Source: a virus. From it: DNA of 40,688 nt. Below, one piece after another: positions 1 to 40,688 of this stretch. The first letter of the stretch is position 1. Each line of letters starts with the position of its first letter. The position numbers and the translations under genes were made by a program. The notes below the pieces were generated by a model. It was given only the letters and a program-made list of their open reading frames with translations, ran no database searches and was not told the DNA's origin. The stretch lies in IMG/VR virus record IMGVR_UViG_3300022752_000155, positions 1-40,688 of that record, one strand, 5' to 3'.

Positions 1-110
1 TAACATAATAGATCTGGCGTACCAAAACCGCTTAAATTTTCTAGCCTTGTGAAGCTAATGTTTGGCATAAATTTCTTAACTTCATGCCAGAATTTTGTCT
101 CGGGTTTCAA
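1..110 (-). CDS. VRR-NUC-like endonuclease, N-terminus only
   Basis: Thirty-six codons run off the left edge. The visible peptide begins KPETKFWHEVKK and contains TRLEN and SGFGTPDLLC. A FW..VK start, an R(I/L)EN segment and G(T/I)PDL are typical of the small phage VRR-NUC (PD-(D/E)XK) nucleases; the PD supplies the first catalytic Asp. The (D/E)XK part lies outside the window. There is no ATG between the upstream in-frame stop at 131-129 and the conserved start, so the TTG at 110-108 is the likely initiator. It follows the 78-aa gene by 5 bases. Such enzymes usually act on branched or replicative DNA. Family call from a short fragment. Confidence 0.6.
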   Translation of the reverse strand, partial: MKPETKFWHEVKKFMPNISFTRLENLSGFGTPDLLC

Positions 111-115
111 GCTAA

Positions 116-352
116 CTACACTATTTGATTAGAGCGTATAACTTTAGACATTTTGTGTTTTTCTTTTTCAGTTTTTAACACAATTCTATGGGTTTCAGTT
201 TTACCAATAAGCATGTTTTCCATTAATCTTATCTCTGTAATGTCATGCAAATCACCATTAGGCATTTGAACTTGTATTCTTGCATTACCAGCAACTTCAG
301 ATTTTTTAATAAACCTTTCTAATACTGTTAATAATGTCTTTCCGTGTATCAT
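116..352 (-). CDS. Small phage protein of unknown function (78 aa)
   Basis: Not recognised. The N-terminal third is probably helical (LLTVLERFIKK) and the middle alternates in beta fashion (ARIQVQMPNG, then DITEIRLMENM), ending in a basic tail. The ATG lies just downstream of a 10-bp hairpin and of the divergent intergenic region it shares with the terminase gene. The partial nuclease follows, so the two probably share a transcript. Coding status is supported by tight packing and the absence of a competing frame. Confidence 0.6.
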   Translation of the reverse strand: MIHGKTLLTVLERFIKKSEVAGNARIQVQMPNGDLHDITEIRLMENMLIGKTETHRIVLKTEKEKHKMSKVIRSNQIV

Positions 353-361
353 AATTTATGT

Positions 362-393
362 GACTAGCTGACAATGGAGATAATCAGCTAGTC
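362..393. promoter_or_regulatory. 10-bp stem-loop in the 5' leader of the 78-aa gene
   Basis: GACTAGCTGA (362-371) pairs perfectly with TCAGCTAGTC (384-393) around a 12-base loop. On the minus strand the stem ends 9 bases before the ATG at 352, so it would fold in the leader of that mRNA. No T-run follows on either strand, which argues against a simple terminator. A translational control hairpin or protein-binding site is possible; the function is inference. Confidence 0.4.
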
Positions 394-453
394 CTAAAAG
401 TAATTAGGGATCAGTATCTGGGAGTAAAAATCTTTCATTCCCTCGTAAGCCAT
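394..453 (-). CDS. Possible 19-codon micro-ORF upstream of the 78-aa gene
   Basis: An ATG at 453 opens 19 codons beginning MAYEGMKDFY, with ordinary-looking amino-acid use, and stops immediately before the hairpin at 362-393. GGG lies directly before the ATG but no properly spaced ribosome-binding site is visible. It sits just downstream of a possible minus-strand promoter. It could be a leader peptide or chance. Confidence 0.2.
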   Translation of the reverse strand: MAYEGMKDFYSQILIPNYF

Positions 454-459
454 CCCTGA

Positions 460-492
460 TTGACTTTTAGCCAAAATTAACTTAAATGTCAA
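460..492. promoter_or_regulatory. Inward-facing TTGACT/TGTCAA pair, candidate divergent promoter
   Basis: On the plus strand TTGACT (460-465) is followed after 17 bases by TAAATG (483-488), just ahead of the terminase ATG. On the minus strand TTGACA (492-487) is followed after 17 bases by TAAAAG (469-464). The -35-like boxes are good and the -10-like boxes are poor. The same arrangement recurs at 13405-13441 between the other divergent gene pair, so the TTGAC...GTCAA pair may instead be an operator. Confidence 0.35.
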
Positions 493-496
493 GTTT

Positions 497-1114
497 ATGG
501 GATTACCAAAGAAATTAACAGAAATGCAAATGAAATTTGCATATGAAATAGTAACTAACGAAGGCAGAAAAACTGCAACTGAATGTGCTATTGATGCAGG
601 TTATGAAAAAGACTGTGCTGTTGTTACGGCTAGCAAATTACAAAACCCAAAATTATATCCATTAGTTGTTCAATACATTGGAGAACTTAGAGCTGAATAC
701 CAAAAGAAATATGATGTTACATTTGAACGCCATATAACAGAACTTGCCAAACTTAGAGATGAATCAAGAAATAAAGGTGCATGGTCAGCAGCCATCAATG
801 CTGAGGTTGCAAGAGGTAAAGCCGCAGGATTGTATATTGAACAGAAAATTATACGAACAGGTAAGTTAGAAGATTTATCAGCTGATGAATTAGAAAATAG
901 ATTAAAAGAAATTATGGAAGATTACAAACCACTTCTTGAGGGTGTTGAAGTTAAAGATCTTGAGGAAGATGTTAAGTCTAGACAGAAAAAAATTAGACTT
1001 GGTAAACCTCAACAACCCAAAAAGAAGGATGTGATGGAAGTTAACTATTCGTCTTCGTCCTCATCTTCATCATCAGACCAGTCTTCCGGTCCATCAGAAT
1101 CAGAATCACACTGA
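497..1114 (+). CDS. terS: Terminase small subunit
   Basis: DNA-recognition subunit of the packaging motor. The N-terminus (LTEMQMKFAYEIVTNEGRKTATECAIDAGY as consecutive helices, about residues 7-36) is the helix-turn-helix of the Terminase_2 type, followed by ASKLQNPK and a helical central oligomerisation region (residues 60-110). Length (205 aa) suits the family. The C-terminus is odd: a lysine-rich stretch and then an almost pure serine tract with SDQSSGPSESESH, and these last 23 codons lie antisense to the acidic C-terminus of the convergent 58-aa gene. The real end of the folded protein is probably near residue 180. The large subunit is not in the window. Start: the first ATG, preceded by no clear ribosome-binding site. 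Confidence 0.85.
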   Translation: MGLPKKLTEMQMKFAYEIVTNEGRKTATECAIDAGYEKDCAVVTASKLQNPKLYPLVVQYIGELRAEYQKKYDVTFERHITELAKLRDESRNKGAWSAAINAEVARGKAAGLYIEQKIIRTGKLEDLSADELENRLKEIMEDYKPLLEGVEVKDLEEDVKSRQKKIRLGKPQQPKKKDVMEVNYSSSSSSSSSDQSSGPSESESH

Positions 1115-1221
1115 CATTGATTGTCTTCTAGATCTTGAGCTTTATCTCTAAGGATATCAATATCTTCTTGAATTCTATCCATAATGTCTTGAATAGACTC
1201 AGTTTTTTTCTTCTTTGCCAT
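1045..1221 (-). CDS. Acidic 58-aa microprotein antisense to the terS 3' end
   Basis: Begins MAKKKKTES, continues as a charged amphipathic helix (residues 9-34, heptad-like IQDIMDRIQEDIDIL), then a CQC pair and an Asp/Glu tail ending SDDEDEDEDE. The start overlaps the end of the 89-aa gene by 23 bases, as is usual here, and the stop lies inside terS on the other strand. The basic head and acidic tail look like a real protein and would suit a DNA-mimic or protein-binding factor, but no family is recognised. The 70-bp convergent overlap explains why the terS frame ends in serine: the GAT/GAA/GAC-rich strand reads as serine codons in antisense. Confidence 0.65.
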   Translation of the reverse strand: MAKKKKTESIQDIMDRIQEDIDILRDKAQDLEDNQCQCDSDSDGPEDWSDDEDEDEDE

Positions 1222-1468
1222 TGATTTTCTCCATTGTTTTGATGTTATTTGCTGGAATTACAGTTCTATCTCCAAATGTAATTTCGCCTAGATTGTCTAT
1301 CTCATAGCTAGAAAATATCCAAACATAATCTTTAGTCTTTCTATAAATAAAACCAATTGAAATACAATGACTTACGTCCATACGATCAAATTCTACATCT
1401 GTAGCCCAACCTGAATCGCTACAAATATCTTCCCATTCTATTCTGAATAACTCGTATTTGAACTTCAT
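1199..1468 (-). CDS. Conserved-type small phage protein (89 aa)
   Basis: Pattern IEWEDICSDSGW near the N-terminus, HCISIGFIYR in the middle, then WIFSSYEID and GDRTVIPANNIKTM near the C-terminus. This layout of an IEW-D-S-GW start, an SxGF strand and a GDR..IP..I end is, from memory, that of small proteins found in many phages without assigned function. An AGGGGA ribosome-binding site sits a few bases before the ATG. It is the first gene downstream of the 250-bp motif-rich region and leads into the 58-aa gene. Confidence 0.7.
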   Translation of the reverse strand: MKFKYELFRIEWEDICSDSGWATDVEFDRMDVSHCISIGFIYRKTKDYVWIFSSYEIDNLGEITFGDRTVIPANNIKTMEKINGKEEKN

Positions 1469-1530
1469 TCCCCTATATAGAGTTATTCTATATCTTTTGA
1501 AATATAATTACGCCAAAAGTTTTAAAAAAT

Positions 1531-1609
1531 CTGTCAACTTTGTCAAATATACATATTATCCTTATATACCAATGATTCTGGCTTGACAGTTTCTTGACAG
1601 AGTTGACAG
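1531..1609. repeat. Inverted 16-bp repeat with direct TTGACAG repeats
   Basis: CTGTCAACTTTGTCAA (1531-1546) is the reverse complement, with one mismatch, of TTGACAGAGTTGACAG (1594-1609); 47 AT-rich bases lie between. TTGACAG is also present as direct copies at 1583, 1594 and 1603. Each arm holds two copies, so it looks like two paired operator half-site clusters or a large cruciform. Confidence 0.6.
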
Positions 1610-1632
1610 TTTTGAAAAGGAAGTCATATAAA
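1603..1632 (+). promoter_or_regulatory. Candidate sigma70-type promoter
   Basis: TTGACA (1603-1608), 18-base spacer, TATAAA (1627-1632). Nothing on the plus strand downstream is a recognisable gene, so a transcript from here would be a small RNA or antisense to the exonuclease gene. It overlaps the repeat cluster, so the -35 match may be a by-product of the repeats. Confidence 0.3.
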
Positions 1633-1695
1633 TCAATGGGTTATTTGGTTTCAAATCTGTCAAGTCGCAAAAACACTGCATAAATGCTCATTTTT

Positions 1696-1717
1696 ATTGT
1701 GGCAAAATTGTGGCAAA
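1696..1717. repeat. 11-bp tandem repeat beside the exonuclease stop
   Basis: ATTGTGGCAAA occurs twice back to back, followed by ATTATG. On the minus strand it lies just past the TAA of the exonuclease gene. Tandem 11-bp (about one helical turn) copies are typical of protein-binding arm sites; no integrase gene is seen in the window. Confidence 0.55.
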
Positions 1718-1718
1718 A

Positions 1719-2402
1719 TTATGATTTATTTGTGTTTTGATAGTATTTGTCCACCCTCTCAAGCCATTTCCACTTGTATTCACGAAATTGTGAACCATTA
1801 ATTATAAATCTTTGGAAGAAATTATCTGGTGTAACCATCAGTATAACGCCTTGTTCTATATTAGTTCTATGTACATAATCATGAGCTGTCGCATACGCCG
1901 CTAGCTGCAACTTATAATCTTCTATCCACTCGTCTTTTTTTGGCTTATTTGACTGTTTAAAGTCCACAATACTGTCTCTACCTTGATATATTCCACACAG
2001 ATCAGTAGCTCCTGCATATAGGCCTGGATAATGTAATACAACTTCACTTCCCCATATTTCATGCAAATCAGGTAAACCCTTGTCTATTATCGTTTTAGCC
2101 ATGCTCTCAGCCTCTCGCCCCTCGCTGCTCAGGTCTAGTAGCCCGCCACCATTGATATGATGTTCTAAATACGTGTGCATTGCAGTGCCACGTTTTGCCG
2201 CTTGATTCTTAATTTCATCTGCTTTAGAATCTCCGACCTTTAATTTCCATTTAGCTAAAGATTCTCGCTTCTCGTCGCTCGCTGTAGCAGCTAGAATTGT
2301 GGTCACAGAAGGGAGCTTCTCGTCTCCAACCTCATAGTGCCTTTCATCCTTAATCAAAGATTTAACAGAACTTGGGTACTCGTATAATCTATTCCATTTC
2401 AT
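1719..2402 (-). CDS. PD-(D/E)XK exonuclease (Cas4/MGME1-like)
   Basis: Has the layout of phage exonucleases related to RecB, Cas4 and MGME1: LPSVTTILAAT near the N-terminus, AAKRGTAMHTYLEHHI (about residues 68-83), WGSEVVLHYPGLYAGATDL with the first catalytic acidic residues, IVDFKQS giving the D-x-K, and DYKLQLAAYATA as the Q/Y helix. It would resect or process DNA ends in recombination and replication. Its ATG overlaps the stop of the LAGLIDADG gene (2399-2402), so the homing gene is translationally coupled to it and not inserted within it. Confidence 0.78.
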   Translation of the reverse strand: MKWNRLYEYPSSVKSLIKDERHYEVGDEKLPSVTTILAATASDEKRESLAKWKLKVGDSKADEIKNQAAKRGTAMHTYLEHHINGGGLLDLSSEGREAESMAKTIIDKGLPDLHEIWGSEVVLHYPGLYAGATDLCGIYQGRDSIVDFKQSNKPKKDEWIEDYKLQLAAYATAHDYVHRTNIEQGVILMVTPDNFFQRFIINGSQFREYKWKWLERVDKYYQNTNKS

Positions 2403-2800
2403 TTTATTCTTGGCTTTCCAACTCTTGTTTCATAATAATTAATTATCTCACCGGCGACTCTTTTTTTATTAACCTCTCTAAGATAAGGATATATGATCTT
2501 TGCAACTTTATATGCATTTTGATAAGATACAATCCATCGAGCTATTTGTTTACATTGAGTTCCTGTTGCTGTTTTTCTTGGTTTATCTAAATAAATATAT
2601 CCAGTTTGGAATGTTTTTATCATTTGTTCTATTAATAAAATATCGGTATTGGTAACTTCTATTTTAGGCATGTAACAATTGTAAACTTTTCCTAATGAAT
2701 TTTTTTTAGGATGTTTATATAATTTTACACTACCTTCACCATCAATGAATCCAGCCCAATACGATAAATCTGTTTCTTTTATGTTGGTATTAATTGTCAT
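2399..2800 (-). CDS. LAGLIDADG homing endonuclease (single motif)
   Basis: WAGFIDGEGSV (residues 15-25) is the LAGLIDADG helix with the metal-binding acidic residue, followed by family features (IEVTNTDILLIEQMIKTF) and WIVSYQNAYKVAKIIYPYL. At 133 aa with one motif it would act as a homodimer. It stands free, joined by 4-base overlaps to a micropeptide upstream and the exonuclease downstream; no intron or intein is visible around it. Such genes spread by cutting alleles without them, and the target is probably in the neighbourhood of the exonuclease gene. Confidence 0.82.
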   Translation of the reverse strand: MTINTNIKETDLSYWAGFIDGEGSVKLYKHPKKNSLGKVYNCYMPKIEVTNTDILLIEQMIKTFQTGYIYLDKPRKTATGTQCKQIARWIVSYQNAYKVAKIIYPYLREVNKKRVAGEIINYYETRVGKPRIK

Positions 2801-2859
2801 AGTCGAGTGACTGCAAACCAGATTAATACAGCTATGATAATTACAATGATAAAACTCAT
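2797..2859 (-). CDS. 20-aa single-helix membrane micropeptide
   Basis: ATG at 2859 follows GGAGA by a good distance and overlaps the preceding stop (TAATG); its TGA overlaps the next ATG (ATGA). The peptide MSFIIVIIIAVLIWFAVTRL is one transmembrane helix with a positively charged end. Position, ribosome-binding site and coupling support translation. Function unknown; membrane insertion, host-membrane interference or a coupling leader are possible. Confidence 0.45.
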   Translation of the reverse strand: MSFIIVIIIAVLIWFAVTRL

Positions 2860-3119
2860 TAATGTAGTCTCCTAACCATAAAAGGCTCTATTTTCTTAGC
2901 GTTTTTAACAACGGTTTTTAACATGTCCTTAAATTCATTTTCACTTAATATGGTTTTATAAAGTCTAAACGACAGCGCAACCATTGTAGAGGCCACAATC
3001 TGAGCATCATCATATTTAACAACGGTATCTAACATACGATCAAGTATTTCATCGTAAAGTATTTTTAACCTAGTTTGATCGTTTTTTAATGTTTTTTTAC
3101 CAGTCATTTCTTCCTTCAA
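2859..3119 (-). CDS. Small helical phage protein (86 aa)
   Basis: Predominantly helical: a charged start, then LKILYDEILDRMLDTVV and AQIVASTMVALSFRLYKTIL as amphipathic helices and a basic C-terminus. No family recognised. It may begin at MKEEM or at the internal MTGKK. It overlaps the coiled-coil gene upstream and leads by TAATG into the membrane micropeptide. Confidence 0.6.
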   Translation of the reverse strand: MKEEMTGKKTLKNDQTRLKILYDEILDRMLDTVVKYDDAQIVASTMVALSFRLYKTILSENEFKDMLKTVVKNAKKIEPFMVRRLH

Positions 3120-3264
3120 AGGCTCTTTCTTTTAGTTGTTCACGTAGAAATTCAACGTCTTCTTTTAACATTTCAATTTCCATTGATAATTTATAATTTT
3201 CTTTTTTAAGTCTTTCAATAATCCATTCTAGATCATTGGGGCCTTTATCGTTCGTCTTGCTCAT
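3097..3264 (-). CDS. 55-aa coiled-coil protein
   Basis: Starts MSKTNDKGPN after GGTGA; the frame is open further upstream but that part lies inside the 102-aa gene and reads as a shadow (Leu/Lys/Phe-rich, antisense-like). Residues 12-46 form a heptad coiled coil (WIIERLKKENYKLSMEIEML and LREQLKE). Probably an oligomeric adaptor; function unknown. Overlaps both neighbours by about 20 bases. Confidence 0.55.
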   Translation of the reverse strand: MSKTNDKGPNDLEWIIERLKKENYKLSMEIEMLKEDVEFLREQLKERAFEGRNDW

Positions 3265-3553
3265 ATAATTCACCGGTTTTATAAATATAAGATTGTTCAA
3301 ACAATTCTTTAAATTTAGTGTCATTAACTTTTTCTTTTTCAAGATGAGCAACTTCCCTTTGCAAATAAGATTTTTTATATTTCTCAAAGGCAACTCTTTT
3401 ATTACAAATGGAAATAATATCATTTACCGTAAATGCATAATCCATTTTCTTTTTTGTAGCTCTAACCCTTTTTAAGATTTTATTAAACTCTCTTATAATT
3501 TGATTAGATAATCTTAATTTAAATTGTATTTCATTTAAATCTTTAGTATTCAT
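3245..3553 (-). CDS. Basic helical phage protein (102 aa)
   Basis: Rich in Lys/Arg, with helices FKLRLSNQIIREFNKILKRV and VAFEKYKKSYLQREVAHLEK. No family recognised. Its ATG overlaps the TGA of the 36-aa gene (ATGA), indicating coupling. A nucleic-acid-binding role would fit the charge but is inference. Confidence 0.6.
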   Translation of the reverse strand: MNTKDLNEIQFKLRLSNQIIREFNKILKRVRATKKKMDYAFTVNDIISICNKRVAFEKYKKSYLQREVAHLEKEKVNDTKFKELFEQSYIYKTGELYEQDER

Positions 3554-3660
3554 TTTACTCTCCTTTTCTTTTTTGGTTTTTCTTTACCAAAAGCATCATA
3601 TTTTTTTCTGTATGCTTTTAATAATTTAGCTATTGCTTTTTTATATTGTGTCATAGTCAT
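3550..3660 (-). CDS. 36-aa very basic peptide
   Basis: ATG at 3660 overlaps the stop of the zinc-binding gene (TAATG) and its TGA overlaps the next ATG. About 40 percent of residues are Lys or Arg, ending KEKPKKKRRVK; a short helix (YKKAIAKLLKAYRKKY) precedes. The position inside a chain of coupled genes and an AGG-type site for the next gene within it argue for translation. Probably a nucleic-acid-binding peptide. An alternative ATG lies two codons in. Confidence 0.45.
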   Translation of the reverse strand: MTMTQYKKAIAKLLKAYRKKYDAFGKEKPKKKRRVK

Positions 3661-3833
3661 TAATTTACACTTTTTATTTGTTCAAGATCATTGATTACAT
3701 CATCTGTAATTTCAACTTCACCTTGATTATGACAATACTCACAATCGATCGGTACTTTTTTTCTATCATCATGATTAAATGAATAAACAAATCCATTGCC
3801 ATGACATTTAGGACAAATAATACTACCCTGCAT
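3660..3833 (-). CDS. DnaJ-type zinc-finger peptide (57 aa)
   Basis: CPKCHGNGF (residues 8-16) and CEYCHNQGEV (31-40) form a four-cysteine zinc site of the DnaJ cysteine-rich kind (CxxCxGxG). The frame extends further upstream, but GAGGAG lies seven bases before the ATG at 3833, which fixes the start at MQGSIICPKC. There is no J domain. Single-repeat versions are common in phages and probably bind protein or nucleic acid. Confidence 0.65.
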   Translation of the reverse strand: MQGSIICPKCHGNGFVYSFNHDDRKKVPIDCEYCHNQGEVEITDDVINDLEQIKSVN

Positions 3834-4149
3834 AAACAATCTCCTCATTTTTAACATTCCAAACAATGCCTGATTTTTTTAATTTTTTTAATCGAATCAA
3901 TTCACATACTTTTTTAGATAAGTAATCAGCATCAAAACCTGCAAATTCACAGGCTCTTTTAAAATTACCACTATTGTATATAAACCAATTTTGTGCACTT
4001 TCTTTTATTCTATGAGGCATTGCTTTACTTTCAATGTTTGATAGAGCATCATAAATAGCCTGACAAATTACTGCGCGCCAAAGTTTCTTTTCAGCTGAAT
4101 AATCTCCAGAATCGCTATAAGTTGTATATTTATTTGCTATAGCTTCCAT
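3823..4149 (-). CDS. Conserved-type phage protein (108 aa)
   Basis: Characteristic string YSAEKKLWRAVICQAIYDAL (residues 18-37), then ESAQNWFI and FKRACEFAGFDADYL. From memory this arrangement, an AExxLWxAVI helix followed by a W-F helix and an AG.D.. helix, recurs in phage proteins of unknown function and resembles a helix-turn-helix regulator. It overlaps the ribbon-helix-helix gene by 20 bases and the zinc-finger gene by 11. Confidence 0.7.
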   Translation of the reverse strand: MEAIANKYTTYSDSGDYSAEKKLWRAVICQAIYDALSNIESKAMPHRIKESAQNWFIYNSGNFKRACEFAGFDADYLSKKVCELIRLKKLKKSGIVWNVKNEEIVYAG

Positions 4150-4303
4150 TTAACTTTCTCACTTTCTCATTTACTAACATTTTAACTATTTGGCTACGAC
4201 TTAATTTTAAATCATCATTGACCATTTTAGTTTGTAGTTTAGTAAGTTTTGCGTAAGTGTCATTATCGACAGTTACATTTTTATATTTACTAAAGTCAGT
4301 CAT
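4130..4303 (-). CDS. Ribbon-helix-helix DNA-binding protein (57 aa)
   Basis: A short strand (KYKNVTVDNDTY, residues 6-17), a first helix (AKLTKLQTKMV) and a second helix beginning LSRSQIVKMLVNEKV give the Arc/CopG ribbon-helix-helix plan. AAAGG precedes the ATG at 4303. It is the first gene after the 4331-4366 promoter, so it may regulate itself and perhaps the other TTGACA-type sites. It fills most of what otherwise looks like a gene-free stretch. Confidence 0.68.
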   Translation of the reverse strand: MTDFSKYKNVTVDNDTYAKLTKLQTKMVNDDLKLSRSQIVKMLVNEKVRKLNGSYSK

Positions 4304-4330
4304 TTTAACCTTTCTATTTGTTATGTTTTA

Positions 4331-4366
4331 TATATAGGATATTATATTAACTTAGTCAAGTGTCAA
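4331..4366 (-). promoter_or_regulatory. Sigma70-type promoter for the small-gene cluster
   Basis: Reading the minus strand, TTGACT (4359-4354) is separated by 17 bases from TATATA (4336-4331), with an extra TTGACA (4366-4361) seven bases upstream. The leader to the ribbon-helix-helix ATG would be about 20 bases. The doubled TTGAC motif resembles the arms at 1531-1609. Confidence 0.5.
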
Positions 4367-4367
4367 G

Positions 4368-4502
4368 TTATTGTTTTTTACCCTGACCTCTGTATGCTTT
4401 TCGCGTATTACGTTTATTAGGTTTTTTAGCGTGTCGTCCCGGTCTTTTTTTGTTGGTTTGCTTTATAAAAGCACCCGAACCGTTACTTATCTTTCTCGCC
4501 AT
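4368..4502 (-). CDS. 44-aa basic conserved-type phage peptide
   Basis: Starts MARKISNGSG, then KKRPGRHAKKPNKR and ends KAYRGQGKKQ. The RPGRHAKKPN...YRGQG signature is, from memory, that of a tiny basic protein recurrent in marine phages. It overlaps the zinc-ribbon gene by 20 bases at its start and stops two bases before the TTGACA of the next promoter. RNA- or DNA-binding by charge; function unknown. Confidence 0.62.
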   Translation of the reverse strand: MARKISNGSGAFIKQTNKKRPGRHAKKPNKRNTRKAYRGQGKKQ

Positions 4503-4689
4503 AAATTAAATCTTCTGGTTTTTTATTAATAGGTAAATATTTAATAACTCCATTAACATGTTGTTTTAATTCTTCTCCACAACTTGTGCATTTATAAATA
4601 TTATCTAATACGGATACTAACGCTGTAAGTTCTTTACAACTTGGACAAATACCATGAACAATTAATGATTCAATGACTAAATTTTTCAT
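4483..4689 (-). CDS. Zinc-ribbon protein (68 aa)
   Basis: CPSC (residues 15-18) and CTSCGEEL (34-41) form a classic zinc ribbon, with 15 residues between the knuckles. The N-terminus is a hydrophobic strand and the C-terminus VNGVIKYLP is extended. Begins with ATGA overlap at the end of the M15 gene. Such phage ribbons are thought to bind nucleic acid or RNA polymerase; here the partner is unknown. Confidence 0.68.
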   Translation of the reverse strand: MKNLVIESLIVHGICPSCKELTALVSVLDNIYKCTSCGEELKQHVNGVIKYLPINKKPEDLIYGEKDK

Positions 4690-5147
4690 TCCATTGGAGA
4701 ATATACAATTCTTCCTAAAAATTTACTAGTTCTTAAATATTGTTTTCTATTACCATCTTCATCATTATAGCTGCAATGAACCCATCCTGAGTTAGGGTCG
4801 TCAGGGTTCCAAAATTCTAATATACATTGATCGTAATCAAGATTTTTAACACACCAATCGGCTAATTCTTTATTATGTACACCAAATATTTCAAAATCTG
4901 CTGCTTGCCCCTTCGTGTGTTGACTCTTGCTGCTCGATCCTATCGCCTCGCATAAAGCTGATGATCGGTAGCCGGAAGATATAGAGACTGGCATTTTAAA
5001 ATGATTTCTAATTGGTTGTAATATATTTTTACAAAGTAAAATTAAATTAGTTACATGCTCATCGTTTGGTTCATTTTTAATTCCTAAACGAATAGCTTCT
5101 TGTGATTTGGTTAATTCATCCAATGTAAAATTTTCACTTAGTAACAT
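4686..5147 (-). CDS. M15-family peptidase (endolysin)
   Basis: Zinc D,D-peptidase of the Peptidase_M15_3 type that cuts peptidoglycan peptides. Residues FTLDELTKSQEA at the start are the family entry; SGYRS (58-62), SQHTKGQAADFE with H77 and D84, and WVHCSY with H124 supply the zinc ligands. Full length for the family (153 aa) with no separate binding domain and no signal peptide, so export needs a holin or another route. It overlaps the Bax-like gene by 14 bases: two cell-wall enzymes in one coupled unit. Confidence 0.88.
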   Translation of the reverse strand: MLLSENFTLDELTKSQEAIRLGIKNEPNDEHVTNLILLCKNILQPIRNHFKMPVSISSGYRSSALCEAIGSSSKSQHTKGQAADFEIFGVHNKELADWCVKNLDYDQCILEFWNPDDPNSGWVHCSYNDEDGNRKQYLRTSKFLGRIVYSPME

Positions 5148-5742
5148 TTCTTAATTTATTAATAACCTCTATTACGTGTTTTTCATATTCTTTGTTTGTA
5201 GAAAAACTATCTAATGCTTTTGCCATTCTAATAGGATCTTTATTAAATGACATATCCCTAGCTTTTCTAAATTCTGCATACACTTGTTTTGTATTTAGAA
5301 TTTCAATGTAATACTTAACAGATTCGCACTTGTTTTTAAAGACTCTTACACGCCAATTTATATGATCAGGCTGTTTATATGGTAACATCCCTTCCGTTGA
5401 CCATACTCTTATGCCAAAAAGATTATTTCCTTCTATTGCAAAACGTGATGTTCCATAATTAGACTCAACGATTGCTTGGGCTATTATTAATTCAGTATTT
5501 ATGTGGTTTTTTGCAGGGATATCAAAGTTTAGGTAGGCTATGCATTTTTTAAGAGATATGACAAACTCTTCATTATTGTGATATTCAAACCTTGGAGGTC
5601 CAAACCCTAGGCTTTTAGCCCAGGCGATAATGGCGTTTTCTGTCTTCTTCTTTGCTATCGGGTTCGGAAAGAATGTACCTAGCAAGAATGCCACTAGGGC
5701 TATTATCAAATACTTCCATACTAATATAGTCTTTGTTGTCAT
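5134..5742 (-). CDS. Bax-like glucosaminidase with N-terminal membrane anchor
   Basis: Residues 9-27 are a membrane-spanning segment followed by KKK. The catalytic domain contains IIAQAIVESNYGTSRFA (E93 the general acid) and EGNNLFGIRVW, as in Bax and glucosaminidase-type muramidases. The N-terminal helix would export the enzyme through the Sec system as a signal-anchor-release type lysin or keep it on the inner membrane; which one is inference. It pairs with the M15 peptidase, attacking glycan and peptide bonds respectively. Confidence 0.82.
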   Translation of the reverse strand: MTTKTILVWKYLIIALVAFLLGTFFPNPIAKKKTENAIIAWAKSLGFGPPRFEYHNNEEFVISLKKCIAYLNFDIPAKNHINTELIIAQAIVESNYGTSRFAIEGNNLFGIRVWSTEGMLPYKQPDHINWRVRVFKNKCESVKYYIEILNTKQVYAEFRKARDMSFNKDPIRMAKALDSFSTNKEYEKHVIEVINKLRNVTK

Positions 5743-5795
5743 AGCATTTACAGTGATTTAATAAACAGCATCCAGCTGTTGTATTGTTGATACAA

Positions 5796-6455
5796 TTAAT
5801 CTTTGTCGACTTCATTAACTTGATAAAACATATTATCAGAGTCCTCTGTTATCCAGCCTTTGTTTTCCACATTCCACCTAGAAGTTTGTACTTTATAATC
5901 AGGCCAATGTGATGAAGTAGTAAAACTAGGCACATTCCACAGAATGCGATTGTTAGGCATGATAGCGTAATTACCGTTATCAAGAGCCAGAACATGCCCG
6001 CACTTATGTTCATGAGGGATTTCAGAGTGTTCTGTATCCAAGATATTACTATCTGGATGCGCCCAGTCAATAGTAAATAAATATTCGCCATGAATAAATT
6101 TCTTTGATTTACTTAAATATTTGCATCTTTGACCTTTTAAAAAATCAAAAACAATAACGCTAGGATAATAACTAAATGAATTCCATAGCTGAAGATCGTC
6201 GAGATCTTGATGTTCCATCGGTGTGCTATACACATCACTGCCGACTCTTCTTTGAACAAAAGCAGAGATAGGAAGTCTCCAATATATCGCACCGTTGCTG
6301 AGTAAACAATGAAACAACGTCGCACGACCGCTAATACTCCCCAAAGCAAATACCACGCAGTCTTCAGTTTCTCCTTGATGTTGTCGTAAGTCATATAAGT
6401 ATTCTCTCCTTATCTTACAGTAGATTGGAGGTATATTTGCATTTAAATATGCCAT
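5796..6455 (-). CDS. Conserved phage protein next to DNA polymerase (219 aa)
   Basis: Starts MAYLNANIPPIYCKIRREYL, three bases after the polymerase stop; eight further in-frame codons lie upstream inside the polymerase gene and are not used here. Distinctive features: CVVFALGSI, NGAIYWRLPISAF, LQLWNSFSYYPSVIVFDFL, GEYLFTIDWA, EHKCGHVLALDNGNYAI and PNNRI. From memory this is a protein widely conserved next to polymerase genes in marine podoviruses and cyanophages. Function is unknown; rich in Trp and Cys-His, possibly a metal site at EHKCGH. Confidence 0.78.
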   Translation of the reverse strand: MAYLNANIPPIYCKIRREYLYDLRQHQGETEDCVVFALGSISGRATLFHCLLSNGAIYWRLPISAFVQRRVGSDVYSTPMEHQDLDDLQLWNSFSYYPSVIVFDFLKGQRCKYLSKSKKFIHGEYLFTIDWAHPDSNILDTEHSEIPHEHKCGHVLALDNGNYAIMPNNRILWNVPSFTTSSHWPDYKVQTSRWNVENKGWITEDSDNMFYQVNEVDKD

Positions 6456-6457
6456 AA

Positions 6458-8377
6458 TCAACCATAAATATCTCCCCATGTTTCACCGCTTTCATAATCT
6501 ACCTTGTTGGGGATTTCCAAAGGTACGGCGTTTTCCATTATTTTAACAATCTTCTTTGCTTGATCATCGTCTATAACAGAAATATCTAATTCATCATGTA
6601 TTTGAATGTGTGGAACAATTCCTTCTTTATATAAATCTAACATTGCTTTCTTTGTCATATCTGCTGCAGATCCTTGTATTAATTTATTTAATGCTTTGTA
6701 TGTAAAACATCTTTTAATTTTAGGATTAGCTTTTAATTTTTCTACATCTGCTTCAGGATATTTTGCTAACCAATTATCTATAAATTTTTGTGTAGCTTCT
6801 TCTTTTGTCATAGGTGTAGACATTACTCCCATTCTAAATTCATCTATCTCCCATTTATCAAATCTACATTTTCTTCCCAATAAAGTTTTAATGTAACCAT
6901 TTGTATTTGCTAATCTTGATGTGTGTGACATTAATTCTTTTACAAAAGGTACATTGTCATGATACTGATTAAATAAATTTTCTGCTTCTGCTTTTGTAGA
7001 CAAACCAAGTTCAGCTTGTAATTTAGCTTTACCCATTCCATAGAATAAACCTAAATTAATTGTTTTAGCTTGTGATCTAGATATACCGGCCATATCTGCA
7101 ACTGTTTGGTGGAAGTCTACATTATTGTTATTAAATCTATCTACAATGTTTTCAACTGCTTCATCATTGCATATAGGTTCTTCTGTAGCTGCATAATGCA
7201 CAACAAGTCTTGGTTCTTGTTGTGAATAGTCAAAACAACCCCATTTATGACCTTCTTCTGGTATAAATAATGATCTAATCATTGGTCCTAAATCTTTATT
7301 TCTTGCAGGTATTTGTTGTAAGTTTGGATTAGAATAACTAAATCTTCCTGTAACAGTTCCACCTGAGTCAGATCTAATTGGATTGATATCAGCATGAATA
7401 CGACCTTTATGTTCAAATCTTAAAATTGTATCAATAAAAGTTGTATGAGCTTTGTTTATTTCTCTTGCTTTCGCAATCATTTGGACTATAGGGTGTTTGT
7501 GTTCTTGTAAAAAATTCTTTGTGAAAGAAGGTGCTAATGATTTCTCGGTTCTTTCGTAGTGTAAACCTAATTTATCAAAAACTGTGGCAATTGATTTTGC
7601 AGCCCAAATTTGAGGGTCTATCCCTGTTTCTTGTTTTACTTTTAATAATAAGTCTTGCTCTTGTTTTGTTAATGTTTGTTTCAGGAGTTTTGCTTTCTCT
7701 ACATCAACTCGGACTCCTTTAAATTTCATATCAATAAGACATGGAAATAAATCTGTTTCTAATTTAAGTATATTTTTTAGTTTTTGATTTTCAATTTCTC
7801 TACTCAATACTTTAAATAATTCTAATGTTAATTCAGCATCCTTCTCAGCATAAGATCCAACATACATCGCCGGAAGTTTATACATTTCAGATTTAGGATC
7901 TATTCCCCAAGACTGAGCTGCTTCATTCAATGCTGCTTCATTTTTTGTTTTACCTAAATAATCAAATGCAACACTATTTAATGAATACCATAATCTATTC
8001 TCATCAATTAACGATGCCATAACCATTGTATCTACAATTTCACCATTAATCTCGACGCCCGCCGCTCGAAGCCAGCATACGTCATACATTGCATTGTGAA
8101 ATAATTTAGTATTAGGTGCAGCACAAACTTCTTTAATCCAGGCCATAACTTTATCTTTATCTATATTTCCACCGCCTTCATGAGCAATTGGATAATATGC
8201 GGACCATCCATCAACAGCGACAGCGATACCAACAATATTACCTTGTCCTCTAACAGCTCCAGATCCCATTGCTTTAAGTTCAGGATCTTTAGTTTCCAAA
8301 TCAATAGCAACATGACTGTAGCCTTTTAAGTTTGGAAAATTATCTGGACAAATCCATTCTTTTTGAGCTTCAAACAT
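6458..8377 (-). CDS. polA: DNA polymerase I-type (family A) replicative polymerase
   Basis: Has a 3'-5' exonuclease (D26 and E28 in AIDLETKD; N95/D99 in FHNAMYDVCWL; Y176-D180 in YAEKD) and a full polymerase domain: motif A DYSQQEPR (383-390), O helix R434, K438, Y446 within RSQAKTINLGLFYG, and motif C QIHDELD (592-598). No 5' nuclease domain, as usual in phages (639 aa). The residue equivalent to E. coli Phe762 is Leu442. It is coupled to a membrane micropeptide upstream and to the conserved 219-aa protein downstream. Confidence 0.97.
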   Translation of the reverse strand: MFEAQKEWICPDNFPNLKGYSHVAIDLETKDPELKAMGSGAVRGQGNIVGIAVAVDGWSAYYPIAHEGGGNIDKDKVMAWIKEVCAAPNTKLFHNAMYDVCWLRAAGVEINGEIVDTMVMASLIDENRLWYSLNSVAFDYLGKTKNEAALNEAAQSWGIDPKSEMYKLPAMYVGSYAEKDAELTLELFKVLSREIENQKLKNILKLETDLFPCLIDMKFKGVRVDVEKAKLLKQTLTKQEQDLLLKVKQETGIDPQIWAAKSIATVFDKLGLHYERTEKSLAPSFTKNFLQEHKHPIVQMIAKAREINKAHTTFIDTILRFEHKGRIHADINPIRSDSGGTVTGRFSYSNPNLQQIPARNKDLGPMIRSLFIPEEGHKWGCFDYSQQEPRLVVHYAATEEPICNDEAVENIVDRFNNNNVDFHQTVADMAGISRSQAKTINLGLFYGMGKAKLQAELGLSTKAEAENLFNQYHDNVPFVKELMSHTSRLANTNGYIKTLLGRKCRFDKWEIDEFRMGVMSTPMTKEEATQKFIDNWLAKYPEADVEKLKANPKIKRCFTYKALNKLIQGSAADMTKKAMLDLYKEGIVPHIQIHDELDISVIDDDQAKKIVKIMENAVPLEIPNKVDYESGETWGDIYG

Positions 8378-8446
8378 TTATATAACCATCATTAAAAAAC
8401 AATATATACACAACACTGTAAACAATCCTAAATCAAATACTGCCAT
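8378..8446 (-). CDS. 22-aa membrane micropeptide before DNA polymerase
   Basis: AGAGGAAAG precedes the ATG at 8446 at normal spacing, and the TAA abuts the polymerase ATG. The peptide begins MAVFDLG and continues as a hydrophobic helix (FTVLCIYCFLMMVI). It would either encode a membrane peptide or serve to bring ribosomes to the polymerase start. No homolog recognised. Confidence 0.42.
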   Translation of the reverse strand: MAVFDLGLFTVLCIYCFLMMVI

Positions 8447-8457
8447 TTTCTTTCCTC

Positions 8458-8673
8458 TCATTCTTTGTAATCTCTTTCCATTATCATTTCTATATAATGA
8501 ATTGCTTTTAAAAGATCTTGCTTTTTACCTTTGTCTTGATGCCTGCAAATATATTTAATAGCGTTTCCTTCTGCAAACAGTATCTTATTTTCATTAATAA
8601 AGATAGAAGGTTGTATTTTATATTTTTTATAATGTTTGCCACCAATTTGTTTAAAAAACACATCATTACTCAT
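8458..8673 (-). CDS. DUF3310 family protein (71 aa)
   Basis: Carries the DUF3310 signature: GGKHYKKYKIQPSIFI, then EGNAIKYICRHQDKGKKQDLLKAIHYIEMI. Members are common in phages, often beside nucleotide-metabolism or replication genes; an enzymatic role is not established. It begins in an ATGA overlap with the helicase gene, with GGAG in the helicase 3' end as its ribosome-binding site. Confidence 0.85.
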   Translation of the reverse strand: MSNDVFFKQIGGKHYKKYKIQPSIFINENKILFAEGNAIKYICRHQDKGKKQDLLKAIHYIEMIMERDYKE

Positions 8674-10199
8674 ATTGGGTCTCCTACGCTATAGTTATAT
8701 TCTTCTGTTGGTTGCATGATATATAAGTTCTCCTTTGTTCTGGTTACACCTACAAAAAACAATCTGTGTTCTGGATCAGGATTTCTTCTTGCTGATTCGT
8801 ATATGACTCTTTCTAAATCAGTAAACAAAACAACATTGTCGCATTCTTCACCTTTCACGCTGTGTATTGTAGATACTTTAATTCTTGGTTTATCAAAAAG
8901 ATTATCTCCGTTTGCTATTAATGATTTCATATATAATTTACTTTCTTCTGGAATGTTTAACTGTTGCCAACTTCCAAATATTTCTAATCCATGATCCATT
9001 CTAAGATCATCAAGATCTACATAATTTACATTCTCTAATGATTTACCTTCTGAAAAACCTCTTTTAACATGTTTAAGTTTATAACTTAAATATTCATAAA
9101 TTAATTTTGCTTCATCTCCACCAACAGAAGCTCCTTCATTTAATCTTACCCAAATTCTATAAGCTTCTAATAATTGATTTGGCAATAAGTCATTGATTTT
9201 ACTATCAAATCTTAGGTTTAAAGAAGTTAAATAATCCCTTATTGGATATAACATTTTGTTAGTTCTAGCTAATATCATCCAGTTTCCTGAATTAAAATTT
9301 ATGTTATCCATTGTTTGATTATAAAATACTTTACCTTCTGCATCTCTTGGTTTCCAATCTTTAACCATTCGATTGTTAATATGTTCTAAAATACTTAAAG
9401 CTTCTTTGTGAACTGCTCTAGGAACCCTTCTTGATTCTATTCTTGGATCTTTTTCACCTTGTAAATTTATAAATATATTTTCATCCGCACCCTGAAAAGT
9501 ATATATGGTTTGATCGTCATCCCCTGCAATGTAAGATCTTTCACATTTTGATTCAATGTAAAAGAACATATCCCATTGCAGAGGATTCAGATCTTGTGCT
9601 TCATCTAGAAAGACAGCGTTGAGTGGGGGACACTTATCTTTCTCGACAAACTGTTTAATCATATCGGAATATTCAATCATTCCTGTTTGTTCTTTATATG
9701 ATTTTAAATCGGCATCAATTTGTTCTGTTAACCATATATCAATAGAATGTTGCAAATCTAATTCTATGGCTGCATCAACAATAGGAATTTTTTTAGCTCT
9801 AGCATATTCAATAATTTTCATGTGGTGATTTTTATATTGAGGAATACCAGAATCATTTACATATGATTCAAAAGACATGTCTCTACATATTTGTGAAAAG
9901 TTTTTAAATGCTTTCCATTTAGAATCTTTTAACAATCGTGTATTTGTATCTATATTTAATTGTCTTGTGCCTAAAGAATGCATTGTAGATATGTAAGGAA
10001 AATTCTTTTTAATATCATAAGTTGGAAATAAATTTTCTATTCTTTTCTTAGCCTCAGTCGTTGCAGCATTACTAAATGTAATGTATGCAATTTTAATTGT
10101 AGGCGTTTTATATTCTTCTATTTCTTTTCTTAAATAGTGATTAGTCAAATGATATGTTTTACCTGTTCCAGGAGGCCCTGGAATAATTATTCTTTTCAT
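8670..10199 (-). CDS. UvrD/Rep-type superfamily 1 DNA helicase
   Basis: ATP-driven 3'-5' helicase. Motif I GPPGTGKT (8-15), motif Ia with ITFSNAATTEA, motif II LDEAQD (198-203), motif III GDDDQTIYTFQGAD (226-239), motif V STIHSVKGEE (443-452) and motif VI FVGVTRTKENLYI (482-494). At 509 aa it is shorter than UvrD, with reduced 1B/2B insertions. Upstream it overlaps the primase by ATGA, so primase, helicase and polymerase form one co-translated replication unit. Confidence 0.94.
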   Translation of the reverse strand: MKRIIIPGPPGTGKTYHLTNHYLRKEIEEYKTPTIKIAYITFSNAATTEAKKRIENLFPTYDIKKNFPYISTMHSLGTRQLNIDTNTRLLKDSKWKAFKNFSQICRDMSFESYVNDSGIPQYKNHHMKIIEYARAKKIPIVDAAIELDLQHSIDIWLTEQIDADLKSYKEQTGMIEYSDMIKQFVEKDKCPPLNAVFLDEAQDLNPLQWDMFFYIESKCERSYIAGDDDQTIYTFQGADENIFINLQGEKDPRIESRRVPRAVHKEALSILEHINNRMVKDWKPRDAEGKVFYNQTMDNINFNSGNWMILARTNKMLYPIRDYLTSLNLRFDSKINDLLPNQLLEAYRIWVRLNEGASVGGDEAKLIYEYLSYKLKHVKRGFSEGKSLENVNYVDLDDLRMDHGLEIFGSWQQLNIPEESKLYMKSLIANGDNLFDKPRIKVSTIHSVKGEECDNVVLFTDLERVIYESARRNPDPEHRLFFVGVTRTKENLYIMQPTEEYNYSVGDPI

Positions 10200-11710
10200 A
10201 CTAAACTAGATTCTTTCATTTTTGTTTGTCTTACATTTGGTTTATCTAATTTAATAGTTTCCATTTTCATTGTTCTAATAACTTTCTTTTCTATAAACAC
10301 TCTATCTTCTTTTGCTCCAAACAATTCACTTAATAATCTTAATGTTTTTTGTTTTTGTAATGTCCAAGACTTTGATCTTTGTAGGTACTTCCAAAAATCT
10401 GAGAATTTAAAATAAGTGATATTATCTTCTGTAAAAGGTAAACCTCTCATTATATCAGTTAATTTTTTACCAGGAGCTTTGTTTATAAAGTCAGCCAATA
10501 AATCTTTTATTTGTACATCTACTTTTGCAGAATCAGGTGCATCTAATACTTGAAGCTTTTCAAATAATTTAACTAATTGTTTTCTCCATATAATTTTACC
10601 TAATGGAAGCATTGGCTTAGATATTTGATTCATACACGCCACTGAAAATTTTTCTGGATCATGTAATGTAACATCATCTACTTCAACACTATCACCATCT
10701 ATATTAACAAAATATAATGGTGGATCTGATGGATATTTACTTATTCCTGTTATTTCTGGTGGTGGAACATCATCTCCAACCCCAAATTCTCTTTTAGAAC
10801 ATAATTTAGAATTACAAAAACTAACAATAGGTTCTAATTTACATTTATAACGATAATCTTTTTTACCTACAGATTCTATGGACCTAGTTATTTCTACATG
10901 TTGAAGTGGTGGTTTCATGTATTGTTCATTATAAACATACATCTTTGCTTGCCATTCATTTGGAAATCTTTTCTTTAAATAAACACCAATGTTATACATC
11001 ATGTCATTTCTTCCGCCTTCTGGCATTCCATCTTTTAAAATTGTTTGTAAACAAGGCGGCGCACCTTTTAATAAATCATCTGTGTTATCTGTTTCAGAAA
11101 TTTTTAAATTAAATAATTCTTTTTCAGTTAAAGAATATTGATCATAAAGTTTAAAAAAATCTTCTACCTTTAATGGTTCACCATTATCATCAAATGCAAA
11201 TCTAACTGATTTATTACTTCCATGATAAGGAACATTTAAAAAACTTCCTGTGTCTCCTCGTTCAGCTCTAATGTAATCTTGTTTAGGAAATATTTCTGCT
11301 TTCGCATATCCTAATATTCCTGCAATCTTTTTTAATCTTTCTCTCATTAAACTTGCTGCCACAAATTCTTTTGTAAATAAAAATACATGAGCTCCACCTG
11401 ATTTTGATCTAAATAAAATCATAGGAATATCTTTATCTCTAATTTTTTTAATGAAAGCTTTGTGGTCAAATGGATAAGTATCAATATCAATACATCCCCA
11501 TTTACACTTATTATCTTCTCTAATTGGAACTATTCCTAATGCTGGCTCATCACCGTTTAAATGTGCTTGCCATAATAAATCAGTTACTGGTTTTTTTATT
11601 GTAAATGATTTAGCTTCGTGTTTACCGTTTTCAGAAAATTCTTCTGTAACTTTAGTTTGGCCGTAAGCTGTTTGCAGCCCAGCAAATATCTCTTTAAATC
11701 TTTCTAACAT
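10196..11710 (-). CDS. Archaeo-eukaryotic-type primase
   Basis: The N-terminal half is an AEP primase fold: CIDIDTY with catalytic D75 and D77, SKSGGAHVFLF with H108, AEIFPKQ and GSFLNVPYHG. A helical PriCT-like region follows (about 225-285, EGGRNDMMYNIGVYLK), with cysteines C220, C290, C299 and C304 that could hold zinc. The C-terminal 190 residues are probably a helicase-loader or DNA-binding part without recognised motifs. This is the primase type of the TOTE/phage replication family, replacing a DnaG-like enzyme. Confidence 0.86.
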   Translation of the reverse strand: MLERFKEIFAGLQTAYGQTKVTEEFSENGKHEAKSFTIKKPVTDLLWQAHLNGDEPALGIVPIREDNKCKWGCIDIDTYPFDHKAFIKKIRDKDIPMILFRSKSGGAHVFLFTKEFVAASLMRERLKKIAGILGYAKAEIFPKQDYIRAERGDTGSFLNVPYHGSNKSVRFAFDDNGEPLKVEDFFKLYDQYSLTEKELFNLKISETDNTDDLLKGAPPCLQTILKDGMPEGGRNDMMYNIGVYLKKRFPNEWQAKMYVYNEQYMKPPLQHVEITRSIESVGKKDYRYKCKLEPIVSFCNSKLCSKREFGVGDDVPPPEITGISKYPSDPPLYFVNIDGDSVEVDDVTLHDPEKFSVACMNQISKPMLPLGKIIWRKQLVKLFEKLQVLDAPDSAKVDVQIKDLLADFINKAPGKKLTDIMRGLPFTEDNITYFKFSDFWKYLQRSKSWTLQKQKTLRLLSELFGAKEDRVFIEKKVIRTMKMETIKLDKPNVRQTKMKESSLV

Positions 11711-11727
11711 ATTCCACTCGTATTTAT

Positions 11728-11751
11728 TTGGGTGGTATTTCTACCACCCAA
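11728..11751. other. 10-bp perfect hairpin between two replication genes
   Basis: TTGGGTGGTA (11728-11737) and TACCACCCAA (11742-11751) with loop TTTC, a strong GC-rich stem for this genome. It lies after the 244-aa gene and before the primase on the minus-strand transcript. No T-run follows, so it is more likely an mRNA stabiliser, processing site or partial attenuator than a full terminator. Confidence 0.5.
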
Positions 11752-11760
11752 GAGGTTTGA

Positions 11761-12495
11761 CTATTTTCCGTTAGCTAGTGATTGATAGAACTGTTTAGCT
11801 CTTTCATACACCGCTTGATCTTGCACAGGACCAACTTTTTGAATGTTGTACCCATACCATTGATTTCCTTTTCCGGAATTCAATACGGTATTTATCTTAT
11901 AAATGTGGCTAAATGATGGTGGCGTATATACACCATTTTTTCCATCTAAAGTGATGGACATCATCATAGCATTCCACTTTCTACTAATCTTACCTTGAGA
12001 TGAACTCATAGATATTAAAGCAGATTCAGTGGTACCATTATCCAAGATTAAAACAAAATGCTGACCAACAGTTAAAATATAATTACCATTTGGTAATCTA
12101 TCTTTACCCATTTGATCTTTAGTTGTTTTAGTCAATATATCCGAAGTATCTGGATAGATTTGTTCAGGTCTTCCTGATCCTGTTCCAAAGTCTGACCATT
12201 CTTGGTACTCCAGTCTATAATGGCATGGAATAACATCTATTCCTTTTGCACCATCATAAACTTTCTTTGTTACTGTGTTCAGTAACATTCCTGGCTCAGC
12301 ACCTTGCACATAAGCTTGATTTCTCTTTTGTGCTTCAGCAGAACCATTTTGTAAAAGTTTCAAGATTGGTAAAGCTAAACTTCCTTGCTTTACATTCTCA
12401 AAACCTGCGTGCGCATCTTCTTCAAACATTATTGTTGAAGGTAGAGGTGCAGCTTTCTTTGTTGCTACTTGCTTCTCGTTTCTCGCTTCTTGCAT
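11761..12495 (-). CDS. Conserved phage replication-block protein (244 aa)
   Basis: An excellent AAGGAG site precedes the ATG. The sequence has TIMFEEDAHAGFENVKQGSLALPILKLLQNGS, NTVTKKVYDGAKGIDVIPCHY and YQEWSDFGTG; this set is, from memory, a broadly distributed phage protein family without an agreed function, usually beside replication genes. The strong expression signal and position before the primase would suit an ssDNA-binding protein of gp2.5 type, but no OB-fold evidence can be seen here. Confidence 0.72.
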   Translation of the reverse strand: MQEARNEKQVATKKAAPLPSTIMFEEDAHAGFENVKQGSLALPILKLLQNGSAEAQKRNQAYVQGAEPGMLLNTVTKKVYDGAKGIDVIPCHYRLEYQEWSDFGTGSGRPEQIYPDTSDILTKTTKDQMGKDRLPNGNYILTVGQHFVLILDNGTTESALISMSSSQGKISRKWNAMMMSITLDGKNGVYTPPSFSHIYKINTVLNSGKGNQWYGYNIQKVGPVQDQAVYERAKQFYQSLANGK

Positions 12496-12498
12496 CGA

Positions 12499-13050
12499 TT
12501 ATCTCCTTGTTATTTTTGTCTGGTTACCCGCAAACGTTTTAAATAGATCAGAGGGCATATCACGTCCAGATTCGATACGCTCTCTGACCACCGCTTTGAG
12601 TGTCTGGGCATGAACACCAACTTTCTGGACTGGTTCAAAACCCTGACCTCGTGCAAGGACAGCATATTTTGCCGCCTTGTTATCTTCGCCCTGACCAAAG
12701 GTAACAGTGATATCATTTTTAATAATATCACCTAAGCCATTGTTACGAAGCCATATAAAAGCTTGTTCCTGAACTTCAGGAATTATAGATGCGCTGTAAA
12801 AAGGTTTTACTTCTACAGACTCACCATCTTTGAGCTTTAATTTTGTAATGTGCATTTCCTGCATCATTGCAGGAATTTCAAATTGTGAAAGTATTCTAGC
12901 TTGTTCTTTTAATTTATTAATACTTTCTTCTGCGTTAGCAATCTCGTCTTCTAAATCTTTTAATTTTAAAACTTTATCTGATAAAGTTTTTGCTGCATCA
13001 ATCTGAGTTACAGATTGTACTTGGTCTTGTTCAAAGTCTATCGTTGACAT
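12499..13050 (-). CDS. Phage protein with N-terminal coiled coil (183 aa)
   Basis: Residues 20-55 form a coiled coil (LSDKVLKLKDLEDEIANAEE, KLKEQARIL). A compact domain follows: IPAMMQEMHITKLKLKDGESVEVK, then IIPEVQEQAFIWLRNNGLGDIIKNDITVTFG, and VHAQTLKAVVRERIESGRDMP. The (E/K)L.LxDGxxV..K and VHxxTLxAxVRERxExGxxxPxDLF patterns recur in phage proteins of unknown role. It lies between the 129-aa type gene and the 244-aa gene, so it probably belongs to replication or recombination. Confidence 0.75.
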   Translation of the reverse strand: MSTIDFEQDQVQSVTQIDAAKTLSDKVLKLKDLEDEIANAEESINKLKEQARILSQFEIPAMMQEMHITKLKLKDGESVEVKPFYSASIIPEVQEQAFIWLRNNGLGDIIKNDITVTFGQGEDNKAAKYAVLARGQGFEPVQKVGVHAQTLKAVVRERIESGRDMPSDLFKTFAGNQTKITRR

Positions 13051-13399
13051 GGTTTTCTTCTTTCTGGTTTAAGTTAATTTCTAATGGATAATACATTCTT
13101 TCTTGTTTGTCCCATTTTAAAAGTTTATATACTCCATTAGTATAGTCTGAAACTATGGAACATGCAATACCAATTATTGCAGGATCACCTGTAAGTAGCA
13201 AATAATCTGTTGGCCTATAATTTTTTAATAAAGATTTTAATTTAGCCACAACAGGACTTGTACTTAAAGTCACCTGTGCATTCTCTGGTAACAAAACTTT
13301 TAGTTTACCAAATTTAGACGCACCAATAATATTTATTTTAGGCATACCTATTCTGCTGCCTGGAACGTCTTGAATTACATAAACTATTTTGTCTTCCAT
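13031..13399 (-). CDS. Conserved-type phage protein (122 aa)
   Basis: Starts MEDKIVYVIQD; an upstream ATG (13420) would overlap the promoter boxes and is not preferred. Notable: VPGSRIGMPKINIIGASKFG, then LKVLLPENAQVTL and TDYLLLTGDPAIIGIACSIV, and LLKWDKQERMYYPLEI. From memory a small protein of marine phages with no known function. First gene of the minus-strand replication block, transcribed away from the SNF2 helicase gene. Confidence 0.68.
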   Translation of the reverse strand: MEDKIVYVIQDVPGSRIGMPKINIIGASKFGKLKVLLPENAQVTLSTSPVVAKLKSLLKNYRPTDYLLLTGDPAIIGIACSIVSDYTNGVYKLLKWDKQERMYYPLEINLNQKEENHVNDRL

Positions 13400-13404
13400 A
13401 TTTC

Positions 13405-13441
13405 TTGACAAGCTATACATCTTTTAGTATAGAGTTGTCAA
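13405..13441. promoter_or_regulatory. Overlapping divergent promoters with TTGACAA/TTGTCAA arms
   Basis: Plus strand: TTGACA (13405-13410), 17 bases, TATAGA (13428-13433), 22-base leader to the SNF2 ATG. Minus strand: TTGACA (13441-13436), 18 bases, TATAGC (13417-13412), with a leader of only about six bases to the ATG at 13399. The two -35 boxes face inward and form a TTGACAA...TTGTCAA inverted repeat, so polymerases on the two strands would exclude each other. Confidence 0.6.
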
Positions 13442-13461
13442 TAGAAAGAATTAAAAAATAT

Positions 13462-14895
13462 ATGCACTATAAATATAAGACTAAGCCTTTTGCGCATCAA
13501 ACAAAAGCCTTAGAAATGTCATGGGATAAAAAAGTATTTGCATACTTTATGGAAATGGGAACTGGTAAATCTAAGGTTCTTATTGATAATATTGCTATGC
13601 TTTATAATAAAGGTCATATCAATGGTGCGCTAATTGTCGCACCTAAAGGTGTTTATAAGAACTGGTTTGACTCTGAAATACCTAATCATATGCCAGATTA
13701 TATAGATAAGAAAATGGTATTATGGGAAGCGACTATTAATAAAACTAAAGAAAAAGAATTAAATACTTTATTTCAATCTAGCTTTGATCTTCATATTTTA
13801 ATTATGAATGTTGAAGCATTCTCTACTAAAAAAGGAAAACAATTTGCAGAAAAATTTTTAAGTTGCCATAAAACTTTAATGGCAATAGATGAATCAACTA
13901 CCATTAAAAATCCAGAAGCTATTAGAACTAAAACAATTATAGGTATTGGTCGTGATGTTAAATATAAAAGAATATTAACAGGATCGCCGGTAACTAAATC
14001 TCCATTAGATTTATTTACACAATGTTATTTTTTAGATCCATGGCTTTTAGATCATCAGTCTTATTATTCATTTAAAACTAGATATGCTATTACAAAACAA
14101 ATTAATGTATCTGGTCGTATGGTCCATTTAGTTGTTGGTTATAGAAATCTTGGAGAATTATCTGATAAAATAAAACCATTTTCTTTTAGAGTATTAAAAG
14201 ATGATTGTTTAGATTTACCACCTAAAACTTTTATGAAAAGAATTGTGCAACTTAGTGCAGAACAAAAGAAAGTATATGATCAAATGAAACAAATGGCTCT
14301 TGCTATTTTAAATGGTAAGATGGTTACGACTGCAACTGTACTAACTCAATTAATGAGATTGCATCAAATAACTTGTGGTCATTTTAAATCTGATGATGGA
14401 GATATTCAAATTCTTAAAAATGAAAGATTAGATGAATTGTTAGATGTATTAGATGAAGTAGAAGGTAAGGCAGTTATATGGGCCCACTATAGATATGATA
14501 TAGAAGTTATTGTTGAAGCTATTAAAAAAAGATACGGAGATAATACGGTAGTAACTTATTATGGTGATACCACTACTGAAGATAGACAAAAAGCAATTAA
14601 ATTAATTCAAAACCCAGATAGCCCTGTAAGATTTATTGTAGGTACACCTCAAACAGGTGGATATGGAATTACATTAACAGGCGCATCTACTATGATTTAT
14701 TATTCTAATGGTTATGATTTAGAAAAACGTCAACAATCTGAAGCTAGGATTGATCGTATTGGTCAAGAAAAACCTATGACTTATATTGATATTATTGCGG
14801 AAGGCACCGTAGATGAAAAAATCGTAGATGCCCTCCGTAAAAAAGTTGATATCGCCTCTAAAGTTATGGGCGAAGAACTAAAGGCTTGGATTTAA
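13462..14895 (+). CDS. SNF2-type superfamily 2 helicase
   Basis: Start chosen at the ATG giving MHYKYKTKPF; a longer TTG-start reading begins inside the promoter -35 box. Q motif AHQ (11-13), Walker A GTGKS (33-37), motif II IDEST, motif III LTGSPVTKSP, and the C-terminal RecA domain with AVIWAHYR, VTYYGDTTTEDR, QTGGYGITLTGA and QSEARIDRIGQ. This is the SWI2/SNF2 layout of phage and restriction-linked translocases, which remodel DNA-protein complexes. At 477 aa it has only the core. The only other plus-strand gene besides terS; its partner is unknown. Confidence 0.93.
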   Translation: MHYKYKTKPFAHQTKALEMSWDKKVFAYFMEMGTGKSKVLIDNIAMLYNKGHINGALIVAPKGVYKNWFDSEIPNHMPDYIDKKMVLWEATINKTKEKELNTLFQSSFDLHILIMNVEAFSTKKGKQFAEKFLSCHKTLMAIDESTTIKNPEAIRTKTIIGIGRDVKYKRILTGSPVTKSPLDLFTQCYFLDPWLLDHQSYYSFKTRYAITKQINVSGRMVHLVVGYRNLGELSDKIKPFSFRVLKDDCLDLPPKTFMKRIVQLSAEQKKVYDQMKQMALAILNGKMVTTATVLTQLMRLHQITCGHFKSDDGDIQILKNERLDELLDVLDEVEGKAVIWAHYRYDIEVIVEAIKKRYGDNTVVTYYGDTTTEDRQKAIKLIQNPDSPVRFIVGTPQTGGYGITLTGASTMIYYSNGYDLEKRQQSEARIDRIGQEKPMTYIDIIAEGTVDEKIVDALRKKVDIASKVMGEELKAWI

Positions 14896-14927
14896 CCAAT
14901 CCATTTCGTCCTGATTATAAGGCATCA

Positions 14928-15374
14928 TTATTTTATATTTATTTTAACGCCTTCAATTTCTTTTGGTTCATTAAAACCAAATTTAATTTTAAGTAGACCA
15001 TCTTTCATTTCAGCTTCATCAACTATTACATCTTTAGCTAATTCAAACTGTTTAAAAAATTTTCTAAATGCTAGACCTTGTTTTACATAGTCTACATTTT
15101 TATTTTCTACTTTTCCTTCTACTGTTAAGATACCATCTTTAACTTCTACAAGTACGTTTTCTTTATTGTATCCAGCTAAACCGATTTCTAAACCGTATTT
15201 ACCTTTTGAGTATTTAACTAAGTTATAGAATGGAAATGATTGTACTTTTGACCACGTGTCAAAAATATTTTCAAAGGCATCATCAAAAAATTTTGTTGAT
15301 CCGTTGAATATTTCTTTTTGTATTTTGTTTACATCTAGTAAACCATTGTTTGGGAATAATGAATTGAAAGTCAT
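14928..15374 (-). CDS. Small heat shock protein (Hsp20/alpha-crystallin)
   Basis: AAAGGAG precedes the ATG at 15374, fixing the start at MTFNSLFPNN (148 aa). The alpha-crystallin domain covers about residues 55-148: FPFYNLVKYSKGKYGLEIGL, ENVLVEVKDGILTVEG and the end LAKDVIVDEAEMKDGLLKIKFG, with A.MKDGLL in place of A..NGVL. The N-terminus is short and the C-terminal IXI-like motif is VKINIK. Such phage chaperones may aid virion assembly or protect host proteins in infection. Last gene of the late block; converges on the SNF2 gene 32 bases away. Confidence 0.9.
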   Translation of the reverse strand: MTFNSLFPNNGLLDVNKIQKEIFNGSTKFFDDAFENIFDTWSKVQSFPFYNLVKYSKGKYGLEIGLAGYNKENVLVEVKDGILTVEGKVENKNVDYVKQGLAFRKFFKQFELAKDVIVDEAEMKDGLLKIKFGFNEPKEIEGVKINIK

Positions 15375-15443
15375 TATTATCTCCTTTGTTAAGCAAGTTA
15401 ATAGGTCCATCCACATGATGCAACCTTGGAGATATATAATGAT

Positions 15444-15824
15444 TTATTTTAAAATTTCAAGGTTATGTTCTCTGTCTAAAAATTTATATTCTATTTTTGT
15501 AGTATTAAAATCGTTCTTTATTTTTTCACATATCTTTATAGGGTCAAATTCACCGCAAGAGTAAACGTCAAATTGAAGCAAGGCGGGATCAGGCTCATCC
15601 CAAACATGCATTACTATATGAGATGTTTCAATAATTGCAGCTCCTGTAATTCCACGATTACCAATCATATGAGAGTACTTAACATAAGGACCCATCATAA
15701 CTTTCATACCTATTTCATGAATAAATTTTTGAAACCATTGCCTAAGTAAACTTTCTTCCATAGGAGGATTTTTTGCCTCTGCTCGGATAATTAGGTGTTT
15801 ATGTACTAGTAATTTATTCTCCAT
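15444..15824 (-). CDS. speD: S-adenosylmethionine decarboxylase proenzyme
   Basis: Makes decarboxylated AdoMet, the aminopropyl donor for spermidine, from a self-cleaved pyruvoyl enzyme. HKHLIIRAEA, then GNRGITGAAII, ETSHIVMHVWDE with S68 (pyruvoyl precursor) and H69, and VYSCGEFDP with C90 match the bacterial class 1b family and its length (126 aa). The residue before the cleavage serine is Thr67 where Glu is usual. Polyamines would condense phage DNA or support host translation. Its stop lies 70 bases before the Hsp20 start and it is the second auxiliary gene of the late block. Confidence 0.9.
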   Translation of the reverse strand: MENKLLVHKHLIIRAEAKNPPMEESLLRQWFQKFIHEIGMKVMMGPYVKYSHMIGNRGITGAAIIETSHIVMHVWDEPDPALLQFDVYSCGEFDPIKICEKIKNDFNTTKIEYKFLDREHNLEILK

Positions 15825-15863
15825 TAGCGCCTGATATAGTTTTTTTAACCTATATGCAATACT

Positions 15864-16085
15864 TTATTTTGCTAAATGAATGGCTATGCCTATTAAAATA
15901 GTTATGGTTGAACCTAGACCGGCAATGATCCACCATATTAATGTGTCAAATTTTTTTTCAAATTTATTATGCATTTCAGAAGACTCTTGTCTTAATTCTC
16001 TTATGTCTCTTTTAACGCCAGTTATGTGGCCATAAAGAGCTACAATATGTTCACCAGTTGTTTCAGGTTCTTTTCCGTTACCCAT
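15864..16085 (-). CDS. Holin-like membrane protein (73 aa)
   Basis: A soluble N-terminus, an acidic/basic coiled coil (HITGVKRDIRELRQESSEM...KFEKKFD, residues 20-47) and one C-terminal transmembrane segment (about 49-70, IWWIIAGLGSTITILIGIAI). This plan resembles XhlA-type holins and phage accessory membrane proteins. It starts within the stop of the ejection-protein gene (TAATG). Holin is the best functional guess; position in the virion block leaves a virion membrane-channel role open. Confidence 0.6.
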   Translation of the reverse strand: MGNGKEPETTGEHIVALYGHITGVKRDIRELRQESSEMHNKFEKKFDTLIWWIIAGLGSTITILIGIAIHLAK

Positions 16086-19000
16086 TATGCTAATCCCCTT
16101 TGTCTTAGTCTCATAACTTTTTCAGATTCACTTAATAAAACACTCTCCGTAGGTGTCAAGCCATTTTGCATCATACCAGCATTTCCTTGAGCAACTTGAG
16201 GTGTAGGTTGTACTACTTGTTGATCAGGCATTGGAGTTGGTGGTAATGGAGCTCTCGCTACTTGCTGCTCGCCACCAGGTGCTTCAGATCGTTTAGTATC
16301 AATTAACCAATCTTCTGGTTTAACATAATCATAGAAATTTGATCCAAGAGGTATTTGTTTCATTAAAGATTTTAATTGATTTAATGTTTGAATAGTTCCT
16401 GAACTATATGGAGCTTCAAATTTTAAATTATCAAATTCACTTTCAAGTGCAGTTCTTTGTTCTCTAAATTTTTTAGCAATAGGATCTGTTATTTCAAAAG
16501 GGTAAAATCTACCAGTAGCAATATGATTATAAGCATTAGTTTCACCTCTATCTATAAATTTTTTACGAAGATCTTGAGGTGATACTTCTAATATTTCAGC
16601 TAAATCATTTACTTGTTTCATTTTATTCATAACAGAATATCTTTGTGCATTAGCTTCTATGTATCTTTTAATAATATCATCATGACTTATTTCACCACCT
16701 TTTAAAACTTCCCCAGAAAATAAACCTCGAGTATTTCTAATACCTGATTTAAATTCATTAATTTTAAAATCCATTTTCTTTAATACTTCAGAAGGAGGCA
16801 TTGGAATTCCTCTTAATCCATAAAAACCACCTATTTCATCAGATACATTATATTTTTCTCCTCTTTCACCTGGAGTTCCTGATATTGCTTTTTCTAAACG
16901 TTGAAACTGTGGAATAGAAAAAGGTGCATATTGTTTAGCAACATATTCTAAACCTTTACTAAATTTTTCACCCATAGATGCATCTGGATTCCAAATCTGA
17001 CGTCCATCTGCTGTCTTTCCACCTCTTGCCCAAAGATCAAACATCATAGTTACATATGCTGATGGTTCCATAAACGGTGCAAATAAATTTTTTGTACCTG
17101 TGACTAAACCTTTAAATAATCCTACCATTAAAGGTGAATTAGGATTAAATACTCTTTCTTTTTCAATTCCATTTATAACAGATTGCGCTGGTCCTGTTAC
17201 AGTATTGTAAACAAATGTTCCACTTGCATCTATAAATTTTAAATCTCCATTTTGATCTCTATAAACAAAGATAGCATTTTCTTTTGAGAATAAAGGAAGA
17301 AACTCTCTTAATGCTGCAACTTGATCTTGGGTTACACCATATAAACCTCTACCAATTGCATTAATAGTAGGTATTGCAATTGCAGTTACTCCTGCAAATG
17401 AAGCTAAACCTTTTAATCCAATTTCTCTTGTTACTGGATTCATTGCTTCTTTAATTCCAAGTTCTATAGAATTAGCACTAGTGGATATAATTTGAGCTGG
17501 CCAAGATATAAAGTTACCTACAGGTAATCTTCTTAAACCTTTAATGAAATCAGGAACAAATGAATAATTAGGTAATGTATCTCTAACAATTTTAGCTGCT
17601 TCTTTCATAATTGTTAGATCATCTGGCATTTTTTTAATTATGCCTTTTTTAAGTGCATTTGCATAAGCTTGTTTATATTTATAATTTTCAGCAAAGAAGT
17701 TATATGCTTTCCATAATTCATCTTCAGCTAAATATAAATCAGTAGCAATTTGATAACTTCTTTTTGCACCTTTAGCTACAGCTTCAACTGTTTCACCTAC
17801 CACTGGTAATTTTCTTTTTAGTCCATCATTAAATTTATTAACTAATCTTGTATAAAAATCTCCACCTTTAGACATATCATCTAAAAGACCTTGTAAATCT
17901 TTTGCAGTAGCACTTGTACCCATTATATTTTGTTCAGCTAAAAATTTATATAATTGCTGATCTTTAGGTGTATTTCTATATAACAATTGAGGTTGTACTA
18001 AATTAAAAGATTTTTTAAAATCAGAAGCTATCTCTACAGGGTTTAAAAAGAAATTACCTCTAGCTGCTGTGAACACACTATTAGATACAAAGTTTCTAGT
18101 ATGACTGAAAGGTCCTAAAATTGTTTTTGATATTTGAAATACTCCTTTAGGAACTAAAACTAAATGTTGATATAATGCACTTTTAAATACAGGATCCCAA
18201 AATAATTTATCACTAAAATTTAATGCATCAGCAAATTCTTGTGATGTAAACTTACCATTTAAAGGATTTGTATAAACTTCTTCACCTAATGGTGATTTAA
18301 TTTGTAAACCTTGTTTATTTTTAATAATAGGTCTGTTTGTTAAATTGATTACTGCATCGTTGTATGTTGGATATACAATTCCTCTTTCTCCATTTTTAAT
18401 AGCTTCATCACTTAATTTTAATACATTGTCATAAAATTTATTTCTAGCATCTAATGTTGCTAAATCTTCCATGATGTTAACAATAGAATTTCTTATATCT
18501 CTTTTCTGTCCAAATAATCTTTGAAATGCTCTTAAGTCTTCTGGTGTTTTAATTAATTCAGTTGGTGTAAATTTACCGCCTTTTATATTTTTAGCTATAT
18601 TAATTAATTGAGTTCCTTTATCACTTAAAGCACTTTGTTCTCCAATAATAAATTCTGGAGTCTTTGTAACTTCATTATATTTAACGTTACTGATAATATC
18701 ATTCATAATATTATCTAGTTGATCAGCATCTAAAGTTTTACCATTACCTTTTGCATAACGAGCTAATACATTTTTAGTTGCTTGAATATCAGAATCAGAT
18801 GGTTTGTAGTTTAACCAAGGAATAATACTTCTATCTGACATTATTTTATATTCAGAATTAAACATAGTTTTCATTCTGTCAGACATTAGTTTATTAAACT
18901 CTACACTTCCAACTTGAACGTTATCACTGTTTAAAACATTATTTTTTAAAACATTAAATTCGTTTCTAGCTGCTATTAACTCAGTTACTACTCTATCTAC

Positions 19001-20425
19001 TTGTTTAGAATTTATTCCAACTGACTTTGCAAACGTTTCAAATTCATTCATTGCTTTTGTAGGAAATCCATAGAATTCAATTTTTCCACCGCGAACTGTA
19101 TCTTCACCCGCAAGTAATAATTCATCTAATCTACCTATAATTCTTTTAAATGCAGGATTTCCTGTAGATATTCCAGATTCTTTTGCAACTTTACCAAGTG
19201 CTTGATCAATGTTTCTTAATAAATCTTTAGCAGTTACTTTAGCTGCAGTCTCAGTACCTTCTACTTGTTTAGTTGCTTCAAATAATTCTTGAGATAATTT
19301 ACCCCTAGCTCTAAATGGAGATACAAAATATTTATCTATCCATCTATCAAGAAGACTATTGCTATAAGCCATGTCTTTTCCATATTTAGCAATCTGTTGT
19401 ACAAGTCCTACTCCATAAGCAAATGGAATACCTACAATAGCATTGTCAGCTCCAAATTTAATTCTGTTATATATTTTTCTAGCTGCTTCATCTTGTGATT
19501 CTTCTTTTTTAAATCTATCTATTTCAAATGGACTACTAACACCGGATACATCTTTAAAAGTATCTCCCAATAATGTTCCAATATCTTCTGAGTCCGCAAC
19601 TAATGCTGCCCCTGCGCCAAATCCACCTGCACCAACAGCTATGGTTATAAATTTATCTTTAGTTGTCATATTGTTAAGATTAGATGCTTTCTCTATTGCT
19701 TTACCTAAAGCTGTACTTGGTTTTACTAATTTATTTGCTTTAGCAGCTTCTACATAATTTTTTGCAATCTGTTCTATTCTTAAAGCATTTAATGGTTTAG
19801 AAACAATTGCAGAACCTATTTTTCCAGCACCATATAATTGCGCTATACCATCTGTTAATCTTCCAACTGCACCACTATATGCAATATCTTTTGATTCTTG
19901 TTCTATTCTTCCTAAGAAAGTTCCATTAATTGCATCCTCAAGTTTAGTTATATATCTGTCTTCAACAGGAATACCATTACCTCTTACAAAGTCTCCAATC
20001 TCAGCAGCAAGTGAAAAACCTTGACGTGGAACAGCAATACTTGCATGGATTAAACCAGCAGATGCTTGTTCTATATAATTGTAATCTGATTTAGGTTCTT
20101 GCTTCTCGCCTTTCGCTGCTTTGTATAATCTACTAAATATTCTTTCAGTTTCACTAGCACCATAGATAATAGGTTTACCTTCAGCATCATATTTAATCTC
20201 AATAGTTTTTTTAGGTTGTTCTGGTTTAGGAGCTTTGTATGTTAATTCTAGTCCACCTGTGATTTCAGATTCACTTGGTAATTCTCTAAGCTCAGCTTTT
20301 TCAGGTACTTCTACTTTAGGTATAGTATCTGCTAATACTTCTTCTTTAACAACAGGTGGTTCTATGTCCACATTGTTATATATTTCTATTGGATTAGAGG
20401 TTTCTTGAAGATTATCTTCTTCCAT
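16085..20425 (-). CDS. Very large internal virion/ejection protein (1446 aa)
   Basis: The largest gene. GGAGG precedes the ATG. An acidic, proline-rich N-terminus (1-75) leads to a long helical protein with several hydrophobic, glycine/alanine-rich segments (for example near 255-285 and 335-355, and around GLASFAGVTAIAIPTINAIG) and a Gln/Pro-rich end. Size, late position and adjacency to Gln- and Gly-rich proteins match podovirus ejection proteins such as T7 gp16, which cross the envelope with the DNA. No lytic transglycosylase motif was seen. Function is inferred from type and context. Confidence 0.7.
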   Translation of the reverse strand: MEEDNLQETSNPIEIYNNVDIEPPVVKEEVLADTIPKVEVPEKAELRELPSESEITGGLELTYKAPKPEQPKKTIEIKYDAEGKPIIYGASETERIFSRLYKAAKGEKQEPKSDYNYIEQASAGLIHASIAVPRQGFSLAAEIGDFVRGNGIPVEDRYITKLEDAINGTFLGRIEQESKDIAYSGAVGRLTDGIAQLYGAGKIGSAIVSKPLNALRIEQIAKNYVEAAKANKLVKPSTALGKAIEKASNLNNMTTKDKFITIAVGAGGFGAGAALVADSEDIGTLLGDTFKDVSGVSSPFEIDRFKKEESQDEAARKIYNRIKFGADNAIVGIPFAYGVGLVQQIAKYGKDMAYSNSLLDRWIDKYFVSPFRARGKLSQELFEATKQVEGTETAAKVTAKDLLRNIDQALGKVAKESGISTGNPAFKRIIGRLDELLLAGEDTVRGGKIEFYGFPTKAMNEFETFAKSVGINSKQVDRVVTELIAARNEFNVLKNNVLNSDNVQVGSVEFNKLMSDRMKTMFNSEYKIMSDRSIIPWLNYKPSDSDIQATKNVLARYAKGNGKTLDADQLDNIMNDIISNVKYNEVTKTPEFIIGEQSALSDKGTQLINIAKNIKGGKFTPTELIKTPEDLRAFQRLFGQKRDIRNSIVNIMEDLATLDARNKFYDNVLKLSDEAIKNGERGIVYPTYNDAVINLTNRPIIKNKQGLQIKSPLGEEVYTNPLNGKFTSQEFADALNFSDKLFWDPVFKSALYQHLVLVPKGVFQISKTILGPFSHTRNFVSNSVFTAARGNFFLNPVEIASDFKKSFNLVQPQLLYRNTPKDQQLYKFLAEQNIMGTSATAKDLQGLLDDMSKGGDFYTRLVNKFNDGLKRKLPVVGETVEAVAKGAKRSYQIATDLYLAEDELWKAYNFFAENYKYKQAYANALKKGIIKKMPDDLTIMKEAAKIVRDTLPNYSFVPDFIKGLRRLPVGNFISWPAQIISTSANSIELGIKEAMNPVTREIGLKGLASFAGVTAIAIPTINAIGRGLYGVTQDQVAALREFLPLFSKENAIFVYRDQNGDLKFIDASGTFVYNTVTGPAQSVINGIEKERVFNPNSPLMVGLFKGLVTGTKNLFAPFMEPSAYVTMMFDLWARGGKTADGRQIWNPDASMGEKFSKGLEYVAKQYAPFSIPQFQRLEKAISGTPGERGEKYNVSDEIGGFYGLRGIPMPPSEVLKKMDFKINEFKSGIRNTRGLFSGEVLKGGEISHDDIIKRYIEANAQRYSVMNKMKQVNDLAEILEVSPQDLRKKFIDRGETNAYNHIATGRFYPFEITDPIAKKFREQRTALESEFDNLKFEAPYSSGTIQTLNQLKSLMKQIPLGSNFYDYVKPEDWLIDTKRSEAPGGEQQVARAPLPPTPMPDQQVVQPTPQVAQGNAGMMQNGLTPTESVLLSESEKVMRLRQRGLA

Positions 20426-20433
20426 TGTACCTC

Positions 20434-21339
20434 CTATACTTTTCTAAGAAGCTTAAATGTACCTTGTCCTGCGTAATAGTATAGTGATTTAGTAGTTGGA
20501 TCAAAAACAACATCATTAGCTTTATATAACTTTCCTTGACTTTGTAATTTATCTGCTTTTATTTTAATATCTCCACTAGCTTGTGGTTCAACAAAATTAG
20601 AATTTATTTCACCTTTAAATCTGTTTGATTCATCTTTAATTTTTTCATCACTTGGATGCGCATATTGATATTGTATTTTAGCAAAAGATAATGCAGTTGC
20701 ATAATCATAACCTTTATCTTTAGCAATAGTTTTAGCAAGTTCATCTATTTTATCTTCTGGTGATTTAGACTTTAAAAATGGATTTGCATCTATACCTAGT
20801 TCTTTTCTAGCAAAAGCTGTATATGCTCTTTTATAACTTTCAGGATCTTTTGGATCTCCAAACATTCCCATTGCTGCAGCTTCTTTTGCTTTTCTTTGTA
20901 TAGCTAAAAGATCATTTTTAGTCATACCTTTAAGAGATGCTAATGCAGCTTGTGCACCATATTTAGACGCTGCTTGAAGTTTAGGTTGTTGTACGGCTTG
21001 AAATCTTTGCGCAGTTTTACCTAAAGCAGATCCCCATGTCTGTAATTCTGTTGGATCAGCAGCAGAAGCACCAAATGAAGTTAAAAAATCAGAAACTATT
21101 TCTTTATCACTTGGTAAAGTTTTTTCTTTAATAATATCGTATGCAGCTTTTAAAATTTCAGGATTTATTTTTTCTTCGTCTTTTGCAGAAAGACTTACAA
21201 TATCATTTTGTTGTGCACCTTCTTCATCAGTGCCATCTTCATATCTAGCTCTTGGTGTATCTAAACCAGAAGTTATACCCGTACCGTAAGCTACAGATCC
21301 CCCTCTTCTAAACATTGGTCTTTTTAAAATGTTAGCCAT
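20434..21339 (-). CDS. Internal-virion-type protein with N-terminal RRGG (301 aa)
   Basis: Starts MANILKRPMFRRGGSVAYG and then DTPRARYEDG, a start that in my memory marks a family of marine podovirus virion proteins. The rest is mostly helical: IVSDFLTSFGASAADP, WGSALGKTAQRFQAVQQPKL, AALASLKGMTKNDLLAIQRK and YRKA-like repeats, and a beta-rich end (ITKSLYYYAGQGTFKLL-like). Lies between the ejection protein and the Gln-rich protein and is probably in the virion interior or tail. Function unknown. Confidence 0.68.
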   Translation of the reverse strand: MANILKRPMFRRGGSVAYGTGITSGLDTPRARYEDGTDEEGAQQNDIVSLSAKDEEKINPEILKAAYDIIKEKTLPSDKEIVSDFLTSFGASAADPTELQTWGSALGKTAQRFQAVQQPKLQAASKYGAQAALASLKGMTKNDLLAIQRKAKEAAAMGMFGDPKDPESYKRAYTAFARKELGIDANPFLKSKSPEDKIDELAKTIAKDKGYDYATALSFAKIQYQYAHPSDEKIKDESNRFKGEINSNFVEPQASGDIKIKADKLQSQGKLYKANDVVFDPTTKSLYYYAGQGTFKLLRKV

Positions 21340-21345
21340 AATTTA

Positions 21346-22452
21346 TTAATAATTAGTATATTCAGGTAAACCACCTGTATAATCTCCAGTTATTAAATCA
21401 TAATCTGTATAGTTTGGTTCACCACCTGTATCTCCAGGGAAAAAAGGAGGAGTATCCCAAAAACTAGGATCAATTGGAGTATCCCACCAGTTTCTTGGTA
21501 TTGAAGGTAATCCTGTATTATTTGTTCCTGTTGTACCTGTTTTAGGTAAAGGTTTATTAGTATTTGGATCAATACCTGATCTTATAAGTAATGCATCTCT
21601 AGCTGCTTTTGATTGCAAATATGGACCATAAATACCTGCAAACGCTTGAGCACCAGTTAAATATGGATTTGTTGTTATAGGTTGACCAGGAGTTGCTGGA
21701 GTAGCTTGAGCAATATTTCCAAATAAACTTGCGATACCACTTAATCTTTGTAATGGATATTGATTTTGTATAGCAGCACCTTGTTGCAATGCATTTAAAA
21801 TTCCTTGTTGATAATTTTGTTGTTGCCCACCTAATTGACCTAACATTGAAATATTAGAAGCAGCTAATGAAGGTTGTAAAGTAGCTAAAGATGTTTGTTG
21901 ACCAAATCCAATATTTGCTTGGTTTTGAGCTTGACCAAATCCTGTGTTTCTTAATTGTGCTTCTATAAAAGCTCTATTCCTGTCGCTCGCTGCTTGATAC
22001 TCAGCTCTTTGTATTCCTTCTCTAGCTCCACCAAATGCACCTGCATTCACTGCATTAGCAGCAAGAGGCGCTAAACCTTTTTGTGCTTGTATATCATAAT
22101 TTGCTAATGTCGTATTAATAACATCTTGTTGATAAGGAGACATGTATTGTTGATAACCTTGTGGTCCTGCTAATTGAGCTGCTCCTTGTAAAAATGGTTC
22201 ATAACCTGCAATACCAGTTCCTTGACCGGCACCTAAAACTTCACCTTGTTGATTAAATTGTAATGCACCAAGACCTGCTTGAGTTGCACCTTGTTGTAGA
22301 GCTTGTTGTTGTAATACGTTTTGTCCGGCAACTTGTGGAAGTAATCCACTAATATCTTGAGGTTGAGTTAATTGACCTGCAGCATAGTTAGTAAGCATTT
22401 CTCCAAATGGTTGAAGAAAAGGTGCTGCGTATGTTCCTGTAGTAGTTGCCAT
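21346..22452 (-). CDS. Gln/Ala-rich internal-virion-type protein (368 aa)
   Basis: Composition is Gln, Ala and Gly, low in Lys. FLQPFGEMLTNYAAG opens it; YMSPYQQDVINTTL (about 102-115) and AVNAGAFGGAREGI (about 130-145) are family-like landmarks recalled from marine podovirus proteins, and the last 80 residues are Pro/Gly/Thr-rich. The Gln-rich helical repeats resemble proteins ejected with DNA. Starts in a TAATG overlap with the 218-aa gene. Confidence 0.68.
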   Translation of the reverse strand: MATTTGTYAAPFLQPFGEMLTNYAAGQLTQPQDISGLLPQVAGQNVLQQQALQQGATQAGLGALQFNQQGEVLGAGQGTGIAGYEPFLQGAAQLAGPQGYQQYMSPYQQDVINTTLANYDIQAQKGLAPLAANAVNAGAFGGAREGIQRAEYQAASDRNRAFIEAQLRNTGFGQAQNQANIGFGQQTSLATLQPSLAASNISMLGQLGGQQQNYQQGILNALQQGAAIQNQYPLQRLSGIASLFGNIAQATPATPGQPITTNPYLTGAQAFAGIYGPYLQSKAARDALLIRSGIDPNTNKPLPKTGTTGTNNTGLPSIPRNWWDTPIDPSFWDTPPFFPGDTGGEPNYTDYDLITGDYTGGLPEYTNY

Positions 22453-23108
22453 TATTTACCTTCCAATTTTTTCATAAGAGCATACATTTTTTTAGCTCCT
22501 TCTTTAACACTACCACCACCTGCATTTCGTACAGCATCAGCAGTGAACACAAATTCATTATTACTTAACATAGCAGGTATATCATCTGCTCGTTCTTTTT
22601 TACCAATAGGAGGAACAAATCCACCTTCATCTCTGTAATCAATTTCCATTATACCACCTTTAGCTTGTTTATTCATAATATATTCATGTAATTGATCTAA
22701 TTCTTCTGGTGTAAGTTGATGTAATGGTCTTCCAAATAATTTTAATGCAAGATCATTTCTTTCAGCATCTGGATTTGGATCAGATCTTGGAGAAGACATT
22801 CCACCTTTTTGAAATCCAGTTATTCCACCTGGAGCTTTTTGTTGTATTCCTTGTTGAAGTTTGGAAACAATCATTTGTATTTGATCTTGAGGAATACCAA
22901 CGATAGAAGATATAGTTGACATATCTGCCCCTTTTTTAAGCATAGTAACTATCATTGCTACTTGTTGTTGAGTTATTTGTGGTTGAGAACCATTTGCATA
23001 GCCAACTCTTCCACCTTTTAAATAACCTTTTTGTTTAGCCATTTGTAAAATTTTTTTTGCTAATTCAGGTTTTTGCATTAACATAGCTCTTAATTTTTCT
23101 CTATCCAT
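22452..23108 (-). CDS. Virion protein with repeated KGG motifs and a 'DDIPAMLSNNEFVF' domain (218 aa)
   Basis: Three K-G-G-hydrophobic motifs occur, at residues 31-33 (followed by R), 101-103 and 150-152, with EGGFVPP at 161. The C-terminal domain RADDIPAMLSNNEFVFTADAV (from about 172) is a signature of phage proteins at tail-tip or internal positions. It also carries a small internal HTH-like region (45-90). Function unknown. It is flanked by two other proteins with the same KGG motif, discussed in the findings. Confidence 0.7.
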   Translation of the reverse strand: MDREKLRAMLMQKPELAKKILQMAKQKGYLKGGRVGYANGSQPQITQQQVAMIVTMLKKGADMSTISSIVGIPQDQIQMIVSKLQQGIQQKAPGGITGFQKGGMSSPRSDPNPDAERNDLALKLFGRPLHQLTPEELDQLHEYIMNKQAKGGIMEIDYRDEGGFVPPIGKKERADDIPAMLSNNEFVFTADAVRNAGGGSVKEGAKKMYALMKKLEGK

Positions 23109-24160
23109 TAAACAATTCCTCCTTTAGCAAGTCTTCTATAGTTTCTCATTCTATTATTTAATTCAGAATATTCTTTGTATAAATCATTAATTGAACCACC
23201 TTTAGCAGCTTTTGGTTTAACAACTACATCAGAAACTGTTCTAGGAGTTAATCCTGTAATATCTTGTCTTGGTAAACTAGCAATACCTGCAGGTGTTGTA
23301 AATTTTTGTTGATAAGCTAATTGTTTAGCTTTGTTTTCATCATATCCTTGCTGAATTAAATTGTTCACTCTTCTTTGATCTGCAATACTTGCTATTCCTA
23401 ATCCAGTTCCTATAAGACCTGGAACTGTCAATAAATCTTGCATAGCTGTATAAGGTAAATCTTTTAAAAGACCTAAAATACTTTTTTCAGGTGTAGGAGA
23501 CCCTGGAGTTGGATTTGGAACTTGATTTAATACATGTGAAGAAACATCCCCTAAATTACTAATTAAACTAGCTCTATCATAATAATTTTTTGCTTGATTT
23601 AAAAAAGGTGATAATGCACTTGCATAATCAAATTCACCTGAACTTGGATTATATAAACCTTGATTTGCAAATTGATTTTGAACTTGTTGTTGTGAATCTG
23701 AGCTTAACATATCATAAATCTTATAAGCATCTCTTGCATATTTTGCATAATCACTAAATTGTTTAGTAGGATCATAAGGATTATTTCCTGGTAAAAAAGA
23801 ACTTGGATCAAACGCATCTGCGTTTACTAAATCTGAAAATAAAGAACCACCTGCTTCTGTTCCTAAACCTAATCCTAATCCTGCATCGGCTAATGTATAA
23901 GCTCCTGTTGCAGCGTCAAAAGTAAGACCTGGTAAAGCAGAGGATGCTACATCAAAAGCTCCTACTCCACCTAAACCTTCTGCTGCCAATGCATCAAAAG
24001 CAAACATCTCAGGTGCTAAATAAGGAACTGCTACTAAAGCAAGTAATTCTGGATTTTCTGTAACGACATCAATTGCATCGTCTAAAACATCTCCAGCGCC
24101 TTCTATAATATCGCCACCAAAATCTAAAACATCATCTACTATTGGTACACCGCCACCCAT
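23108..24160 (-). CDS. Internal-virion-type protein ending in KGG motifs (350 aa)
   Basis: N-terminus VPIVDDVLDFGGDIIEGAGD is acidic and hydrophobic; a hydrophobic stretch (LLALVAVPYLAPEMFAFDAL, about 39-58) and many Gly/Ala follow. The middle is acidic and Asp-rich with coiled-coil helices, and the C-terminus is basic, with AKGGS (K320) and the last five residues KGGIV. Follows the HlyC-like gene by a TAATG overlap. Function unknown; a lipid-interacting ejection protein fits. Confidence 0.65.
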   Translation of the reverse strand: MGGGVPIVDDVLDFGGDIIEGAGDVLDDAIDVVTENPELLALVAVPYLAPEMFAFDALAAEGLGGVGAFDVASSALPGLTFDAATGAYTLADAGLGLGLGTEAGGSLFSDLVNADAFDPSSFLPGNNPYDPTKQFSDYAKYARDAYKIYDMLSSDSQQQVQNQFANQGLYNPSSGEFDYASALSPFLNQAKNYYDRASLISNLGDVSSHVLNQVPNPTPGSPTPEKSILGLLKDLPYTAMQDLLTVPGLIGTGLGIASIADQRRVNNLIQQGYDENKAKQLAYQQKFTTPAGIASLPRQDITGLTPRTVSDVVVKPKAAKGGSINDLYKEYSELNNRMRNYRRLAKGGIV

Positions 24161-24588
24161 TATATATTACCTTTGTTATGAAATTCTCTTTTGAATTTCG
24201 ATGCTTTTCTATAGATAACTCCATTGTCATCTATTCTTAACCAGTTTAAAGGCTGATTTACTTTTAAAATTTTCCTAAAATGTTCTTTTGTCCAAGACAT
24301 AACTTTTCTAATATTCTTAACACAAATGGTATCAATATGCCATACATTATCACCACTTTTCCAATCATTTGGTTTTAAAAAAGTTGTTGAAATAAAACGA
24401 TTTTGAGCGTCGTTATTTAGAAAAGCCCAGTTAGTAAAAGCAATCACTTCGTCTCCTTGTTTGTGCAATTTATATTGTTTAAGTTGATAAGATGGTAGGA
24501 TATGAAATAACAGGTCTTTGTCGCTATATCGTTTATATCGGTCAAAACGCCTATACAAAGAGATTATAGTTTTTATCTCATCAAACAT
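24160..24588 (-). CDS. HlyC-like toxin-activating lysine acyltransferase fold
   Basis: HILPSYQLKQYKL (29-41), VIAFTNWAFLNNDAQNRF (48-65), DWKSGDNVWHID (75-86) follow HlyC from E. coli (LPAIQANQY, VAYCSWANLSLENE, DWTSGDRKWFID). HlyC uses His23 and Asp92; here Asp86 matches Asp92, but the position of His23 aligns with Tyr18. The enzymes move acyl chains from acyl-ACP to lysines. It sits upstream of, and overlaps, the KGG-motif protein. Length (142 aa) is short but includes the core; activity is uncertain. Confidence 0.72.
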   Translation of the reverse strand: MFDEIKTIISLYRRFDRYKRYSDKDLLFHILPSYQLKQYKLHKQGDEVIAFTNWAFLNNDAQNRFISTTFLKPNDWKSGDNVWHIDTICVKNIRKVMSWTKEHFRKILKVNQPLNWLRIDDNGVIYRKASKFKREFHNKGNI

Positions 24589-24626
24589 CTTACAGCAGGC
24601 GTTATATCCTGAAACCGTTTATTTTA

Positions 24627-25373
24627 CTATTTTTCTTTAGGTTGGTCAACTGGTTTTGGTTTAAACATTAAGCTTAATGATCCTTTGAACGGATGGCCAC
24701 CAAAATGAGTTAATTCTGATATAGCATCAGCATATATTTTACCACCTATAGCTGTCCATAACTTACAAAAACAAATATCTTCACCTAAATAACCATTCTC
24801 AGGATCTATACCTGTTTCAAAAAATGTATACCAATCTGAATCCATGATCTCTACTTTGTTACCTACTAATTGTTTATTAACTGTTTTCTTATCTGGATAT
24901 GCTTTTATTAATTTTTCAAATGCTTGTCTTTTAATCATCATGAACCCAGTAGGTCCTGCAGTTATTTCTACAAATCCATCTTTACCTATTTTAACATTAT
25001 CTCTATCTGGGAAATGAACTATAAATTGTAATGCATAGTTTTGACCAAATCCTTTTACAGCGTATGGTGTAAGAACTACTTCTTCATCTTTTTCTAATAA
25101 TCTATAAACAGCTTCTGGTTCAAATCCAATATCTGAATCTATAAAAAAGAAATGTGTACAATCTGATTTTAAAAATGATGCAACACAATTATTTCTAGCT
25201 TGCGTTACTAAAGCCATACCTGATTGTAAATGTATTGCAGTTGATACTTGAATTTTTGGATGTGATGTTGATACGAACCTCATTACACTATTCATGTAAT
25301 TTGTTGTAACCTGATGACCAAAAGCAGGTGTTGCTATAAATAACTTAATTTGTTTCTTTTTGTTGTCTGACAT
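24627..25373 (-). CDS. GT-A glycosyltransferase-like protein (248 aa)
   Basis: Nucleotide-sugar-binding Rossmann-like start (KLFIATPAFGHQ), ARNNCVASFLKSDCTHFFFIDSDIGFEPEAV with the D-x-D motif (SDI), GPTGFMMIKRQAF and YLGEDICFCKLW, ending with HFGGHPFKG. This matches the phage and bacterial GT2-like family. It begins inside the GT4 gene (29-base overlap) and probably works with it, either on virion proteins or host surface sugars. Confidence 0.8.
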   Translation of the reverse strand: MSDNKKKQIKLFIATPAFGHQVTTNYMNSVMRFVSTSHPKIQVSTAIHLQSGMALVTQARNNCVASFLKSDCTHFFFIDSDIGFEPEAVYRLLEKDEEVVLTPYAVKGFGQNYALQFIVHFPDRDNVKIGKDGFVEITAGPTGFMMIKRQAFEKLIKAYPDKKTVNKQLVGNKVEIMDSDWYTFFETGIDPENGYLGEDICFCKLWTAIGGKIYADAISELTHFGGHPFKGSLSLMFKPKPVDQPKEK

Positions 25374-26301
25374 AGTTTAAAAAATTCTCCCATTCTTTTA
25401 TTCTTGTTTCCCAAGAATAATAATTCTTATAATATTTAGTTTGCATTTCTAAGTCTTCTTTATATAGATTTTTCTTATAGTTGTCTATAACTGAATTTAA
25501 TGTATCAGCATATCTTTCAATAAGATTTTGTGAACTAGAATCAAATTCAATCATAGTTGCAAACTCGCCGCACGTCTCTGGAAGCGCGCCGTAGTTTGTA
25601 GTAACTACATGACAGCCTGCCGACATAGCTTCTATAACTGCAAGACAAGATGTTTCTTCAAAGATAGATGGATAAGCATAAATATGAGATTCTTTTAATG
25701 CTTCTCTAATCTGTGTGTTAATTCCATAACCTCTAAATATAACATTCTTAGTACCTCTACATTTATCAAATAAAGCATCAAACTTACCTTTTTCAGATTC
25801 TTCAAATGCTGTTCCATATATCCTAGTTGATGAATATATTTCTACTTCAAAATCATTTCTTGTTTTATTTAATATATCTATAGCTCTTATTAATATTGCA
25901 AGACCTCTCCATGGTGTTGATGTATATAAAATTTTAATTTTATTTTCAGGAACCGTAGGTAATATAACATTAGGTTTAACAACTTCTTCAAATGCAGGTG
26001 TAGCATTTTTAATAATAAAAGATTTATATTCTGGTATTTGGTAATGTTCTCTAAACTTATTATATTGCCAATGACTTACGTAAATAAAGTAATCTATTGA
26101 ATCTACAAATTTACGATCACGCATGTATTGAACATTTGGTTGATCATAACTTAAATGTTGCCAAACAACATTTGTTTTATCTTTTTTAACTAAAGATGGA
26201 TGACAAATAGATCCAATTAAATTAACACCATCAATAGAACCTGGTTCTAATTGTACTATTAACTGTTCTTTTAAAATTTCTGTTCCGCCTTTAGGATTCA
26301 T
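25345..26301 (-). CDS. GT4-family (GT-B) glycosyltransferase (318 aa)
   Basis: Starts MNPKGGTEIL, a sugar-binding entry loop; contains KILYTSTPWRGL and the family's E-x7-E motif in FEETSCLAVIEAMSAGCHVV followed by TNYGALPET. Full-length single domain. Overlaps the FkbM gene by 11 bases and the GT-A gene by 29, making one coupled trio. Donor and acceptor are not visible. Confidence 0.85.
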   Translation of the reverse strand: MNPKGGTEILKEQLIVQLEPGSIDGVNLIGSICHPSLVKKDKTNVVWQHLSYDQPNVQYMRDRKFVDSIDYFIYVSHWQYNKFREHYQIPEYKSFIIKNATPAFEEVVKPNVILPTVPENKIKILYTSTPWRGLAILIRAIDILNKTRNDFEVEIYSSTRIYGTAFEESEKGKFDALFDKCRGTKNVIFRGYGINTQIREALKESHIYAYPSIFEETSCLAVIEAMSAGCHVVTTNYGALPETCGEFATMIEFDSSSQNLIERYADTLNSVIDNYKKNLYKEDLEMQTKYYKNYYSWETRIKEWENFLNYVRQQKETN

Positions 26302-26911
26302 TTCTATTTCTGTTTATAAACAAAACATCCACTTGAATCAAGTGATTTTCTGAATACATTAAGTTAAGTATATCAACTAAATCAAACCCTAAGTTATGTA
26401 CATAAGATATAACTTCTGATGCCATAGGTGCTTTTAAGTTATATTCTAATGTCTGTAATTCTAGTAAAAGGGAATCTGTTCTTTTAATAATAGGTATTGC
26501 TCCTTTAATAATATCTAATTCAGATCCTTGAACATCCATTTTAATTAAATCAAACCCCTTTTCAGATCCTAACAAAGTAGGTAAAGTTATTGCCTTCCTT
26601 TTTTTAGGTTCAAAAGTATAAGTAGTGTTTTCTTTATAAATACTATTTCCTGTGGGTACTCCATCTTTACATATATAATAATCAACTTCTTTATTATCTT
26701 CAGATCCAAGTAATGCTATTTTATATGGACCTATGCTTTTTAATATAGATTCTTTTTTTTCATTAGCTTCAATCATTAATACATTTGCATTAGGAAAGAA
26801 CTCTTTAAACATAGTATAGAACTCACCTTCATAAGCTCCTATATCTAAAACGTTATTAAAAACAGAACCCTGTTCTTTATAATACTGTAGTCTCTTTCTA
26901 TGATTGTCCAT
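26291..26911 (-). CDS. FkbM-family SAM methyltransferase (206 aa)
   Basis: SAM site NVLDIGAYEGEFYT (19-32), then VLMIEANEKK and the FkbM middle DLIKMDVQGSELDIIKGA (about 116-133) and LLLELQTLEYN. FkbM enzymes O-methylate sugars or related hydroxyls. With two glycosyltransferases downstream it would complete a glycan-modification cassette within the tail genes. Starts with TAATG coupling to the 57-aa gene. Confidence 0.85.
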   Translation of the reverse strand: MDNHRKRLQYYKEQGSVFNNVLDIGAYEGEFYTMFKEFFPNANVLMIEANEKKESILKSIGPYKIALLGSEDNKEVDYYICKDGVPTGNSIYKENTTYTFEPKKRKAITLPTLLGSEKGFDLIKMDVQGSELDIIKGAIPIIKRTDSLLLELQTLEYNLKAPMASEVISYVHNLGFDLVDILNLMYSENHLIQVDVLFINRNRNES

Positions 26912-27084
26912 TATGTTTTACTAAATAAAGGTATTGGTGGTACTATAATTTTAACATCTCTTTTAATATCTTCAGGTTTAGCAGAAATATCTAATTTAAC
27001 TTCTTCTTCGTCTTTATAAATTTTACCTGTCTTTATATTTTTAATTATGATTTCTGAATCACAAAGTATTCTTATTTCTTCCAT
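26911..27084 (-). CDS. Small phage protein ending in KIIVPPIPLFSKT (57 aa)
   Basis: Starts MEEIRILCDS, has IIIKNIKTGKIYKDEEEVK (12-30) and ends KRDVKIIVPPIPLFSKT. From memory, small virion-region proteins of marine phages share a C-N-T-G-K-Y pattern and a DVKI-PP/LF ending. It starts directly after the 112-aa gene's stop. Function unknown; likely a virion component. Confidence 0.6.
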   Translation of the reverse strand: MEEIRILCDSEIIIKNIKTGKIYKDEEEVKLDISAKPEDIKRDVKIIVPPIPLFSKT

Positions 27085-27423
27085 TTAATTTGTTAATGTT
27101 CCTCGATTCACTTCTAATATAGAAACAATCGCTGTTATATCTGCAACGTTATTAGATGATAATAACAATGCATCTCTTTCTTGTAATATTATAGGACCTG
27201 AAGCTAAATTGAAAGAAGTTTTTGCAGCTATATCATTAATACCAATTTGAATTGTTGTACTATTAGTATAACTATAAACATAAGCAGATACCGTATGTGT
27301 ACCTGTTGAATTTGCAAATTGTATATTTTGAATGATAGCTCTTGCCGTAGCATTACAAGTATACACCGTTGTATTAGCAGTTGTTGTAGCTTTATAAATT
27401 GCGTTTTTATATATATTAGACAT
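27085..27423 (-). CDS. Small beta-rich virion protein (112 aa)
   Basis: Short beta strands with Thr/Asn/Ala (TTTANTTVYTCNATARAIIQNI, ANSTGTHTVSAYVY) and an end ITAIVSILEVNRGT. The plan (TT..TVYT...A.A.I..I...N..GT..V...) is like that of the 124-aa gene at the other end of the fibre cluster, so the two may be paralogs. Probably a decoration, fibre-tip or baseplate unit. Confidence 0.65.
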   Translation of the reverse strand: MSNIYKNAIYKATTTANTTVYTCNATARAIIQNIQFANSTGTHTVSAYVYSYTNSTTIQIGINDIAAKTSFNLASGPIILQERDALLLSSNNVADITAIVSILEVNRGTLTN

Positions 27424-27429
27424 TTTTCT

Positions 27430-27603
27430 TTATACTTTTATAAAATACCAAGCCTGTGCTTCATTAACATCTTGCACGTCTTGTGTAAAGGTATTGTTTA
27501 ATTGCAATACCATCTGTTCTATTGTTCTAATAATTTGGTCTAATTGAGCAGGTGTATATTCTGGAGTAGCGTTTGCAAGTCTTGGTTGATCTAGTTTTGC
27601 CAT
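27430..27603 (-). CDS. 57-aa virion-region protein
   Basis: MAKLDQPRLANATPEYTPAQ, then a helix LDQIIRTIEQMVLQLNNTF and ending AQAWYFIKV. The ATG overlaps the stop of the tail-stem gene (TAATG), giving coupling. Short proteins of this kind (P-Y-..L..ii..l...l) appear between stem and fibre genes in marine phages. Function unknown. Confidence 0.6.
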   Translation of the reverse strand: MAKLDQPRLANATPEYTPAQLDQIIRTIEQMVLQLNNTFTQDVQDVNEAQAWYFIKV

Positions 27604-29474
27604 TATCTTAAACCATCTGGTTGTGCATCTATACGTAGAGTACCAAATCTAAATGTAGTTGCAGCTGATGTTCCTGTATCTACTGTTGTCATTTTAATTG
27701 CTACCTGTCTACCTCTTGCTCTCATATCTACTTTAGTAGTTGTTGAATAAACAACAGTACTAGATGCAACTTGTACAGTTGAACCAGGGTATTGTCTAAC
27801 TAAAAATTCCATCTGAACTCCGCCAACTTGATTTTTAAAGTCAGGTATATAACGTTTGATAAACATTGAATCATTAGTATCACCTAATCCAAATTCAGCT
27901 GTTTGTATGTAAGCAGGTAAATATACACCATCTGCTTGATTACCATATTCTTGATTAAATAAAGTAGCTCTTCCTGGTGTTAAACCAATAACTGTAGGTT
28001 GTGCTAAAGCAGTTGAATTAACATCATAATCTGTTGCTAACGGATAAGCAAATATATCTCTTGGAGCCCAAACAGTTCTTGCTAAAGTTCCAATTGTCCA
28101 AAGTTGTTCTCTGTAGTTATAAGTTACTACTCTATTAATATAACTTGAGTTTTGAGAAGCATAGAACCAACTTACTTCTGCAAATTGAAGATTAACACCT
28201 CCAAATGTTGTAAATTGTTCTTCATCATCTATGTCGCTATATACATAATCTTGCACAGTACATGGAATCTGTTTTACTACCCCGTCAAATAAAAAGAATC
28301 CACCATTAGACATCCAATAGACAACGTTTTCAGCCTCAACAGCTGAGTGTGGTGATATAGCTCCACAATTTGTACCTACTTGTTTAAATGAAAATGTATA
28401 TGGAGGTCCTACGAACTGCATAGAATGAGCAGATAAATTTGTAAGTAATATTAAATCACCTCTTGTTCTTACAGCTGTTACAAGTCTATTTCCTGATGAT
28501 AATCTTTGAAATCCTGCAGTATTAGTTGCTGTGGGTGTAAAATCTGTAATTGATTCTTGTGAACCAAATAATACTGACATTGGATCATAAGTTGTAGTTG
28601 TTCCTGGTGTTGTTTGAGTACCTAAAAATATTACGTGTCTATCACGAGAAGATACAATCATATAATTAGATTGTGTTGGAGCATTAGCAAGTAAAGTTGC
28701 TCTTGTATTCCTTGATATTACAAATGTACTTGTTTGCAAATAATAAGTTTTTCCACCATAAATAGTTGCAATTAAATCTTCTCCCCAGTTATCTAATACC
28801 CATATTCTTGGTCTTTGTGTAATAACTCCCGTTGGTCTTGCTGTACCCCAAGTAGAAAATCCCCATGATGCAGCTCCCCATCCAATACCAAATTGAGAAG
28901 TATCAGCACCTATATTTATTTGAAAAGCTCCTGTTCCTGTCGCTGTATCAGATGATGCAGGTGTTCCAAGATCTGCTACATTTATTTTAAATGTATTAGC
29001 GTTTGTAATTTCTTGAATTTCAAATTCTTGAGACATAGTAGTATTGGTAATAGTAGTTGTTCCAACACTAACTCCAGTTACACCTGAAAACGTAACAAAA
29101 TCTCCTTCTACAGCTCCGTTAGAAGTTGAAGTAACTTCTACAATAGTTGTTCCTGAAGTGAATGAAAATACTACAGCTTGTGTAGTAGATATAGGTGTAA
29201 TGTCATAATAGTTGTTATCGTAATAAATATATAATTTTCTATCTGTACCAATAGCTGATAATGAATCTCCAGCTAAATCTGTATAATTGTGAATATCTCT
29301 AGCAACACCAATAAGATGTAATGGTGGTGCAACGTTTTGCCAGCCGCCAATCTTTTCAGGAACTCCATAACGGAATCGCATGTTATCGCAGTCAGTCCAA
29401 CCGCCTTCAGCTCCGTAGAGTGTATCCTGTTTGTTAATACCGGGACGTGGAAATTTTACTTTGGTTATTGGCAT
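27603..29474 (-). CDS. P22 gp10-like tail-stem/DNA-stabilisation protein (623 aa)
   Basis: PRPGINKQDTLYGAEGGWTDCDNMRFRYGVPEKIGGW (given here as its parts, residues 9-45) is a marker of this podovirus stem family. A beta domain (about 98-200) of the FSFTSGTTIVEVTSTSNG and EFEIQEITNANTFKINV type is inserted near the N-terminus, then a beta-propeller-like region with DRHVIFLGT and Trp motifs. Homologs extend the portal tube toward the tip. Preceded by an SD-sequestering hairpin (29476-29498). Confidence 0.8.
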   Translation of the reverse strand: MPITKVKFPRPGINKQDTLYGAEGGWTDCDNMRFRYGVPEKIGGWQNVAPPLHLIGVARDIHNYTDLAGDSLSAIGTDRKLYIYYDNNYYDITPISTTQAVVFSFTSGTTIVEVTSTSNGAVEGDFVTFSGVTGVSVGTTTITNTTMSQEFEIQEITNANTFKINVADLGTPASSDTATGTGAFQINIGADTSQFGIGWGAASWGFSTWGTARPTGVITQRPRIWVLDNWGEDLIATIYGGKTYYLQTSTFVISRNTRATLLANAPTQSNYMIVSSRDRHVIFLGTQTTPGTTTTYDPMSVLFGSQESITDFTPTATNTAGFQRLSSGNRLVTAVRTRGDLILLTNLSAHSMQFVGPPYTFSFKQVGTNCGAISPHSAVEAENVVYWMSNGGFFLFDGVVKQIPCTVQDYVYSDIDDEEQFTTFGGVNLQFAEVSWFYASQNSSYINRVVTYNYREQLWTIGTLARTVWAPRDIFAYPLATDYDVNSTALAQPTVIGLTPGRATLFNQEYGNQADGVYLPAYIQTAEFGLGDTNDSMFIKRYIPDFKNQVGGVQMEFLVRQYPGSTVQVASSTVVYSTTTKVDMRARGRQVAIKMTTVDTGTSAATTFRFGTLRIDAQPDGLR

Positions 29475-29475
29475 A

Positions 29476-29498
29476 AAACCTCTATTTAAAAGAGATTT
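29476..29498 (-). promoter_or_regulatory. Hairpin that can hide the stem gene's ribosome-binding site
   Basis: On the minus strand AAATCTCT (29498-29491) can pair with AGAGGTTT (29483-29476), eight pairs including one G-U, with a 7-base loop. The AGAGG in the 3' arm is the ribosome-binding site of the tail-stem gene, whose ATG starts at 29474. The wobble pair exists only in minus-strand RNA, which agrees with that strand being transcribed. Confidence 0.5.
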
Positions 29499-29502
29499 TA
29501 TA

Positions 29503-30153
29503 TCATCTTTTAAACTTTGCTGAAAGTCCTAAATGTGGTCTTCTATCATAAATATTTTCTTGTGAGCCAGGTGTATTTATATCATTATAATGCAAAAATA
29601 CTTGACCACAATTCTCGCCTTCAAACGCATCTCTCCAATGTTCTAAAATATTTCCTCTGTAAACTAACATATCACCTGGTTCTAAATTTACTTTAATTCC
29701 GATTGTATTATCGCTTACATAATTACCATCTATAAGTTTTCCTTTAGTCTCATCAGGTTCAATAAATATTGTCCATGGATCTCCACCTAAATTTAATGTT
29801 GTAGATATTTCACAACTAAATCTATCTTTATGACGATATAATATATCTCCTTTTTTATATATTCTTGCATAAGAATAATTAGGTATTAATTTTAATTCTG
29901 TTTTTTCTTCCATAATAGGATGTACTTTTGTAAGTAAAGTTTCCATAACTATGTCTGCATAATGAGAATATGTTTCAGGAACCTGTTTATCATTCCACAC
30001 TCCCCACATACTGTTAAAAGGAGAAATAATCCTCTCATCAAATAAAAATTTGGCTACCTTTCTTTTTAATAAAAAATATTCATAACAAAAATTTGCTAAA
30101 TCTTCTGATATTGCTTTTTTAATTACTGTATATTTATTTTCTTTAAAACTCAT
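29503..30153 (-). CDS. 2-oxoglutarate/Fe(II) oxygenase, first of three (216 aa)
   Basis: RHKDRFSCEISTTLNLGGDPW supplies H108 and D110 of the iron triad in a double-stranded beta-helix; EHWRDAFEG gives H172, and QVFLHYND ends the fold. Residues 91-97 (PNYSYAR) enter the core. This is the phage hydroxylase type seen in marine phages. Substrates are not known; prolyl, lysyl or fibre hydroxylation are the usual guesses. Confidence 0.82.
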   Translation of the reverse strand: MSFKENKYTVIKKAISEDLANFCYEYFLLKRKVAKFLFDERIISPFNSMWGVWNDKQVPETYSHYADIVMETLLTKVHPIMEEKTELKLIPNYSYARIYKKGDILYRHKDRFSCEISTTLNLGGDPWTIFIEPDETKGKLIDGNYVSDNTIGIKVNLEPGDMLVYRGNILEHWRDAFEGENCGQVFLHYNDINTPGSQENIYDRRPHLGLSAKFKR

Positions 30154-30158
30154 TTTTA

Positions 30159-30647
30159 TTATTTATAATAATTTAAATTTATAACTACTCTTACATCTTT
30201 ATCGGTACTGGAAGTTCCAGTATGATAATTATTAGAATCAAATTCTATTAATTTATTTTCTTCACTATTAATTATATCGTTATTTTTAAATTTTGTATAT
30301 CCATTATTAGTATTACAATAAAATATAGCAGTTTTTATTTTATTTGTTTCTTCATCAGTATCAATATGAAAACCATGTTCTATAATTTTATCTGTTTTAG
30401 TTAATAAATTTGCTTTTATTCTAAGTATTGCTTTAGGATTAATTTTTTCAATTAAAGGAGAAATAATATTAAAATAATTCGATTGAATAGAATAATTAGA
30501 ATAAAAAAGATGTGTAAATTGAAAAAAATTATCTATTTTTTCATTTATAACATAATGATTATAATACCATGGAAAATAATCTCCTAATATATTTTTTTGT
30601 AAATTTAAAAATTCTTTTTCAGATAAAAAGTTTTTTATTTCTTTCAT
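30159..30647 (-). CDS. 2-oxoglutarate/Fe(II) oxygenase, second of three (162 aa)
   Basis: HGFHIDTDE (H94, D96), KTAIFYCNTNNGYTKF, and FDSNNYHTGTSSTDKDVRVVINL with H142 and R153 give the complete iron and 2OG-binding set of the cyanophage-like family. It is extremely AT-rich, more than its neighbours, with Asn, Ile and Lys overuse. Confidence 0.82.
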   Translation of the reverse strand: MKEIKNFLSEKEFLNLQKNILGDYFPWYYNHYVINEKIDNFFQFTHLFYSNYSIQSNYFNIISPLIEKINPKAILRIKANLLTKTDKIIEHGFHIDTDEETNKIKTAIFYCNTNNGYTKFKNNDIINSEENKLIEFDSNNYHTGTSSTDKDVRVVINLNYYK

Positions 30648-30651
30648 TTAT

Positions 30652-31293
30652 TTATTTAAATGGATTTCCTATATTCCATATAACTAATGAATATCTTGTT
30701 CCTTTTGTTACAGGCAAAACTCTATGCCAAACATGAGAAGGAAATACTACTATACTTCCACGTGGTTTTATTTCAGTACATTTTCGAATATTTTGTGGTT
30801 TATCTGGGTCTAAATTTCTAAAATCAAATTCTAGTTCTCCTCCTTCATAATCTTCAGGGGCCGATAAAGAACATGTTACAGATAATTTTCTAATTTTACC
30901 GTGTATATTTGGATCACTAGGTTTATCATAAGGAGAATCCCAGCTATCACAATGCCAATCATAATATTGATTTAATTTATATTTTGTAAATTGACAAGAT
31001 TCAGACCATTCCCAATCAAAATTCCATCCAGCGTTTTTATTTGCTGAGTGTATATAAGGTTGAATTTCATCATATATCCAACGATCATTTAACCATACAA
31101 TATTTGAATCTCTTTTCTTTTTTAAATCTTTTATATCTTCTTCTGTTAAAGGTTTACCTTCATTAACTTTATTTGTTTGACCACCAGTAAGTGCTAATTG
31201 TTCTTGTTGAGAATTACCATATTTAATTAATTCATCACAAAAATCATTAGATAATGCACTTGTAAAATACCAATAATGTTCTTTTAGATTCAT
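30652..31293 (-). CDS. 2-oxoglutarate/Fe(II) oxygenase, third of three (PKHD-type, 213 aa)
   Basis: YYDWHCDSWDSPYD (H114, D116), RKLSVTCSLSAPEDYEGGEL, then FPSHVWHRVLPVTKGTRYSLVIW with H190 and R200, a standard prolyl-4-hydroxylase-type (P4Hc) domain. It directly follows the 314-aa glycine-rich protein gene. Probably modifies virion or host proteins; the target is not visible. Confidence 0.86.
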   Translation of the reverse strand: MNLKEHYWYFTSALSNDFCDELIKYGNSQQEQLALTGGQTNKVNEGKPLTEEDIKDLKKKRDSNIVWLNDRWIYDEIQPYIHSANKNAGWNFDWEWSESCQFTKYKLNQYYDWHCDSWDSPYDKPSDPNIHGKIRKLSVTCSLSAPEDYEGGELEFDFRNLDPDKPQNIRKCTEIKPRGSIVVFPSHVWHRVLPVTKGTRYSLVIWNIGNPFK

Positions 31294-31334
31294 TTCTTTA
31301 TATTTTATAAACTTATTTTATATGTTTGTAAATA

Positions 31335-32279
31335 CTACCAAGTACCAGCTCTTCTTGCTTCAAATGCAGCTTTTAAATTCCAAACTCCATTAGCTACAGC
31401 TCCACCAGCTCCAGGTATATATACTCCAACAAATCCAGAACCACCACTAGCGCCTGATCCACCACCACCTCCTCCACCTGTATTAGTTATTCCAGGTTGA
31501 CCACTACCACCCGGCCAGTTTCCTTGTCCTCCTCCTCCAGTACCTCCTGGCGCTCCTCCTGGTCCTTCTTGTCTTCCACCACCACCTCCTGAAAAATAAC
31601 CAACTTCTGGTGCACGTGGTGCAGGATAAGGTGGATAAAAAGGATTTCCAGATGTAGCTCCAAATGTTGGAATTGCACTAGTTCCAGAACCACCACTCAT
31701 AGTAACTCCAGGACCTCCACCCGCTCCTGATGCTGAAGCTCCACCACCACCTCCTCCATTTGTATAAGTTGATGCATCTGTAGAACTAGCTCCTCCAGGA
31801 TTTCCTTGTGAAGGTGTTGTAGCTGGTGTATTTCCGGCTCCTCCAGGAGCAACAGCTGTTGGTGTATTTCCACAAGCTCCTCCTCCAGAACCTCCAGATC
31901 CTCCCGGTGTAGGTGCTCCTGTTATTCTTGCTCCTCCTCCACCACCATTTGATGTAAGAGGTGTTGCTGAACCAAATATTGAATTACTTCCAGAAGATCC
32001 ACTAGTTGGTCCACCACCTGGACCTCCTGCTCCACCTGCTCCAACTGTTACTGGAACAGCACTTGCTGGAATAGGATGACTTGTTATTAATCTATATCCT
32101 CCTGCTCCACCTCCACCACCAATATCTCCACCTCCTCCTCCACCTGCTACAACTAATACAGTTCCAGTAGTTGCTCCAATTGGACTTGTAAATGTTCCTG
32201 GTGCAGTAAATGCTTGTTTTAAATCTCCTAAATATGTACTATTATATACACCTATAATTCCACCATTAAAATTACCCAT
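31335..32279 (-). CDS. Glycine-rich tail adhesin (314 aa)
   Basis: Starts with an entry strand (FTAPGTFTSPIGATTGTVLVVAGGGGGG), then about 200 residues of Gly-rich (up to six G in a row), aromatic-spaced sequence, as in the Gly-rich domain of tail-tip adhesins. The C-terminus is AVANGVWNLKAAFEARRAGTW, with a W..L....A...GTW motif also found in the 541-aa protein. The GC-rich CCTCC pattern on the plus strand stands out from the AT-rich genome. Probably the receptor-binding tip. Confidence 0.82.
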   Translation of the reverse strand: MGNFNGGIIGVYNSTYLGDLKQAFTAPGTFTSPIGATTGTVLVVAGGGGGGDIGGGGGAGGYRLITSHPIPASAVPVTVGAGGAGGPGGGPTSGSSGSNSIFGSATPLTSNGGGGGARITGAPTPGGSGGSGGGACGNTPTAVAPGGAGNTPATTPSQGNPGGASSTDASTYTNGGGGGGASASGAGGGPGVTMSGGSGTSAIPTFGATSGNPFYPPYPAPRAPEVGYFSGGGGGRQEGPGGAPGGTGGGGQGNWPGGSGQPGITNTGGGGGGGSGASGGSGFVGVYIPGAGGAVANGVWNLKAAFEARRAGTW

Positions 32280-32280
32280 A

Positions 32281-32781
32281 TTAACTCCAATCCTCTATAG
32301 ATCCATTTTCAATCCATTTTAACTCATTTGAATCCCAAGTAAAGCATCTATCTTTTAATCTACCTATCCATTGTGATGTAGACTCTTTCCAAGCTATTAT
32401 ATAAATTGTTGTATTTAAATCAAATATTTTTGTATTAGGTTCTTTTATAGGTGCTTCCCAAAGAAAATTAGAATTTAATACCCAATTGGAATATGGTCTT
32501 TCAGGTATAAAAACATCATTTATTAAATCATAAGTATACCCAACTCCAGCATATTTTTTTCTAAAATTATGATTGTAAGAAGTTTGTTTCCAATAAGTTT
32601 CTGGATAAGTTTTCCATCCTTTATATTCTTTTAAGTATTCATCATTAGGATGAAAAGAAGCTACCCATTTTTCTGCTTCTACAGACAAATCACCGCCATG
32701 AGCATTAACATCATTATTACTAACAACAATAACTCTTATAACTTCATTGTTATCTTTTCTTATTTCAGCAAAATGAGCCAT
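32281..32781 (-). CDS. MAHFA-family virion protein, copy 3 of 3 (166 aa)
   Basis: MAHFAEIRKDNNEVIRVIVVSN (start chosen at the family start; seven codons upstream are shared with the previous gene). Shared with the two upstream genes: a HGGDLSVEAEK segment, WKQTSYN, F(R)KKYAGVGYTYD, FIPERPY and a WEAPI tail. From memory this family is typical of marine cyanophages and pelagic phages near fibre genes. Likely a fibre or fibre-tip component. Confidence 0.78.
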   Translation of the reverse strand: MAHFAEIRKDNNEVIRVIVVSNNDVNAHGGDLSVEAEKWVASFHPNDEYLKEYKGWKTYPETYWKQTSYNHNFRKKYAGVGYTYDLINDVFIPERPYSNWVLNSNFLWEAPIKEPNTKIFDLNTTIYIIAWKESTSQWIGRLKDRCFTWDSNELKWIENGSIEDWS

Positions 32782-33266
32782 TATAATTGAACCTCCTCCC
32801 ATTGAGAATTACTTGGATTCCAGACATAATTTGTTCTAGGTTTTGGATCTTCAATTCTAAATCGTAACCATCTTTGATTTTCTTCATCCCACCATTGAGA
32901 AAATTCTTTTGTATTATTTGGTAATAACGGATTTGCTGGTTCAGCGATTGGTGCTGACCAAGAACCATCCGCATTTAAAGTAAATGATGGAAAAGGTTTT
33001 GGGTTTATAAATATATTTTTAATAGGGTCATAAGTTCCACCAACTCCTGCAAATGAACCTCTAAAATTTTTATTCATAGATGTTTGTTTCCAAGATACTC
33101 CAGGTTTACCGGTATGTGAATTTTCAGCAGTTGTATGTGGAGTTGTTGAAACAAATTTTTCTGCTTCTATAGATAAATCTCCGCCATGAAGATCAATAAT
33201 ATTATTAGCAAATACTAATACTTGTAAAACATTATTATCTGAATCTAGTTCTGCAAAGTGTGCCAT
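32781..33266 (-). CDS. MAHFA-family virion protein, copy 2 of 3 (161 aa)
   Basis: MAHFAELDSDNNVLQVLVFANN, HGGDLSIEAEK, WKQTSMNKNFRGSFAGVGGTYD, FINPKPFPSFTLN and WSAPIAEP follow the same plan as its neighbours, then an extra Trp-rich C-terminus (QWWDEENQRWLRF). Begins two bases before the stop of the 132-aa gene. Tandem duplication with divergence. Confidence 0.78.
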   Translation of the reverse strand: MAHFAELDSDNNVLQVLVFANNIIDLHGGDLSIEAEKFVSTTPHTTAENSHTGKPGVSWKQTSMNKNFRGSFAGVGGTYDPIKNIFINPKPFPSFTLNADGSWSAPIAEPANPLLPNNTKEFSQWWDEENQRWLRFRIEDPKPRTNYVWNPSNSQWEEVQL

Positions 33267-33267
33267 A

Positions 33268-33666
33268 TTAATATTCGTTTATTAAATCCCAAGTTTTATT
33301 TGTTTCATTCCAAAGATATTTTTTACTATCATTTGGGTATGCAATTGGTGATTCCCAAATACATGTATTTTCATTTAATATCCAAGAATCAAATGGTTTA
33401 GGTGCTATAAAAGCATCTCTATTTATATCATAAATAAAACCTACTCCAGCATGATTTTTTCTAAAAGGAGTTCCACCTAATTTATGAGTATTTGAAAATG
33501 TATTATATGAACTTTGTTTCCAAATAGTATTTTTACCAAATATTCCTTTTAAAAAAGAGATACCTTTATTTTCTGATTCAATACCATTTTCTAATAATTC
33601 ATTATTATTAACAACTACTACTCTTTCAACAATATTATCAGAATTTAATTTTGCAAATGATGCCAT
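33268..33666 (-). CDS. MAHFA-family virion protein, copy 1 of 3 (132 aa)
   Basis: MASFAKLNSDNIVERVVVVNN, WKQSSYN, FRKNHAGVGFIYD, FIAPKPFDSWILNENT and WESPIAYP match the family and have fewer insertions than copies 2 and 3, with no HGGDL segment. It follows the 541-aa glycine-rich protein gene by a few bases. Closest of the three to the cyanophage form as I recall it. Confidence 0.78.
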   Translation of the reverse strand: MASFAKLNSDNIVERVVVVNNNELLENGIESENKGISFLKGIFGKNTIWKQSSYNTFSNTHKLGGTPFRKNHAGVGFIYDINRDAFIAPKPFDSWILNENTCIWESPIAYPNDSKKYLWNETNKTWDLINEY

Positions 33667-33670
33667 AATT

Positions 33671-35296
33671 TTATACCGTGTAAGTTCCTGTTCCAGTAAA
33701 TGTAATAATAGTATTAGATCCCGATGTTGTAGTTGTAGGTGATCCTGTTACTTGACCGCTATATTTAGCAGTAGGTACACTTAAAATAATAACTCCTTTA
33801 CCACCATTACCTCCATTACCTCCTCCACCTGATCCAGTGTTAGCAGTGCCTGATACTCCTCCTGTATATCCAGGTGCATTTCCTCCAGCACCTCCTCCAC
33901 CAGGTCCTCCTGAACCAACAGGTTTTCCAGGATCAGCAGCTCCACCTCCTCCTCCAGCATAGGTTACTGAAGAACCAGTTATTGAAGAAGCTGTTCCATT
34001 TCCACCATTTCCACCAGATGCAGTTCCTCCAGAAATACTTGTTCCTGCTGAAGACGAACCTCCTCCTCCAGCACAAGCATAGTTAGGAGCATTAGTTGAA
34101 GTCGTACTTCCTCCAGGATTTCCTTGACTTGGCGATGTACTTGGAGTGTTTCCTGATCCTCCAGGAAAAGTTCCATTTCCAGCACCTCCACCTGATCCTC
34201 CGGATGCTGCATTATTATTATTACCATTACCTCCTAATCCACCACCAGTAGAAGTTATTGTTGTTAAACTCGCTGGAGCAGCAATAGAACTAGGACTTCC
34301 TGATGCACCTGATCCACCATCTCCTACTGTAGCTGTAATTATTGTTCCAACTGCAAGTGTTTGTGTAGAAGTTCTAAATCCACCGGCTCCACCTCCTCCA
34401 CCGTTTGCAATTCCTCCACTTCCTCCACCTGCCACTACTAAGAAATCTATTGCATAAGGTGGTGGTGTAACCCATGTTCCATTTTTTTTATAATTATATG
34501 CGTCATTTAGTGACCATACTCCAGAAGCGACTGTTGGTCCTCCACCATTTTCTGAAATAATAACTACGCCAGGTCCTCCGGCTGAATATAAACTTCCGTA
34601 ACCTTTGTTTTGTCTAGGTGCTGGTGCTGGTGCTGGTGTATAAACATCTATTCCGTATGGGTTATTTCCATCGGTAGGTGTTCCAGGATACCCTTCTCCA
34701 TTTCCACCAATTGCATAAACTACAGCTGATCCACTTATAGAACTAGAAGATCCATTTCCAGGTGTTGATCCTCCAATTGGTCCTACTCCACCTGCAGATC
34801 CTGCTCCACCTCCTCCTCCAGATGGTTCTCCTGGTCCTCCAGGTCCTCCTGGGTTTCCTTCTCCAGGTGTTCCTGATCCTGCAGCAGGTGTACTTGATGG
34901 ATAGCCATCTCCTCCTCCACCTCCAGATCCTCCTGGCGCTCCAGCTTGTCCTCTAGCAACTCCTCTACCTCCACCTGATGTTGAAACTGGTGTTGGTCCT
35001 GAAATACTTGATGGTGATCCATTAACTCCTGAACTATCTCCTCCTCCAGCTCCAACTGTTACTGAAATAGATGTACCACCTGTTACAGGTTGAGTTCCAG
35101 TTTTAAGTCCACCTGCTCCTGTTCCACCATTTCCAATTCCTGTAGGATTACTTCCACCTCCACCTGCAACAATTAAATAACTAAATGAGGTAGACGCTGG
35201 GTTAAAAGAAAAAGCAGGATTACTACTTGTAATAGTAGTTATATTCGGTAATTGTGTTGGGTTATTAACTGGACCGATAATTCCGCCATTTGCCAT
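33671..35296 (-). CDS. Glycine-rich tail adhesin with two tandem modules (541 aa)
   Basis: Two units: entry strands FSYLIVAGGGGSNPTG (about 38) and IDFLVVAGGGSGGIAN (about 283), each followed by a long glycine-rich stretch. The first ends in SGVWSLNDAYNYKKNGTW, the W-motif found at the end of the 314-aa protein; the second ends in KGVIILSVP and a beta end (ITFTGTGTYTV). It looks like a fusion or duplication of the 314-aa type. Likely a receptor-binding or tail-tip protein. Confidence 0.82.
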   Translation of the reverse strand: MANGGIIGPVNNPTQLPNITTITSSNPAFSFNPASTSFSYLIVAGGGGSNPTGIGNGGTGAGGLKTGTQPVTGGTSISVTVGAGGGDSSGVNGSPSSISGPTPVSTSGGGRGVARGQAGAPGGSGGGGGDGYPSSTPAAGSGTPGEGNPGGPGGPGEPSGGGGGAGSAGGVGPIGGSTPGNGSSSSISGSAVVYAIGGNGEGYPGTPTDGNNPYGIDVYTPAPAPAPRQNKGYGSLYSAGGPGVVIISENGGGPTVASGVWSLNDAYNYKKNGTWVTPPPYAIDFLVVAGGGSGGIANGGGGGAGGFRTSTQTLAVGTIITATVGDGGSGASGSPSSIAAPASLTTITSTGGGLGGNGNNNNAASGGSGGGAGNGTFPGGSGNTPSTSPSQGNPGGSTTSTNAPNYACAGGGGSSSAGTSISGGTASGGNGGNGTASSITGSSVTYAGGGGGAADPGKPVGSGGPGGGGAGGNAPGYTGGVSGTANTGSGGGGNGGNGGKGVIILSVPTAKYSGQVTGSPTTTTSGSNTIITFTGTGTYTV

Positions 35297-35311
35297 AGCT
35301 TGAATCTCCGG

Positions 35312-35686
35312 TTAACTTATATCTTCGTAACTGATAGTAACTTGTAATCCACTATTAGCACTAGCTCCACCAATGATAGATTGATTTTCCATTAGATAGA
35401 AAGAAGAACTTTTATCAATTAAATTTAATGATGCACTAGAAGGAATAGAGATTACGTTTGCAAATGCAAATGATGATCCTGCTGTTCCATTAGCTGCTGT
35501 ATGATATTGACAAGTTAAATTAACAGCTGCTGAAGTAATGTTAGCTACTAAAACTGAATTTACTTTATAAACTTTTCCTGAAGCTGTAGCATTTGCAAGT
35601 AACACGTTTGTAAGTGTAGTTGTTAATGCAAAGCCGGTTGTATTACCGTATATCGAGTTTACTGATACTATATTTGGATTTGCCAT
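35312..35686 (-). CDS. Beta-rich virion protein (124 aa)
   Basis: MANPNIVSVNSIYGNTTGFAL, then many Ala/Thr/Asn strands (KVYKVNSVLVANITSAAVNLTCQYHTA) and an end SGLQVTISYEDIS. From memory, small marine phage structural proteins begin with ANPNIV.V..IYGNT. It resembles the 112-aa protein at 27085 in plan. Probably a fibre-associated unit. Confidence 0.7.
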   Translation of the reverse strand: MANPNIVSVNSIYGNTTGFALTTTLTNVLLANATASGKVYKVNSVLVANITSAAVNLTCQYHTAANGTAGSSFAFANVISIPSSASLNLIDKSSSFYLMENQSIIGGASANSGLQVTISYEDIS

Positions 35687-35710
35687 ATTTTTTACTCCTT
35701 GTTATTAATA

Positions 35711-36688
35711 CTAAAAAACTAATGATATTGCAATAGCTTTTCCAACAGTAGCATATGGATAAAACCCTAATGTTCCTGAGCCATTTGTACCAATACCTTG
35801 GCCGTTTGTACCATCAGCTGATGGTAAACTTAAAGTATAGCTTGCTGAAACTGTTCCAGGAGCTCTTAAAGCTACATATTCCCCACCTGATGTGTCTTGG
35901 AATCTAATAGCAGCTTGAGATAAAATATTAGCTGTGCTTGACATTACAAGGTTTGTAACTGTTGCATTAGTAGATATTAAATTTACAGAAGTTACTGTTC
36001 CAGAAAGAGTTAAATTAGCACCTACAAAATTTGTAGCTGTTACTGTTCCAGAAACTGTTACATTTGTTGCAACTACTGTTGCAGCTGTTGCTGTTCCAGA
36101 AACTGTAACTGATGCTCCAACTAATGTAGCACCATAAACTGTACTTGATACAGTTACCGATGGTACTGCTAAAGATGTTCCATCAAATGTAAATACTGTT
36201 GATCCAGCAAAAGATCCTGAAGAATTATATTGAACGTTAGTAGTTGTTCCACCTGGATTATTTACTTGATCCGTTGGTAAAGCTGTTATTACAGAAGTTA
36301 CACTTGGATTTACAATAACAATATTTTTAGATCCTGTTGCAATAGAAACTGTTGTAGAACCACCAGAAGAAATAACTGCAGTCGCTCCTGAATTATTTAT
36401 AATATAATAATCTTTTTCAATATTAGGAACTGTAATTGTAACTGTTGTTGCAGATAATGAACCAGATAAAATAATTGTTTTATTTCTACCTGCTTCATCA
36501 GTAAATGTTGTTGAAGATGAATTTGTTGTAAAAGCTAGAGTTGTAGAACCTGTTACAGTTAAATTATAAACACCTGAAATAGCATTATCAATATCTTGTA
36601 GGTTAACGTTTGTGATTGAACCCCATGTACCTGAGTTTTCACCAGTTGCCTGAAGATTTAAACCTAAATTACTAAACGTACTTGCCAT
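35711..36688 (-). CDS. Tail-fibre-type protein (325 aa)
   Basis: Starts MASTFSNLGLNLQATGENSGTWG and then NLQDIDNAISGVYNLT, a fibre N-terminal domain seen in marine phages (binds the tail). The middle is beta (TTFTDEAGRNKTIILSG) and residues 165-260 repeat VTVSGT(A/V)TA units; the end is ADGTNGQGIGTNGSGTLGFY. AAAGGA lies before the ATG. Confidence 0.8.
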   Translation of the reverse strand: MASTFSNLGLNLQATGENSGTWGSITNVNLQDIDNAISGVYNLTVTGSTTLAFTTNSSSTTFTDEAGRNKTIILSGSLSATTVTITVPNIEKDYYIINNSGATAVISSGGSTTVSIATGSKNIVIVNPSVTSVITALPTDQVNNPGGTTTNVQYNSSGSFAGSTVFTFDGTSLAVPSVTVSSTVYGATLVGASVTVSGTATAATVVATNVTVSGTVTATNFVGANLTLSGTVTSVNLISTNATVTNLVMSSTANILSQAAIRFQDTSGGEYVALRAPGTVSASYTLSLPSADGTNGQGIGTNGSGTLGFYPYATVGKAIAISLVF

Positions 36689-36725
36689 ATTAAATCCTTT
36701 TTATCATTTTTTTAAAGTTTTGTCA

Positions 36726-37757
36726 TCATGGTATTTGTACCCATGTTTGACCCGTATTAGGGGTTATAGCAGACCAACTTTGACCTGTTGTTGGATTAAT
36801 ATTAGACCAACTTTGACCTGTTGTTGGATCTATTATTGCCCAAGCATAGACAATAGGATTTCCAGCAGATAAAGTCAATTCATTTCCTGAAGGTAATACA
36901 ACATTTTGTGTTGAGATTGTTAAATTACCTACTCCTATATTTACTTGATTTCCGGTAACTTTATAAGCTACTTCAATTCCAACAGTTCCAGTTTGAACAG
37001 TTACACTAGAACCAGTAGCTGTTACTCTTACTCCTAAAGATAAAGTAGGATCACCTGTTGATATATTAACTTGAGATCCTGTTGTAGTTACATAATTTTT
37101 ACCCACAACAGTTGCATTTCCAACTTGAGTTGTAACACTTGAACCTGTAGCAGTAACAATTGTAGGAAGAGCTATAACAACAGTTCCAGTTCCAATTTGT
37201 ACACCATTTCCAGTTACAGATATTTTTTGATCTAATTTAAATGTAACTGTTCCAGTAGTTGAAGTTAATTCATTTCCAACTACAGCTTCAGTAAATCCTT
37301 TTGCAGATATACTTGGATTTTGAACTAAAAATTCTAATAAATTTGTAGAAGCATTTGCACCTGCACTTGCAAGTACAGTTGCATTATTTAAAGTTAATGT
37401 AAGTTGATTTCCAGTTGTAGTTACATTTGCTTTTCCAGCAAATGTTAATGTACCAGTAGAAATTCCAAGTTCAGCAGAAGATAAAACTACATTTGCAGAA
37501 GCTTTTACAATTATAGGATCAACTGCACCACCCCATTCATCTACACCCCAAGCATCAAATCCCCAAGGTTGAGTTTGTGGAGCATTTACAGTTAATAATA
37601 AATTTTGATCGGGAGCATCATCATTCCAACCTGATGATCCAAAAGTAGATCTTCCCCATCCGCTTTGAACACCTACGTATACAGTTACATCTGTACCTAC
37701 GCCTCCCCAATTATAGAGACCCCAAGTATTAGCACCCCATGAAGTATTAGTAGCCAT
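36726..37757 (-). CDS. Repeat-rich tail protein (343 aa)
   Basis: N-terminus MATNTSWGANTWGLYNWGG and FDAWGVDEWGG are Trp-Gly rich. Residues 95-280 are Val/Thr/Gly beta repeats. The last 35 residues are three 11-residue units (PTTGQSW-S-I-P/D type) ending TGQTWVQIP. Such WGxxxWG starts belong to marine phage tail or fibre proteins. Position next to the adaptor side suggests tail shaft or fibre. Confidence 0.72.
   Translation of the reverse strand: MATNTSWGANTWGLYNWGGVGTDVTVYVGVQSGWGRSTFGSSGWNDDAPDQNLLLTVNAPQTQPWGFDAWGVDEWGGAVDPIIVKASANVVLSSAELGISTGTLTFAGKANVTTTGNQLTLTLNNATVLASAGANASTNLLEFLVQNPSISAKGFTEAVVGNELTSTTGTVTFKLDQKISVTGNGVQIGTGTVVIALPTIVTATGSSVTTQVGNATVVGKNYVTTTGSQVNISTGDPTLSLGVRVTATGSSVTVQTGTVGIEVAYKVTGNQVNIGVGNLTISTQNVVLPSGNELTLSAGNPIVYAWAIIDPTTGQSWSNINPTTGQSWSAITPNTGQTWVQIP
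36771..36829. repeat. Two 26-bp direct repeats, period 33 bp
   Basis: The 26 bases at 36771-36796 recur identically at 36804-36829, coding for two of the 11-residue C-terminal units in the 343-aa tail protein; the third unit is diverged. A recent in-frame duplication. Confidence 0.8.
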
Positions 37758-37778
37758 AAATTTCCTATGGCAAAATTA

Positions 37779-38201
37779 CTAAGAGATTCTTAGAACCGCA
37801 CTTGTTGAGTTAGCTGTTGGGAACTGAATAGTAAAGTCGCCGTTTGTTGAAGTTTTACTACCACCAAAATCTAAAACAACAACTGCTTTATTAGATTGAG
37901 TGCTGTTATAAATTAAACAGCAAGAAGCTGTTAATGTTGCAGTAGAAAAAGTTGCATTATTAAAACTAACAAAAGAAATATTTTGAGCAACTGTCACTGT
38001 AGAATTAACTAATGTAGTTCCACCTGCAGAATATCCAGTACCGCTTGCTTCGTTAGTTGTAATGTAATTTGTAGTTCCTGTAGAGAAGCCACTTACAGTT
38101 GTGTAAAGTGCTAATTTAAAAGTATTACCTGCACTTGTTGAAAAATTGTGTGTTGCTAAGAAAAGTTCTTGTTTAAAACTATCTGGTACTATATTTGCCA
38201 T
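37779..38201 (-). CDS. Tail protein, conserved type (140 aa)
   Basis: MANIVPDSFKQELFLATHNF, TFKLALYTT, EASGTGYSAGGTTLVN, ISFVSFNNATFSTATLTASCCLIYN and VLDFGGSK are family-like landmarks of a small beta-rich phage tail protein from memory. The C-terminus is FTIQFPTANSTSAVLRIS. Between the connector-side gene (222 aa) and the Trp-Gly protein. Its exact part of the tail is unknown. Confidence 0.76.
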   Translation of the reverse strand: MANIVPDSFKQELFLATHNFSTSAGNTFKLALYTTVSGFSTGTTNYITTNEASGTGYSAGGTTLVNSTVTVAQNISFVSFNNATFSTATLTASCCLIYNSTQSNKAVVVLDFGGSKTSTNGDFTIQFPTANSTSAVLRIS

Positions 38202-38213
38202 ATTAACTCCTTA

Positions 38214-38882
38214 TTAACCTTGTTGTTGTCCTTGAGGAAGAATACGAACTTCACCATCAAGGTACTCGTCTCTTCTTCTTCTACCAATTTGCTCAACACC
38301 AAAGGATTGTTTAGCCTGCTGATATGATTGTTCATATTGAGCTATCATATTATCAGGCCCTTTGATATATTTATATGTTTCTACCAGAGAACCATATAAA
38401 AGTAAATCCTGAGCGTATACAGATACATAACTTGTACTTGTAGTACTAGATGTAATAGTAGCAGGTTGTTTATAATATGCAATATTTATTATATAAGAAG
38501 AATTTGGGGTTGGAGCTACAAACCAAGTAGTCTCATTCCAAGTAGCATAATATTTAGGTTCTGCAAAATAAGTACTAGAATTAGGGGTTGGACTATATTC
38601 AGCTAAATAAGAGCTATCTTTTTCTAATAAATTAGAAACAGCTCCACCTGAATCAATCATTTCTACATATCTAATATTTCTAAGTCCTGATGGTACAGAA
38701 ATAGTAGAAGTGCCTGAAATAGTTACAGCTGAAGCATATAACTTATAAGCATCAATATTAATTTCTCTGTAAATTCTATTTTCAGTATTTTGAACAATAA
38801 CAGCAACAGTTGAATCTGATAACATGTTATCAGATAACTCTGAATAGTTTCTAATTTGATCTCTTAGTTCTCCGTAATTCAT
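38214..38882 (-). CDS. Head-tail connector/tail adaptor protein (222 aa)
   Basis: Starts MNYGELRDQIRNYSELSDNM, has DSTVAVIVQNTENRIYREIN and IRYVEMIDSGG, then YYKQPATI and a helical C-terminus (DLLLYGSLVETYKYIKGPDN). The plan (helical head, beta core, C-terminal helix with LLYGSLVE.Y) fits phage adaptor proteins placed next to the gp4-like protein. Assigned by family resemblance and order. Confidence 0.75.
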   Translation of the reverse strand: MNYGELRDQIRNYSELSDNMLSDSTVAVIVQNTENRIYREINIDAYKLYASAVTISGTSTISVPSGLRNIRYVEMIDSGGAVSNLLEKDSSYLAEYSPTPNSSTYFAEPKYYATWNETTWFVAPTPNSSYIINIAYYKQPATITSSTTSTSYVSVYAQDLLLYGSLVETYKYIKGPDNMIAQYEQSYQQAKQSFGVEQIGRRRRDEYLDGEVRILPQGQQQG

Positions 38883-38883
38883 A

Positions 38884-39654
38884 TTATATAGTCTGTGCTG
38901 TTACAGACCCTCCTCCAATAACACCATTAATTATAGCAGTTCCTGATGATGCATTAAAGCTATAATTATTAGCATTGATAACTGTAATACTATATCCAGT
39001 TGTAGTTGCAAGTGCTGCAGTAGTAAATCCAGAACTAGAATTAAAATTATTTAAAGCATTAACATTAGAAAACACAACTGTATTTCCTGTAGCTCTTCTA
39101 TGATTTGGTTGATTAACTCTAATTGTAGAACTTCCAATAGAAATTACAAAAGGATTTTCTGGTAAAGCAACAGCAGCTGGTCCTATTGTAATATTTGTGC
39201 CACCAAAGAATCCAGTAGCATTTGCTGTAGTTGATAAATTAAAACTATAATCATTTGTATTAACAGATGTAATTGTAAATCCTTTTGTAGTAGTTAATGC
39301 AGTTGCACTAAAACCATTTGCTCCTAATACATTTGTAAATATAACTGTGCTTCCTAATTTAGTACCATGTCCCGGGTCGCTAACAACGAGAGTCGAGCTG
39401 CCTGTGACAGAATATAAAGGGTTATTTCCTAATGCTACAATAACTGCTGGTTCAACTCTATCAGGTCTAGCATTTTGTAAACCTTGAGGATCGTTACCTG
39501 GAACTTTAGGTTCTAATTGAGGATGTTTAGGTTCATATTCAGATACATGTACAAAAGATCCATTCCATTCTGTAACCATGTCAATGTATTTAAATCTTTG
39601 TCCTGATCTATCAGATACTGCCCAGGATTTCTTTCCTGATGAATAGGTTGTCAT
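38884..39654 (-). CDS. Virion protein with tandem beta domains (256 aa)
   Basis: After a basic N-terminus (SYSSGKKSWAVSDRSGQRFKYIDM-like; residues 1-30), two homologous beta domains lie at about 75-155 and 162-245: each has GSST(L/I), VxF(T/S)NV, ALTTT.G(F/Y)(T/S)IT, N(D/N)YSFN and a closing GG. The same domain type is in the N-terminal part of the gp10-like stem protein. Starts overlapping the gp4-like stop. Possibly a neck or tail-tube component. Confidence 0.72.
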   Translation of the reverse strand: MTTYSSGKKSWAVSDRSGQRFKYIDMVTEWNGSFVHVSEYEPKHPQLEPKVPGNDPQGLQNARPDRVEPAVIVALGNNPLYSVTGSSTLVVSDPGHGTKLGSTVIFTNVLGANGFSATALTTTKGFTITSVNTNDYSFNLSTTANATGFFGGTNITIGPAAVALPENPFVISIGSSTIRVNQPNHRRATGNTVVFSNVNALNNFNSSSGFTTAALATTTGYSITVINANNYSFNASSGTAIINGVIGGGSVTAQTI

Positions 39655-40385
39655 TATAGTCCATCTCCAAAATAAGTTTTAGGGGAAATGAATAAAGAAG
39701 TTCTTTGACCATCTTCTAATAAAGCTCTTTGTAAATCATCTTCATAGAACATTCTTAATTGTTCTGTTCTCTGAGGTGCATGTTTAATACTTAAATAATA
39801 AGCCATACCAGAAGTTAAAGCTGGTAAAAATCTAAATACAACGTCTGGTGTATTTGTATAAGCACCCGCATCTTCTAATCTAGCTAAATAATAAAATCTA
39901 AATTGATAATCACTTGGATTAGCTGAATTTGAATAATTTGATCCTGCAGTTAAATATAAAAATATACTTGGACTGTATGTTCTTTGAACATAGTATTGAG
40001 AAGGTGTTCCTTGAGATAATTTATTAGGTAAAGCCGCATATGCAGATCTATCTATTTTAGTAAGTGAAATATCTACAGGAGAAGCAGGTACTGTGTTATT
40101 TCTAACATAAGCTTCTAATACATCATTTATATCTTGAGGATAATTAGTAGTATCAGCTGTGTAATTATATTCTGCTTGTCCTAAAACTAATGGAACAGTT
40201 GCTAGTTTTACTTTCCATAAATGTACACCTCTATTATCTAATTCTGATAATAATAAATTTAATGATCTTCTTGCTGATCTTAAATGATATCCACTTCTAC
40301 TTCCGTCAATACCTATACGTTCATAAGCTTCTTGAAAAAGCTCATCTATATCCAGATTAAATGAAGTAGTTCCGGATGTAGTCAT
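39654..40385 (-). CDS. P22 gp4/T7 gp11-like head-tail adaptor (243 aa)
   Basis: FNLDIDELFQEAYERIG (N-terminal helix), SARRSLNLLLSELDNRGVHLW (about 38-58), LVLGQAEYNYTAD (beta), and YEDDLQRALLEDGQRTS near the end are standard for the podovirus adaptor, a protein that binds below the portal. Full length. The next upstream genes, expected to be portal and capsid, lie past the right edge. Confidence 0.85.
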   Translation of the reverse strand: MTTSGTTSFNLDIDELFQEAYERIGIDGSRSGYHLRSARRSLNLLLSELDNRGVHLWKVKLATVPLVLGQAEYNYTADTTNYPQDINDVLEAYVRNNTVPASPVDISLTKIDRSAYAALPNKLSQGTPSQYYVQRTYSPSIFLYLTAGSNYSNSANPSDYQFRFYYLARLEDAGAYTNTPDVVFRFLPALTSGMAYYLSIKHAPQRTEQLRMFYEDDLQRALLEDGQRTSLFISPKTYFGDGL

Positions 40386-40392
40386 TGTTATA

Positions 40393-40688
40393 TTACTTAT
40401 CTATAAATAATATCGCACTTAACGCTGAAGAGTTTCCAGTTATACCAACACCATCTACGCAACCCACAGCATTGTTAGAACCATATAAAACACCATCTTC
40501 TGGTATGTATACAGATTGTGTTCCACCAGCCCCTACTTGAACGATGAAATATACTTGTGTATTAGTTGAAGAACTAACAGTTGTAGCATTTGCTAAACCA
40601 TTAATAATCATACTTCCAGAACTTCCAGTTGATTGGATAACTAATCCTCTTAAACGTGTTCTACCTGTAAATGCAATAGCGTTAGTAC
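40393..40688 (-). CDS. Small virion protein, 5' end beyond the window
   Basis: The frame stays open through the right edge: before the internal ATG at 40611 it reads AFTGRTRLRGLVIQSTGSSGS, which is clearly coding. The rest is QVGAGGTQSVYIPEDGVLYG with V.C.DGVG near the end. The plan (short beta strands, RLRG(L/I)(V/I)(I)...G..G, then (F/Y)(I)(P)EDG(V)) is, from memory, a small beta-sandwich protein beside adaptors in marine phages. So the ATG at 40611 is not the true start. Confidence 0.65.
   Translation of the reverse strand, partial: TNAIAFTGRTRLRGLVIQSTGSSGSMIINGLANATTVSSSTNTQVYFIVQVGAGGTQSVYIPEDGVLYGSNNAVGCVDGVGITGNSSALSAILFIDK

What the first reader, a model, noticed from the sequence alone, without database searches (positions are those of the whole stretch)
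1469..1718. TTGACA/TGTCAA cluster with a 16-bp inverted repeat in the only long non-coding region
Six heptamer-like copies in about 135 bp, 15 of 16 bases matching between the two arms, a candidate plus-strand promoter with no plus-strand gene after it, and an 11-bp tandem repeat. Options are an operator array, a replication origin or a recombination site.
Basis: seen in the sequence. Interest (0 to 1): 0.55.

Follow-up and report, generated by a model that had tools for sequence, protein, structure and literature searches.

The report
Word-swapping DNA repeat array beside terS
In these ocean viruses of bacteria, one short non-coding stretch carries a set of repeated protein-binding words whose arrangement stays the same from virus to virus while the word itself is rewritten, which is what a virus-specific label (most likely the start site for packing its DNA) would look like.

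Summary
Window 1531-1663 holds five CTGTCAA/TTGACAG sites and one TTGTCAA: one outlying site, three direct sites one helical turn apart, a conserved TATA-like core and two inverted sites. In relatives (pelagiphage-like records, isolates HTVC027P and HTVC023P, record psg01) the array keeps its place and, in the window's clade, its layout and core, but the word changes in all sites together: 24 six-base words in 75 arrays. A scan that leaves the word free found such arrays in 106 of 198 exo-p89 intervals and in 0 of 335 control windows. A protein-read site explains this best. TTGACA is incidental: relatives replace it and the promoter scan is at chance. I commit, at about 45%, to a packaging-start (pac) site read by the small terminase: its gene is always near, the array lies about 100 bp from it where it has moved (HTVC023P), and its DNA-binding half tracks the word better than its other part. 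Against: one pair with 96% identical TerS DNA-binding domains but different words; and an unknown protein (window 3823-4149) tracks the word equally well, although some genomes with arrays lack it.

The parts
1531..1537 (+). site, CTGTCAA (outer member of the inverted pair; TTGACAG on the - strand)
1540..1546 (+). site, TTGTCAA (inner member of the inverted pair; 9 bp from the outer one)
1563..1572 (-). core 2, TTGGTATATA on the - strand, kept in relatives while the words change
1583..1589 (+). site 3 of the direct triple, TTGACAG (CTGTCAA on the - strand)
1594..1600 (+). site 2 of the direct triple, TTGACAG
1603..1609 (+). site 1 of the direct triple, TTGACAG
1627..1636 (-). core 1, TTGATTTATA on the - strand
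1657..1663 (+). outlying site, CTGTCAA, inverted relative to the triple
1696..1717 (+). two copies of ATTGTGGCAAA; belonging to the array is not shown
497..1114 (+). terS, small terminase subunit; favoured reader of the array (inferred)
   Evidence: phrog_51 3.9e-10; weak match of residues 6-57 to the SF6 TerS DNA-binding domain 4zc3/2cmp, E 0.19/0.31; linkage and covariation
1199..1468 (-). p89, small protein of many pelagiphages, next gene after the array; not its cause
   Evidence: phrog_25889 7.3e-14
1719..2402 (-). exo, exonuclease gene on the other side of the array
   Evidence: phrog_298 2.4e-45
3823..4149 (-). 'HTH108' (my label), 108-aa protein without family match; rival reader
4130..4303 (-).
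8670..11710 (-). UvrD-type helicase and AEP-type primase genes; considered and disfavoured as reader

Best explanation
SHOWN: a phage-specific array of short words, one helical turn apart (0, 9, 20 bp), beside a conserved AT-rich core with an inverted pair on the other side; the word is replaced in all sites together between phages. INFERRED: the words are read in double-stranded DNA by a phage-encoded DNA-binding protein, because phages of the same host strain (HTVC027P, HTVC023P) carry different words. HTH domains of a TerS ring would contact one face of the DNA at successive turns on both sides of the core; the large terminase would make its first cut there and headful packaging would follow. 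The word then labels the phage's own DNA, and word and TerS domain change together under pressure from co-infecting relatives or parasites (speculative).
For: Array not explained by chance. Word changes, place kept, layout and core kept within the window's clade. A terS gene lies within about 1 kb of the array in the array-bearing genomes whose neighbourhood was read past p89. In HTVC023P terS has moved; the array lies about 100 bp upstream of its start, not upstream of p89, and no exo relative was found in the 24 kb examined. p89 relatives in other pelagiphage families sit in tight operons with no such array. Covariation, partial rank Mantel: TerS DNA-binding half 0.34 (p 0.002) against 0.10 for its other part; whole TerS first of 18 families in the smaller set; sister contrasts -0.35/-0.44 (p 0.02/0.007). 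TerS with T39 and E42 goes with G at word position 5 in all such exo clusters (5 of 5 at 80% identity; others about 5.5 of 20). SPP1 pac is described as sets of direct repeats spanning the start of terS, with boxB around the cut, and boxA of SPP1 is absent from SF6, which has a different pair there (PMC4737164, passages).
Against: G003 (CGTAGA) and G039 (TGTAACT) have 96% identical TerS DNA-binding domains but different words. HTH108 tracks the word as well (0.33, p 0.002) and differs in just that pair (43%). terS is close to the array, so linkage alone could give correlation. Nearest-neighbour prediction gave no clear winner; cluster-level mutual information is high for both TerS parts (z about 6.3 and 4.9); pol and primase also correlate in sister contrasts. 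The SF6 TerS DNA-binding domain bound DNA without sequence preference in vitro (PMC4737164), and specific pac binding by TerS is disputed (PMC9611059, passages). No cut, binding or virion-end data.
Confidence: 0.45

Rival explanations
1. Replication origin: the words are iterons bound by a phage initiator (primase, helicase or a small loader such as HTH108), and the AT-rich core melts. Type-specific origins of this sort are known.
For: Helically phased direct repeats beside an AT-rich core. The predicted C-terminal part of the primase looks like a winged helix (my reading of its elements). Primase/helicase and HTH108 differ together where the word changes (G003/G039). Sister contrasts: primase -0.60 (p 0.01, 14 pairs), pol -0.65 (p 0.003, 17 pairs).
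Against: G009 and G010 share word, exo (98%) and HTH108 (100%) but have unrelated primase/helicase (25-35%), and G009 has the window's primase (96% / 87% for its two parts) with another word (assembly chimera not excluded). Partial Mantel of primase 0.01 and helicase 0.11. In the window the array is 7-10 kb from these genes. No third-position skew switch, weak evidence.
Confidence: 0.22
2. Operator/promoter array: a phage regulator, most likely HTH108, binds the words and controls leftward transcription through p89 from a core that looks like a -10 element about 17 bp after the third site.
For: Core contains TATAAG/TATATA in line with p89. HTH108 partial correlation 0.33 (p 0.002); 69% identical between window and G008 (same word) while neighbours p68 and the RHH protein are 39% and 43%; keeps with the word in G009/G010 and changes in G003/G039. 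A relative lies near the array in HTVC023P.
Against: No HTH108 relative in the psg01 genome (best E 0.85), nor in the 57-kb G022 contig or in the contigs G036 and G005, all with arrays. HTH108 83-89% identical with different words (G006/G007, G013/G014) and 27-33% identical with the same word (G034/G001, G021/G007). p89 elsewhere has no array. No other cluster of the word in the window. sigma-70 sites at chance.
Confidence: 0.2
3. A structured RNA or DNA hairpin: the inverted arms pair and the change of word is compensatory base change.
For: Arms of 16 bases pair at 15; folding z -2.3 to -2.9.
Against: Direct triples cannot all pair; left and right spacings differ in several classes; some arrays are direct repeats only as far as scored, such as G047 and G027. 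No Rfam match.
Confidence: 0.04
4. Sequence drift: repeats homogenised by slippage or gene conversion without function, or a recombination site.
For: Some arrays are nearly tandem.
Against: Sites are interspersed, partly inverted and separated by a core that stays the same, which copying of repeats would not give; 0 of 335 control windows. No recombinase was noticed next to the array.
Confidence: 0.06

Closest known systems
pac site of Bacillus phages SPP1/SF6 (pacL-pacC-pacR; boxA, boxB, boxC)
   Same: Sets of direct repeats around a putative core; close to terS; SPP1 and SF6 differ in the repeat at the same place (PMC4737164, passages). TerS of psg01 passes the Pfam Terminase_2 cut-off.
   Different: Here the array is downstream of terS (upstream in HTVC023P), not across its start; the words run to at least 24 variants with all sites changing together; no cut or binding has been shown.
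lambda cosB with its R sites, read by gpNu1 (recalled, not tested)
   Same: A few short TerS-binding sites near the TerS gene in direct and inverted orientation; related phages differ in specificity (recalled).
   Different: No sign of fixed ends; R sites were not compared.
Iteron origins with a cognate initiator, e.g. PLE RepA/iterons and lambda O (PMC8263062 passages; PMC7466680 passages)
   Same: Repeated words next to an AT-rich stretch; in PLE the origin and the binding domain swap as a module and iterons change under attack by an origin-directed nuclease.
   Different: No initiator was found that clearly tracks the word; the words are 6-7 bp, one turn apart.

Membership tests
TerS-read packaging site (pac, SPP1 type) | lies next to or in the TerS gene | tested here: met
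TerS-read packaging site (pac, SPP1 type) | repeat sets on both sides of a conserved core | tested here: met
   in the window's clade. That the core is the cut site is not shown
TerS-read packaging site (pac, SPP1 type) | TerS binds the repeats | tested here: inconclusive
   indirect only: covariation for; pair G003/G039 against
TerS-read packaging site (pac, SPP1 type) | first packaging cut at the site | not testable with these tools
   needs virion ends or reads
TerS-read packaging site (pac, SPP1 type) | cognate TerS of the Terminase_2 family | tested here: inconclusive
   window 16.8 bits, HTVC023P 25.7, psg01 27.9, cut-off 26.1
cos site | fixed genome ends at the site | tested here: inconclusive
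   contig ends do not pile up there
iteron replication origin | phased repeats with AT-rich stretch | tested here: met
iteron replication origin | cognate initiator that tracks the repeats | tested here: inconclusive
   primase 0.01, helicase 0.11, G009/G010 against; sister contrasts for
sigma-70 promoter on the + strand | hexamers above chance and kept in relatives | tested here: not met
operator of the ribbon-helix-helix protein | DNA-contacting strand varies with the word | tested here: not met

The most novel reading that the evidence does not exclude
The array is a phage-specific packaging label under diversifying selection: each lineage rewrites the word in every site and the HTH of its small terminase with it, so that co-infecting relatives and satellites do not have their DNA packed. 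This would make pelagiphages a natural series of more than 20 TerS specificities.
Probability: 0.25. Interest if true: 0.78.

Novelty: new variant of a known kind. Interest (0 to 1): 0.6.

Why it matters
How small terminases find their own DNA is called unclear and controversial in a 2022 review (PMC9611059, passages). A set of phages with one site design and at least 24 different words, each with its own TerS, would let that be tested by swapping words and domains. Either way it gives a mark by which the site can be found in genomes of this phage group that have no laboratory system.

Tried and rejected
Reader candidates by covariation: 18 families in 23 genomes (words of G016 and G034 set by hand, those of G005, G009-G012, G018, G036 collected with a fixed core pattern), then 35 genomes (hand-set words for G016, G020, G034, G044, G045, G046; fixed pattern for G005, G009-G012, G017, G018, G036; the tandem-array clade and uncertain rows W01, G023-G027, G031, G032, G037, G047, G048, G051-G054 and L002 left out), then 77 arrays (which carries over the hand-set rows; L002, G048, L135, L453, G045, L411 dropped). 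Rejected: RHH protein (-0.14), p68 (-0.06), p78 (-0.27), exo (0.05). HTH108 was my favourite for a time; dropped to second because genomes with arrays lack it. Its predicted structure (pLDDT 76) had no structural match above Z 4.8, which proves nothing. The 38 genome pairs were picked by me.

Reversed sequences were first used as control for the layout scan; useless, because the layout is symmetric; replaced by Markov simulations (window 27 against a maximum of 25 in 12 and in 60 simulations) and by control windows. G003, G016 and G034 exceed their simulations by one point only.

Sites were picked because they resemble each other, so the within-array identity of 0.91 against 0.56 between arrays is inflated; the control windows are the proper test. 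The 198 unselected exo-p89 intervals include repeats of the same records.

GC3 skew and contig ends gave nothing. Papers: PMC12753301, PMC9611059, PMC4737164, PMC8263062, PMC9599517 and PMC7466680 were seen as passages only; others only as listings. Not in print as far as searched: 'pelagiphage'+'pac site' gave one paper (listing only, on an Oceanospirillaceae phage), 'pelagibacter phage'+'iterons' none, and a mixed query (three of five terms) listed nothing relevant among the 8 of 210 shown.

Full report
What is there. Window 1469-1718 lies between an exonuclease gene (exo, 1719-2402, -) and a small gene (p89, 1199-1468, -); the small terminase gene terS (497-1114, +) comes next. Read along the - strand, the order is: outlying TTGACAG; core 1 (CATTGATTTATATGA); CTGTCAA at 0, 9 and 20; core 2 (CATTGGTATATAAGG); TTGACAA and TTGACAG 9 bp apart; then p89.

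More than chance. CTGTCAA/TTGACAG is found five times here where 0.035 are expected, and it is the most clustered 7-mer of the window. A scan for the layout that leaves the word free gives 27 for the window against at most 25 in 72 simulated genomes.

Relatives. The window is a 40,688-base virus record. The nearest named phage by terS DNA is HTVC027P of SAR11 (75.5% over 428 bases of terS). In relatives the same place holds an array with another word: TGTAAC, TGTAGA, CGTAGA, AGTAGA, AGTCGG, AGTTGG, TGTGGA, TGTAG[GC], TGTTAC, GGTACA and others. Counted on 75 arrays there are 24 different six-base words. Of 198 unselected exo-p89 intervals, 106 reach score 23, and of 335 windows of equal length from the same contigs none does. 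The core TTGNTWTATA is found in the p89 direction in 33 of 76 array regions, 1.19 per kb against 0.064 per strand-kb in the contigs. An alignment of 17 arrays shows the core kept across eight words, with exceptions such as G020 and G034. Mixed arrays exist (G014, G050, G007: GTAGA and GTAAC side by side), so words seem to turn over site by site through tolerated intermediates.

What this implies. Sites that change together while their spacing and the core stay are read by something whose specificity changes. A hairpin is unlikely because the spacings on the two sides often differ and some arrays have only direct repeats as far as scored. The TTGACA resemblance to a -35 box is a property of this phage's word, not of the site.

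Who reads it. (a) Not p89 or its promoter as such: in the named pelagiphages of other families whose p89 neighbourhood I read, p89 sits in a tight operon and no comparable array was found (cluster scan). (b) Not the RHH protein. (c) Probably not primase/helicase: G009 and G010 share the word, exo (98%) and HTH108 (100%) while their primases and helicases are 25-35% identical, and G009's primase is nearly the window's although the words differ. G009 may be a recombinant or a chimera; its junction is not abrupt. Sister contrasts do show primase and pol moving with the word. (d) HTH108 fits several natural pairs best, above all G003/G039, where terS, p89, p68 and the RHH gene are 89-96% identical and HTH108 is 43%, but it has no detectable relative in psg01 (complete record read in two pieces), in the 57-kb contig G022, or in the contigs G036 and G005, all with arrays. 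(e) TerS is present near the array wherever the neighbourhood was read past p89. In HTVC023P terS is turned and moved and the array lies directly upstream of it. The TerS DNA-binding half tracks the word (0.34, p 0.002, 34 genomes) and the other part does not (0.10, p 0.12). Its N-terminus weakly matches the solved DNA-binding domain of SF6 TerS (E 0.19 and 0.31). The pair G003/G039 speaks against TerS, unless TerS of that lineage tolerates both GTAGA and GTAAC, which the mixed arrays suggest. About 20 families or parts were tested, so p 0.002 is about 0.04 after correction, and three other tests did not separate the candidates.

Mechanism, marked. Shown: position, layout, core, change of word, linkage to terS. 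Inferred: binding by a phage protein on one face of the helix. Proposed: a TerS ring takes up the DNA through several HTH contacts one turn apart on both sides of the core, the large terminase cuts at or near the core, and headful packaging follows. SPP1/SF6 are the closest precedent: direct repeats in sets, a cut between them, and a repeat that differs between the two phages (PMC4737164, passages). The same paper found no sequence preference of the isolated SF6 domain, so whether words matter to TerS is an open question which this family could settle. Change of iterons under attack by a nuclease that copies the initiator's specificity is documented for PLE and ICP1 (PMC8263062, passages); a similar pressure here is speculation.

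Verdict. The finding is real and more interesting than a TTGACA cluster: a layout-conserved array whose word is rewritten from phage to phage.

Noticed in passing
window 1199-1468 (p89): Relatives of this small protein (phrog_25889) are found in 41 phage records, 38 of them Pelagibacter phages of several families including a myovirus: close to a pan-pelagiphage gene of unknown function.
   Followed up: partly
window 3823-4149 (HTH108): Fast-evolving protein family with a conserved DF..VCe.AGfdP.yv..K stretch; no Pfam or PHROGs match; AlphaFold model helical with a terminal hairpin.
   Followed up: partly
G009 (L175, L176) about 21.4-22.0 kb: Mosaic record: 93-98% identical to G010 over most of the stretch up to about here, then 87% to the window across pol, helicase and primase.
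   Followed up: partly
window 8670-11710 against relatives: Primase and helicase are far more diverged (54-70% in G001/G002/G013) than their neighbour gene 11761-12495 (88-90%), as if swapped as a cassette.
   Followed up: no
window 1696-1717: The tandem ATTGTGGCAAA contains TGTGGCA, the array word of relative G046; it could be a remnant of an older word.
   Followed up: no
downstream of arrays in G023, W01, psg01 (L493), L445: A GC-rich CGCG-type element followed by a T run, striking in AT-rich genomes; in the window only GCG remains near there.
   Followed up: no
window 1045-1221: A small ORF opposite the 3' end of terS, kept in several relatives; the terS tail is Ser-rich there.
   Followed up: no
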